The position numbers were made by a program, and so were the translations under genes. DNA of 64,000 nucleotides from Sabellastarte sp. h YS-2021 (Eukaryota > Annelida > Polychaeta > Sabellida > Sabellidae). The stretch spans positions 94,455,432-94,519,431 of the forward strand of contig OZ024933.1 in assembly GCA_964017235.1 (NCBI GenBank), read 5' to 3'. Under the pieces are notes generated by a model. It did no database searches. It was not told where the DNA came from and saw only the letters and a list, made by a program, of their open reading frames with translations. This document shows positions 1-64,000 of the stretch, one piece after another; the stretch's first letter is position 1, and each line of letters begins with the position of its first letter.

Positions 1-145
1 CCAAGTTGGGGTTTCACGTCCCATTCAACAGCCAGTGTCATATTTGGATAGGTCCCCAGCATTGTCATTTGTGAGAGTCGAACCCACACAGAGGTGACTG
101 ATGGTAATTAGATGCCAGCTTGCTAACCATTAGGTCACAGAGAAA
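1..145 (-). repeat. tRNA-derived SINE, family 1 (cut by window edge)
   Basis: Read on the minus strand this begins with a tRNA-like head: an A-box-like TGACCTAATGG and a B box GGTTCGACTC. A tail follows that contains TATGACACTGGCTGTTGAA and then AAACCCCAAC. The same tail follows a tRNA-like head at 34,787-34,965 (plus strand), and a related copy lies at about 21,630-21,770 (minus). It is a Pol III-type SINE, not a tRNA gene, because no cloverleaf-length unit stands alone. Confidence 0.7.
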
Positions 146-419
146 ATCTTTTAATTGTAGAAGTCAGTTTACAATGGTTAGGTGAATATTTGCCATTCTA
201 AACATAACTGCAAAGATAAGAAAACAAACTTGAGGTAAAATGTATATATTTTAAAAGAAATGTATCAAAGCAAGTAACTTGTGTTTCATCAACTATAATA
301 TAACTATCAATAAAATCCCGATGGCATGAGGCATATCTGTTGTGGATAAAATATACATAAAACCTTATAAACATAACAACACCAACTACATTTTTCAACC
401 TGAATAACTAAGATCTACA

Positions 420-525
420 GAACCCATATGCCTCCCACCTCTGAATTCTGCGGTTCAAACCCCGGACCCTATGTGGGAAAGTTGGCAATTGCTTACTGAT
501 GGTTGGCGGTTTACAATATGCAGTG
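420..525 (+). repeat. Partial SINE, family 2 (tRNA head)
   Basis: A decayed plus-strand fragment of the abundant family-2 SINE. It keeps CCTCCCACCTCTGA, a B-box-like GGTTCAAACCCCGG, and the body GTGGGAAAGTTGGCAATTGC. The 3' half is missing. Confidence 0.6.
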
Positions 526-619
526 TGGCTTTATAAAAGTTATCAGAATGAAAAGAGGCTCCTCAAACTGTAAAATGATAGTAGCATCCTAAAATATATT
601 TTGTGGTAAGTACAATTAC

Positions 620-820
620 TTGTTTATTTGGGGTTTTACGTCGCTTTCAACACTGTACAGGTCATATCACGACGGGTAGTTGGAAGGGCAGAGGAAACCA
701 GTACATATAGTTCGCTAGGGTTCTGTACTGTAAACTGCCGACCGACGGCAAGCAACTACCAGGTTTCCCACTTACGGCCATGACGGGGATCGAACCCCGG
801 CCGCAGAGGTGGGAGGCGAG
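620..820 (-). repeat. SINE family 2, near full length, with 15-bp target duplication
   Basis: On the minus strand the B box GGTTCGATCCCCG is followed by the family body (TAGTTGCTTGCCGTCGG, then CAGTTTACAGTACAGAACCC) and the tail GTAAAACCCCAAATAAA. It is flanked by the identical 15-mer GGTAAGTACAATTAC at 605-619 and 821-835. That is a target-site duplication, which fixes both ends. The intact duplication suggests a fairly recent insertion. Confidence 0.88.
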
Positions 821-825
821 GGTAA

Positions 826-2460
826 GTACAATTACATCCATAGAACTTGTTATATGGCAATAAAATTAACGCTGCCGAAAAGTGGACAGCATTTTGCCAG
901 TTATTTTACACTGTTCACAAAAAAGTTACAAAGACTGTTTAACACTTTTGTAATATCCTGACGTATATCAGTTCTATTAATCAGAAGGCTGTGAGATCGA
1001 GACACAACAGAACCAGTCAATTATTTCTCTTCCAACTGCACTTTGCATACAATAAGTAAAGCTAAAGACCAATTCTAGCATATGATGAAGTTATAAATAG
1101 TATTTATATTGACCATAAACACAGTTTAGAGAACATACAGCTCTTTGCATCAGTCAGATCCAGTTTGTTAGGCATATTTTTGACTGACATAAACCTTTTT
1201 ATTTATCTTTATAATGCTTTATACTGTCAGTTTTAAAACATATTGCACACTTTTCTATGCTGTTTTGTTCCTTCAGTATCACGGTAGATGTTAGTTTTAA
1301 ATGAAGTAGAAATTGGCGAAACGCTGTCCACTGTGAAATTCTGTCCCCTCCTGTACAGAACATTGACTACTAAACTATCCCTCATGATCTGAGCTATTCA
1401 GTGTTGAAAGCGATGTTAAAGCCCAAGTAAATAAATAAATACAGAACCAATATTTATCAATATCTTCAGGATTACTCACTGAGTGATTTGAATCAAAGTT
1501 TTCTGGCTTTTTTGAAAGACAAAAGTCATAAGTGTCAGCAATATCATTTTGTATGCTGAGTGACAGTGAAAACATCCAACACATAAGTGGTTGATAAAAC
1601 ATGAATATTGAAAGACACATACATACCAACAACACCACAAGATAGTCTGATATGGTCTGATAACTAGAAAGCAATGGTAAAGACCTCCAGAAGGGTGCAT
1701 TTTAAAAAATGCTGCATTTTTTTCTCTTTTTTTTTCTGTAACTAGAATATGATCAGGATAAAATGTAATCGCTCCTTCAATTGGACAGATCCTACCCACA
1801 TAAAAACATTAATGAAGATCTGCTCTTTACATTAGAAGTAACATCAACCAGAAAAGTTGAAGCCACTGAAATACACTGAAAATTATGGAGTTTTTTTTTT
1901 GGTAAATGCAATGTGATGTGGATCTTTCCCAAACTTTTATCGCTCTGTAGTTTGGTCAGGCCCCACCAATATACAAAAATTTAGTAATATACATTCATTA
2001 CTTTTGGAGCTATTGTAAACTCAAACAAACAGATACACATACACATCAACACCCCCCACCCCCACCCCCCCAAAAACCCTCCTGCGTGAGACAAGTTTAA
2101 CTCATATAACATGGATATTTGTGCCATAGAGCTCAAGTTAAAATGACTATTATTATCCAACACGTTCCATCTGTGTCCTACATATGAAAATTTACAAAGC
2201 TGGGTATATTTTTGTATCCAATGGCGTCCTCCCCTCCCTTACCATGGATAATTAATGTCAACAAGTTCTGGTTTTTCATTAATATTTCCTAACTATGTGA
2301 CCTAGTAATATGTTATATACATTATCAAACAGGTATTTTTACCGCGCTTCTGTTCTTTTTATTGCATACAAATCCATGCAGAAATGGCTGAGAAATCGTG
2401 AGTTAAATACTGAGTCTTTTAAACATTCTCTTTTGAAATATGGATAAAGCTAACCCATAA
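826..2460. other. Intergenic, no gene recognised
   Basis: AT-rich sequence without a supportable coding region. A tail fragment of SINE family 2 (TGTTGAAAGCGATGTTAAAG, then AAATAAATAAAT) lies at about 1,403-1,442. A C-rich patch lies at about 2,046-2,085. Open frames of up to 107 codons here look random. Confidence 0.5.
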
Positions 2461-2463
2461 ATC

Positions 2464-2690
2464 CTAAAAAAAGCCCTCTGTCATTGGGTCCTATCCCCAG
2501 TGGCAGGTTAAAGAACCTCAAGGATGTTAATAAATGGTCATCCTTGAGCCTCTATCTTCCAGTTAGGGGAATGTCAGTTACTTGTGAGTTGTGCCGTACC
2601 TGTACAGTCGGATTGGTTAAATAGCGCTTTGAGTCCTGTAGTATATGGAGATATTGCGCTGAGTATAAATACATAATAATAATAATACAG
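2464..2690 (+). repeat. Interspersed repeat, family 3, (AAT)n tail
   Basis: A 225-bp unit that recurs in reverse at about 38,055-38,285. Shared blocks include GTGGCAGG, TCATCCTTGAGCCTCT, TTAGGGGAATGTCAGT, GCTTTGAGTCCTGTAGT and GAGATATT. The end TATAAATACATAATAATAATAA resembles the microsatellite tail of a SINE or LINE 3' end. No promoter boxes were recognised, so the class is open. Confidence 0.65.
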
Positions 2691-3020
2691 AAAAAAATAT
2701 ATCACTCATGAAGATTGACAATATGGTACCCATCTTCATTCCTGATATATTTTTTTCTGCAAATGTCATTTGTATGAAAGCGTTGAACTGCCATCCAAAT
2801 TCAAAATTTTTAGTAGACTATTTGGAATTCCAAATTCATATTTATAATTCTAAATAGGTGTTTAAAATTCCAAATACACTATTTGGAATTCCGAATAGGT
2901 GTTAGAAATTCTAACATATTTGAAATTCTTAATATATATATTTGGAACTCCCAATAATCTAATTCAAATTTTGAAGTGAAAATTTTATGGCAGTTCAAGG
3001 CTTTCTTGCATTCAGGAAGT
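2688..3020. repeat. Two adjacent foldback (hairpin) repeats
   Basis: The first is a stem at 2,690-2,760: CAGAAAAAAATATATCA pairs with TGATATATTTTTTTCTG. The second has arms near 2,765-2,800 and 2,985-3,020, where TTGAACTGCCAT faces ATGGCAGTTCAA. Its interior repeats TTTGGAATTCCAAAT-like palindromes. Both look like small non-autonomous foldback elements. No coding capacity. Confidence 0.55.
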
Positions 3021-3545
3021 TTTCCCATTGGATCTTCCTTATCACCTCGACCAAAGAAGTTACCTGTGTGTGTGTGTTCATTTGCTTCCCGATTGTCTAA
3101 GTTCGCAACTACTTGAAACTGGTGAACTCATCTTTATGGATTTTTTTCATTCAGGTAGGGTCTGACCAAAGGAGGAAGTAATTATATGTTTGGGAAAGAT
3201 CAAGATCATACTCTGAATAAAAAAAGTCCCGAATTTTCAACAGGCCCAATTTCAATGACTTGGGGTTTTTGGTTGAGATTCTTCCAGAAACACTGAATGG
3301 ATAAAAAACAATGAATGGTAATGCTATGCAATTATAATGGTTAAAATGAAAAAAGAACAGTATTTCGGTTGCTGCCTTGGTGGAGGCCAGCACTCTCTAA
3401 GTGCTTTCTAGTTTTTAGTCCAGATTTGGAATATAAACTTGGACCATTTTATTAATTTAAAAGGGATCTGCGCAAACTGTATTGAATATCTATATTTGTA
3501 CAAGGTCTTTACACTTTCTTCCTGATTTTAACCTTCATTTCTCTA

Positions 3546-5066
3546 TCATTTTCTTCTAGCATATTTTATCTGAGGTAGTCTGTTCACTATTTCCCAACTG
3601 ATAGAATGTTCAACATCAGGGTTTGCAGTTCTGTCTCTGTTCCACTGTTCTACGCACTCATACCCAATATAATCCAATGATAAATCAAACTTATTGGCAA
3701 AGAATTCCCACCTCCTGCTCAACCAGGACAGCTCCTTATAACCAAGCATGCATATACCCCTGACGTATTGCCCATAGCAATATGCGGCACTGTAAGTCCA
3801 TATAACTTCTCGCGAGAGAAAAGTCTTGGATGTTTGTGTGACCATGAATGGATAACCACCCGGAGCTTCAGGCCACAGGTTCAATGATCCCCATACAGTT
3901 TCATCCGGGGAATAGGTATCCTTAGACCATTCAATGAAACTCTGAGCAAGCTTGTCAGATAATACCCACTCAATGAACTGGCGAGAAAAGGAGTTGTATG
4001 CAGAGCCTTTGTATAAGGTGACATTTTTCTGGAAATCTGCCTTCCTGAGGTTACTCATGACCATGCGGTCACCAAAGACATAATGAAGGTTTCTGTATCT
4101 TACCATATGGTATGGTTGAAATGGATACTGTTCTATATCATTTGTACCATTCATGAGTTTCAAGATTGTGACTAGTTCTAAGTTTGTTTTCAACGGTAAT
4201 TCAGTACCAGCGACATTGAGGAAGTATTTCCAATGTACTGTGGAATTCAGTAAATCTCTCATGCACTGTAAATCTGCCTCCACTGCTGAAAAGCTAGCGT
4301 AAATGTATTCTTTTAACGTAGATGCTACAAACACGTTTGGAAAGCAATTTGTAATTCTCTTTATAGCTTGATGAAACAACAAAGGGGATTTTAAGTCTAT
4401 GTAGACACAGTAGATATTTTGAGGCATGTAGATCAGTCTCAACAATCTTTCGAACTGTTCGATGTTGTGGTGTATCCGTATTCCAAATGCAAGAGGGAAC
4501 TCTCTCTCTTCCTGACTAAGTGGAGTGGTATGGTAACCTCTCTTTTGTATGAAATAACTGCAGTTTTCTGTGAGATTCAGGTAGTCTTGTTCAGTTTTAG
4601 GTCTATAGGGCTTTTCTTTTATTAGGGATGATGCTTTTGCCCATTCTTCTTTATTCATCTTTGTGAGTAAGGTACAATTCACACCGGAACTAGGGGTGGA
4701 TTCTGCGTTGTCCTTGTAACCATTGTTTTGCGAAGAATAATTTTTAGTTGAATTTCTAGCATATCTTGTATTTGTGTTACTAACCATGTGCTCCTCTTTT
4801 ATGTCATAGTCCATTTTATGTGACTGTTTCATGTCACCTATTCTAATATTCTCTTTCTGATCAACATTCCCATTTTCTTGAAATAAACTTTTGGAATGAG
4901 TATCAACTCCTTCCATATGATATGTAGGCTTACTGCTCTTGAGATGTAAAGAATGTAAAGAAATTACAACACTCACAATCAAACAAAGACATACTAAGAG
5001 TCTGCTGTGTCTTTCAAACAGTAACGTTAAGATCTGGAGCCAACAGTTATATTTCCCTGCCATCAT
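3546..5066 (-). CDS. Core-2-type beta-1,6-N-acetylglucosaminyltransferase (GT14, GCNT-like)
   Basis: A 506-residue single-exon gene for a Golgi glycosyltransferase of the branching (GT14) family. This family transfers GlcNAc from UDP-GlcNAc in beta-1,6 linkage onto O-glycan cores or poly-LacNAc. It is a type II membrane protein: short cytosolic tail, signal anchor at about residues 21-41 (RLLVCLCLIVSVVISL), a Lys/Asn/Ser-rich stem to about 130, then the Branch domain from about 190 (FPLAFGIRIHHNIEQFERLL). Family landmarks are LNVAGTELPLKTN (about 283-295) and TYSPDETVWGSLN (about 384-396); the glutamate in SPDE aligns with the catalytic base described for mouse C2GnT. Cysteines are spread through the domain and several N-glycosylation sequons are present. 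The protein opens with two adjacent Met codons; either could serve. The intronless state matches many animal GCNT genes. Acceptor specificity (core 2, core 4 or I branching) cannot be read from sequence. Confidence 0.93.
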   Translation of the reverse strand: MMAGKYNCWLQILTLLFERHSRLLVCLCLIVSVVISLHSLHLKSSKPTYHMEGVDTHSKSLFQENGNVDQKENIRIGDMKQSHKMDYDIKEEHMVSNTNTRYARNSTKNYSSQNNGYKDNAESTPSSGVNCTLLTKMNKEEWAKASSLIKEKPYRPKTEQDYLNLTENCSYFIQKRGYHTTPLSQEEREFPLAFGIRIHHNIEQFERLLRLIYMPQNIYCVYIDLKSPLLFHQAIKRITNCFPNVFVASTLKEYIYASFSAVEADLQCMRDLLNSTVHWKYFLNVAGTELPLKTNLELVTILKLMNGTNDIEQYPFQPYHMVRYRNLHYVFGDRMVMSNLRKADFQKNVTLYKGSAYNSFSRQFIEWVLSDKLAQSFIEWSKDTYSPDETVWGSLNLWPEAPGGYPFMVTQTSKTFLSREVIWTYSAAYCYGQYVRGICMLGYKELSWLSRRWEFFANKFDLSLDYIGYECVEQWNRDRTANPDVEHSISWEIVNRLPQIKYARRK

Positions 5067-6765
5067 GGGAAACTCAACCCACTGCTTTATGATATACTGT
5101 TTGCAATTCTACTCATCCCAAACAGTCACCAAGGATTACATGAGATAAGGAATGTTGATAACCCAGTCAGTTTCTGGTTTGTTGTTGCCCAGTGCAGATG
5201 TGTGTTAAAAATCGAAGGCGCTTAGGAATACACAATTAATTGTATCCCAGCACCAATAACTTTTTAATACAACTTGTTCCTCAAACAAAATTCTGACTTA
5301 GATTCACATTTCGACTGCTGTTTTTTTCCATTAGCCTGACACTTCTGTCTATAATTGTTTCATTGGTACATCTGAGCACAAAAATCCAATTTAGAGAATA
5401 AAATATTGTTCCATTGTCGACCTTGTGTTTTTTTTTAGAAATGTATTTCTATTCATTTATACTATCCAACTGTCAAATGCACAAAGCATTGAAAGCAAAC
5501 AGCTGGTAAAAAGCTCTATCATAAAGGTACACAAAGAGAAATGCATCAAACTTTAATGGGTGTAACATTCCAATGTTTATTGTATGTAGTTGTGTAGTCT
5601 TTAGTGCAGTTTCTAAATAATTTAACATGTCCAGTTATCCAAACAACTAGGAAAATCTGGGACTAGATTCAAATGAGGCTACATATCCTGTACAGTCTTT
5701 ATAAAAGATCAAATTTTGGTTGCTCTTTTGTCCAATGTATCGAACACATCAATCCAGCTTTTCAAGGAAATTACCTTGTCCCACATACACTGTTTTACAG
5801 AGATAAAGGAATGATTCTCACAGGAATGAAGCGTGTGCTGTCTCTGTAATATAACTATGACATCAGTACTATGTTATAAATAGTTTGAATTTCCCAATAA
5901 CTACACCTTTTTGTTTGAAGAAATTCTAAACCCACACATTTTGAAAACAATTCATCTTTTGTATTTTTTTTGTGAAGTCTACTTTGTCACACGCACAGAG
6001 ATATTCTCTAAAATGTCTTTGCAATTTGTCCATAGTCCCATAATTAAAGAAGCCTTGATTGTAATGTCAAGTACACCATTTTACCAATAACTATTTTCCT
6101 TTAAATAAGAATATAAAATAGTTCTTTGCCAACTGTTTCATATGCTTTTAATGGCTGGATGTGAAAAGTCAGACATCATTGTATAATACTGGAAAATATC
6201 AATGCAACCCCTTTTTAATTTTTCAGTTTAAATTGAAACTGAAACATGACAAAAACAAAGCTAGAACATTGGCCCGTATATCGAAACATAGGCATGCAAG
6301 TGTTTGTTAAGTTAAGGCTCTTTTTATCCATATCTTAACACAGGTATTGGTATTGGATATAAGCCATCATACATCTAAAGTATGTAAAATTTCCCACAGT
6401 ATGTTAAATCCGCCACGGGCTGGACAGCCCATCACAAACCAATCAGCATGAAGAATTATGTTCTTTTGCAGAAGGTTAAAAAAATTGGTCTAAAATAACA
6501 AATGAAATACAAATCTGATGAAAATACCCAATGGTCCAGGTATTATGTTTTAATTGGCAAATTTCACCTATTTTTGCAAAGTTTCACATTTGTCATTTGT
6601 AGTCACTTATCTAATATATATTGACATGTCATGGTAACTGCCCTACACATCATATTTCTGTTATTCCATAATTTCAATTTCAAATGTATTTTTTTTTATT
6701 CTAGTAACAAGAAGTCCTCATTATTACAACAAATTAAAGCCACCGTTTACTTTGCTATGCAAAGA
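5067..6765. other. Upstream flank of the GCNT-like gene; no gene seen
   Basis: About 1.7 kb of AT-rich DNA between the GCNT-like start codon and the next recognisable repeat. It presumably holds that gene's promoter and 5' UTR, but no clear TATA box, initiator or splice site could be tied to it. No coding region is supported. Confidence 0.45.
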
Positions 6766-6767
6766 AT

Positions 6768-7035
6768 AAACAAGAGCACTCGGAGAGTGCATACACCCGC
6801 CAAGGCAAAACACCTGGAATATTGCCCATGAGTCCAATGATCAAAAATCCTTTAATAATTCCTGGATCCGTGTGGGGATCCAAGTCAACATCAAAAGCTA
6901 ATCCTCCATTCATTATGCCATGATGGATATTTCCTGCAAATTTCATCCAAACCCACCGGTAACTTTTCAAGCTATTTGGCAAACAAACAGACAAATATAC
7001 ACTGCAGATTACATAACCACCGGGACAGAGGTAAA
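6768..7035 (+). repeat. Interspersed repeat, family 4 (AGAGCACTCGGAGAGTGCA type)
   Basis: Begins AAGAGCACTCGGAGAGTGCA and continues with TCAAAAATCC, CCTGGATCCG, CAAATTTCATCCAAACCC and AAACAAACAGACAAAT, ending near an ACATAACCACCGGGACAGAGG block. The same order of blocks recurs at about 13,070-13,378, 40,645-40,833, 50,470-50,672 and 58,585-58,832 (plus), and in reverse near 25,115-25,275 and 27,485-27,700. It is a dispersed, non-coding, diverged family of about 250-300 bp. Confidence 0.65.
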
Positions 7036-8150
7036 AATCCAGTAATGCATTAGTTTTGCATTGATATGTGTATATACATATTTGTGTACACTATTATTCA
7101 ACTATCTACCAGTTTTCACACTTTAAAATGAAGTCATTTTTCATGTACACACCAACCTGGGTGGAACCATTAACTTGGCAGTTGATCTGTTTCTTCTCCT
7201 TTTCAATCACGACACACGATCACGCACCCAGGTATAAAACCTGTTTGTAGTAAACTGTTAAAAATGTACGTTGCATTTATAATGTCAAATAATATCTTAA
7301 GATAATCACAGATATATCTATAGGTTTATGCAGTTATAAGTTTATCCATTTTACATTTATTGGAACACTGAAATTTCTTTCCATTTTGTCTTGATTTATC
7401 CTTTTACTTTAAACATACTGTGTAATGAGTGTATATGAACTTGTAATTCTATATCCAAATCAAATTCATCTCTTTTCTTTCAAGAATTTATATTGTAATC
7501 CAATTAAAACATCCAGTCAGTTCTAAATGCAACTTTGTGTGGTTAAAGAAAACAAAACTAAAAAAGAGACTTAAAACTGAAATTACTGCACTTACATATA
7601 TACATATACCTGAGCTATCCTTAATGCCACATCAATCTTTAACAAAACCTCCTTTTCAGGTTTTCATATTTAATTTTCATTACAAGGTTAAAGGCTCACC
7701 ATACGTCAGGTTATGTATTAATATAGGTATCAACTTTAGATTTGGAAAGTTTGTTGATCAAATTTTCCACAACAGTACCTTATCTAAGTGATGTCTGATG
7801 TTGTTTTATATTTATATCTATATACATTTCCGCTGTTCACGTAGATCAAGTTTAAACTACTACTTCATACTTGTCTGCAGTAATGAAACATACTAACAAA
7901 CTATTTAAATATATATCAATTTGTAAATCTAGTTGTATGGTGTCCTTCTGTCAATATAGTCTTTTCATGTCAATTAAATATAAATACCTACTCAAGAACC
8001 CACATTCTATATTGATAGTACCTCTTTGTCAATTTTTAGTTCAACGGATCTTTCAAGGGCATATATAGCAAGTGCGTGTTTTCATGTAAGCAACCATCAA
8101 TATCTGATGGTCAGTGGAGACATCGATTATATCATTTTTTCTGACTTTAT
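7036..8150. other. No gene recognised
   Basis: AT-rich, with several short open frames on both strands and no recognisable domain or splice structure. An alternating TG tract (TGTGTG and CATGTG units) follows at about 8,153-8,200. Confidence 0.4.
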
Positions 8151-8221
8151 TCAATGTGTGCATGTGTGTGTGCATGTGTGCGTGTGCATGTGTGTGTGCC
8201 GATAGGCACCAACTCTCTTCT

Positions 8222-8712
8222 GCATCATGTAGAAACGAGTCATTTAGCAATGTCCTTTAAGAAACTTCCGAAAACCTTCTGTTTCAAGTAAGAATCTGCA
8301 TTTTAGTAATGTCCTTGAGGAATGATATGAAAACCTACTTCATGTAAGAACTGTTATTAAGTAATGTCCTTTAGGAAGCATCCTGAAACGTTCTGCTTCA
8401 AGTCTGAATCCGCCTTTTAGTAATGTCCTTTAGGAAGCATCTAACACTGTCTGCTTCATGTAAGAACCAGTCCTTAAGTAATGTCCTTTTGGAAGCATCT
8501 GCAAACGTTCTCCTTTATGTAAGAACCAGTCCTTTACTAATGTCCTTTAGGCAGCATCTGAAAACCTTACCATTCATGTAAGAATCTGTCTTTTAGTAAT
8601 ATACTTTAGGAAGCATCTAAAACCTTCAGCCGTGGCATACTGTCTGCATTAAAACCTTCCTGTAAGAACCAGTCCTTTAGTAATGTCCTTTAGGAAGCAT
8701 CTGAAAACCCAT
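8222..8712 (+). repeat. Minisatellite, about 57-bp unit, 8 copies
   Basis: Each copy has the core TTTAGTAATGTCCTTTAGGA, then AGCATCTGAAAACCTTC and a CTTCATGTAAGAACCAGTC link. The core recurs at about 57-58-bp steps through eight degenerate copies. The last step is longer, about 87 bp, because a segment containing CAGCCGTGGCATACTGTCTG has been inserted in the array. The identical 25-bp segment occurs again at 9,124-9,148. No open frame runs through the array. Confidence 0.8.
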
Positions 8713-10740
8713 TTCTTCAGGTCAAGCTTCCCCATATCTTAACTCTCAATCATTCACATCCACAACCCTGGCTTACTGTCCTAGATTCTCACTTGACTAT
8801 ACCTTTTTGTCAATTCTTTTGTAAATACACGACACATGCTTATTTCCCGTTGGTGGAAAATTTTATGCACTGCAAGGCAGTAGATTAGTATATATTACTT
8901 TATATTACTTTAAACGACTCTCAAATCTCAAGGTATGGCTTGTAACATGTGAATGGCCATAAGTTTTTTGTTTTGGTGTAATTGCTTCCCTTGCCAGTTT
9001 GTAGGGACGTAAATGTTTGCAAGTGTATCTTACTTAGAAAGCAAGTAAATATTGTTTCCTGGCTGGATGTCAGTTATTTCTGCGACCATGCTGATATTAA
9101 TTCGCATACGAATTTCTTCTCTACAGCCGTGGCATACTGTCTGCATTATGAAAATACAAACAGAAAAGCGTGAGTGTCTTGGGGGTATAATGTGGGGGTC
9201 CCGTGCGTGTAACTTCAAGGTTAGCCTATCTTTGGATGTAGCCAGCATATGTGTGCACGTGTGTTGGGATATAAGAGAGGCTTTAGACTACTACCTGCTT
9301 TTAATCTCTTGTGTGTGTGAATACAAGACTTGGAAGTCCAAGTAGTAATTGATTGGACAGTCGGTAGTTTGGAAACAGAGGCAGATACATTGGTTATGGA
9401 AAGAATTTTACATTTCTTTCAACACCCTTATGGCAAGGTTAAGGAAAGAATACACCATTTTATCAGTTTATAATGAGAAAAAAATCCACACAGAAAGTAA
9501 ATATTATTTTTCCAAATATTTAAGCAGAAGAATATGTGTTATGTTAACTTATTGATAACCCTGACATTTGCACTGAGCAATTCAAAAGTGTAAAATACAG
9601 TGTACATTATGTACTATGTAAATAACAATTAATACACGTGTATATATACTTATTATAATATAGGATATGTGCATATTACTCAAGTCATATACTGTAGTAT
9701 GTCCCCTATGTTTCAAATGTAATGTCTCCTATGTTTCAAAGGTGAAAAATTTCCAACAACTATTTATAGACAGGACAGTGTATTTTATAATGTCTTACAA
9801 TGTTTAGACGCAGTTCTAAGCAAACAGGTTAATGATCATCTACATTTTTTTTTGATGTTACACTGAATGATATGTACACATTTGTTCTTCTTGGAAGCCC
9901 AACTGTTTTGAATGCATTGAAACATAGATTGAACTGGATATGTAATGACCCATGTGTAGTGTTTTTTCTGGAAGCCACGATGGGGAAATGATCTGTTAAT
10001 GGACCATAAAACCCTCAACAGGTTTCTAAGATAAACCGTTTAATCCTTATTTCATCTGAAATATTTGTAACTTCTTATACACATGCAAATATGAACACCA
10101 TAAATCTGATACCTAGTCACAATATTGCATTACAACTGTACAAATGTATAATTAAATTAGACGCTTGTTAGCACTTATTTTCACCAACAACTAGTTTCGT
10201 ATTATTTGACTTATATTTTTATTATCAACTTTTGGCTTGTTTTTTGGAGTGAACCTGACTTATATCGTGTTACTTAGAAATTAATCAGAACTTGAATATT
10301 GAGTAATGCAAAATAAGGTAATCTTGCTATAAAAATAATTCAGTGATACCAAATAAGTCAGATAGTGCACAACAAGTCGTTGAAACAAACAAATTTTCTG
10401 AAAACAACGTATTTGGTATTTATTAGCTTGTTTTGTATCCCCTGAAATTAGGTTGAAATTTTGCGTTCTGTTTTTGTAATACAATAAATCAACTTCTGAT
10501 ATGAAATAAGTCCACGGAATAAGGCAATTCTTTCTGCTACAGGACAACTTTAAAATGTTAAACAGATACAAACAAATATGTGGTGGCTTTGTAAGAGACC
10601 CTGGAATTCATTCACAAATGGGTCTGAAATTTCTTAATTCCGAGTTTTTTTTTCTCTAACAAATTGTTTTCTCAGTTAGAATGTACTTAACTTCTCCGAC
10701 TGATTTTTAAAACTAAATCTTGATTGACAAGTATATATGT
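8713..10740. other. No gene recognised
   Basis: Two kilobases without a supportable gene. Apart from the 25-bp block at 9,124-9,148 shared with the preceding minisatellite, no repeat or domain was recognised. The 97-codon frame around 9,052-9,345 has no recognisable content. Confidence 0.4.
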
Positions 10741-10742
10741 TA

Positions 10743-10912
10743 CAGTAAATATGCGAAAATTTTCAGTAAATACACGTATTTACTGATTTGGTCAGTAAAT
10801 TTGCGTATTCCCTAAAATTTTCAGTAAATACGTGTATTTACTGATTTATGACCTGTGTTATTTCACAAGTTTACTGGTCTGACTTTCAGTAAATATGTGA
10901 AATGAAACTTTG
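10743..10912. repeat. Cluster of CAGTAAAT palindromic motifs
   Basis: CAGTAAAT or its complement ATTTACTG occurs about eight times in 170 bp. Two 22-bp near-palindromes lie at 10,764-10,785 and 10,822-10,843 (CAGTAAATAC joined to a GTATTTACTG arm). One is the exact reverse complement of the other. A two-copy repeat follows at about 10,943-11,040 (GGTAAACCAAACT ... ACATTTTACTCT). It could be a small foldback element; no ends or target duplication were fixed. Confidence 0.55.
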
Positions 10913-11040
10913 ATGTTCACTGGTTGTAACTATGTAATATTAAAGGTAAACCAAACTGTACATCATATTGGAACATTTTACTCTGTATATTATTAAATGG
11001 TAAACCAAACTTTGAATTATAGTGAAACATTTTACTCTAT

Positions 11041-12000
11041 TATGATGACTCTCAGAACATACTAAGCATACTTCATTTTAGAGTACATTACATGCAAATA
11101 TGTTGAAAAAAATAGCACTGGGCTTTTAAATATTTATTTCTAAAAACTTCAGATATGTGCTTTCTATAGACATTTCATTTAAGCTTATATTATTTTCAAT
11201 CCCACAGGTACTAAGGACCTATGTCATTCCTACAAATGATTAAAGGTCATTTAACTTTTCACTATTTTATGTGACTGATACATACAAAGCATTTCTATTG
11301 GAAATAAATAAAAGAAATGAATTTAAATTTCCAAATTTTAACATATTTTAAATGTACCTTCATTCAGCAGAAATTTTACCTTATCATTTAAGACAACATG
11401 ATTTACACCCAAACAAGTCTGCATGTATTCTCAAGGAATCTATTGTTAAACAGAGATTATTAGTAAGTGGTTTCTTTATTTTATTTCAATCAAGGCTTAA
11501 TATTTTGCCATTTTCTGTTAGATTACGACTTTAATATAGGTACTGGCTACTTGATCAAAGAATTGTTTTAGAAATAATGATAAGGCCAGCTAGCCCCTAA
11601 TTGGATTCCATCATAGTCTTTCAGAGGGACTTAATCTCTTTTAAGGCATCTAAGGTTATGGTGTGGCTTCCTCTATTGAAGGGACAACATTAAAGGGAAG
11701 TTTTATTTAACCCTAATTATAGATCTAAATTTTATTGGTTACCTTTGGAAAAGAAATACATTGTTAAAATACATTGTTAAACTACAGTGACAGTCAGTTC
11801 TTGAACAAGAAATGTATCTTAATCTTATTACCTTGCTTGTTGTTCCTTTTACATAAAGCATCATAATTTGATAAATATTTGGATATTTAAATTTATAAAC
11901 TTGTCTATTTACATTACAATTTATTTTAAATGAAAAAGATATATTACAAGTTTTTATCACATATCACATGCAAATGCTTTTGAAATTATAAAGTAATGAT
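11041..12000. other. No gene recognised
   Basis: Strongly AT-rich filler between the palindrome cluster and the DIRS-like fragment. Short open frames (60-73 codons) carry no recognisable domain. Confidence 0.4.
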
Positions 12001-12003
12001 AAT

Positions 12004-12920
12004 TGCGGGTTGGCATTTAGGTGCCAACCGTAATCATTCCTTCACCCCTATTTTTGTATCACCCCCGTCATTTAATGGGTCATTTAAATGACACATGGCC
12101 TTTTCTGATTGGCCAGTGTTTTGTCCTTAGCTTTGGTCAAGGGGATAATTGCCAGATTTGAACTGGCAGCCGACAAGACAAGTTTATATTTTACAAAAAG
12201 AATATTTTAATTTTTTCAAATGTTATTACTTATTTTTAGTTTACTTTTCTTTGTCTTGTCTCTACCTTCACACATTTTGATCTTCATTGATATGGCAGCT
12301 AGAAAGAAGCAAAAACAGGCAAGTAACCCTTACAATTTGCGGAAAAAGGTTGAGATACCGGTTGAACTTCAAATTGAAAATGATCACACTTTTTTGAATG
12401 AATTTTCTCGCTCGGGTTCAGTTTCTAGGTCAGATACTGATTCAGATATTGATTCTATTGTTGATACTCTTGTTTCTCGTGGTAGTACCAACTCTGAAGA
12501 TACTTCCCCTGTACCAAAACATACACACGACCTCAAAACTTCCAGAAAAACTATGCGTGGAAAAGGGAAAGTAAGACCGGATCCGAGATCAGAAGTTCAA
12601 CCAGATCAGACTTTGATTAATTAAAGAATACTATCTCAGCTAGATGCAATTGGTAAGCGGTTGTCTGTTATTGAAAATTCTGCTTCTGTTGCCAGTGTAA
12701 ACATCAAAAATTCTGATTCTGTGTGTGGTAGCACTACTGCGAGTTCAAGTCTCCCCAGGTCCTCACAGGAGGACACCATACAGGCAAAACTACCCGATTT
12801 ACATAGTATCAGACATGACAAAATGATTCAAGAGCAAGTAGAGGAGCGTATTAGACAATTGGCCAATTCTGATAAAAAAGTTAAAACTGAAGTCACTAGA
12901 GACACTGTATACATGATATC
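12004..12920 (+). pseudogene. 5' fragment of a DIRS-like retroelement with gag remnant
   Basis: A 5' non-coding end (about 12,004-12,290) opens with a hairpin in which GGTTGGCA pairs with TGCCAACC. A gag-like frame follows from an ATG at 12,292 (MAARKKQKQASNPYNLRKK). It runs in one frame to about 12,918, interrupted by a single TAA at 12,622-12,624. Downstream of the stop, ILSQLDAIGKRLSVIE and KLPDLHSIRHDKMIQEQVEE match the layout of the gag in the neighbouring DIRS-like element (KILEQLDHLFKK, VPSLSMLKSSKDVQQQVDSRL). The RT, RNase H and recombinase are absent and the homology stops abruptly, so this is a truncated copy in the opposite orientation to its neighbour. Confidence 0.7.
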
Positions 12921-13069
12921 CTTTTATTGCATTTTTCTTTAAATATGAACATGTACTTATTTTCCTAATAATTCATGTAAAATTATGGAGAACAATAGAA
13001 AAAACCCTGCTTCCATTTTGCTGATCCTAAAAATTACTTCTTAATATTGAGGTGGTATAATACCTAAAC

Positions 13070-13378
13070 AAGAGCACTCGGAGAGCACAGACCTCCAACA
13101 AGGAAGCACATATTCTAATTATTTCATCAAAATCCGTCCATACCTTTTTGAGTTATCCGTCTTTAAGAATTACATTTCATGGATCCAGAAGATCTAAATA
13201 GTGATACGGATCACTCCCAAAATTGAATCATTTCTTCCTTTTACCTTTTCAGACATATTCTGAAAATTTCATCAAAATCCATCCATAAGTTTTTGAGTTA
13301 TCTTGTTCACGAACAAACAAACTCACAAACCCACAAACAAACGCAGGCAAAAACATAACATCCCTGGTGGAGGTAAAA
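13070..13378 (+). repeat. Interspersed repeat, family 4, long copy
   Basis: Starts AACAAGAGCACTCGGAGAG and contains ATCAAAATCCATCCATAA, TTTTTGAGTTATCT, ACAAACAAACTCACAAACCC and ACATAACATCCCTGGTGGAGG. This is the most complete copy in the window and defines the family's block order. Confidence 0.7.
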
Positions 13379-14300
13379 AGTACCGGAGACTGGCTGAGAT
13401 ACTGTGGTGACTGTTGGTTGCAATGTGAAAGCAGTAAGGACGTAGATGTTGTGGTTTCTGTGTATGTCAGTGAAGTCATGTTTTCGTTGGTGTTTGGTCT
13501 CAAGGGTTCCAACTGTGGATAATCTTTGGATCCAAAGTAAGATGGGAGACGTCTGAAAAGGCTAGATGCACTGATAATAATGTATGCTATGTCTATATTG
13601 AAAGGTGAAGAAACAGATTCAACTGATGCAGGATTTGGTAATGCCTTTGTCAATGAAACTACAAGTTTCACAGGGGTGGCTGTATTTGAAGATTTATCTT
13701 ATACAAAAGAAGTCTACTATTGCTTAATCTGCTGCTAGTCACGAATAGATAAGACTGTGTGTGAAGGGACATATGTAGAAGTTGGTTGAGGCCTCGGCCA
13801 CAGTGGAATACTGGAAATATTACTTTGTGAAATCTGTAAAAGCTGTGGAACTTCACTCTTCAGTCCCCCCAGTGACCCCCCCCCCCCCCCCCCAAAGACA
13901 GTCAGACAACAGACAGAGGGTAATAATATTTAATATACAATAACAAGTAATATGATATACAATTACTAAAACTACAGTCTTTATACATGCCCATGAAAAT
14001 ACACAAGTGTTAAACATTCACGTTGGATTAAGGTTTACTATAAGAACCATAATTTCATACACTACATCTTTCCAGAAAAATATGAATATATAAGATCAAT
14101 ACAGAAATGATCCAAAAGTACATGATAATTTTGAATTACATATGTGAAAATATCTAACCATAAATATAAATACATCAGACAGATACATAATCCACATTTG
14201 ATAAATACGTGATCCAAAATGAATACATGAACATTTCTGGAATTACATATGTTGGAATAAATTACCAAATATAATCTGAATCAATAGAATCACTAAAGTT
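13379..14300. other. No gene recognised; contains a poly-C tract
   Basis: A run of about 19 C residues lies near 13,878. A 140-codon minus-strand frame (13,249-13,671) overlaps repeat family 4 at one end and has no recognisable domain. From 13,910 to 14,300 the sequence is very AT-rich and carries loosely repeated GAATTACATATG-type words. Confidence 0.45.
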
Positions 14301-14551
14301 TATGTTACATCCGAGAGAAATGAATTTACACCTAAGAGTAACCCAGATCACCCAAGTAGACTGAACTGAAAAAAGTACCCAAAAAACACTAACCACTCCG
14401 GGTGACCCAGGTAGATTGATGACAAATGATATGAATGTATCGAAATTTTTTTGAAGAGGAGTACATTATAGGACATAAAAATTATTGAAGAGGACATTAT
14501 AAAAGTACCTCAAACCCAAACAAGCATCATAGCAATACGTGTAGGAATATT

Positions 14552-15548
14552 TTACATGGAATACAGGCGGGAAAAAGTAGTTGCTACTTGAGAAGCATTA
14601 TCTGGATTCGAGTGTATGTAAGACCAGACACAGTCCGAAGACCAAGTTCCTTGGAACTTGATTTGTTGCAGGGGAACATGGCTGGCAAAAGCTAATGAAG
14701 CTCCAGATTTCCGAAAGGAGTGAAAAGTGAAATAATGAGGGGGGTAGCCTAATTTAGTATTGAGATAGCTCAAAGTCTTTCTGACCTTGGAATCAATAAG
14801 AACTTTCCAGCCTGAGGGGTATTTGTATTGAAATAAGGGTTGATTTTTTTCAGGGAAGTACATAGTTAATAGCTTCTTAATTGCTTTAATTGGACAGATT
14901 TTAGCTTTACCTAGTCCAGGCAATGAAATAATTTTTACTTTGTCATGAGACTGAATGGTTTTTGACCATTTGAGAAGAACTTTTAGAATATTGTTATGGA
15001 AAAAAAATATCACCTGCAGATAAGTGCCTGGTGAAGTCATAAGAGTCTAATGAGTGAGGGCAGAGGGTTGAGAGGCGGAAGAACCCGAAGAAGGCTATAA
15101 GGAATAATGCCTTGAAGACTTGACCCATGTATAATTCATCACAGCAAGCCACCAGGGCATAAAGGTCCTCAATACTGATGATATTGCACCTAGATATGTT
15201 AAGGGGTCTATTTATTCTGAGGGACTTGACATAATAATAGATTCTTCTGCTTTCTAGACATTTGGTAGGAAGGCCATAAATTACAAATTTTGCTTTAATA
15301 GCAGACGCATAGTTGCTCAACATGTTAGGAGAAACACCATTTTCATTTAGACATTCTAAAAATGCAAGCAAAACTTTTACATTGACACTTGACATCAAAA
15401 TACCCATGTGACAACAGAAGGCCACGAAGACCCTGAACATTGACGAGTAGGCAGCCTGTGTGCTTGGCCTGAAGGCAGAATTCAATCTTGACAACGCTTT
15501 CTCTGTTAGACCTTTTATTCTGGAGCGACCTACAACAAAGTATAGCAT
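14552..15548 (-). pseudogene. Tyrosine recombinase of the DIRS-like element (one frameshift)
   Basis: Would integrate the circular cDNA of the element by site-specific recombination. The N-terminal SAM-like half (15,548-14,994) includes KALSRLNSAFRPSTQAAYSSM and ends with the first catalytic arginine region, FFGFFRLSTLCP. The C-terminal half (to 14,552) has HSFRKSGASLAFA (the H-x-x-R box), GTWSSD and the candidate nucleophile in VWSYIHS. The halves are in different frames. The break falls in a run of eight A (15,000-15,007, plus strand), and removing one base would restore GDIFFHNNILKVLL. The start codon follows the RT stop as TAA-CAG-ATG in the same frame. The protein is otherwise complete, so recent decay or a sequencing error in the homopolymer are both possible. 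Confidence 0.85.
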
Positions 15549-15551
15549 CTG

Positions 15552-17717
15552 TTAAATATCATTATTAAGGTCAAGGTGACCTAATGACACATGTTGCCAT
15601 TGGGCATTGGGAACGAGACTATGCAATTTTTTATCATTGTCTACACACTGAGTCCACCTGGACAATAAATCAGCTGTTACATTAGTCTTACCAGCAATAT
15701 GCACAAACTGAAGGTCTATGTCATGACTTGCCGACCACAACCATATGTTTCTGGCACAGGCAGCCATATAAGGGTCTTTGGTCCTGCCTGATTGCAACAC
15801 ACATACAACAGCCATGTTGTCACAAAAAATCTTTACTCTTTTACTCTTCCAGTATGCCCCAAACAGTTTGACAGCAACCAATATGTTGATCATTTCCAAA
15901 TGAACAATGTCTAGGTTTTGATACCCTAGGGGAATAGAGAGATGGTACACTAAGTTGTTGAAGACCCCTCCTAACCCTTGTAAACATGCATCAAGAGGCA
16001 CTTGAAAATCAACTGGTCTATGGTCATAAAGGGAGACGCCATTAAACTTTGGAAGAAAAGTTTGAAACCATCTGAGGTCTCTGTGAAAATTATGGTCAAG
16101 AGTGATACGAGTATGACCATGAGCATTTCTAAGGACTTGCAACATACGGTTTAGGAATATCCTAGCGGGTTTTACACACTTGTGAATGTACAAGAGATTT
16201 CCTAGTAGGGACTGAAGTTGTCTTTTTGTACATTGTTTTTTCCCGGTCAATTCATGAACCATTTCAGTAATTTTTTGCAATTTTTCCTCAGGGATGGAGA
16301 CAGATCCTGTCACAGTGTCAATTTCAATGCCCAAGCATGTAACCTTGGTACTAGGGGGTACTAGTTTTTTACTGCTGATGGTGAGACCCAGACGACCCAG
16401 TAATTGGTACAGAAAATCATAGGAAGCCCTAGCTTCAGACGGGACGCCGAACCCCACATAATCATCAATGTACCCCACTATTTTGTGGCCATTCTGATGC
16501 ATGATATGACGCACAGCGTCGCTGCAACGCTGAAAAATTTGGGAACCATGTTTTGTCCCAAAAGGTATGCAAGTGTCGACGTAAACGTGACGCCAGGAGA
16601 GCCCTAGAAGGTCATAATCCAATGGATCCACTTTTATGTGTCTAAAGGCTCTTGAGATATCTATTTTGTATAAGTGACAACCTTTTCCTAAAGCTTTTAA
16701 TTGATCTGTGATGTGGTCAATAGTGGGGAGGGTGAGAAGAAAGTCAGTGCCTAAATATGAAGTTTTATCTATGCCTGCATTGACAGATTGACCTAAAGGC
16801 CAACTGAGGTCAACAATGACCCTGCGATTGTCAGAATTAGGTTTTTCTCTGGTTAAAAACGGTGAGATGTGACCTCCAGGGCAAGGATGATGCTCAAAAG
16901 GGCCAACAATAGCTTTGTGCTGCAATTCTTCAGTCAGATACGCCTCAATGTCCCCAGGATACTCAGTGGCTGACTTGTGATTTGAACCCTCCCACTGTAG
17001 GGGTGAACCCCGATTAAAATCCAATGGAAACCCAAAATATAACAGGTCAATGAGCTGGGAATCCCAATAACCGACTAATTCTTTTTTCCATTGATCTAAG
17101 TTTAGTTGAGAGTCGACTTTTAGTCTTGCACCCAAATAATTGGGTTTGTTGTACTGTTTGACAATTTTGTGGGCAGTGATGGGACAATAATTCTCCATGG
17201 TGTTTATTTCAGTGCTACCTGACAAACGGAAATCACCCAGTGGGATAAAGCCAAAGTTGAAATCAGTTTGACTTTTCCAAAGCTCATGTGTTATTACATT
17301 GCAAGCCGGGACTGATTTACGTTCATGACAAGATTTTATCAGTATAGAACTAAAATACTTATCATCGAGTCCATTGATGTCATACACCTTCATGTTTTCA
17401 TTATCCCTATCAGTAACACACGTTTCTTCATGCACAGCATTTGTACTATGATCATATACAGTGTTTACCATGCGTGGTTCAGTATTGGGTTCACTATGCT
17501 TGTCAATATTACTGCCAGAGCGAGGCCGTGAATTTGTGTTAAACAAGTAAGTCTTTCCAGAGGCGCAGCCCTTTACTATATCAGCATATAATCTACCCGC
17601 ACTGAGAGCATTACTTGCGTGACTGTTTGAGGAGACGCTGCCATCTTGGGCAAAACTGCTAACTGCAGTGTCCTGCTTGTGACTGTTTTTACACCAACTC
17701 TTTGCTTTGGCATGCAT
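15552..17717 (-). CDS. Reverse transcriptase / RNase H of the DIRS-like element
   Basis: An uninterrupted 721-codon frame. The RT domain (about residues 230-480) shows ITDQLKALGKGCHLYKIDIS with the first catalytic aspartate, then FGTKHGSQIFQRCSDA, and the active-site box GYIDDYVGFG. RNase H follows (about 560-690): PLDACLQGLGGVF, HLEMINILVAVKLF, FCDNMAVVCVLQSG and IAGKTNVTADLLSRW, which keep the D-E-D-D pattern. The first 130 residues are low-complexity linker. The enzyme copies element RNA into cDNA and degrades the RNA strand. All motifs are intact, unlike the neighbouring gag and recombinase. Confidence 0.92.
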   Translation of the reverse strand: MHAKAKSWCKNSHKQDTAVSSFAQDGSVSSNSHASNALSAGRLYADIVKGCASGKTYLFNTNSRPRSGSNIDKHSEPNTEPRMVNTVYDHSTNAVHEETCVTDRDNENMKVYDINGLDDKYFSSILIKSCHERKSVPACNVITHELWKSQTDFNFGFIPLGDFRLSGSTEINTMENYCPITAHKIVKQYNKPNYLGARLKVDSQLNLDQWKKELVGYWDSQLIDLLYFGFPLDFNRGSPLQWEGSNHKSATEYPGDIEAYLTEELQHKAIVGPFEHHPCPGGHISPFLTREKPNSDNRRVIVDLSWPLGQSVNAGIDKTSYLGTDFLLTLPTIDHITDQLKALGKGCHLYKIDISRAFRHIKVDPLDYDLLGLSWRHVYVDTCIPFGTKHGSQIFQRCSDAVRHIMHQNGHKIVGYIDDYVGFGVPSEARASYDFLYQLLGRLGLTISSKKLVPPSTKVTCLGIEIDTVTGSVSIPEEKLQKITEMVHELTGKKQCTKRQLQSLLGNLLYIHKCVKPARIFLNRMLQVLRNAHGHTRITLDHNFHRDLRWFQTFLPKFNGVSLYDHRPVDFQVPLDACLQGLGGVFNNLVYHLSIPLGYQNLDIVHLEMINILVAVKLFGAYWKSKRVKIFCDNMAVVCVLQSGRTKDPYMAACARNIWLWSASHDIDLQFVHIAGKTNVTADLLSRWTQCVDNDKKLHSLVPNAQWQHVSLGHLDLNNDI

Positions 17718-17895
17718 AGCAGAGTTTCAACCTCTGAAGATTTGAACCGAGAATTTGTCACATATCTAGTATTGTGTTTTGTTTTAAGTGGGAGTACTCT
17801 CACCTTTGCAGTACTTTTTGTACTTTTTCGAACACAGGTAACAAGATCATTAGATTTATAGCTGCCACTGAAAACAAGATTCTCAGTGCAGCTTT

Positions 17896-18818
17896 TTACT
17901 CGTTTTTTGAACTCTTTTTTGCTCTGCAATCTTTCTCAGCATGGTTAAGTTGCTTGCCATTTTCTAAGCAATGAGCACATATGTGCCTATGAAGTCTACC
18001 ATTAGTCTCATGATCTTTACTATGACTACATGTACCTGACTGAAAAAACTTGCAAAACCAGGGACGCTTGTTGCCAGAATCATTACTTCTACCAAAAAAC
18101 CTTGAACTTGTGACATGTTTTTGAGCATGAGCCCTTCTTATTCGGTCAATTCGACCAGTATCACTCCAAGTTACAGCCCCCCTTTCCATTTCACATAATA
18201 AAACGGCATGTGAGGCCTTGGCCCCCTGCCAACTGAAATCAGTGGTATCTTCCATCAAATCAGAAAGATAGGTGAGCATGATTTCCCTAGTTTTTTGAGA
18301 TTTTTCATCCAGAATGTTTCTGGCAAAGCCCTGGACCCATTGTGACCACGTAAGCTCGTCATATGACAACCTTTGTTTGGTAGTACCACCTAAGATAGAA
18401 TCATGGGGCCAAGCTACTTTTTTACTCACAATACAATCAACATTGCCCCCTCTTTTTGACTTTAACTTATGTTTTTGATTACCTTGAACAAAAGAACATT
18501 CTTCCAGCTCACGTAGTCTGGAATCTACTTGTTGTTGAACGTCTTTACTCGATTTTAACATACTGAGACTAGGCACCAAAGATTCATCAGAAGAAGAGTC
18601 ACTTTCTTGAACAGGTGATCCAGCTGTTCCAAAATCTTTGTCTGCACATCTGACGCCTTTTCAGAGCTCTGACGCTTGACAGGTGACACTGGAGTTGAAC
18701 TGTGACCTTGCCCTTCGTCCACATCATCAGCCAGTAGATATTTGCATTTTTTTCCAGTTGGAGGAGCATGCGTTCCAAGACACTTGCTGCATTTGGATTT
18801 TGTACTGGGCATTTTCAA
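17896..18818 (-). pseudogene. Gag-like protein of the DIRS-like element (frameshifted)
   Basis: Opens at 18,818 (MKMPSTKSKCSKCLGTHAPP) with a CxxC pair. The frame is left near 18,600 and resumes as QESDSSSDESLVPSLSMLKS. The middle carries LTWSQWVQGFARNILDE, typical of DIRS/Ngaro gags. The C-terminus (from about 18,070) has a Cys/His cluster, CKFFQSGTCSHSKDH then HICAHCLENGKQ, a likely nucleic-acid-binding knuckle. It should form the nucleoprotein particle with element RNA. A further frame change separates it from the RT frame at 17,717. Whether either is a programmed frameshift or a mutation cannot be decided here. Confidence 0.8.
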
Positions 18819-19540
18819 GCCCTATTAATTTATAGTCAATGTCCTAAGAATCTGGAAATATAAAGAGGAACCGTGCGCTGCATAAACTATCTTATGCCTG
18901 CTTTAACTCGAGGTAAATTGTGAATAAATATCAAATCTCAGCCAATATGGCATGCAAGAATAACAAGGTTAGACCGTCCCTCATGTGGCAGAAAAACAGG
19001 CTTAAGGTTGTCTATACAGCGCCCAGGTAGTCAAGAAACAACTAGTTTCAAGACTGGAAACAACAGATGAAGTTCAGGCACAAATCCACTATGATATTAG
19101 CAAGTCCATAGTTCAATCATATCATGACACAGCACAGCCATTAAAATGTTTCTTATTAAAAACAAGTGATTCTAAAATAACTAAAACACATAAAAACGTA
19201 GATAAAAAAGGTTTCCAATCAGATATAACAACATGGGAGCCAACAAAATATTCTCGACTTAACAGTTCTGGCTCCAGAAATTTTATGACCACAACTGAGC
19301 AAGAACACCTTAGCATCATTAGCCCAGCCAATCAGGGGTCAGGACACAACTTCCTAGAATCGACTTCTACTTGACCTCATGAATATTCATGAGAGAATTC
19401 CCGCCTTTGGCACTTTCCCAAGAACCCCCAATAATTTTAAACCAAATCAGGACATCACCAGGGATATGGTGATTACTAAGACATGACCCTCTAGTCTGGT
19501 ACCCGACCAAGACCAAGAGGAGGGTCAGAGGGACTGACCC

Positions 19541-20580
19541 CCCGAGTGCCTAAACACTCAGGAAGAAATTCTTGTGAGTGAAGAATACATCTCTGTTATC
19601 AAGGCCATAAAGACTACTTATGGAAGGTCTGTGGTTTCCTGTGCAAGTAAATTGAAGAAGGCATCGTATTGGGACTCTTGGTTTCTTGGGGCATTCACTG
19701 TTAATAAATGTATGCATCGATATCTGTCCTAGCTGCTCTAAAAACAGAAAAAGGAAAACAATATCAACTAATTTTTGCACTTGCTACTAAGTAAAACTAG
19801 AAAAGCCTAAACACAAGATGCTGCATATCTTCTACTCATCTCCAGCAAAATGTGATGAGGGCGGTCCGTAAGGACTTTACACCAAAGTATGGCAAAACAT
19901 TGGAACATCAGTGAATTTACACCCAAGCAGAGAGTCTGAGAGAACAGTCAGTCAAATCGAATTTGCTCCCCATTTGGTCTGGGTGTCTTCCCATTAAAAC
20001 ATTTGGGTCTGGAAGGGGGTTTGGGGTTTCTTCCTGTCAAAAATGGATGGAGCTGGCAACAAGTGTCACCAAATTTGATGTGTCAGTCTGGGACATGTCC
20101 AGAAGTACCAAGACATAAATTTAAGATATTAATTGTTGTCCGGAAGACATTTCAACATGTCTGAGTTCAAAAGTTGTGAAGTTTGAATGTGTTCTGTCTG
20201 GAATGACACATGACTTGACTGGAGTGCATTTAGACCTGTCATATCTGATGCATTACCATCAGGACATGTCCCTGTATTTATCCAGATTTTGGATATTGGG
20301 AAGCAAAGTCGCTGACTTTTCCAAAAATATTAAACATGTTTGCAATCCTCCTGACCTTTTCAGACTTCCTGCTTTTCCTGAACAGATTATACAGGAACTC
20401 TCAAAAATAGTCATGACTTCAAAATTAGCATTAATTGGTACCAAAATCGGGAATATGGAACAACTACTTTAAACATCTCTCATAAGTCACATACAAACCT
20501 ATACATCACTAATTAAGATGAACAATATAATACTCCTACTACACACCTGTATAATATTGACACAATCATGCATGATATAT
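19541..20580. other. No gene recognised
   Basis: About 1 kb between the DIRS-like element and the 3' end of the first C1q gene. A 98-codon plus-strand frame (20,176-20,472) has no recognisable domain or splice context. Confidence 0.4.
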
Positions 20581-20586
20581 ATATTT

Positions 20587-20592
20587 TTTATT
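20587..20592 (-). promoter_or_regulatory. Candidate polyadenylation signal of C1q gene copy 1
   Basis: AATAAA on the minus strand, about 165 bases downstream of the C1q stop codon and in the right orientation. Only the hexamer and its position support it. Confidence 0.45.
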
Positions 20593-20756
20593 TTGTAAAT
20601 TATCCAATTGTCTTGGGTCTTTTTCTGCTTTGTTAAATTTCTCCTTGTATATATATCAACATATTTTTATGAAAAAATGAGATATATATGTATATTCAGA
20701 TACTCTTATCTTATTTATGCTGTAATGTTTTAATCAAATGTACCATCCATTTGACA

Positions 20757-23700
20757 TTATGTAATAAGACTTATGAGAGTTCCAGTGAACGATGAGGATT
20801 GCCCGCCAGTTATTACATCTCCATTAGCCTGTGCCTCAACCCATACAGTCTCAAGGGCTGCACACTCGGTCACTGCCACTCCGGCCACTCCTGTGTTCCA
20901 ACCACCGGGGCTATCACCTGTCATGTAAAGATTTATTTGGATTGAACATCTGTGTCAGTTTTTTTTAAGTTATAAAATAGGTAGAACAGTATACGTATCA
21001 CTTAGTTAATTATTTTCATAATGTAGTACCAAGGCAATAAACTAAGTACTTAAAGGACTTAAACTAAGTCACTTTATTGGCTAAGTCAGGGACTTAAATC
21101 TAAGACTTTGGTCTTAGCTAGGTCTGGGACTTAAAATGGATTTCACAAAGGTGACTTAGCTAAGTCTAGGCTTATCAAATAACCACAGTGGTTTTCTGTG
21201 TCATGTGACCTTTTATATTTATTCAAAATATAATATTGGTGGCATATATCCTTCATTTAATGCATTTTATCTAAGGGAAAGTGCAATTTTGAAATAAAAA
21301 ATCTTGTTGCCATATATAAACTTCCCAAAGACTACTTTAATGAGGTGTTCTGTGTAATTATACTTTATTTATAGCCATTTCAAATTTTGAAGCGGGGAAA
21401 ATTTTATGGCGGCCATATTTAAGTCCTCTTTACCAAATTTAAGCCCACTATCTCCCAGACTTAAAGTTAAGTCCACTGACTTAGCAATTTCATGGGCTTA
21501 GCTGCTTTGTGAAATCCGCTAAGTCTAAGACCACAGACTTTACATTCTTTTGACATAATTTAAGACCAAAGTCTTAAATTTAAGTCTAAATCTGGGCTTA
21601 AGTCCCTTTGTGAAATCGGCCCCTGGTTTTTTGTTCAGTTCAAAGCTGGGGTCATTTTGGGACAAGCCCGAAGCATTGCTACTTTTGTGACTTGAAACCA
21701 CACAGGGGTGACTGTCTGGGTTTAGATGCTAAAATCTGTAACATACTAGGTCAGTGAGGGCTATTTCATAATCTAGTGAACTATAGACATGAAAGCAGGT
21801 ATCTATTACAAAATAGACTATGCTATTGTTCCTATGATGATACCACTCTACGATCATAGCTGGAAAGTTGGTAGCTAAAGTTAAATTCCTGTGTTTAATA
21901 GCTATAGCGTACGGTACTGTAATGCAGATATCTATTCCTGTAATTGACATAAAAACTAATATGCAAAGATATATTGGTTCTGAAGAAGGCATGTGTGTAA
22001 TCCCTTAGCAAGATTGGCATATAATCATAGGCTGTTACCACTGTATGAGTTTGGCTCTCATAAATGGTAATGCTGACTGTGGGGGCATATTCAACGAAAG
22101 GTCTCAGCAAATATAAGACTAGTTATATAAAAAAGTTAAGCCTGGCTATCAAACGTAACATGAAAAAGGTTTTTGTGGAGATGACAGTTTGGCATAGTTG
22201 TATTATTGAGGAATTTGTAAATTTTTCAAAGTGACAAATTTTTAAACATGGAACTACATTAGATAACGTAGACCAGTGACCCTTCTATTCTGTCAAATTT
22301 TGATTATCATTTACCAATTATTTTTATATAACTGAGAGCGAACAATATGTTTTCAATAATATAATATGGCTTATAGCGGTTCAGTCTTTAGCATGCTAAG
22401 GATGAAAGGGTGTTTACAGTTGGAGCCCTTATATCCACTGTAACTATCTGTGGCTAAACCTCGTGGAAGCAAAATTACATTCACAACTTTGAAGCTTTAT
22501 CTAAAAATCCAGTTTCGTGCTTCTAGGAATCCCCTTTTTTGACTCCAGACCTTCATGAATTGTGGCATAGTGTGATGAGCATCTGTCTTTCACTAAACTT
22601 AATCAACAATGGGCCATGTTAGTATTGGGATGGCGGACTGCTTTAGTGCACTACTGCAGTCTCTGATGGCTTTACAGCTCGCACTAGCAGACTGAAACCC
22701 TTTTCAGCCTTGTTTATCATGTTTAAACTTGTAACAATCATAATATTGAGAAAGCAAGTGAATAGATTGAAACATATCAATAATACCCCCTCTTGAAATG
22801 TCGTGCATTGATAAGTGCAAGTTCTCTTCGAGGCTTTTTCGTCTCCCGACTTTCATGAATTGTGCACTACTCATGCCTTTTATTGCTTTGCATCTCATGT
22901 ATGCACACCAAAAAATAATGTCAGCCTTGTTTCAAAGCAAAACTTCACTTGGTCATTATGTATGAATAAAATCTCTCAACATATGTGTGTTACCATTAGG
23001 GGGGACAAGTGATGGCATCACCTTGCCTTAATTGTTTTGCAATAATACAGTACAATTGTGATGTCTGACAACTCAGTGAGAAGGGAACTGTTTTGATAAT
23101 AGAACAGTGTGTAATAGAACAGCTTGGGTAAGATAGAAAAAGTTCTTCTGTAATATGTAGCCACAGTACATTTTATGCATAGCTTTACCCTCATGTACCT
23201 CGTGCAAGGTCTTTCTGGCTTGTTTTCAACATTGCCCGCATTTCATTATCGCCATCACTAAACAGAGTGCTGCTAAACAGGTACATCCCATGCACAGGAC
23301 AAGTGAATACACCTGAAACAATTACAATATCCCATTCTATTTTTTTTCGTTCGCGAACCACTTTTCTTTGCAAAAAAGGTCTGGTATCGCCCACTATTTT
23401 GCCTAATCAGTACTGGTAGCAATACTCTGAAAACATAAATACATATATAATATGTGTTTAATCAAATTATTTTGTGCATACTTTGATATAATGTTAATTT
23501 TTACTGTTTAATGTTATCGCATTGTTTCATTTTACACGAGACATGATGCAAGTTATTACTGACTTTAGACATTGAGCTATTTTAGGCTTAAAACATAACT
23601 GAAGTACTTTATTCTCCTTATGTCCTACTTTAACTAGAAATTTCAAAGTCCTAGATTTCAACTGAAACTCTACTGGAGTATCGTGATATTAATGACTTAA

Positions 23701-26700
23701 AAGATTACAATGTGTAGTATATGGATACTTAAAGAGCTTACGTACACTTTTCCTCCATTGAGTATAAAAAGAATCAACACTTCTGTGAGACAGATCCCAC
23801 AGTACTGATCCTTAAAGTGGCATACAATAGGTTTTAAATAACTTTTATTTTAACTCACGCTGTAAGTTTCCAAAACAGACATCAGTAAATTAAAAGCTAT
23901 ACAGAAATTATTAGCAACATGCTTAAAATCTTTATTGTCTAGTCTAGGTCCAACCAAATGTCTGAGATGATTGGCTACTGATTGAGATTCTAGGTACACG
24001 TTATTATGATAAAAACCATTTAAAGGTTCATCCTGTGAGCACACCAAAAACTGGTATTTTTAACATAAAAGATGATGTCATAATCGTTACCAAATCTATC
24101 TGCAACCTGTAACAGTGATTTTAAACCAGGAAATGTCGGACTCATCAGTGTCAAATCATCTGCATACCCAAATGCAGACCCAAGTGACATCCAGGTTTAC
24201 TTTTTCTCCATCTTTTAAAAAGTTCGTTTACATAAGTTATAAATAAGATGCTTGCTTCACACCATTGTAAACTCTAAATGATTCAAAGCATACACTGATT
24301 TGCGTATAGATTTAACAACACTCGCACAACAGATGGGCATAGCACCTTATCAATCAGTACTGAAAAAAAGCTTGATATAATTTACTCAGTCAAATGCTTT
24401 ACTGCAATCTAAAATAAGGACATACACATCAGACTTATTATTAATGTAATATTGTATTATTTTATTTAAAGCATTTTGTACATTTTGTTGTAGAATGGCT
24501 CGATTTAAACCCAAATTAAAGTTCATCTGTCTCCAATATATGTGTATTTTGTTTAAGTATAATTAAGTCAAACAATTTGCCTAGGATACTACTGAGAGCT
24601 ATTCCTTTGTAATTGTCATCAGAGCCCTAACACTGGCTACATTTTGGAATAGGTATTGCAGTAGACAAAAGCAAGTCTCCGGGTAATGTTAGATTTCATT
24701 ATAAGATTAAAAAGCAAATACAAATACACAGACAATTTTCTTGGACCATGAATAATATGAGATGGCTCACATCCTGTATCTCCGTCACTTTTACTATGTT
24801 TTAGTTGCTTTATACTTTTATTGATATCACTGATAGTTATGCAGTGATTGTTATAACAGTTACCATGTATGCAATTACAGAGAATCTTTTTCTCTGTCTG
24901 TTTTTAAATGTTTTTTTTTAAGTTTTTAAGTATTTAAATTTTATCATACAATACACTTGAAAACAATTTTTTGTACTTGGTCAGAGAACACATTAGCTAT
25001 ATTTGATTCCCCACTGACACCATTTACAGATTTATTCATAAAATTACCTTTCGGCTATGTCAGTTTGTTTGCATAATAATTCATAAAAGTTTAGACAAAT
25101 TTTTATGAACTTTTCAGGAAATGTTAATCATGATCCAAGAAACAGATGATTTGATTGTGGTGGTGATCCAAACCACTGGATTTAGGACCTTTTCAAAGGA
25201 TCATACACTTATAAAAATATTGGAGGTGTCAGGCCTCTGCAGTGGAATGCACTCTCTGGGTGCTCTTGTTAGCTGTTTTGATCATATTTGGATATCGTGG
25301 ACATAAACCCAACCAAAGTGTGCTTTTAGATTGCCATTACTTTGCAGAATACATTGGGTTAAGACAATATGAATGTGGATTTGTTGATAAATAAATATCA
25401 TCTTAACATTTTTCCTATGGAAATTCCAATTCTAATTGAACGTTTATAGCACTTAATCTTCCCTTTACTTCCCTTACCTTTACCATAAAAACGTCAAACA
25501 GTTAGGTTATTGCTTTGCTTTTGATGTTCCCACTGTTTGGAATGCTCTTTCTGAAGAGATTCGTGCATCCCCTTCTCTGGCCTCCTTCAGAAAACGCCTT
25601 AAAACCTACCTTTACACCAAGGCATACCCTCCTTAGTCTTACTTACCCCTGGCGTTCTCTGTGGTGCTTGGACTCTTTTCTGCCACTGGATATTGAAATT
25701 GGTAGACTATTTTTGTTTTGTTGCACCTTAGAGTCCCCTTTGAATATGGTAGATTAAGCGCTATAAAACTCTAATTAGAATTAGAATTTACTAAGGGGAA
25801 TCTAAGGCACAACAGCCCCGTAACCGGACAACCAATTTCAGCATCCAGGAATGGAAAAGGGTTAAAGAAACATGGAGTACACCAGATAAACAAAAACTAA
25901 GCTGGGAATGCCTTGGTGTAGAAGTAGGATTTAAATTTCTTTCTGAAAGAGGTAACAATGGGGAATGCACAAATCCCATCAGGAAGAGCATTCCAAACTG
26001 TGGAAAGTTAACCACTACTGAAAACAAAGTAAGCAAAATAAATAATGAAAATTATATAGACCAAAAAAAGGCCAGCAGTTTGAGTAAATCAGTATTCCTA
26101 ATGTCACTGGAGTATATGTTTATAAAAGACATCAATGTCATCAAAGGATAGTACAAATGAAATATCATCTTATTCATTGAAATAAGGCAATGAAAGGCTT
26201 TACCTGTTTAATTTGAAGACTGTCATAGCTTAACCAGTTACCTGAGAATGATCTGAAAATTTGTTGAGAAGCCAAATACAAAGTAGCAAAGCATGTAACT
26301 AAAAACTAATAAAATCTCTTTTAAATCAATCAACTATAAGGGTTAGATTAGATTATGGTTTACCAGTTGATGGATTGTAGGCATTTCCCAGGTTTGTCAC
26401 CACATCAGGAAACTCGACAGTTTGTCCTGCATTATAGCCCTTTGACACTGCATGGGCCAGGAAACCAACTTCTGAATTAAGCACTTCTGTAACAACACAA
26501 AAAACAAGCTTATATCAAACAGAGTATGAATGGTATTGGTCTTCAATTAAAACAAATTTCTTAAAGCAAATATGAGCATATTTTTCAAGATAGAAAATGT
26601 ATGTAAATATGAATGACTTTTACGAATTTAAAACTTATATTCTTCAGCATAAAGTTTCATGGAAAAATCAAATCAACCAATCATCATCAGACTGAAGAAG

Positions 26701-29700
26701 ACGTGTTTGTTTGTTTGGTGAACTGAACTGCAGAATAAATCCTGGAGGACAAAACGTAAGAAAAAAATAACTACTAAGACAAAACCCTGGAGCAATTTTC
26801 AGGAGCATGGATATAACCCAGGGGTTGCAACACCAGGGGCCGGAGTCACAAATGGTCTTAGTCAAGTCTCATGCGGGTGTTCTACTATATCCAACCCTAC
26901 AACCGACTCTACAACTCGAGGGTTGGTTAGAAATGTCAGGGGTCAGGGATGAAAATCAAGAAAGAAGTGTGCCAAAAATTTACGTAGAACATCCTAGACG
27001 TAGTACATCCGGAAAATTTTTGTCACTGGAATTTTACACTGGCATCAATAGATTATGTATGTACTAGTACTTGGATGGGTGACCATCTGGGTTCTAGACC
27101 ACATGTAGGATGTATCTGACTCAGACTTTGATTTGGTCACCAGATTTACTCAGTTTTCCACCCTTCTCAGGATCAGTCATAACAGCACCTCTAATATAGA
27201 GTTGGCTAGATTTTATTATAAATCTGGTACATGGAACAGCAGCATTACACTGGTTCAAAGTGACCATGGATTATTGTTGATAATTAGGTTCACTGACCAA
27301 CTTAAAAATATACATTAAATAGTAAACTAGTTACAATGTTGTACCAACCTTTCTGATCCTTTGATTTCAGTTCAGCAATATCTCTCTGCATCTTCATAAT
27401 GACATCCATCAGACTGTCATCTATTGGCAGACCACTCTTGTGTGAACAAAAATAAGGAAATCGAAAATTTGTTCATTTCTGTAGCCTCCACCAAAGAAAA
27501 TATGTGTTTAGTGGTGTTTGCTTGTACGATTGTCTGTTTGCAAGATAACTCTAAAAGTTCTTGAGGAATTTTAATGATATTTTAGAAAAAAAAAACACAT
27601 TGACAATGGCACAGGGAACCGATGATTCAGTTTTGGTGGTCAACTGGATGACTGTTTGGATCCAGAAAGTTTTGAAGGATTTTTCATCATTGCGAGATAG
27701 GGACATTTTCAGAATATGTGTATATGTTACGACCCAAGTGTGAAATTGTCCATTTCGTGAAATGGACAAGGAAATTGTCGATTTCATGAAATGGACAGCC
27801 TCACTGTCCATTTCGTGAAATGGACAAATCCACATATATTTTGCTATCCATTTCATGAAATGGACAAAGTCATGTACGAAAGTTTAACTTTCATTCGTGG
27901 TCAATCTTTTGGTTTAATTTATCACTTTATTCCACTGTAATAATGATGTGTATGTTATATATCTTACATTAAGTTAGTTAATAGTTAAATAGTTATAAAT
28001 ATTTGAAATATATTTGAAATACAAGTGTCAATTATGTAAAGCATACTTTTTAATGGGGATAATTATTTAAAATTACACTTACACTTTTAAAAAGCATATT
28101 GGTACCTGGTATATTATTTTTTAATATTATTTTTTAACATTTGCTTAAAAGAAATTCAATGGAGTTTTGTCTCCTTTGTGCACTAATCTTCTTTAAAAGG
28201 CTTTCCTTTAATGATTAGATCTGAGGAATTGTAGCCTACTCTTTAAAGATTAGATCTAAGGGTTATTAAAAGCAACTGTCAATTTAGAAAGGTTGAAGCC
28301 ATCCCAAAGGTTACAAAAAGAAGTGGGCTAATTACAATTACACCCAACTTACTAGTGGTAGGGCTTTCTTTTAATGAGATCTGAGGATTGTAGACACACA
28401 TTTGAGGATTAGATCTAAGGGTTAATTCAGTGCCTGTCATAAATCTTATGATGATGTGGACAAGCAAATAACAACAGTGATATCAACATTTGTAATTACT
28501 AATGTAAAGAAACTACCAATGTGGCTTAGTGTTAAAAGCTCTTAATGTTGTAAAATATATGTCGCGGTTTAGTCTCACCTAGATTCTATCTCAAATTTTA
28601 AAATTTTTAATAAATGTAAATGCAAATATTAACTAATACTTAACTAATCTTGTGGTTTAATAATATTAGGTTCATGTTAAATTTTATAAGAAAGTGTTAA
28701 AGGAATTATAATAACCTGCACCTCACCAGTAGACTTTAGGTTAAGTATAACCATTGATTTATTCTAATACAATGTTTCAATAAAAAAGCAACAAGTTTTT
28801 TCACTGTGAATGAGAGTAAAAATTTCATACATTTAGTTGTCCATTTCATGAAATGGTCAGTAGATTTTTTGTCCATTTCGCGAAATGGACAAATATTTTG
28901 TCCATTTCACGAAATGGACAGTTGAGTTGTCCATTTCATGAAATGGATAATTTCCTTGTCCATTTCACGAAATGGACAATTTCACATTTGGGTCATAACA
29001 TATATATGTTACAACCCAGGTGTAAAATTGTCCATTTCGTGAAATGGACAAGCAAATTGTCCATTTCATGAAATGGACAACCCAACTGTCAAATTTCGTG
29101 AAATGGACAAAATATTTATCCATTTCGTGAAATGGTTAAAAAATCCACTGTCCATTTCATGAAATGGACAACTAAATGTACGAAATTTTCACTCTCATTC
29201 ATAGTGAAAAAAAATTTTTTTTTTGCATTTTTATTGAAACATAGTATTGGAATACATCAATGGATCAAAGGTTGTACTTTCACCTAAAGTAAACTGGTGA
29301 TGTGCATTGTATTATAATTCCTTAAACATTTTCTTTAACAATATTAGTTAAGTATTTAATATTGGTACATGTATTTACATTTGATAAGAATTTATTAAGA
29401 ATTGGAGATAGCATCTAGGTGGGACTAAGTCACTAAACTGTAAGTCTTTATAACTTTGAGAGCTTTTAACAGGAAGCCACATTGGTAGTTTATTTACATT
29501 ACTTATTGCAAGTGTTATTTACTTGTCCACATTATCACATGATTTATGACTGTGACAGGCACTGTTGCATCGAAGACCTTTCTTTAGACATGAACATCTT
29601 TTTGTCAAGCAGTTGGTACAGCAGTGACATCGGACATATCCTTGGCCTCCACATATACTTAGTTTTCGGACCAGTTCACGAACTGTGTAGTCTTCTGCTG

Positions 29701-32700
29701 GTACATCTTCTGCCTTAAGGCCAGAAAATTTCACAAACTCGATTTGATTCCTTGCTAAGGTACCTCTGATTATGCCAGCTCTGGTCCCAATTGTATAACC
29801 ATTGGGATTTCTTCTCAGAACAACCCCAATAAGATTTGGAGGATCACCTTTGCTCCTGTCAAACTGGGAAACTGGCACAGCAACATTGTCCCCTAGGGCT
29901 AATCCATGGAGTGATCTTGTAGATCGTGCCACCATTTTATCTGCCTGTTTTTGTATATTGCTGTGGGCCTCAGTTCTGGCACGTTTAGCTGGATGTTCTA
30001 TCATGTCATCACCAGTAAGCTCATTCTCCCTCAGGTCTGGCACATCTTCACCTATCTCTATGCCATCTGCAGTTTCAATATTACCACTCTGGGTATGCAT
30101 ATTTCCTTCAGCCACATCTTCAGTCTCGGTAACCGTATTGTCCACAGCCACAACTTCATTGGTCACTGTATCATCAGGGGCAGGATAAGCGTCCTCGCTG
30201 GCACCACTACTGTCCACATCTTGGGGCATACCAATGATTATCATATCATCTGTGGCAGGATCATTAATACTGGCAACACTGCTGGTAACATCCACAGGGA
30301 TATCTTCTGCAGTCTCCAAATTATCAGGAATTATACTGTCAGTATTGGTGTCACTGTTGTCCACCATAGGTACATTCACGTTCGCAATCATATCATCTGT
30401 TGCTGGATTTTCATAATCTGCACTGGCATTTGTACCTGGGTTCAAAAGCTCCTCCAACTGTTCTTCATTCACACCAGTGGTGAATCTAGAAAGAAACTGA
30501 GCTGGTAATGTAGTTTTCAATACACAGCGAGGTTTATTTCCAGTCAGAACCTTGTATGGTTCCATGCGAATGGCCTCATGATATGTGCTGTTCATGGACC
30601 ACTGTACAAACTGACAACCAATGCTCCATGAGGCTGTGTTGTTATCACGCATCCAGCTCTGGAGCTTTAGCTTCAAAGAACCATTGCCCCTCTCAACACT
30701 TCCCTGGCTTTGAGGATGTCTTGGGCAACCATTCACTAAGACACAGTCTGGCCAAAGGCTGGATAGTTCTTGGATTTATCCACACCTCCTAATGTAACCA
30801 ACTTGTAGGTTTTCAAAATATGATAGCTGTCCCTGGAAAGACTTTTTCAGGTGTTCAGGTATATTTATAGTGAAATGACTGGACATAATTGCACTTCGTT
30901 AATTGGACTTTTTGTGAAAAGCTTAACATCTAAAAGACTAAAAATGGCTTTCAAGTGTTGAATGGACAGTTATTTACAATAATCCTCAGAACATACAATT
31001 AAAGGTATGGCTTCAACCTTTTAAATTGACAGTTATGTGAATTAACCCTTAGATCTAATCCTCAAAAGGTAGGCTATAATCCTCAGATCTCACCAAAAGA
31101 AAGCCTCACCACTAGTAAGATGGATTTAATTGTAATTAGCCCATTTCTTTTGGTAACTTTTGGGATGGCTTCAACCTTTTTAAATTGACAGTTACTTTTG
31201 ATAACTCTTAGAACTTATCTTCAAAGTGTAGGCTACAATTTCTCAGATCTAACCATCAAAGGAAAGCCTCACCACTAGTAAGATGGATTTAATTGTAATT
31301 AGCCCATTTCTTTTTGTAACCTTTGGGATGGCTTCAAACTTTTTAAATTGACAGTTACTTTTAATAATTCTTAGAACTTATCTTCAAAGGGTAGGCTACA
31401 ATTTCTCAGATCTTACCATCAAAGGAAAGCCTTTTAAACAGGATTAGTGCACAAAAGAGGCAAAGTTCTGTCATATTTCTCTCAAGCAAAAGTTAAAAAA
31501 TAATATAGCTGATACCAACACATTTTTTTAAAGTATAAGTGTGATAATTATTTAAATAGTTATTCCCATTAAAAGTATGATTTACATAATTGACACTTTT
31601 ATTTCCAATTTATTTCAAATATTTATAACCATTTAACTATTAACTAACTTAGTGTAAAATATTATATATACATATCATTATTATAGGGGAATTAAGTGGA
31701 TAACTTAAATCAAAAGATTGGCCATGAACGAAATTTAACTTTCATACATGACTTTGTCCATTTCATGAAATGGATAGCAAAATATATATATGGATTTGTC
31801 CATTTCACGAAATGGACAGTTGGGTTGTCCATTTCATGAAATGGACAATTTGCTTGTCCATTTCGCGAAATGGACAATTTCACATCTGGGTCATAACATA
31901 TATGTTGGAGCCCAACTTAGGAGTCAGCCCATCTTAAGATGGGCTATAGCCCAACTTAGGATCCTAAGTTGGGTAGCCTATCTTAAGATGGGCTAAGCCC
32001 ATCTTAAGATGGGCTAGAACATACTAGCCCAACTTAGGATAAGTAAACTCAGGAATGATTTTAAAACTAAAATTTAATATTAACCAACAAATGTCACACT
32101 CCGTTGGTGGTTTTAATCATAAAATTGAATATATGCATGGTAGTTTATTTAAATACTTATATTTCAATTATCGAGTATATGTTTGTAAAATATTATTTAA
32201 GATTTGTTGTTCTTATCTCATCTGAAGATTTGGTAACAAATATTAGCCAAACTTATAATTTGCACACATAATTTTTATTTTCACAATTTAAATATTATTT
32301 ACTTATTTTTCTACTTAAATGTTTCTTCTTTTCATTACCTCATTATATATTGATAGGATTAATCTTAATCCCTTTATTGTTCCAAGACTCTGTCTCAGTT
32401 AATTTGATAATGGGAGGGTCATCAGGTCATAAATTGTCTATTGTTCAACCATTGCTTTCAACTTGATATGTTTCACTTGTGTGGAGTGATTAGGCAACTG
32501 GATTACACTGTGATATATCTATTGTTTCAACATTTCTTTTAAGTTGATTTGTTTGACTATGTGTGTGACTTGGTAAATGGATTAGTGTTAGATTTATCTT
32601 TTGTTCTAGCATTCTTTTGAACTTGATTTCTTTCACCTCTGGTTAACTGACTAGCTAACAGAATTAATAAGGCATTGTTTTAAAAGTCCTTTATGGTGTT

Positions 32701-35700
32701 TTGGGGATGATACTTTACAGTTTTGTAAACAAACTGATTAATTTAATGATAATTTTCAAATGTTTAATGTTAAATGCTTACAAGGACATTTACCCAATAT
32801 AGCCAAATAGAATACACCAATTTTTACATGCAATGTGTATTTTACCATTTTTTATCAATTTTATGCATCAGTATGTTGTTTGACTAAATTCATCAAATTA
32901 ACTTGTTTAGATTTAATTGTATTTTCAAATTAATTAATGTAACTGTGCTCCAAAAATAAAGCACTTTATAAATCCTGTTAAAATTTTGTTAATAATATAA
33001 AAAAGTAACTTTATAATTCTTTGTTAAGCTTAAAATATATAATCAGGTTCACCCATAAAATCACCCACTATACTTGGCTTTTCCCCTCATGGGTTTGATA
33101 GAAGAAAGCCTCATTATATTTAGAGATTACTTTGATGTTGATTTGTTTCACTTTATGATTTGGGGTATTCCCTATTGTGTACTTTACCCACCCCAAGTGA
33201 AACAAATCAACATCAATAGAATGTTGAAACAATAGCAACAAATCCTATTAAGAAACCATTGCAATGAAAGACAAATAAAATCTACATCAAAGGAATATTT
33301 TAATGCTTTCAAGGAAACATAATTCATTTTAGTTTCTGCAATTAGATACTTTTTGTTGAAGTTACATAAGTTAAACATATTTATATAAAATAAAAAAGAA
33401 GTATAAAGTACTTCTGTACAAGGGTCAGTTAAGTTTATCAATGTCAATCTCATCTTTTTCATGAAAAAATAATTTCCTTTACATTATATTCCACAAAAAT
33501 CATTCTTGAATTTTATTATCTTAAGTTGGGCTGACATGTTCTAGCCCATCTTAAGATGGGCTAGCCCATCTTAAGATGGGCTACCCAACTTAGGATCCTA
33601 AGTTGGGCTATAGACCATCTTAAGATGGGCTGATTCCTAAGTTGGGCTACAACATATATACCTCTATAGTGAATCGCCATATTGCTTGGACAACAATACA
33701 GGAAACTCCTATGGTAGTGTCTATAATGTACCTTAGTTTTATCAGGATCCTAGTAAAATTACGAATTTTATGATCCAGAACAGGAAAAAGTTTTTTTTAA
33801 TTTTATATATTTTTTATACATATAACCACTCTAATAATAGATTATAATAAAATACAACACAAAAAAGACTGAACGTTATGTAACGGTTGATAGTACACAA
33901 CTCAATGACAGAAAAAAAGCATATATATAGTGTTACATGATAAAAGAAACTAAATAATACATCCAATAAAACATAAAACACACACACAAAAAGGGCGGGG
34001 GGAAGTACAGCAACTCTTTTAGCTGCACCAAGAAAGGATCTACAGATACAATTTAATTTTGCATGTAAAAATACACTGAATGATTCCCCAGTTTCTGATG
34101 AAGTAGATGGCGAAGAACTACTTGGCAGAAGTTTGTAGTCTCCGAGTGTTTTCTAAGTCTTTGAATTTTGATTGGCTGAAGCCAGATAACCTACACTGGT
34201 TGACCCGATTTTATTTATTTGGTGTGTTACATCACGCCTAGTACCTTATTTCTTATATTGTAATGGGCAGTTGAAAGGGCAGAGAAAACCAGTATGTACA
34301 GTTGGTCAAGGTTCTGTACTGTATTTATTTTTTATTTAGTTATTTATTTGGGTTTTAAGGTCACTTTCAACACATTGTATAGGTCATATCACAACGGGTA
34401 GGTTTATGGGCAGAGGAAACCAGCACATACAGTTGGTCAAGGTTCTGTACTGTAAACTGCCAACCATCGGCAAGCAACTACCACCAGCTTTCCCACTTGA
34501 GGTTGTGCCGGGATTCGAACTCCGATCTCAGAGGTGGGAGGTGAGAGTGTTACCACTATGCCACTGTGGCCCCCTGGTTCTGTACTGTAAACAGCAGACC
34601 AAATACAAGCAACTATGAGCTTTCTCACATAATGTTAAGCCAGAATTCAAACTCTGATCTCAGACAAAAGGAGATGAGTGTAATACCACTGCACCACTGT
34701 AGTCCCTGGTATTGACCAGAAAACAGACAGCACAATGGACAAGTATGAAACCATTATGACCCTCCACAATGAAAAAAAGTGACCCGAATGACCCAATTGG
34801 CTAAGTGGTTAACACATTTAGCAATTCATCACCCAGCTTTCAAATCCAGCTCATGCAACATATTGGGCATACTGAGGGACTATCCTGATATATGACACTG
34901 GCTGTTGAAAGATGCTTAAACCCCTCTCAAACTCTTCACACAGGCCCACCATTGCAGTTGTAACTTTAAACACTGAACATCTATGGGTATATTAATATGT
35001 TCCAGGATGTATCAAATATGGATATAGTGCCAGAGGTATATGACCAGAAGAATATTAAGAAACAATAAAATGTCACACAACTTTCTTTCTGTCTGTAGCT
35101 TTATTTGTATTGACATTGTTGCTGAGTGATACTAAATCATTATTTTAATAGATATTCAAATGAAAGTTATATGACTTTTTTTTCAAATATGTATTAAATA
35201 CTTCATATTATGTGATTTTTGCTTGAAATACTAAGATTTTGAGCCTATGACCATATCCATACATGAACTCTTGGCCACATCCCTTGGGATCTGTCCTATG
35301 GCAGTAACTCTGCATACAGCCCTCTCAAACATCCTCCATCGATATCAGATATCGCCAATACTGGTAGACACGATGGTACCACAGAGTAGAAGGAAAGTTA
35401 TCCCTGACTAATTCTTTCAATCTTTAAAAGAAAACTCATTTCTTTTATAATCTGTTTCCTGAAGTTAAACATTGTGAAGAAATTAATTCTGTAAAACAGA
35501 ATAAAGCAATATTTAGCTGATTTGATTTGATTCATTTGTGTTTAACGTCACTTTCAATACATTGTATAGGTTAATTCACGACAGGTAATTTTAAGGGCAG
35601 AGGAAACCAGTACATACTTGTTGGTTAAGATTGTGTGTTGGCTGTCAGGCATCAGGAAGTAGCTACCAACTGTCCAGCATAGGATATACTATTTTACTGC

Positions 35701-36420
35701 AGGATTGCATGATTTTGTTAAGATGTCTTCAATAGATCAATTGGGTTAGTCTTTGTGGATATTCTGTAACTGCAAAATTTTTTATCCAAAGGCACATCTT
35801 TTATTTTCATTTTGCAAAACATTAACGCCAAATACTGTACATTAGTTATGACATGTAGTAATATTTATAGCAGTAGCCTCACCTTCATCGCCTATCCTCT
35901 TCAGTGTCGTCACAAGCCACAGTGCCATTATAGTAATAATCAATCATTCCCCAACCAATTAGTATCAAGAAGTATCAACTTTGTAGTACTTACACTTTCC
36001 AATATTTTGCCCGGACAATACGTTAAAGGTTGGGATCACCATGGCAAGGTCTAATTCATAGACCAACCATTGTCCTCACCAGCTATCAACTTTTTACACC
36101 TTATGGTTTCGAGGATCTAGCCCAGCCTAAATTTTAAAGGTCGGGTCACTGCAGCAAGTTCAAACAATAAATCAAGGTCACATCATGACATTGCACATCT
36201 ACACCCCTCAGCAAATATTCCCATCATGTGTGAACGACCTATGCCTGAAGATTTTCGAGATACATTCAGGGCACTATTTTCCCCATAACCCATGGATGAA
36301 AACAATACCGTAAAAATACTTCACTGTTCAAAATAATGACTGAAGCATTAACTTATAAACTTGAAAAATACTCACTGAAACCTGCAGGCTTATGCAGCAA
36401 AACATCAAAATGATCAACAT
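20757..36420 (-). CDS. Secreted C1q-domain-containing protein, gene copy 1 (5 exons)
   Basis: Coding exons, minus strand, in order: 36,420-36,376; 27,436-27,349; 26,486-26,364; 23,312-23,199; 20,917-20,757. They have lengths 45, 88, 123, 114 and 161, and join in frame (phases 0, 1, 1, 1) with AG/GT borders to give 176 residues. Exon 1 encodes a signal peptide (MLIILMFCCISLQVS). Exon 2 encodes a short amphipathic, probably coiled-coil, segment (MDVIMKMQRDIAELKSK). Exons 3-5 encode one C1q domain: VGFLAHAVSKGY, NLGNAYNPSTGVFTCPVHGMYLFS, ALETVWVEAQANGD and SFTGTLISLIT before the stop. Such proteins are secreted trimeric lectin-like factors, greatly expanded in bivalve innate immunity. A minus-strand AATAAA lies at 20,592-20,587. 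Intron 1 (8.9 kb) holds the transposon chain at 27.7-33.7 kb, and intron 3 holds a LINE remnant. The ligand is unknown. Confidence 0.88.
21040..21626. repeat. Foldback repeat with GATTTCACAAAG arms
   Basis: Imperfect inverted arms at about 21,040-21,180 and 21,430-21,626. The left arm carries GGATTTCACAAAGGTGACTT and several GACTTAAA words. The right arm, read in reverse, starts GGGGCCGATTTCACAAAG and carries the same words (AAGACTTTGGTCTTA occurs in both). The middle (about 21,180-21,430) is unrelated AT-rich sequence. A non-autonomous foldback or MITE-like element inside intron 4 of C1q copy 1. Confidence 0.6.
21630..21770 (-). repeat. SINE family 1 copy
   Basis: A decayed minus-strand copy of the SINE at the window start: GACTTGAAACCACACAGGGGTGACTG corresponds to the B-box region of that copy, followed by the ACTAGGTCAGTGAG head. 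Directly abuts the foldback repeat. Confidence 0.55.
23840..25080 (-). pseudogene. Reverse-transcriptase remnant of a non-LTR retrotransposon
   Basis: Read on the minus strand with frame corrections, the order is that of a jockey/CR1-like RT. GVSGESNIANVFSDQ comes first (about 25,010), then DDNYKGIALSSILGKLFD (about 24,620), VYVLILDCSKAFD (about 24,400), NELFKK, SAFGYADDLTLMSPTFPGL (about 24,165), and finally FYHNNVYLESQSVANHLRHL (about 24,010-23,850). The YADD active-site box is preserved. Several stops and frameshifts break the frame, so the copy is dead. It lies antisense to nothing: it shares the strand of the C1q gene whose intron 3 it occupies. Confidence 0.8.
25511..25780 (+). repeat. 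LINE 3' end, plus orientation
   Basis: Encodes the C-terminal tail of a non-LTR retrotransposon protein: AFDVPTVWNALSEEIRA then SPSLASFRKRLKTYLYT, the W-N-x-L-P/S and FK-x-x-LKTYLF signature common to CR1/L2-type elements. The 3' end AAGCGCTATAAAACTCTAAT is typical of such tails. It meets an inverted copy of the same family at about 25,780. Confidence 0.72.
25781..26040 (-). repeat. LINE 3' end, minus orientation
   Basis: The reverse strand encodes TVWNALPDGICAFPIVTSF then RKKFKSYFYTKAFPA, the same C-terminal tail as the plus-strand copy immediately to the left. The two are tail to tail, forming an inverted repeat with arms of about 250 bp. Confidence 0.72.
27055..27100 (+). repeat. 5S rRNA-like segment (SINE3-type remnant)
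   Basis: GTACTAGTACTTGGATGGGT then GACCATCTGGGTTCTAG matches the 3' half of animal 5S rRNA (GTTAGTACTTGGATGGGTGACC region, the Pol III internal control). The 5' half of 5S is missing. It lies just upstream of C1q exon 2 and is best read as a fragment of a 5S-headed SINE, like the better copy at 39.1 kb. Confidence 0.6.
27485..27720 (-). repeat. Interspersed repeat, family 4 (reverse copy)
   Basis: CTCCACCAAAG, then GTTTGCTTGTACGATTGTCT, GATAACTCTAAAAG and TTTGGATCCAGAAAG are the reverse of the family-4 blocks. This copy is the landing site of the transposon chain that begins at 27,725. Confidence 0.6.
27725..29000 (-). mobile_element. Element A: non-autonomous, palindrome-ended transposon
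   Basis: Runs from TGTTACGACCC (27,725) to GGGTCATAACA (28,990-29,000). It is flanked by TATA (27,721-27,724) and TATATA (29,001-29,006). Read in reverse it matches element B from end to end except for one gap: its interior jumps at about 28,428 from the equivalent of B 29,575 to the equivalent of B 31,033. This removes about 1.46 kb that includes almost all of B's coding frame. The left arm carries four copies and the right arm five copies of a 22-bp palindrome (half-site TGTCCATTTC). Two copies of a GATTAGATCTAAGGGTTA-containing subterminal block lie at about 28,190-28,450. No open frame of note remains. Confidence 0.85.
27745..27868. repeat. Palindrome array, element A left arm (4 units)
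   Basis: Four 22-bp units built from TGTCCATTTC facing GAAATGGACA around a CATG/CGTG-like centre, spaced about 30 bp apart. They lie about 20 bp inside the element terminus. Confidence 0.85.
28838..29172. repeat. Palindrome arrays at the A/B junction (5 + 5 units)
   Basis: Five palindrome units end element A and five begin element B, mirrored around the TATATA at 29,001-29,006. Centres vary (CATG, CGCG, CACG, CGTG) while the outer half-sites are kept. Some units are fully self-complementary. Confidence 0.85.
29519..30774 (-). pseudogene. Integrase-like transposase, 5' truncated (KRBA2/SCAND3-like type)
   Basis: The open frame begins after a stop near 30,773 and reads IQELSSLWPDCVLVNGCPRH then PQSQGSVERGNGSL. 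This is the last part of a retroviral-type integrase core, and the glutamate in GSVER is the third catalytic residue. The two upstream catalytic aspartates are missing. The middle (about residues 100-260) is Asp/Thr/Val-rich and acidic. The C-terminal third has LALGDNVAVPVSQFDRSKGD, then GYVRCHCCTNCLTKRCSCLK and LRCNSACHSHKSC, a cysteine-rich metal-binding tail seen in invertebrate KRBA2/SCAND3-like integrases. The start shown by naive ORF calling (30,736) is a GTG, not a real eukaryotic start. The protein is probably inactive in this copy. Confidence 0.72.
31753..31877. repeat. Palindrome array, element B right arm (4 units)
   Basis: Four units of the same 22-bp palindrome (half-site TGTCCATTTC), matching the four-unit left arm of element A in reverse. 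They are about 20 bp inside the GGGTCATAACA terminus. Confidence 0.85.
31903..33654. mobile_element. Element C: non-autonomous transposon with two palindrome types
   Basis: Runs from TGTTGGAGCCC (31,903) to GGGCTACAACA (33,644-33,654), between TATA and TATATA. Arms of about 130 bp are inverted repeats made of two perfect palindromes. One is 26 bp with half-site GCCCAACTTAGG; the other has half-site GCCCATCTT mirrored by AAGATGGGC. They are at 31,911-32,041 and 33,528-33,650. The interior is AT-rich, with three degenerate copies of a block containing TTGATTTGTTTCAC at 32,435-32,640 and an inverted copy near 33,195-33,240. No coding frame is supportable. The termini resemble those of A and B in form (TGTT...CCC, GGG...AACA) but not in palindrome sequence. 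Confidence 0.8.
33661..34210. other. No gene recognised
   Basis: AT-rich stretch to the right of the transposon chain, still inside intron 1 of C1q copy 1. No repeat or coding region was recognised. Confidence 0.4.
34212..34715 (-). repeat. Older SINE interrupted by a younger family-2 SINE
   Basis: The older copy occupies 34,212-34,323 and 34,576-34,715. The younger copy (34,324-34,575, with TATTTATTTGGGTTTTAAGG at its tail and a tRNA-like head at the right) sits inside it. The 14-bp target duplication GGTTCTGTACTGTA at 34,310-34,323 and 34,576-34,589 is derived from the older SINE's own body. The outer copy has an unusual 3' tail, AAATAAGGTACTAGGCGTGA in reverse, shared with the 5S-headed SINE at 39.1 kb. 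Confidence 0.85.
34787..34965 (+). repeat. SINE family 1 copy, plus strand
   Basis: A tRNA-like head (A box TTGGCTAAGTGG, B-box-like CTTTCAAATCCAGC) is followed by GGGACTATCCTGATATATGA, CACTGGCTGTTGAAAG and TTAAACCCC. This is the same tail as the SINE at the window start. Confidence 0.7.
35080..35520 (-). other. Block conserved between the two C1q duplication units
   Basis: About 440 bp homologous and collinear with 50,690-51,340. Shared runs include CCACATCCC, the GATGTGGC(A/C)AA(A/G)AGTTCAT(A/G)T core (minus strand) and an ACAGAATAAAGCAAT end. In the second copy the minus strand is open across the core and reads DPYGDVAKSSYVVIGPKSNP; in this copy the matching frame reads IPRDVAKSS and then stops. 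No convincing splice borders were found in both copies, so this may be a lost exon, a regulatory block or plain duplicated intron. Confidence 0.5.
35526..35745 (-). repeat. SINE variant with an alternative 5' module
   Basis: The 3' half is that of SINE family 2 (GGGCAGAGGAAACCAGTACA, then TTTGTGTTTAACGTCACTTT in the plus reading). In place of the tRNA head it carries a different 5' segment of about 70 bp, read in reverse as GAAGACATCTTAAC, AAAATCATGCAAT and TATCCTATG. The same combination occurs at 37,434-37,650. Confidence 0.6.
36376..36420 (-). CDS. C1q gene copy 1, exon 1 (signal peptide)
   Basis: Fifteen codons from ATG at 36,420 to a GTGAGT donor, encoding MLIILMFCCISLQVS. The 85-95% hydrophobic stretch fits a signal peptide core. 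The counterpart in copy 2 (57,764-57,807) is one base shorter. The donor phase (0) matches the exon beginning at 27,436. Confidence 0.75.
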
Positions 36421-36593
36421 TTTTTGAAGATTTATGCTGTCCAACTGATTTTGCCAGTTTGAAATATCACAATAGCTTATGTAAGGGTATTACTATTGTT
36501 CTGATAAGATTGTACGTGGAAACTAGATATGATATTACAAAGCAGATGTATAGTCTCACAGCATATTTTTACCATGTTCATGTCACTATTAGT

Positions 36594-36694
36594 GTACATG
36601 TATATGTCATTAGATAGCAATCTTCATGGCCAACTTTACGGCTGTACATGTAAATGTCACCAGACAGCAATCTTCATGGCCCACTTTACGACTG
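36594..36694 (+). repeat. 50-bp tandem duplication upstream of C1q copy 1
   Basis: Two near-identical 50-bp units containing TAGCAATCTTCATGGCCAAC and CAGCAATCTTCATGGCCCAC respectively. They lie about 170 bp upstream of the signal-peptide exon, in what should be the promoter or 5' UTR. Confidence 0.75.
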
Positions 36695-36974
36695 TTCTGT
36701 GTACTGGTATCAACATGTATTTTCCTTCTGTACCTTATCCTTATTGCTCTGTATATAGACCATGTATGTGGGCAGTGCCACCCTGAATAGGCACTACCCC
36801 CCTCCCTCTGGCATGTACATTTTAGTTTAGCCGGCGACAGGTCATGGCAGGTTTTTCAAACATTTTAAAAAGCTGCCATGTCCTAAATTGCTTTCTGTGT
36901 TCTGTTGAAAACATCATACTCAAATAGGAATCTCAACTTATTAAACGTTTGCGGATATTACCAAAACATGAAAT

Positions 36975-37085
36975 GCCTTAAGGGCCACTGTAGTGCTGTG
37001 GCCTTCCCCTCTGAGGTCTGCAGTTGAACCCTGGACCCTACGTGGGAAAATTGGCAGTGGATTTCTGATGGTCGGCGAGGCTACA
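36975..37085 (+). repeat. Partial SINE family 2
   Basis: Head and first body block only: GGGCCACTGTAGTGCTGTGG, GGTCTGCAGTTGAACCCTGG and GTGGGAAAATTGGCAGTGG. Decayed and 3' truncated. Confidence 0.6.
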
Positions 37086-37203
37086 GCTATTAATATTACT
37101 AATTACTAATAAATTTACCATTGATGTTTTACAAAATGAAAATCAAAGATGTGCTTCTGGATATGAAATTTTGCAGTAATAGAATGCCCACAATGAGTAA
37201 CCC

Positions 37204-37424
37204 TGTGGCCACGGTGGCACAGTGGTAACACTCTCACCTCCCCTCTCTGAGAACAGAGTGCTGTTCCAGGCGTGACCTCAAGTGGGAAAGCTGGTAGTTG
37301 CTTGCCGTTGGTCGGTAGTTTACAGTACAGAACCTTGACCAACTGTATGTACTGGTTTCCTCTGCGCATAAAACTAAGCATCATGATATGACCTACGATG
37401 TTAAAACCCAAATAAATAAATAAA
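37204..37424 (+). repeat. SINE family 2, full length
   Basis: Starts GTGGCCACGGTGGCACAGTGG (A box) and ends AAACCCAAATAAATAAA. Flanked by GAGTAACCC at 37,195-37,203 and 37,425-37,433. It inserted directly upstream of the alternative-head SINE that follows. Confidence 0.82.
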
Positions 37425-37433
37425 GAGTAACCC

Positions 37434-37650
37434 ACTTGGTCTTCTGAAGACATCTTAACAAAATCATGCAATGATTCAGTAAAATATATCCTATGTTGGA
37501 AAGGTGGTAGCTGCTTACTGATGTCTGGCAATCTACAGTATAGAACCTTGGCCAACTAGCATGTACTGGTTGCCCATACAACTACCCGTTGTGATATGAC
37601 CTATACAATGTTGAAAGCAACATTAAAACCCAAATATACAAATAAATGAA
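37434..37650 (+). repeat. SINE variant with alternative 5' module, second copy
   Basis: The 5' module TTCTGAAGACATCTTAAC, AAAATCATGCAAT and TATCCTATGTTGG is joined to the family-2 body from GTGGTAGCTGCTTACTGATG onward. Matches 35,526-35,745 in reverse over its whole length. Confidence 0.62.
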
Positions 37651-38050
37651 ATGCCTTGAGCCAGAAACGAGCCCCCAAAGAGCTAAATATGTTGCACCAT
37701 GTGTATAGCTGTGTGATGCAAGTACAGAACAGTGGGATCTAGGTGTAAGGCTTCTTATTATTATGTGTGGGTATTTACATGTGTCACACTGTGGTTTGCT
37801 TATATCTGATAGCAACTGTTTTGATCCAAGACATAAAAAAGTCGGATGAAATTTAATATTGTGCTCATATAGTAAAGTGCAACCTGTCAATTCAATTCAC
37901 ATCGCAGTACAATAATGTAATTTTGTAGGGCAATGTACTGTAGAAATGGACCTTCATCCATGACATCCATTAGTGCCCCAAAAGGGAGGAATATGTAGTG
38001 AGGAATATGTATGGGATGTATTAGAGTCAGAATTTGTTTTTTGTCATCAG
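37651..38050. other. No gene recognised
   Basis: Spacer between the upstream flank of C1q copy 1 and repeat family 3. No supportable coding region. Confidence 0.4.
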
Positions 38051-38054
38051 ACTT

Positions 38055-38285
38055 CCATAAATTCGAGTCCACTATTTATATTGTATTGTATTTATACTCA
38101 GCACAATATCTCCATGAACTACAGGACTCAAAGCACTATATGACCTATCCAACTGCACAGGTACAACCCAAGTCTCAAGTTACTGACATTCCCCTAACTG
38201 AAAGACAGAGGCTCAAGGATGACAATTTTTCAATATCATTGAGGTTCTTTAGCCTGCCACTTGGGATAGCACTCATGACTTTGTG
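38055..38285 (-). repeat. Interspersed repeat, family 3 (reverse copy)
   Basis: The reverse complement of the 2,464-2,690 unit, over the full length. Shared blocks are CTCAGCACAATATCTCCAT, CAGGACTCAAAGCACTATA, TGACATTCCCCTAACTGAA and GGCTCAAGGATGAC. Confidence 0.65.
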
Positions 38286-38518
38286 GCTCAAACATGAAGA
38301 CCAAAACAATTTTCGGCCTTGTTTCTGTTTATGTCAAATAGGACATATTCTATTGAATTTGGAAAATTATACTATTTTTCTTTCTCCATTCGTTCATTTT
38401 GTCATTGTGTATGTCAACATATTTTCATGAGAAAATGATTTATTTTGTATTTACATGCACAATTTTTGAAAGACTTTCACTTTTCCTTCTATTGTATAAA
38501 GTTTTAATCAAAGTAACA

Positions 38519-41500
38519 TCATGCAATTAGACTAATGAGAACCCCAGTAAAGGACGAGGCTTTGTCACCAGCTATGACATCTCCATTAACCTGTGCCTCA
38601 ACCCACACAGTCTCAAGGGCTGCGCACTCAGTCACAGCTACCCCAGCCACCCCTGTGTTGTATTCAAAAGGGCTATCACCTGTAATATAAAGATTTATGT
38701 GGGTAACAACACATCATTACCAACACAGTTTTTTTAAAGTGGTAAAAATGTAACAAAACAAGTTTTTAATTAATTTTGATGTATTGGTTGGCCAAAATAT
38801 GACTCAGTCTGAAGAAAATCTAAGATTTTTTTATTTGTTGCGCCCTGATTTTATAAAGTTATATTATAAAGTGGTTATATGAAATATTTGTTTGGGTATT
38901 TTATATCTCATTAAAGATTCTACTAAAACTGGTACACCAGGACGCACTGACTTACACACAAGCCACACCCTGTCAGTGGATTAATTTCATAATCCAGTAA
39001 ATTACTTGTTAATTTGAAGTTATACGGACCAGAGATTTATATCAACCTGGATCATATATCAGAAATTTATGTTATCTTCTGTCTTGTATGAAATCAAACC
39101 TGACTGTCTAGTATAGCTTGACCAGTTCCCATCTGATCACTAAACCTAAGCAGCACTGGGCTTTGTTAGTACTTGGCTGGGTGAACATCTGGGCCAGGTA
39201 TGGGCAGGTACACAGTGACTCGGATGATCACTTAATTGAAGATCCCATTGTAATATAACTGAAACAAGGTACTAGGTGTGACATAGAATAAATTAATCCA
39301 TCAATCAGTCCTTAAAATCAAACCCGTATTAAAGAGCATAAAACCTGAAATTGCAACTGCAAATTCCAATCTCAGAACAAATCAGGTTCCTGAGAATCCA
39401 GAAACCCTCGCCAATGGGTGCTGCTGATAAATCACAAATTGTATTTTGGATTTGTGATGTAAATCTGGATCTGGACAATATTTGTCGAAGATTAAGCCAC
39501 AATTAAACCTCATCTTGAAACTATGAACCAATGGATGTATATGTTTTTGTGCTTATGTGTTATTGTTAACTTGGGGTGACCTTAGCTTGGTGTAACATCC
39601 TAAATTTCATTAGGTAATTTCACTTATCCAAACACATTGGTGGCCTTGGCTTTATTCCTGGAGTGATCTCTGATCTAGTTTCCCAAATTAAGATCCCCAT
39701 GGTATATATTTCACTTGTGACCATTTCATTCTGAAAAATTAGATGTAATTGTTTTGTCAACCCTATTAATGCATTACATCTTAAATTGCACATTAATGAA
39801 TTGTTGGAAGCCAAAAGTATATCATCAACATGACATAATTTTACCCTCTCACTTACCCCAAGCAAGGTCTTTCTGGCTTGTTTTCAACATCACCCGTATG
39901 GCATCATCATCCCTGCTGAAGAGAGTGCTGCTGAATAGATACATCCCATGCACAGGACAAGTGAACACACCTGAAACATTAATCTTCTTTGAGTAATCTG
40001 GAGGATCCAAGTTAATAACACAAGATGCAAACAATTTGTTGAAGCACAAGACTGGTGGTGAAGTACTAACAAACTTGCCTCCCCTCTCTGAGATTGGAGT
40101 TCGAATCCTGGCCCGACTTCAAGTGGAAAAGAATGTGGCTGATTGCTGTTGGTCGGCAGTTTACAGTACAGAACCTTGACCACACTGTATGTGCTGCTTT
40201 TCCCTGTCCATAAAACTACTGCACAGTGTTAAAAGCGAGGTTAAAATCCAAATAAATAAATACACACACAAGACCTAGCATGCCACGTCAACACACACAA
40301 AATGCTCAATTATGAATAGTTTTAGGTGTGGCATCTTGCAATTTCCAGAATTGTCAGATCGGGGGTATAATTTAGATATTTGACATATTACAGAGAGACA
40401 TTCATTCTACTATTGTCTACAATTTATACTACAATAATCTGTGTTGTCATTGTGACAGAACTGCATAGGAGATGTTCCACCATTGCGGTGTGAGCAGAAC
40501 AATTATCTGAAAAGGTCTGAAATCAATAAACTGCAATGCAATAAGAAGATTCTCGCCAAGATAGTTAGAAAAAAGTCATTCCAAAGATACCATCACCAAT
40601 CTCATTTTTATAATTGCAATCAATAAATACACATACGACAGCCAAGGTCCCATGAATTATTTAAATATTATCCTGGATCCAGAACTGTTTGTGTATCATT
40701 TCCAAATTTAAGTTAGTTCTATGTTAGTCTGGGTTCCACCTATTGTGAAAATCTGATGTAAATCTGCAGAGTAGTTTTTTCACAATCTTGCCGAAATGCA
40801 AACAGATGATCACATAACAAAAACAGCAAGATTGGCTCCACACAAAAGACAAATCATTGCTCACAACAGCCAGCTGGGTTTATACAGCCATTTGCTCAAG
40901 GTTTTCCACAACAGTTTTGATCCTTTTACAGGTTACGTATTAAGATATATTTAACACCAGACATAGAAGATCGAATAAAGTGTTCTTAACTCTTCCCACC
41001 AGCAAATCATTAATTTAAATAAAAAAGAAAAAAAAAATACAATTCTAAAGTAGCTAATCTGGTGATGTTCTTAGTCTCTGGAGTATACTGCCCTTATCAT
41101 CTACAATATATCACGTCTTCACTAACCTGCTTCAGGGAAAGGGTTTTAAAAACCTACATATTTGGCATAGATTTCCCATCTCAAATTTTCTTGTGTTCAC
41201 CAGTGTCTCTGGCATACAATTCAAATACATCAATTGGCTAAATTAATATTCTAAAATGGTAGCCTGTGCAGTGACCTTGTGTATGTCTTTTGCGTAATTC
41301 ACAAATTGCAAATGGAATGAAAACGTAAAGCAAGGCTATCAAATTCTATTAACTTATTCCCTTTGCATTGCAAAGAGGTACTAAATTTCAGTTAATATGA
41401 GATTTTAAATTACTGTCGTCTGCACCCATAGGTTGTAAAATCAACTATGACATACCCAAAAGTGTATAAAATAAAGACAACATGAATACAAAGGCAGTTT

Positions 41501-42001
41501 CACCATTTTATCTCAACTGATATCTTTAGGATGAATTCTTTTAGGTACATTTGGTTTATTAGCAATTTATCACTGCATATATTTGAACAATAGAACAGCC
41601 CAAATGGCTTTAGATTTGTATTGAATTCCATGTATGATTCATGCCATATTTTGATCAAAATATGAATGTAGCCATTCTAGAATATGAATAAATGACAAAT
41701 TCTCATGTTTTATGGTGTTTTTTAAACTCCCGGCCACTGAAAAATAAACCCGCAAAGCCTGTAAACTCATCATATTTGTCATTTTTCATTTTTTCTATAG
41801 TAAGTCTGTTTTTGCTTTAAATCTGTTAGTACAGATTTTAAGCACTATAAAGTATGATCAGATTAGATTATGGTTTACCAGATGATGGATTGTATGCATT
41901 TCCAAGGTTTGTCACCACATTTTGAAACTGGACAACTTCTCCTGCTCCATAGCCCATTGTCTCTGCATGGGCCAGAAAACCCACTTGTGAATTAAGTATT
42001 T
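38519..42001 (-). CDS. C1q-domain gene copy 2: three C1q-encoding exons
   Basis: Exons at 42,001-41,879, 39,970-39,857 and 38,679-38,519 have lengths 123, 114 and 161, identical to exons 3-5 of copy 1. Phases and AG/GT borders also match. Together they encode a full C1q domain: EILNSQVGFLAHAETMGYGA, NLGNAYNPSSGVFTCPVHGM, YLFSSTLFSRDDDAIRVML, ECAALETVWVEAQVNGD and SFTGVLISLIA. Identity with copy 1 is high in the third and fifth exons and lower near QFQNVV/EFPDVV. No equivalent of copy 1's coiled-coil exon was seen upstream, and the likely signal-peptide exon (57,764-57,807) is frameshifted. The domain is intact but the gene may not make a secreted product unless another first exon is used. Confidence 0.82.
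39108..39305 (+). repeat. 5S rRNA-headed SINE (SINE3-type)
   Basis: The head runs GTTCCCATCTGATCACTAAA, CCTAAGCAGCACTGGGC, TTAGTACTTGGCTGGGTGAA, CATCTGGGCC, in the order and spacing of 5S rRNA, including the Pol III internal control regions. Base changes and the missing 5' end rule out a functional 5S gene. It continues into CCCATTGTAATATAACTGAA, ACAAGGTACTAGGTGTGACA and an AATAAATTAATC end. It lies in intron 4 of C1q copy 2. Confidence 0.78.
40040..40262 (+). repeat. SINE family 2 copy
   Basis: Carries GAGTTCGAATCCTGGCC (B box), the body CAGTTTACAGTACAGAACCT and the tail AAAATCCAAATAAATAAATA. The head is decayed. It lies between exons 3 and 4 of C1q copy 2. Confidence 0.72.
40645..40833 (+). 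repeat. Interspersed repeat, family 4 (diverged)
   Basis: Weak copy: TATCCTGGATCCAGAACTG, CATTTCCAAATTTAAG, TGAAAATCTGATGTAAATCT and CAAACAGATGATCACATAAC follow the block order of the family. Confidence 0.45.
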
Positions 42002-43289
42002 CTGCAATAACATGAAAGAAAGCTCAACAAAACTGAAAACAAACCATATTGGTCTTTAATTAAAGCAAACATAATACCAAATATTAGTATAATCTAATAC
42101 TTGTTTAGTATTCATAATCCAAAATCCTTTATCATTAGCATGCTAGTCACTTAAAATATGTAAATCATATTAATTAATATAGTAATTGACAATAATGGCA
42201 CTAATCACGTAATTGTCCAAGGCCAGTCCTTTTCATCACATCCATCCAAGGTCCTCCAGTGAAGTATTGTACAATTGAATAGTTCAAACTTCTGCAATAC
42301 AGTTTTTATGTAGTTTAATTGTGTAAAACTTTGGTTTAGGTCACCACACACTTGGCTTAGTAATGACAAAGACAAATAGACTGGTAACCTGAATAAAAGC
42401 TGTGTGACAATCAAATTTGGTGAGGGTCACCATAGGTGATACCAGTTACCATATTTTTTTGGTTAAAGTCAACTGTTGCCCCGTCTACTGATTTGCTTCT
42501 AGAGCCCATTGAAGTGGTGATAATATGATTTTTATTTGAAATCAGTTCCCCAGATAGCATGCAACCAATCAATATACCAATTGCAAACAATGCATTATAT
42601 CTCAGCAAGCCTGATTGGTTAGAGTTTGAATTTATTGTGTAATCCACATGTGTGCCAATATAAAGTGTGAGTAAACTTTTTTATATTTTTATTTCTTTTT
42701 GGTATCTGCCTTTTCCAAATAAAATGAAGATTACCCGGCAGATAGGATCCTTATTTCACACTCTGTAACTAATCAAAGCATTAAAGTCCTTTCAAAGAAA
42801 AAAAGCAGCTTACTTAATTTACAACTTTCAGTGATAGTGTCGATATCAGACTTGTACAAAGAATTATATACTTTCTTTTTTGAAAACCAAAGCACTAGTT
42901 ATATGCATTTCAAAGGAATAAGGTGTAACTACAGATTTATTCAAATTCCGATCAATTATTAACATTTACCACTTCTAGTGCAAAGTTCTTGTATACTTGA
43001 CAAGTGTACAATGTCCAAATGATGTCCATGCTACATACATTTTATAAACAATATCAGAGTGCTTGACATTTCAATTCTACTGTACGAGACCTGTTCAATT
43101 CTACTGTATGAGACCTGTATTTAACAATTACATAATGATAAACCAAATACTTGACAAGAAATAAATATAAAAATAGGACTCAATTGCCATTACCAAAAGT
43201 TAAAAATACTAATCGAATAAAAGCCTCCCGTTCTCCCATTGATGTTAAATTTTACAATCCTGTTGTTCAATTTTGCTAAAGTTTCCTCC

Positions 43290-46200
43290 TCAAAAAGACA
43301 ATTTCTTAAAAAGGATTGATTGCAATAGGTAAAAATTTAAATTGTAATTCTTTCTTACACACCAAAATATATACCTTCTAGTATGTAACAGGACAAACTT
43401 CAAGGGTGTGAAATTTCTGTCATATATGTAATATCCCAGTATTTTTTCTACGTTACCCAATTTTAATTCAATGTCCAGCTTATTTTTAATCCAATTACAA
43501 ATGTTTAACCATAGCTCATTGGTTTTGAGGCAGTCCACCATCAAGTGTATTATGGTTTCATTATGATTGCTACATAATCTACAAAGCCCTTGAGTAGATA
43601 ATCCCACTTTACAAAGATAATGTCTCGTTCCTAGTATCTGGTAAAGAACTCTATACTGGAACCATTTAGTATAATTATCAGTTACAATGTGGAAACAAGC
43701 CTGGTATATATTGAACCAATGTGTTTTACTTAAAGATACAGATTGACTTTTATTCCATTTATCCTGACTCAAAGGGTCAGTTTTATATAAATCCTTAATA
43801 TATTGTTGGTAGAAGACTCGGCTACCTTTTACTTGATCAAATTATATTGTAACATGTGTTGGAATATATGGTCTATGGAAATAGATAGGCTTTTCAAATT
43901 TTACTTTCTTTTTGAACTTCTGTATAAGAGACTTCACCCTGTAGTCATCAAAATCCAACAAATTAATATTAAATAATTTTTGTATTTGATCCTTGGTAAC
44001 GATTTCACCATCCTTGTCCAACACGTCACCAACAGCATGTATACCATTTTTATGCCATTTTGGTAGAAATAGAAGCTCTTTTGAAATTTGATTGTTGTAC
44101 CATATTGCAGAATACACCACATCTGATACTTTTTCAGGGGTATTTTTTCGCCAAAAGTGAATCCAGGATTGAAAAACAGTATTCCAAAATCGGTTGGTCA
44201 TTTTTCTTAATTTCAATCCAACCATTCTGGTCCCAACAGTTAAATTCTCTAAGTTACCCATATGTGTGGTCAATAATGTGAACCAAGGTGGAGGATTACT
44301 TGTGGTCTCACTGATTATTTTTTAAGCCAGCCCAGTTTAAGTGATTTTTTAAAATGAAATATATTTACCATTTTCAAACCCCCTGCCTTATAGTCTTTGC
44401 ATAATGTATTTCTGCTTACTTTTTCTACTTTCCCATCCCATATAAATTTAAAAAATATTGTGTTTAATTGATTAAACATTTTTTCCGGTACTAAAATGGA
44501 AGTAAATAAATGGTTAAACTGAGGTAATAGAAGAGTTTTTATTACTGTTACTTTTCTAATTGGTGTAATGCTTCTCTTTTTCCAGTGAGACACAATAGAA
44601 TTGACTTTTTCAATAGCGATTTTATAATCTAAATCAGGCATTGATTCCAAATTAACTCAAAACTGTAAGCCAAGTAGTCTAAAATGTGTTTCACCCCAAT
44701 TTAGTTTTACAGATACTTTTAATTTTTCTTTAAAATTTTTTTGCTTGCCAATCCATATTACTTTGGTTTTTTTCACTATTTACTTTCAAGCCTGACAATG
44801 TACCATAAATCTCCAATATATTTAGTGCCGCCTGCAAGGAATTAGCTGTTCTATCCAGAATAAGTGTACTGTCGTCTGCAATCTGTACAAGTTTATAGTG
44901 TATACCTCCAATATTCAGGCCCGCTATATTAGGATTTATTGATATCAATAAGGCTAGAATTTCAGCTGCCAAAATGAACTGGTAGCATGATATTGGGTCT
45001 CCTTGCCTACATCCTTTCTTAACCACAATTGGATCTGAGAGAAATCCTGACTGACAAATTCTAGCTTCAAAATTTTTATTAAATAATTTGATGCAATTGA
45101 TTAGTTGCTCATCAAAACCAAAATATGACAAAACTTTATACATGAAATTCTATGATAGAGAATCAAATGCTTTTCAAAGTCTATTAATAGCAAAATGCCA
45201 TCTATATTTTTAACTTCAGTAAAATACATAATATCATATATCAGTCTGGTACTTTCAGCTATATTTCGACCAGATAGAAATCCAGATTGTGATTTTTCTA
45301 TAATTTTGTTAAAATATGGCTTCATTCTATTGGATATAACTGAGGAAGCAAGCTTATATGTGACACATAAAAGTGATATTGGCCTCCAATTCTTTAAGAG
45401 TTGTCTATCCTTTTCACCTTTCAGTAGACATATTATTACTGATTGTCTTAAACTACAAGATAATTTACCTTTTTCAAAACAGTTTAAAGCTCTAGTGAGC
45501 AAACATTTCAGTTCAGTCCAAAACACCTTTAAGAAATCGACTGATATACCATCTATACCTGGGGTTTTATTATTTTTCATCAGTTTTAAGGCTTGGGTGA
45601 CCTCCGAAGTTTCACATTTTTGGTCAATAGAAACATTTTTCACTTTATTTTTTTACACTATGTAAAATATCATCTAAATCACTTACTCGAACATTATCAT
45701 TAGTTGACTTATAATCAAAAAGTTGTGCATAGAAACACCTAATTTCTTTGAGTATAGTCTTTTGGTCACTCGTTATTAATACATTTTTAGCCTCAGTTTC
45801 TTGATAGTTTTTTCAGTAAAATTTTGCTTTTCAAGATTACAAAAGAAATTTGTTGGTTTTTCCCCTTCATCAAGCCATTTTAAACGTGACCTCACTAAAT
45901 GACCTTTGATTTTGTAGTCTCTTAACTTCTCAAGTTCCTGTTTTTTATTGTCCAAAAGCTGTTGATTTGGAAGGGGATTTGATTCCAGAGACTCAATGTC
46001 CTTTTTTAGGGGTTTTTTCCTGTGTATCTGTTTGTTTTTTTTAATCGATGCAAATTTAATGGATTCTCCTCTTATTCGTAAATATAAGAGTTCCAAAAAG
46101 TCATTGTCATCAACAACAAATTGTATATATTCATTGCTCTCTGAATTTTTTATATAATCTATACTATAAACTGGAACCGCATAATTTAACTTTTCCTCTA

Positions 46201-46990
46201 TAATAATTGTGTTTATCAAGTTGAGATAATCCTTGTTTGATAGTAAGCTCTTATTTATTTTCTAAACTCCCTAACCAACATTAAAGTTTGTAAATATTAA
46301 TTTTAACTGAACTATTGAGTGGCCACTTCTATAGCCTGACATAATAGTACAGTTTTCGACCAAATCTATCTTTGTGCGTGTTATTAAAAAATAATCTAGC
46401 CTGGCCTGTTTTTTCGTCTCCAAGTAAATCTTTTTTCAGCTGGATTAAATGTTCTAAATATATGTTAGTTGACATGATTCAATAATATCCAAAACAGCAT
46501 GCCTGGCATTTGGGTTGTTAATCTGCTTATAGTTGTAGGTATCTTTAACAGGGTCGAGGGCAAGATTGAAATCCCCACAAATTATAGTAAAGTTGTAACT
46601 AGTTTGCGATTGCGACAGGAGATTTTCAATGTTTCTGAAAAAGGTTGGACTATCTGTGTTAGGTGCATAGACATTCGCCAACTTTATCTTGTTGTCAACA
46701 AATTTCCAATATTATCATTATTTACAGACGTTACTTTGAATTCAAAATTCTTACTTAATAAGATTGCCACACCCCTTGAGTTGGTGGTTTTGCCATTTAA
46801 ATAAAATTTTCCAGACCAGACATTGCAAATTTTCAGTGTGTCCTTTTCATTCAAGTGAGTATCTTGCAAGCAGATAATGTGGGCACCAGTTTCTTTAAAA
46901 TATTGTATAACATCAACTCTTTTCTTAAAATCTGAGGCCTTGACAATTTGCAGACAACACTACTATTGAATCCTGAGTAACTGTAATTAT
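43290..46990 (-). pseudogene. LINE ORF2: endonuclease + reverse transcriptase, frameshifted
   Basis: Endonuclease: NCQGL- and CLQDTHLNEKD-type N-terminus (about 46,950-46,840), NVYAPNTDSPTFF, IICGDFNLALD, and near 46,330 YRSGHSIV, where the usual SDH catalytic box reads SGH. RT (45,643-44,730): MKNNKTPGIDGISVDFL, NWRPISLLCVTYKL, SQSGFLSGRNI, a frame break at the DFEKAFD box, GCRQGDPISCYQFILAAE, and QIADDSTLIL as the ADD active site. C-terminal part (44,650-43,290): GGLKMVNIFHFKKSLKLGWL and LCRLCSNHNETIIHLMVDC, a typical Tx1/L1 tail with a Cys/His knuckle. At least six frame breaks or stops make it non-functional. Confidence 0.88.
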
Positions 46991-47150
46991 TTCTGGAAAA
47001 ACCTTGCAAACAACATGATACATTTACTCTCCACTGAAGTTATGGTTATATTTCCAGAAAGGCAATATCCAACACAAATTACAGATAGGTTAAATATTAG
47101 TTCAATTTTTGTCCTATATATACACAAGGCAAATTTTGACAAAAAATAGC

Positions 47151-47377
47151 GGGGCCACAGTGGCAGAGTGGTAACACTCTCGCCTCCCACCTCTGAAGCC
47201 TGGGTTCGATTCCCGACACGGTCTCAAGTAGGAAAGCTGGTAGTTGCTTGCTGTTGGTCAGCAGTTTACAGTACAGAACCCTAATGAACTGTATGTATTG
47301 GTTTCCTCTGCCCTTCCAACTACCTGTCGTGATATGACCAGTACAGTGTTGAAAACGATGTAAAACCCCAAATAAAA
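47151..47377 (+). repeat. SINE family 2 inside the LINE
   Basis: Complete head (GGCAGAGTGGTAACACTCTC A-box region; GGTTCGATTCCCG B box), body and GTAAAACCCCAAATAAAA tail. Flanked by TTGACAAAAAATAGC (47,136-47,150) and TTGACAAAAATAGC (47,378-47,391). It therefore inserted after the LINE. Confidence 0.88.
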
Positions 47378-47749
47378 TTGACAAAAATAGCAAATTATCA
47401 TTAAAGAGTTAAGCCTGGTACAAGTGGAGCTGAGGAGTGAATACATTATAAGACAGAACAGAAAGAAAATATAACAACAAACAAAAAAACTATATACAAG
47501 AAGGTTAATCATTTCTACAAAGTTAACCTTTATAGTAAGGTGAAAAAAGTAGTAAACTTACAAGAACAAAAACTACTGATTCAAGTCTAAGATTCTTGTC
47601 CCAAAAATACTTTTAAAGTTTAAGTTTGTGATACAATGAGAATGACTGAATTTTTTGTCTAGAAGGTTGGACTTTAATTACTTGTATAATTATTTTTTTC
47701 TTTTCTTTTTTTTCCTTTTTTTATCTTACTTTACAGTAACTTCTATAAA

Positions 47750-48130
47750 AGATCAAAATTATATATTTTATAACAACATAATTAAAGCATTTGGTAAAGC
47801 AAAACAAAATAACATAATTATAACATTTAGTAAAGCAGAACAAATACCAATGTAAGCCTTTTAAAACAGAGTATTACATCACTAAATTAGTTTTTCCTTT
47901 TTTTCTTTTGGTTTCTCTTTGCTATCCATCTAAAAAAACACAATGAATATTTTAACACAAGGAATATGTATTGCAGTTGCATCCTTTACATAAAGGATTT
48001 TTTAAAAAACTGGTTAAATACAAAAAACTTTGAACTTATGTAATAACACAATAATCTACAAGCATTTGCTAAAGGATAACAAATACCAATGTAAAGCTTT
48101 AAACATAGTGTAACATCACTGTATTACTTT
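47750..48130. repeat. Loose repeats around ACAAATACCAATGTAA
   Basis: The phrase ACAAATACCAATGTAA followed by TTTAAA-type sequence and TACATCACT occurs at about 47,840 and 48,080. Shorter AGCATTTGGTAAAGC and ACATTTAGTAAAGC copies are nearby. Probably degenerate internal repeats of the LINE 5' region. Confidence 0.4.
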
Positions 48131-48173
48131 TTTTTTCTTTGTTATCCATTTTTGAAACAACATAAATATTTTA

Positions 48174-48367
48174 TTTATTTATTTGGGGTTTTACGTCGCT
48201 TTCAACACTGTACAGGTTATATCACGACGGGTAGTTGGAAGGGCAGAGGAAACCAGTACATAGAGTTCGCTAGGGGTGTGTACTGTAAACTGCCAACCAA
48301 CGGCAAGCAACTACCAGCTTTCCCACATGAGGCCTTGACGGGGATCGAACCCCGGCCTCAGAGGTGG
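48174..48367 (-). repeat. SINE family 2 inside the LINE, reverse
   Basis: In the plus reading it starts TTATTTATTTGGGGTTTTAC and ends GGGGATCGAACCCCGGCCTC. The duplicated target CATAAATATTTTA lies at 48,161-48,173 and 48,368-48,380. Confidence 0.88.
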
Positions 48368-48768
48368 CATAAATATTTTAAAACCAGCAATATGTATTAC
48401 AGTTGTATCCTAAACATATAGGTTTTTAAAAAAAACAGTGAAAAGAAAATAGTATTAAAGTCAATACTTTTTAAAGCAATGATTCAAGTGTAATTGATCC
48501 ATTTTACACTAGTCTATACTTGACCTTAACTAATTTGCACAGTCTTGTTATAGTAAATGATAATTTTACAGAAAATTTTTTTTTCATTTTTTTTCTTCTT
48601 TTTTTCCTTCCCCTCAAAAGAACAAGGATTTTTAAGATGGTTTAGCCATGAGAATATCACTTAACACATGTACTGAACAACAAAAAATAAATACTCCACT
48701 TACAGCAGTAGCCAGGAATGTTACTGATACAAAAGAAAAAGTTTCAACAATTTTTATCTCCAATATTG

Positions 48769-49380
48769 TCAATATTGAGTTCTAAACGCTACTTTTAATT
48801 TAGGGTTGTTAGGGCCTCTTGGGCAATCTGAGAAATGACAGAAAAATGTCTGCGTCCAAGATTTGGCCCCTGATGTTGTCTTGAGACTTCTATGAAAATG
48901 TTTGTTTCCATCTTCTGGGATATAAGGTCGGCTATCAAATGTGAGGCTGCCCATTCTCTGTTGTCACTGTTGCCCGTGGTCCTAATTCAATTTTCATCGG
49001 TTATAGCATAAGCGTAAATCAAGTGGTCACTGTTAGCTATTTGGGAGAATTGATACAGTGGCTGCTTATCAGCTGCGGCCTCCTTAAAACTATGGACCCT
49101 TGCCGCATGTCCATGAAGGAAACTTTTGTTGATCTCTCTCACTGGTGTTTGGGAAATGGTATGGATTGGAGCAACAATTTCTGTGGGTATAAATTGGAGT
49201 TTATTGTTTTCAAATGCTGTGTCAATTACTTGCTTACCCACATAGAGCTTGTCTTTGACTAAGGCAACCTTTGTACTGGTATCTTTATGTATGCCTCTAT
49301 AAGTTTTTAAGGCATCAATTTGTGCTTCTCTTCTTTCCTTCATATCAGAATGGTTGGTGTTCACTGACCTTAATATTAAA
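48769..49380 (-). pseudogene. ORF1-like remnant, possibly with an IMPACT/UPF0029-like part
   Basis: The first frame (from 49,364) reads MKERREAQIDALKTYR and VALVKDKLYVGKQVID, the ending of an L1-type ORF1p RNA-binding domain (ERR...K.A.LVKDKLYVDG in family consensus). It continues with FLHGHAARVHSFKEAAADKQ, then SDHLIYAYAITDE and, after a frame change, TTGNSDNREWAASHLTF. This resembles the GHAARV...A.H.IYAYR...DDGEWGA.R.LL pattern of IMPACT/UPF0029-family domains. The last part (to 48,769) is unrecognised. Start and 5' half are missing. The ORF1p reading is moderately supported; the IMPACT-like reading is tentative. Confidence 0.5.
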
Positions 49381-49440
49381 CACTTTTTTGTGAGTAAACT
49401 TATTATACCCTTATTTATCTAGACCTAGTACATCCTCACA

Positions 49441-50460
49441 TGTAGACTTGTCATTTTTTTTCCTGAAAACCCCTTTCACCAAGAACTATATTTTGCAATT
49501 GTTATATTAATATGTATGTATTGTATATTAAAATATACATGGTATATGTTGTTTTATATATAATTTATGTTGCAAAATGCATGCAATTTAGTGAACAAAT
49601 CATAAGTGTACCTACCAGTGGGCCATAGACAATTTGCGGACTATTTTCACTTTGAGATCTCTGCTACACAATCCTATTGCATGAAGGATTTTGTACAAAG
49701 TCTACTGTCATATATTTATAAAAAACAACTGTTCCGTATGTGAGCATCCTAGGGTCATATGCCCCAAACATTGAATTTATAAAAAAAAAAGCTCAATGTC
49801 TCGAATATGGAATAAATTTAATCACTTTACAAGCGAGATATTTTTGAGAGAGAGAATGCACAATGAATTGGTGTGGCATGCTAAAATTGCATGTTTGATT
49901 TCCAACAAGACAGCATAGCAACACCTTCAATATTGCTTATACCCCTTTCAAACTACAGACTGTATTCCCCACACTAGCAGGCATTGAGCAAATTGACCTT
50001 ATCCTTCAACTACCATCTGAGGTTTGTATGCTACTTTGCGACAAAGTGGTGAAAAGTCCATTCTTGCGCTCTCTACAGAAGTTTTAAAAGTTCTGCCTCT
50101 GAATTTCATACCGCAGGTATGTCAGAAGAATGCGAACTTCCACAGATGAATTTCTTGCTACAATAACTGAAGGTGTAGTCCATAGTGAATATAAGGTTGT
50201 GACTTGGTCGTCTTTTGGTGTAACACGGTGACAGAAGGTGACTGGAGGTAAATGGACATTTCACCACTGAGTCACACAAGTCGCATACAAACCGCAGAGA
50301 GTAGTTAAAGGACAGGGGCATTTCACTCAACACCTATAACCGTGAATTAAACTGCCTGTAGTGAAATGGATACACCAAATCTTGAGAGGTATGTGACATT
50401 CTTGGAGGCAGTTCCGCCGCCGAGTACAGCTTCTAACCACGGGACATACTACCTGTAGTG
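49441..50460. other. No gene recognised
   Basis: AT-rich DNA upstream of the LINE, inside the span of C1q copy 2. A 75-codon minus-strand frame (50,106-50,333) has no recognisable domain. Confidence 0.4.
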
Positions 50461-50469
50461 TGAATGGGA

Positions 50470-50672
50470 CAATATCAGATGATTAGAGTCAGATGATTAA
50501 AAACCCTTTAAAAATCCCTGGATCCAGATGGTTATTAGATCACCAGCCAATATTTAATCAGCTATTTCTTGTGCCATTGTTGAGAATTTAATCAAAAAAT
50601 ATTATTTTTCAAGTTATTTCTCACACAAACAGATGTACACTACCAATTAATATAACCTCCTGACAAAGGTAA
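50470..50672 (+). repeat. Interspersed repeat, family 4
   Basis: AAAAATCCCTGGATCCAGATGG, GAGAATTTAATCAAAAAATA, TCAAGTTATTTCTCACACAA and TATAACCTCCTGACAAAGG reproduce the family order. The AGAGCACTCGG start is missing. Confidence 0.6.
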
Positions 50673-50689
50673 TAAAATGTCACCATTTT

Positions 50690-51340
50690 CCTAACAGCCT
50701 TTAGCTGTATTTGTGTTACCATTATTGTGCAGGTTACTATATTATTATTTTTCAAAAAAAAAAAACATTCAATGCAAATTTTCAGTGAATTCGTTGCATG
50801 GTTGTTCAAGTATGTATGTGCCACTGTATAATACATGTATAACAGGGTTAGACTTTGGGCCAATGACCACATATGAACTTTTTGCCACATCCCCATATGG
50901 ATCAGTCCTACACGGCTGTAAGTCTGCATCAGGCTCCCTTAAACATTTGATTTTCTCTGAAATGTAAGCCTGATACCTTTTGTAATAAATGGATATTCCC
51001 AATTAGATCAAGGTATTAGCCACCTGAACTCCCGTGTCTTTTGTAGTATGGCCTGGATGTGGTAATGTACTAGCTCTTATTAAACAGGGCTTTGGGTTGT
51101 TGACCCTTAGAATCTGCTATGTGATGTAGTATAAGGTTCATAAAACTTTATATTGTATATTATAAATGCTGATAGATATGATGGTATTACAGAATACAAG
51201 CAAAGTTATCCTCTTACTATTTTTTTACTTCAATCTTTACATAAAAACACACAAACTGAATTTCTTATCTAATATGTATTATGAAAGGCAATCATGTGAA
51301 ACTAATTCCACTAACACAGAATAAAGCAATGTTTAAATGA
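50690..51340 (-). other. Block conserved between C1q duplication units, copy 2
   Basis: Collinear with 35,080-35,520. On the minus strand an open stretch encodes CLREPDADLQPCRTDPYGDV and AKSSYVVIGPKSNPVIHVLY. A TTACATTTCAG acceptor-like sequence lies upstream, but no donor at the matching place in both copies was found. Ends with ACAGAATAAAGCAAT, after which the Harbinger-bearing insertion begins. Confidence 0.5.
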
Positions 51341-51915
51341 AAGCAAGGATATATATGAATCAAGGTACATACCGTTCACTACTTTACCCATTTATATACA
51401 GAGAAACAAAAAACGGTAAAGCACCTACTTCCGTTTTACTGTTTTACTGTTTACTGTTTTGAAATACAGTATTCTTACCCTTTACCTAATGACTAATTAT
51501 AATTAGGAAAACTGTATAAGGGACAGGATTTGAAACAGAAAATGGCCCTTTTCTGTTTGACTGTTTATGGTATATTTTGGCCTTCAAAGCATTATATAAG
51601 TGAAGACCATGTCCCTGACAACCATAGTAGGCTGGATTGTGACGTCACAGTACAAAATTTTAAACATGTGAATGGGTTTATAGAGTTTATATTGTCAAAA
51701 TAAATTAAAATACTCCAAAACTGCTTGATGAATTTCATTAATATTTGGTATGAGGATGGCACAAAATATGGAGTGTACTTCCACTTTATGGTGACCTTAA
51801 ACTCCATATAATAAGTCTATTATAGCAACTTTAAGGTTACCACTTACAGGGCCAATTATAAAAAAATATAACTGATGCATAGGTTTTGTTTTGACCTTAA
51901 AAGTTTCATACTGTA

Positions 51916-52556
51916 ACCCAGTAAACATTTTTGGGTTTTGCAAACTTTTGAAAGGAAATGTTTTGCAATGGTTAAAAATGATGGTTACGAAAACCATTTG
52001 TAACAGAATGTTTTTAAAACATTTTATGCGAACCGTTTATTAAATGTTTAACCATAAATGTTAGAAAAATGTTATTAATGAACACAATAATGTCTGAATG
52101 ATAATGGGGTTAGAGGTCAAATTCAACATCTTTGTATGGTTGCTCACTATTAAAAATATTATTTTTATGTCTAAAATTTTTGACAAAGTCCTCTAAAATC
52201 CCCTATTATTGCTCACCGCCATCTTTGTTTGGACATGTTTGAAGGTGAAGGTTTAAAATTATAGGTTTAAAAAACGTTTTTGATAGAATGTTTTTAAAAC
52301 AGTTGAAAAGCAATGTTGTTTAAACTTTTTATGTGTACTGTTGATCAAACATTTCATGATGAATGTTTGAAAAATGTTTCCAGCAAAACCTTAATTTCTT
52401 CAGCTATTTTATAAATGTTTTAAAAACATTTTCAGTCAAACCTAGTTTCTGGAGTTATCTTATAGACATTCAATAAATGTTTTCAGTAAAACGTTTGCAT
52501 AGAGAATGCTTATAAAACATTTTTTAAACATTAGAGCATAAACGTTTATGTGGGTG
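51916..52556. repeat. Foldback repeat rich in ATGTTT/AAACAT words
   Basis: The left end ACCCAGTAAACATTTTTGGG and the right end ATAAACGTTTATGTGGGT are imperfect inverted copies. The interior repeats AATGTTTTTAAAACA-type palindromes about every 60-100 bp. No coding capacity. It lies inside the left part of the Harbinger-bearing insertion. Confidence 0.55.
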
Positions 52557-53165
52557 TTCCACCACACGACTAAGGCTCCCGATTAAGGATTTTTGAGGGT
52601 CGGTTTGAAATATTTGCTTAGTCCCAGGCCTTCTGTAAGGGTCGGTTGTGGTCGGTTGAAGCCTTGAGTAAAATCAAACATGTTTGATATTTCTCACGAC
52701 TCCAACTGATTCATATTTCCCGCCCTCGACAAAATGTCTAGTCCCAGGCTTCCTCAGGCCTCCTCAGACCCAATTTTACACAGTCGTGTGTTGTCCCAGG
52801 CCGCCTGCGACCCTTAGTCCCAGACCTCCGTAGCTTAGTCCCAGGAGGCCAGTTGTTAATCCCAGACTGAAATATGATGCGTATGAATTTCATGCGTGTG
52901 AAAGTGGGTCTGTTGCATTAGTCCCCGGAAGCCTCAGACCGTCTGCGGTGTCCTGGGACCCAAAAATCAAGGTCTGGGACTAAGCCCCGACTAAGGGTAA
53001 CCGACCCTAACCGATCCAAACCGGCCTCCCCAGAACGCCTGGGACAGCACAAATTTAGTCTGCGACGGTCTGAGGATGCCCCAGGAGGCCTGGGACTAAC
53101 AACCGATTAAGAACCGACTGTTTTCCGTGCGTCGGAAATTAAAACGAGGAAATGAGGGGGTCTGG
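52557..53165. repeat. Repeat cluster of AGTCCCAGGCC and GGTCGGTT motifs on both strands
   Basis: GC-richer than its surroundings. AGTCCCAG or CTGGGACT occurs more than ten times, commonly as AGTCCCAGGCC, CCCAGGAGGCC or GGCCTGGGACT, together with GGTCGGTT / AACCGACC. The cluster ends just before the TATA box of the MADF-protein gene. It may be a subterminal or promoter-proximal binding-site array of the transposon. Confidence 0.6.
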
Positions 53166-53168
53166 GAC

Positions 53169-53176
53169 TATATAAG
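53169..53176 (+). promoter_or_regulatory. Candidate TATA box of the MADF-protein gene
   Basis: TATATAAG preceded by GGGAC and followed by GCGACCGCGC. It is about 180 bases upstream of the ATG at 53,350, on the coding strand, with a pyrimidine-rich start-like TTCTCGTTGTT about 25-30 bases downstream. Confidence 0.55.
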
Positions 53177-53349
53177 CGACCGCGCACACATTCTCGTTGT
53201 TACTGACTGTTTGGCTACTGAGAGACGTGTGTCACTGATTTGTAGGGGTTTTCAGTTTTTATTTTATATATATTTTACTTGAGCTTAAGGCAAATTTCAC
53301 AGTTAGGAGACACATTTTACTATTTTTTTATTATTTTGTCGACTGGATT

Positions 53350-54546
53350 ATGAGGAAAGAGAAAGGAGGGAAGAGAGGAAGGAAAAAGATGGATGAGAGG
53401 GAGAAGGAAAGTCAAGTAGAGGAGAGGAGTGAAGCTATTACAGAAGAAGGAACTGAGAGGAGAGAGGAGGATTAGATTCAGGAAGGTCCAGCTATTGGGG
53501 AAGCTGTTGCAGAAGAAGAAGAGAGGTGTGAAGAAGATCCGGAGTGCCAGTCTTCAGCCAAGAGAGCCTGGGTGTGTGCCACTTTTACAGACAGCCAGGA
53601 AGTTTCCATTGTGGAATTTGTAAAGCTGCACCCTGAACTGTATGACAAGGAACATTCACGTTTCCACGACATGACCAGAAGAGAGGCTCTCTGGGCAGAA
53701 ATATCTGAGGAACTGAAGCTCCAGCCCTTTGATGTGAGACGTTGGTTCGAGTCCCAGCGAACCCGTTATGGGAAGCTGTCCAAGCTCCAATCTGGCCAAG
53801 CCCCGAGGGAGATGACCAAGAGACAGTCCTGGGTCTACCAACAGATGGGTTTTCTTAAAACCCACATCAGAAGAAAGGGGGCCAACAGAAGTTCAGGTTT
53901 TGAGGCCAGTCCAAATACCAGCAGGCAGGACGAATCACGTGGGTCAACTACTGACACAGAACACCTCGAGTCCAGTGTCCTGAGGGAGAGTCAGTCCATC
54001 ATTACATCTACACCCGTTTCAACAACAGACTCCAAGATTCTCGAACATTTTGAGCAGATGAGGACACTTATCTCAGGTTTTCTGCAGCAGAAGTCTGACA
54101 GGCAGCCCTTCTTCGACTACGTGGCATCAGAGGCCGAAAAGATGACTCAAGAAAAATTTGAAGAATTAAAGGGCAAGATATTCAGAGACATCGAAAGTAT
54201 TAAGAGCAACTGTAGACGTCAGCAATTGCCCAGAAGATCAGCCACTATTACCGCGGAGTCGCAGAGGGTCGGGACACTGCCACCAACCACTCAACAGGCT
54301 AGTCCACTCAAGCAGCAGCTGGCAGCAGTTGTCTACTATACACCAAGCCCCATTGGCTTCAGCAACTCTACATCTATCCTAACTGTACAGGACGAAGGGA
54401 GCAGACATAACCTGAGTGGAATTTTAAGCCAGCTACCTGATCTGACATCAACACAGATCGTTGAGCAGCCACAGCCGCAACAACCGCAGCAGCAGCTCTT
54501 TACTATCACCACTTCTGCACCGCCTCAACAGCAGCCTCCTCAGTAG
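53350..54546 (+). pseudogene. MADF (Myb/SANT-like) DNA-binding protein of PIF/Harbinger, one in-frame stop
   Basis: The accessory gene of PIF/Harbinger transposons, whose product usually binds the element ends and helps the transposase into the nucleus. From ATG 53,350 the frame encodes a basic, Arg/Lys/Glu-rich leader, hits a single TAG at 53,473-53,475, and continues in the same frame to 54,546. The MADF-like domain follows (from about 53,580): QEVSIVEFVKLHPELYD, REALWAEISEELKL, VRRWFESQRTRYGKL. The conserved tryptophans and the basic second helix are visible. The rest is Ser/Thr-rich with a helical KMTQEKFEELKGKIFRDIES segment and a Gln/Pro tail. Translation starting only at 53,572 would leave the domain whole but remove the basic leader. 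Confidence 0.82.
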
Positions 54547-54899
54547 CCATCTAGTCAGGGCGGGTCTTTGACCTGCCAGGCCCTTTTCAGGGCCACCAAA
54601 TCTTCCAAAAACAATTATTCAGCTGCAAGTTATTCCAATTCCCCTCCCAAAACAAAAAAAAAACAAAAAAAACAGTACAAATACTTATCACAAGAAAAAA
54701 AAGCCCAACACTTACACCACCCCAAACATGAAATAAATAACCCATGGTACCACACATAACAACAAAGGCCACATAAAAAATATTAAAAAAAACTCCCAAT
54801 ATGGCCATTAATCAGCCCATTTTTAGCTGAAAATCCATGGGATAGTCTAAAATCTGTAATTGAAAATTCCAACACTTGCACCTTCCCTAGAGTTACAAG

Positions 54900-55445
54900 G
54901 CATTATCACATACCAACCCACAAACACACAAACCCAATGACAAACATAACTCCCAACTGACAGACAAACCCAATGACAAACATAACCACCAACCGAAAAA
55001 CTGACAAACCCAATAGAAAACAAAACCCAAACCAAAAAACTGACAAAGTGTTTTGCAAACATAATCTCCCATTATTAAAATCAGTTTACTAGTTATATCG
55101 AATAATTATTTGTCAAGTGTAGTAGAAGAATTTATTTTCAAGATTTCCAGGAAAACATTTCTGTTTAAAATATATTTCCAAAATAAATCCCAAATTAAGT
55201 GAAATGAGGATTTAGCTATCTTATTATATGCAATATTTATTCTATTTAGCAATTCATCTTTGGGTTTGGGTCCTGTTTTTGAGAATATTGTTTAGCACTG
55301 GTTCTGTCTGTTTGTCAGTTGGGTGACTTCTGTTTGCCATGGGGTTTGTCTCTTTGTCCGTCTGAACAAGTTATGTTTGGCATGGGGTTTGTCTGTTTGT
55401 GCGTTGGTACAAGTTATGTTTGTCATGGGGTTTGTCTGTAGCAAG
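54900..55445. repeat. Inverted repeat between the two Harbinger genes
   Basis: The plus strand at 54,905-55,035 repeats ACAAACCCAATGACAAACAT. The same phrase with one change (ACAAACCCCATGACAAACAT) is found on the minus strand at 55,317-55,442, repeated about every 52 bp. The arms could fold around 55,180. At 55,491-55,553 follow three copies of TAGTCCTGAAAAGGACT. Confidence 0.7.
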
Positions 55446-55612
55446 CATAGCTCATTAATTGCTTTAGGAATATTTGGTAGTCCTGAAAAGGACTGTTTGT
55501 TAGTCCTGAAAAGGACTGTTATAGTTAGTCCTGAAAAGGACTGGTTACTGCAGCAGGAGTTATATTCTACCATCTTGCCAGGCCACTGCTCCCTCATTGT
55601 TGAAGTAGTCCT

Positions 55613-56638
55613 TCAGGTAATCCCTCTGTCTTTTGGCTTCTCAGGGTTTCTGTCTTGGCCACCACCAGTAGCACCACCAATCAATCCACAATCACCAGGC
55701 ACATCATCATCATCGTCCTCCCCAGGCTGCTGACCACCAGGTTGACCTTGATACTGGCTTCTCAGTATGTTGTGCAGAACCACACAGGTGAAGACCACTT
55801 CCTGACTGTTGATAGGGGTAGTTCAATGGTGGTCCTCATCACCCTGAATCTTGACACCAGGATGCCAAAAGCGTTCTCCACAACTCTCCTGCCCCTTGAA
55901 ATTCTATAGTTGGCAATCCTTTCCTCTCTGGTTAACATCCTTCTGCCATAGGGCTTTATGAGCCAGGTCTTCAGGGCAAAAGCATCATCTGCCAGGATGA
56001 AGTAGGGTACATCTGGACCACCCTGGATTATAGGAGCTGGGTCAGGGAAGCCTATCCTGCCATCTTCAATCCTCCTCTTCAGCTGAGAGGCATTAAATAT
56101 CTGGCCATCTGAGCAAGATCCTTCTGTACCTGCATCCACCCATCTAAACTTATACTGTCCATCTACCAGGGCCAACATGACAATGGAAAAGAAGCCCTTG
56201 TAGTTGTGGTAGAGGGCTCCAGTGTTCTTGGGTTTCTTCAGGGCCACATGCTTCCCATCCAGGGCTCCCAGGCATGTGGAACATTCCTCCTGATCCTGAA
56301 TTCCCTCTCTAGTTCTTTCCACTCATCTGGGGTAGTAGGACATTGGAGGTACTCTCTGGTGAACTCATCCTGGATGGCCCTGCAGACCTCTGGTAAAAAT
56401 TGGAAATGGTGGATCTTCCAACCCTGAACTGACAGGATAATGATGTGTAGGACTCTCCAGTGGCCAGATATCTGATGGTGAGGGCTAACTTTTCCCCAAC
56501 ACTGATTGGTGCTCTGTAGTTGGTGGCCCGCCTGGCAAGGTGTGGTTCCAGTCTGGTCTTTATCATTTCAAAAAATTCTGGGGTCATCCTCATGTAGTTG
56601 GTGAATCCTGGAATATCTGTAGCATACAGATCAGCCAT
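55613..56638 (-). pseudogene. PIF/Harbinger transposase (DDE_Tnp_4, HARBI1-like), frameshifted
   Basis: Cut-and-paste transposase. The N-terminal part (56,638-56,400) reads YMRMTPEFFEMIKTRLEPHL and GEKLALTIRYLATGESYTSL, ending in a helix-turn-helix, QFRVGRSTISNFYQ. The catalytic part reads LGALDGKHVALKKP (first Asp), FILADDAFALKTWLIKPY (second Asp) and RGRRVVENAFGILVSRFRVM (Glu). A C-terminal segment reads VFTCVVLHNILR and an acidic Gly/Asp tail. Frame breaks fall at about 56,394, 56,280 and 55,797, and each looks like a single small indel. All three catalytic residues survive, so decay is recent, or the breaks are sequence errors. Confidence 0.9.
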
Positions 56639-56639
56639 A

Positions 56640-57500
56640 ATGTTGTGGTAGGCCCCCCTCTCCTCTCTCTGTAGTAGCCATGGGTTGATACCTTGGTGTC
56701 AACTAGGTCATTCCCTGGGGAGAACCTTAACTTTAACATTTAGTATGCATCACCATGCTGTTTGTAATCTGTTATTTCATTGGCCAGTGTACTTTTCCTG
56801 GCCTATTGAATTTCAACCCCTCTTCCATTTGCATCACACTTTGCTAAGTTAGAATTAAGGATGCATACTAGATACTATTCATACTATTCATAAATAAATG
56901 TTGACCATATTGTCTGTTATTTGATGGAGATTAAGCACTAAAAAAATATTGTTATTGCATTACATATTATTGTTTAATTTAACTTGGAGCGAGTTGCTGA
57001 GGCCTGATCTGTCCAGCTCCCTGTTTATGAGTACTTATAATGTCCTGTATCTCCTTTGTTACAAAAATGCATGTCATAGTTACAATACAGGATTAAAGAA
57101 CAGCAATCGTTTGTATAAAATTACGTATATTTAAAATAAATCATTTACATCAGTTCTGGCTAGATTAAATTACATTGACAATTCATATATAATTGTTGAA
57201 ATGAATTGTTTCAAAATCCACATGGAACATATAAAGCACACTGTGTTGTGACATCACTAGCATGAGTGACGTCATAGGCCTTTGAAGTATAACCACAAGA
57301 TTCACTTCCCACCAGCACATGGCTGGCCCCCCTCTCCCACTCCCCCCCAAAAAGACAAAATCTGGCAAAAATAGTGAAAGAGTTAAAAGGTATTATATAA
57401 AACAATAAAAGGCCAGATATTCATTGATGCTTTATTACAGGGTGTAAACTGTTAAAAGGTGCTTTACACATTTCTCATTGACTTGCCAGAAAATAGAATT
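56640..57500. other. No gene recognised
   Basis: The 5' flank of the Harbinger transposase up to the right inverted arm. TAGTATGCATC (about 56,742) and GATGCATACTAG (about 56,861) form a short inverted pair. No further coding region. Confidence 0.4.
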
Positions 57501-57763
57501 AAGTATCTAACCCTTTAACTGTTTCAAAACAGTAAAACGGAAGTGGGTGCTTTACCTTTTTTGGTTTCTGTGTATATAAATGGGTAAACTAGTGAACAGT
57601 ATGTACCTTGATTTATATGCGAACACTGGTGAAATGAGAAAAAGCTTATATTAAAAAAATGTAATGTGAGTGAAAACGATACCTGCACAGCCTTTTCAGT
57701 GCCAAATATTTCACTGTTCAAAACAACAGCAGCATGAATTCATGAACTTGGCAAAATACTCAC

Positions 57764-57807
57764 TAAAGTCTGCAGGCTTATGCAGCAAAACACCAAATGG
57801 TCAACAT
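57764..57807 (-). pseudogene. Relic of the signal-peptide exon of C1q gene copy 2
   Basis: Homologous to 36,376-36,420, with the same GTGAGT donor and the shared run GTTTTGCTGCATAAGCCTGC. It is 44 instead of 45 bases long. The lost base changes the frame, so the ATG at 57,807 now runs into a TAA after nine codons. Flanking sequence (57,690-57,960) is also homologous to 36,290-36,590. The right arm of the Harbinger-bearing insertion ends about 140 bases away. Confidence 0.72.
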
Positions 57808-57964
57808 TTTTTGAAGCTTTATACTGTCCGATTGAGTTTATTAGTTTGAACTTTGAAATACACAACATCTTATGTCATGTTATTTCTATTGTTCTGATAA
57901 GATTGTAGATAAGATATTACACATGGTAAGTCTCACAACATATTGACACCACGTTCCCATCGTC

Positions 57965-59560
57965 AATGTGTGAGACTCCCATCACCAGAGGCCTGATTAT
58001 GCAATAGAAATCTATAACCTTTAGATTTATTATTATTACTACTTTTTTTACATAGCGTTCAACCCTGGCTGTTGAAAACAAAACAAAAAAACCCCAAACA
58101 AATCTAAATCTAGCATTCTAATTTATGCTTGGGTGTCTACAGGTGTCAGGCTGTGATTTGTGACGTTTAATTGATGACTTCTGAAGAAATGTAAAATCAC
58201 ACACAAAACATGCTTTATTTACTGCTTGTATTTTGAATTCCACATACAAATTCTAATGTTTAGTATTACTTTGGTTTCAAAAGGAAGTATTATATCAAGA
58301 CAAGTGACCCTAACCACGTATAACATTACATTACGGCAGGATGGCGTTTTCAGTGAAAACTTTCCATTTTGGATAGCCAAAAGCACTTGATTTCTTGCTT
58401 TTATTTGATAAAAGTTGAATTTTGACCTTTAAAATACATATATTTTAGTTCTGTAAACAAGAAAATATAACACAGATATAGCACACGTTTAAAAATTATA
58501 TTATTTGTACTTTAATATAAACTTTACATTAAACATGAATATGCTTGTCAGTTTAATTTTGAGCTGGGAAACATTTTGGACTTATAGCACTCAGAGAACG
58601 AATACTTAAGCCAATGTCCAACGACACCCCGATTGGTTATAAGTGTAAAAAATCCTTTTAAACAGTCCTGGATCTAGAATTGGTTGCTTGTCATACCCAT
58701 AATTAAACCCCGACCCACCTACATTGAATACGTGTTGTTTATCTGTGCAGTACATAATATTTTTTTTTCATAACTGAACTACATACAAACAAACAGTATC
58801 CAGCGATGACATTATCCCCTTTTCAGAGGAAATACAAATTCTAACATGACACGGCTGTATCCACGAATTTGATTGGACAATCAAGGAAGTATTTCGTGGG
58901 TACACACATAACCTGTGGTTTTCTATTATCGCTCATTATGGCTATCCCGTCAACCCATTTTTGTCATAAAATGTAAATAATAAACAATACTCATGACACT
59001 TAAAACTTGTCATGTTAGAATAGGAATATAACATCTGACAAACCATGGTACATACAGAATTTCAACATCATTAGAGGTAATAGACCACTCAGGCAAATCC
59101 TATAAATCTCATATTGATGAAATTGTTGTATATTTTCGTTCTCTGAAAAATACCTTCATGAATAAACTAAGCTTTTTTGGCTATGTACACACTCTAGTAT
59201 TTTGTTAATGTACGTCCTACAGGTCTGCTCAAACACTTAATTCGCCTTCGGCGTTTATAACCTCAAAAAATGGTAAAATTATGCGTATACCGTGGTTTGG
59301 TCAGGGGTTATTCCTATATTCTACATTTTTATTTTGTGACGTCACTGTAGACGTAAGGAGTGACGTATATTTATGACGGTGTAATAGACCACACAGATGC
59401 GTCATATTTTAGTACATATAGAAACTATACGTGTCAGCTGTTGACGACAACGTTTTAGTTGATATGATATATAATTTGTTGAATATTGTGATTATAATGG
59501 GGTGATTGCTATTCAAAGTTATTAAGACTTTTGTATAGGATACTGGTACATCACAGTGTC
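57965..59560. other. Intergenic between C1q copy 2 and the decapeptide-repeat gene
   Basis: Apart from the family-4 repeat and a SINE-tail-like fragment at about 58,050-58,110 (ACCCTGGCTGTTGAAAAC), nothing was recognised. The last few hundred bases must contain the promoter of the gene starting at 59,568. No TATA box was convincing. Confidence 0.4.
58585..58860 (+). repeat. Interspersed repeat, family 4
   Basis: TAGCACTCAGAGAACG, AAAAATCCTTTTAAACAGTC, CCTGGATCTAGAATTGG, ACTACATACAAACAAACAG and CATTATCCCCTTTTCAGAGG follow the family order with several changes. Confidence 0.5.
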
Positions 59561-59567
59561 TGCAGAG

Positions 59568-62500
59568 ATGGTGTACAGAAAGTTATTCTTGAGATGTGTC
59601 ACAATATTCCTGCTCCTGAGCGGAGTTGTGGATATGAGAAGGATGAAAAAATATTCTGAGGTAAGTTACTTTCTCAAGAAATCTAGCTTTCTCAGAAACC
59701 AGGCTGTTCTCAGAAACCACTATGGCCCATTTGTACACCTAAATAACACTTAACAGTCTCTCTTGAACATTTTTACAATAAATACACTTAAATGTACAGA
59801 TATACATATAGGTTTTAGGGAAGAAAAAAATATTTTTATAAATGAAAATCATCAAACATATCTATTTATTTATTATTTCGCAAAGTTTTGCAAAGTACAT
59901 TACTCAGTCTGTTTGCTTGTGTGGCTGTTAGTTTGTTTGCTAGTTTGCAGCATAACTCCAAAACTACTGCATGGATGATTATGAAATTTTAGGGAGCAAT
60001 AGAATTGTTACACAGAAGAACTGATTCAAATTTGGGATGGTTCTGTAGCATGTTTTTTTAGTCACGTTATCATGGTAATCAATGAGATAATTTGAGTTAT
60101 GCTGTAAATTGACAACCAAATAAGCCAATAGACTGAGTAACATACTATGCAAAAATTTTGCAAAGTAATAACTAATAATCAGTAGTGAAAAATATTTTAC
60201 CTTGATATCTACTGGACAGTTGATTTACAAATAGATTATGGTTATCAATAACTTAAAGTGGCTTGCCAAACTAATTTTGTAATCAAGTAAACTGACTTTT
60301 TATTATTTCAAATATGCCTGATACATGTTTTAAGTTTTAACTACACACGAGTCATCAGTTATATGATTTATAATTTCATGTTATGTGGGTTTTATCTTTT
60401 GCAGGGTGAGTTTGAACCTCCTATCCTTTCAGAAAGGCAGAGAGCTTTACTTGAGGAATATGGGCAAGTGAAAAGACAAGCTCCTTATGTTTATGAAGAG
60501 TATGAGCCACTAACTGATGAATGGGCTGCTTATCATGATAGTGGCTGGCATGAACCAGATTGGTCTATGCATGATGATGAAGAAGAAGTTGGACAGATGA
60601 ATGTTGACTCTGAATCTGATGGTTTATACGGGAAATTCGAAGACATACTCACTTTTAGCCTCTTTAACAAAGGATTGCCTAATAGTTTTGATTTTGATGA
60701 TGAGGATCTGCAAGAAAGTTATGAACTGTGGAGAGCCAAATTTCTTAACTCCCAAGAGTCAAATTCTCATGGCGAAACTGACATAAGAGGATATGACACT
60801 GATGTTGAATTTACAGCAGTTTTTGATAGTCAGGGATTTGATACAGGGATTAAAGACACTGGGAAATTTGATGCAGAGGCTGACAGCATTCATGAATTTG
60901 ACACAGTAGATGAAAACATTAGTGAATTTGATACAGTGCATGACAACATTCAGGACCTGGATAGAGTGGATGACAACATTCAGGACCTGGATAGAGTGGA
61001 TGACAACATTCATGACCTGGGCAGAGTGAATGACAACATTCAGGACCTGGATAGAGTGGATGACAACATTCAGGACCTGGATAGAGTGGATGACAACATT
61101 CATGACCTGGATAGAGTGGATGACAACATTCAGGACCTGGATAGAGTGGATGACAACATTCAGGAACTGGATAGAGTGGATGACAACATTGAAGATTTTG
61201 ATACAGTGGATGACAACAAGCACACATTTTATACAGTTAATGACTACATGGAGAAATTCAACGCAGTGGATGGCATCATTCAAAAATTTCTTACAAATAT
61301 TCAGGATTTTAATGCAGTAGATTACAACGCACAGGAAGCTATTATTGTGAGTGACAACACAGTAGAATTTGATAGAATGAATGACAATATTCAGGAATTT
61401 GGTGTAGCAGATAACATTAAAAAAATTGACAGAGTGGATGACAACAATCACAGATTTGATGAAGTCAATTTCAACTTTCAGGATTTTGAGACAGTAGATG
61501 GAAACTCTCACCAATATCCTACAGCGGATAGGAATATTCAGGAACTCCTTACAGTAAAGGAAGTAGATACAAAACCTGACCATATTCAGAAATTTGATAC
61601 AATGGATAACATTATTCAAGAACTTGATACAGTGGATTACAACACACAGGAACTTGATACCAAAGGTGACTACATCCAAAAGTTTCATAAAGTGGATAAC
61701 AACATTAAAGACTTTGATACTACAGTGAATAACACAGAAGATGTTGAAATTGCGATTGACATTCAGGAATTGGATGCACCAGATGACAAGAATGAGGAAT
61801 TGTATACACTGAATGGAAACATTGAGGAATTTGATACAATAGATTACAACACACAGGAAGCTCATGCCGTGGATGAACACATCCAAGAATTTGATACAAA
61901 AGTTGACAGCATTCAGGAATTTGATACAGATGTTGACAACATTCAGGAATATGATACAGTGGGTGACATCATTCAGAAATTTGATACAGTGGATGACACC
62001 ATTCAGGAATATGATACAACAAATGACAATTTTCAGCAATTAGATACAGTGTATGGCACCTTTCAGGAATTTGATACAGTCGATGAAAAAATTCAGAAAT
62101 TGGATACAGTGGGCAACAACATTCAGAAAGTTGGGGTGAATACAGTGAATGGCAACCTCCAGGAATTCAATAAAGTGGATGAAAATATTCAGGAATTTAA
62201 TACAGTGAATGACAGCATTGGGTTTGAAAGTGGTATTGAGGTAAGAAGTATCAATCAAGGATATGGGAAGGAATCTAGCAGACAGTTCCCTGAAGAATTT
62301 GATGTGCAATATTACGCTGATATTAAGTTTGAGAAAGAAGTTGATGCAGACAGCAAAAAAGACACTGGTGATAGATCTCCACAATCTGGTTTGCAGAAAG
62401 TAGTGGTCCTGAAAGAAATATTTGTGTCCAAAACTCACATATTATTTATCCATATCAGAGAATTCGGTTCCAATGTCATGTGGATGTTCACCAATACCAT

Positions 62501-63305
62501 TCATTCGTTCATAGTGTCTTGTGATACTTACGGTGTAAGAAGGCTTGTTGAGAGAATGGCTGACAGTGAAATTGTAGAGAAAATCCTTTCCTTTGTGTCA
62601 AATTTCATAGATTCAGTCTGTGACAGTGATGTTGGATTAATTCTGAGAGAAGAGATCATTGAACCGGTTTATGATACTTCCTTTGAAGTGTATTACAACT
62701 GTATTTATCTATTGGTTGAGTGGGTTACTGGCATAAGATTTCAGGATTGGATATCTATGCCAAGTGATGTATTTGTTGTGTTGCAAAAATATTTATCAAG
62801 AGTGAAAAAAGTTAATGATAAAGTTATTGATGTCATTGTCAACTACTTAAACAAAGTGTCCTCATTTTTGCAGAAGTGTGGCAACAAAGAATGTTTAGTC
62901 TTTACTGCTGAGAATTTTTTCCAGGACGAATATGCATATTACAAATTGTTTTGGATGGTAGTATATCTGATTATAGGCCTAGTTTTTCTCTATTCTTCAT
63001 ATGTATCAAACAAAGCAGCCTTTCTGTTCTGTATTTTTCTCATAAGGGTTCTTGCAAAATCGGTATTAAGTTTGCTTTGTTGTATAGTTTACTGTGTTAA
63101 GAAATTTGTCAGATGCAAACCGAAATTGGTGGAAAGCGGTACATATTGTGCACTGGAAAAGAATAAGCTGAGCATTTCTGAAAGCGAGTACAAAGAACTG
63201 ATAGAAGCAACAAAGAGAAAGATTAAGCAAGTGGGAAAAATCCTGGAATTAGAGAATGAACTTGAACATCTGAAAAGCAATAATGTTGTTGGGATTGTTC
63301 ATTGA
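59568..63305 (+). CDS. Asp-rich decapeptide-repeat membrane protein, unrecognised family (2 exons)
   Basis: Exon 1 is 59,568-59,660 (31 codons, GTAAGT donor). Exon 2 is 60,405-63,305 (TTTTGCAG acceptor). The phase-0 junction joins KKYSE to GEFEPPILSERQRALLEEYG, giving 997 residues. Residues 5-22 (KLFLRCVTIFLLLSGVVD) look like a signal peptide or anchor. An acidic segment follows, then about 45 decapeptides (about 187-637; types DRVDDNIQDL and DTVDDTIQEY). The C-terminal 360 residues are non-repetitive: helical blocks (VVVLKEIFVSKTHILFI, VRRLVERMADSEIVEKI, YNCIYLLVEWVTGI), two hydrophobic segments at about 879-932 (LFWMVVYLIIGLVFLYSSYV; FLFCIFLIRVLAKSVLSLLC), and a basic coiled-coil tail (KELIEATKRKIKQVGKI). 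I do not recognise the family. An acidic, possibly calcium-binding luminal or extracellular region anchored by a membrane hairpin is an inference. Confidence 0.8.
60870..62220 (+). repeat. Coding 30-bp minisatellite, about 45 units
   Basis: Unit type GATAGAGTGGATGACAACAT plus TCAGGACCTG. Ten nearly identical units lie at 60,930-61,229, flanked by progressively diverged ones. Within the fresh block, triplets (Q-, H-, Q-type units) recur at 90-bp steps, which points to duplication of three units at a time. Diverged units mostly keep multiples of three, and the frame stays open throughout. Confidence 0.9.
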
Positions 63306-63435
63306 TTTTACCAGAAAGGAGAACAGAATGAACTAGAATCATAGATTACCAAAGATAGTGATTGTGTTGACACCGAAATATTTCCATTCCTGTGATGTAA
63401 ATATGTTTACTTCATTTTATTATAATTTATTTACG

Positions 63436-63441
63436 AATAAA
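63436..63441 (+). promoter_or_regulatory. Polyadenylation signal of the decapeptide-repeat gene
   Basis: AATAAA 131 bases after the stop codon on the coding strand, followed by a T-rich stretch (TTATTTTTGTTC). A normal-looking 3' end for this gene. Confidence 0.65.
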
Positions 63442-63459
63442 TTATTTTTGTTCAAACTC

Positions 63460-64000
63460 ATATTTTTGACACAATAACCTCACCTCAAGAAATACAATTT
63501 TAAGGAATTCAGAAAAACTTTGAACATGGTTTAAATGCCTCGAAATACAAAACAGATTTGATACAATGTGATAACACACATTTCAATATTTAGTGATGAG
63601 AATGGTAAACCGGTACATCACATTTCATTTCGAAATAATGACATCTGCAAAGAATATAAATATCATCATCACTATTTTGGGCAATGAAAATAATGAATAT
63701 ACATACCAAGAAATATCTTACGTTTTCATTTTATAATCTTTGTAAGTGTTACACCTCAAAGTATCTCACAAAGACTATTTCTGTTTAAAATAATGGGTTC
63801 ATGTATGCTCACAGTAAATTTCACCATATCAGTGGCAAACATTTTATTTGGTTTCAAAGCCCAAAATGCTGGTTTTAAAACTGGTCCGACCACCGCGATT
63901 ATGGTCCTCTTCAAGCTTAACAAAATGGTTAGTTGTTTATTCAAATCGGACCAGGCAGCCATTACTACATGGTGGTGCAGTGATAACAGTTGAATCGGAC
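63460..64000. other. No gene recognised
   Basis: Sequence after the 3' end of the decapeptide-repeat gene. Short overlapping frames on both strands near 63,756-63,993 have no recognisable domain and could be part of something cut by the window edge. Confidence 0.35.

Follow-up and report, generated by a model that had tools for sequence, protein, structure and literature searches.

Ginger2/Tdd transposons are described as having TGTNR ends, terminal inverted repeats (TIRs) of about 50-180 bp, 4-bp target duplications and an AT-rich target, RTATAY. Their transposase is described as combining an H2C2 zinc finger with a DDE integrase core (Bao, Kapitonov and Jurka 2010, PMC2836005). Ginger1 elements are reported in the same source to target CCGG or CCGT. 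A further group of eukaryotic integrase-like DNA transposons, IS3EU/GingerRoot, is characterized by mostly TA..TA ends and 6-bp duplications (PMC10045372). End-to-end arrangements have been described for plant Mutator-like elements. These SaTar arrays consist of intact, non-nested transposons from unrelated families that are joined by short microsatellites, mostly (TA)n. SaTar elements have 10-bp duplications outside microsatellites, and 19-47% of copies in guayule are linked or fused (PMC5907723). End-to-end transposon chains in TA repeats are already known in plants. Among publications on KRBA2, on Ginger2 in connection with bivalves and on IS911, no title or abstract concerned such chains. 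The main text of PMC2836005 contains neither "tandem" nor "palindrom", the examined text of both PMC10294476 and PMC8905726 held nothing decisive, and "ginger" does not occur in that of the latter.

We analyzed a window of 64,000 nucleotides from Sabellastarte sp. (contig OZ024933.1) in which three elements stand end to end. Direct reading of the sequence showed that the coordinates and the TATATA and TATA joints given by a first-pass annotation are correct to the base, and verified that each element starts with TGTT and ends with AACA. The chain opens with a TATA preceded by GTG (27,721-27,724), which is the left target duplication of element A (27,725-29,000, minus strand). A TATATA spacer (29,001-29,006), identical at loci on C2, C4 and C3, separates A from element B (29,007-31,898, gene on the minus strand). 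B is transposase-bearing and internally deleted, and it contains a tandem 163-bp unit of repeat family D5 in two copies with 94% identity (31,091-31,416). A TATA (31,899-31,902) joins B to element C (31,903-33,654), and a like junction is found at C4:141679791. The TATATA to the right of C (33,655-33,660) begins with the TATA that constitutes the duplication of C.

All three elements have inverted ends, with ungapped identities over the first 100 bp of 92% for A, 85% for B and 91% for C; identity drops past 100 bp in A and B. The outermost palindrome is centered 33.5 bp from the end at all six ends. A and B carry TGTTA at each of their four ends, and the ends of C read TGTTG. Allowing up to three mismatches, we counted 893 A/B-type ends in the genome (443 + 450) compared with 15 for a reversed-pattern control. 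C-type ends numbered 2020 (1019 + 1001) compared with 0 for the control. These counts exclude a chance origin of the ends.

The target site was read from the 30 best-scoring A copies, the window copy among them. Matching 4-mers were present on both sides of 25 copies, with TATA at 24 and TATC at one (L008). Solo B-type copies for which both ends were fetched had TATA on both sides in six of six cases. The TATC on both flanks of L008 establishes that the duplication is 4 bp and that the ends are TG..CA (TGTT..AACA), ruling out a 2-bp TA duplication with TA..TA ends. Across the 24 TATA sites, R adjoins TATA in 48/48 half-sites and T comes next in 45/48, a count that includes two copies (L001 and L002) bordered on the right by another element. 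The target of A and B is therefore a palindrome, RTR-TATA-YAY, that is longer than RTATAY.

A and B probably belong to one Ginger2-like family, A as a non-coding derivative and B as a degraded copy that bears the transposase gene. Segments of A are the complement of stretches of B within 29,002-29,516 and 31,038-31,902, and A is a deletion derivative of B that lies in the opposite orientation and lacks coding sequence. B encodes an integrase-like transposase of which the C-terminal 418 codons are retained (29,522-30,775, minus strand). This fragment includes the catalytic E region (SQGSVERGNG) and a cysteine-rich C-terminus, and the part encoding the two catalytic D residues is absent from the window copy. 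Pfam and NCBIfam scans of the fragment returned no families. Homologues were found, and there is also a match to PFV integrase. A fuller open frame of 635 codons at C2 contains D, D and E, and the position of the first zinc-finger His is occupied by D in this copy. A longer B-type copy is located at C3:77890157-77893475 (middle unread). Relatives match PF17921 and PF00665 in profile searches, with only the H2C2 match of one relative (P0013) passing the curated cut-off and the rve matches falling below it.

Element C does not share the target of A and B. Of 30 copies, 26 are complete and 22 of these have identical 4-mers, which vary in sequence. TATA accounts for three of the 22 duplications, and the window copy is one of these three. 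C is thus ruled out as a TATA element and is left out of Ginger2/Tdd. TATA as the duplicated target, as read by the first-pass annotation, is supported for A and B and not for the family of C. No long open frame is listed in C among ORFs of at least 100 aa. C belongs to a second family, whose ends follow a plan similar to those of A and B.

We compared the window to abutting copies elsewhere in the genome. Junctions between A/B-type copies with a 6-bp spacer occur four times in 1.79 Gb, and junctions with a 4-bp spacer were not found (both with up to three mismatches). A search for 8- and 10-bp spacers, restricted to exact ends, found none either. The A-TATATA-B joint is also present at C2:71571096 and C4:99237837, where the flanks differ, and the proposal that insertion at the edge of existing copies recurs is upheld by these other loci. 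The accompanying proposal of a single shared TATA between neighbors is not supported for pairs of A/B-type copies, and such a TATA was seen only at A/B-C junctions. Two of these are exact and one is likely (C18:2298079, two mismatches, judged from the match alone); ten three-mismatch matches and one two-mismatch match (C21) were left out as probable chance. At the B-C junction of the window, one flank carries C or G rather than T at its second base, whichever insertion came first, a point against the model of separate insertions given below.

The target motif alone predicts 0.055-0.226 junctions with a 6-bp spacer (N 439-893). Counting full motif sites raises this expectation to 0.19 (N 500) or 0.66 (N 930), and the probability of at least three such junctions under the motif-only model is 1.6e-4 for N 600. 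We observed four, or three without the discovery case, so abutting exceeds the motif-only expectation and must involve some further factor. For 4-bp spacers the same matrix gives 0.054-0.223 junctions, a frequency equal to that of 6-bp spacers, so the motif alone does not explain why only 6-bp spacers are found. It predicts that 8-bp (0.12-0.49) and 10-bp (0.23-0.96) spacers should be commoner than 6-bp spacers. With four events, the 6-bp-only pattern carries little weight in either direction. A/B copies also seem to cluster over larger distances: among 100 of the 893 ends, four pairs lie within 10 kb compared with 0.15 expected, and up to two of these pairs may be a single element or a duplication.

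We favor a model in which the chain arose through separate insertions into a GTG(TA)4CC site, with A and B coming from a Ginger2-like family and C from a second family. In this model, a transposase acting in trans would recognize RTR-TATA-YAY and duplicate TATA. A copy inserted in a TA run would leave an intact target two bases from its end (RTR-TATA-TA|TGTT), allowing the next copy to enter without breaking the first and giving a 6-bp spacer. B and C would be joined at a single TATA, giving a 4-bp spacer. The motif permits 6-bp abutting and is not proof of a rule. We infer both the insertion order of A, B and C and a source of the abutting excess in local clustering rather than dedicated self-targeting.

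An alternative model is that A-TATATA-B, or A-B-C, moves as one composite, with the outer end of A and that of B serving as its termini. The same order, orientation and TATATA spacer at three loci with differing flanks would fit such a unit, as would the TATA on both outer sides of the C4 pair (ATAATG-TATA ... TATA-CATG). Comparing the C7 and C2 pairs, however, we found 10 mismatches in 1260 positions of A (0.8%) and 51 in 2176 of B (2.3%), a difference (Fisher p 0.0007) in which the B mismatches are distributed along B. Each part is also closer to solo copies than to its paired counterpart. The C2 A shares 99.7% identity with a copy that lacks an adjoining neighbor end (L003), compared with 99.2% for the window A. 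Solo copies at C3 and C7:35.6 Mb match the 3' part of the window B at 99% identity, compared with 97% for the C2 B over the stretch that the latter retains. All 30 other A copies that were read are at least 10% divergent from the A copy at C4, and a right end of the C2 B was absent from the 16.5 kb examined. The composite unit suggested by the first-pass annotation is contradicted by the unequal divergence and the closer solo relatives; judged from these sequence comparisons, the A-B pair probably did not move as a unit, and we regard a composite as improbable. An artefact of assembly or segmental duplication is very unlikely. Such repeats are prone to misjoining, and three A copies at C14:95.47-95.49 Mb resemble a local duplication, but the flanking 4-mers are consistent with insertion and the parts differ in divergence. 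The recurrence of A-TATATA-B at C2 and C4 with different flanks argues against the assembly artefact that the annotation had named among its refutations.

The excess of abutting copies could instead reflect self-targeting, in which transposase bound to the palindrome arrays in the ends of a resident copy recruits new copies and inserts them directly beside that resident. The excess over the motif-only model, the exclusively 6-bp spacers between A/B copies, the constant 33.5-bp position of the outermost palindrome in A, B and C, and the two exact A/B-TATA-C junctions across families are in keeping with this model. Against it stand the small number of events, the apparent clustering at larger distances, and the lack of any C-4bp-C junction (up to two mismatches) among 2020 C ends. 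We consider self-targeting unlikely, and the case for a preference of these elements for their own flanks is only suggestive, with an enrichment that comprises few events. A broader version, in which the end palindromes are landing platforms where resident-bound transposase steers copies, including those of a second family, to sites beside its ends and builds intact mixed-family chains without nesting, is likewise unlikely. Under the favored model of separate insertions, the palindromic target together with TG..CA ends could let a landing site survive beside a copy in a TA run and chains grow without broken members. The puzzle is that abutting is commoner than the motif predicts and that all four A/B-A/B junctions share a 6-bp spacer.

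A and B look like Ginger2/Tdd elements, an assignment based on the published description of ends, duplication, target and domains. They share the TGTNR ends (TGTTA at 4/4), the 4-bp duplication, the RTATAY target (R/Y next to TATA in 48/48 half-sites) and the range of TIR length (92% and 85% identity over 100 bp). The H2C2 finger and DDE core are present in relatives and not in the window B, whose front part is deleted. The longer RTR-TATA-YAY target, the palindrome arrays in the TIRs, the cysteine-rich C-terminus and the end-to-end chains go beyond the Ginger2/Tdd description. C has TGTNR ends and a 4-bp duplication in common with Ginger2/Tdd and differs in its target. The first-pass annotation distinguished TATA from the targets of Ginger elements. 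This distinction is valid for Ginger1; Ginger2/Tdd is already described with RTATAY, so the TATA target is not new. Ginger1 resembles A and B in its TGTNR ends, 4-bp duplications and integrase-like transposase, and is ruled out by its target, as the 25 A-copy duplications comprise 24 TATA and one TATC. IS3EU/GingerRoot elements are likewise integrase-like eukaryotic DNA transposons, but their TA..TA ends and 6-bp duplications are incompatible with the TGTT..AACA ends and 4-bp duplication evident at L008. Finally, the A/B/C chain resembles the SaTar arrays of plants in being end-to-end, non-nested, of mixed families and spaced by TA repeats, although abutting is rare here.

The chain in the window is real and consists of two Ginger2-like copies (A and B) and one element (C) of another family. 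We searched the genome assembly of 1.79 Gb and 647 contigs (written C1, C2 and so on), in which the window is C7:94455432-94519431. Read directly, the chain runs TATA-A-TATATA-B-TATA-C-TATATA, with A at 27725-29000, B at 29007-31898 and C at 31903-33654, each with TGTT...AACA ends, and the coordinates in the first-pass annotation were right. Elsewhere in the window, a long array of 30-bp repeats (families D1-D3) lies at 60712-62184. A dispersed repeat with a GGGCAGAGGAAACCAG core occurs in several copies and both orientations (613-812, 34335-34430, 48168-48367).

Self-comparison of the window showed A to be complementary to B at both B end regions (28124-28376 to 31254-31506, 28779-28915 to 29093-29229, 28485-28554 to 29447-29516 and 27721-27842 to 31781-31902). 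A is therefore B without its middle, inverted. B contains an open stretch of 418 codons on the minus strand with 53 matches to integrase-like proteins at E <=0.001 (best 2e-117). Its front matches the PFV integrase (E 1.7e-4 as a single sequence, 5e-21 with a 10-sequence profile), and both catalytic D residues are missing from the stretch, which begins downstream of them. In a copy on contig C2 (L061:4571-6478), a 635-codon open frame encodes an integrase-like transposase that includes a zinc-binding region, two D and the E, and its C-terminus is rich in cysteine; D occupies the first zinc-finger His position, where several homologues have H. The right element end of the C2 B-type copy was not found within the 16.5 kb read. 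A longer B-type copy at C3:77890157-77893475, read at its ends, has both ends and TATA on either side. In the window B the transposase C-terminus, at 29522-29650 (minus strand), is cysteine-rich, and a 163-bp unit is repeated in tandem (31091-31416, 94% identity). Two of five homologues scanned gave a weak match, below cut-off, to a tesmin/TSO1-like CXC domain (PF03638).

The A/B palindrome, CCATTTCRNGAAATGG with up to 3 mismatches allowed, occurs in all four ends at 33.5, 62.5 and 91.5 or 92.5 bp from the end, a spacing of 29-30 bp. Inner palindromes vary by end (131.5; 120.5 and 152.5; 121.5 and 153.5; 133.5). The C palindrome, AGCCCATCTTAAGATGGGCT, is unlike that of A/B, and its outermost copy is centred 33.5 bp from both C ends. 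This common outermost position suggests that related transposases may bind the palindromes of both families.

From 935 first-look candidates for A, 40 were scored, and we read the best 30, the window copy among them, with 1.5-kb flanks. Matching 4-mers lay on both sides of 25 (24 TATA, one TATC), and flanks differed in two copies, L004 (TAGA/CAGA) and L012 (TCTA/TATG). The nearly identical A copies L009, L019 and L021, about 10.5 kb apart at C14:95469902-95492142, have one odd left flank in common (CAAA) and resemble a single local duplication, probably a tandem one. Six solo B-type copies were read at both ends, and all six had TATA on either side. Outward from the 24 TATA sites of A, which take in two copies (L001 and L002) that adjoin the next element on the right, the half-sites had R in 48/48, T in 45/48 and R in 47/48. 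The A/B target is RTR-TATA-YAY. For C, 30 copies were read (the best of 40 scored among 2579 candidates), and 22 of the 26 complete ones had identical flanking 4-mers. Only three of these 22 were TATA, the window copy among them; the others varied (TGTA, ATTA, TTAA, GCCA, CGGA, TTTA, TCAC, GTGA and others), and two copies with flanks in common, L051 and L053, may be a single event. C is thus not a TATA element. Its flanks keep part of the motif (first base R in 40/44 half-sites, second base T in 38/44).

Exact A/B ends abut with a spacer of 4-12 bp at three places in the genome (C2:71571096, C4:99237837 and the window), and all three spacers are TATATA. Allowing up to 3 mismatches at a 6-bp spacer added one junction, C3:76375457, where the right end of an A copy shortened upstream adjoins the left end of another (L084). 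At a 4-bp spacer, the same tolerance gave no A/B-A/B junction genome-wide, the sole match being the window B-C junction. A/B-NNNN-C junctions (up to 3 mismatches) were exact at the window and at C4:141679791, which was read, and a pattern match with 2 mismatches at C18:2298079 is likely another; one 2-mismatch and ten 3-mismatch matches were excluded as probable chance. No C-NNNN-C junction was found in the genome at up to 2 mismatches, the single match being the C4 A/B-C junction. At C11:94045170-94045330, two A/B-type ends lie 20 bp apart (TATATATATACATGTATATA), a near miss of a chain.

The chain might have moved as a composite, one of two readings that the first-pass annotation offered. The A copies at C7 and C2 differ at 10 of 1260 aligned bases (0.8%) and the B copies at 51 of 2176 (2.3%; Fisher p 0.0007), the B mismatches being distributed along the element. 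The C2 A is 99.7% identical to L003, a copy beside a TA repeat with no element end adjoining, and 99.2% identical to the window A. Solo copies on C3 (positions 1848-2900) and at C7:35.6 Mb (2024-2900) share 99% identity with the window B, and the C2 B shares 97% (1848-2245). At positions 1-1774 the values are 97% for the C3 copy and 96% for the C2 B. The C4 A differs by at least 10% from all 30 other A copies read, and the C4 B is 93% identical to the window B, with solo derivatives at 91-94%. The unequal divergence, the solo relatives and the distance of the C4 A, at few loci, favour separate insertion of A and B.

Separate insertions could leave a target beside a copy. A complete target there would require YAY past TATA. 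A 4-bp spacer would be followed by TGT, whose G at the second base would break the motif, and a TATATA spacer would leave TAT, a complete match; 6-bp spacers would thus be natural for copies in a TA run. Removing the elements, each with one TATA, would give an original site of GTG(TA)4CC. The A insertion site in the window, GTG-TATA-TAT, matches the complete motif, and the 4-bp B-C junction violates it on one side in either order of arrival. Separate insertions into a TA run, where targets can survive beside a copy, are the best explanation for the chain. A 6-bp spacer is not a rule. A matrix over real flanks (23 sites, two chain copies excluded; background 242 kb) gave nearly equal expectations for 4-bp (0.054-0.223) and 6-bp (0.055-0.226) junctions and higher ones for 8 and 10 bp, because TATA is in every flank and a longer run in only some. 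Four of four junctions at 6 bp are therefore suggestive at most.

Abutting of A/B copies is enriched over the motif-only expectation. The genome holds 893 A/B-type ends (control, 15), hence about 440-890 elements (N), and full motif sites number 44 in 244 kb, or ~3.2e5 genome-wide, which predicts 0.19 junctions (N 500) to 0.66 (N 930). Four 6-bp junctions were seen, three without the discovery locus. The probability of three or more is 1.6e-4 under the matrix model (N 600) and 0.001 (N 500) or 0.029 (N 930) under the simpler full-motif-site model. Among the first 100 of these ends listed (79 elements), four neighbouring pairs lay within 10 kb against 0.15 expected; the four include the C2 pair, and two of them could represent a single element or a duplication. 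The abutting excess may thus belong to a more general clustering of copies. About seven elements within 0.5 Mb at C1:28133607-28607813, among the first 100 C ends listed, show regional clustering of the C family. Hot regions, local hopping and tethering are candidate sources of the excess, and the numbers do not decide among them. One modest puzzle is left, the excess of abutting copies together with their uniform 6-bp spacer.

We compared these elements to known systems. The first-pass annotation had set TATA apart from Ginger, a comparison that covered Ginger1 targets alone. In PMC2836005, Ginger2/Tdd elements are described with TGTNR ends, 4-bp duplications, an RTATAY target, TIRs of about 50-180 bp and H2C2 plus DDE, and A/B share these features, with H2C2 plus DDE seen in relatives rather than in the window copy. 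The words "tandem" and "palindrom" are absent from the main text of that paper, and title and abstract searches found no Ginger2 chains among the best 4-20 matches of each. According to the respective papers, IS3EU/GingerRoot elements have mostly TA..TA ends and 6-bp duplications (PMC10045372), plant Mutator-like SaTar elements form end-to-end arrays of intact transposons, mostly in (TA)n (PMC5907723), and coral MITE tandem arrays are attributed to replication slippage (PMC2872659). A/B and C are new families of a known kind.
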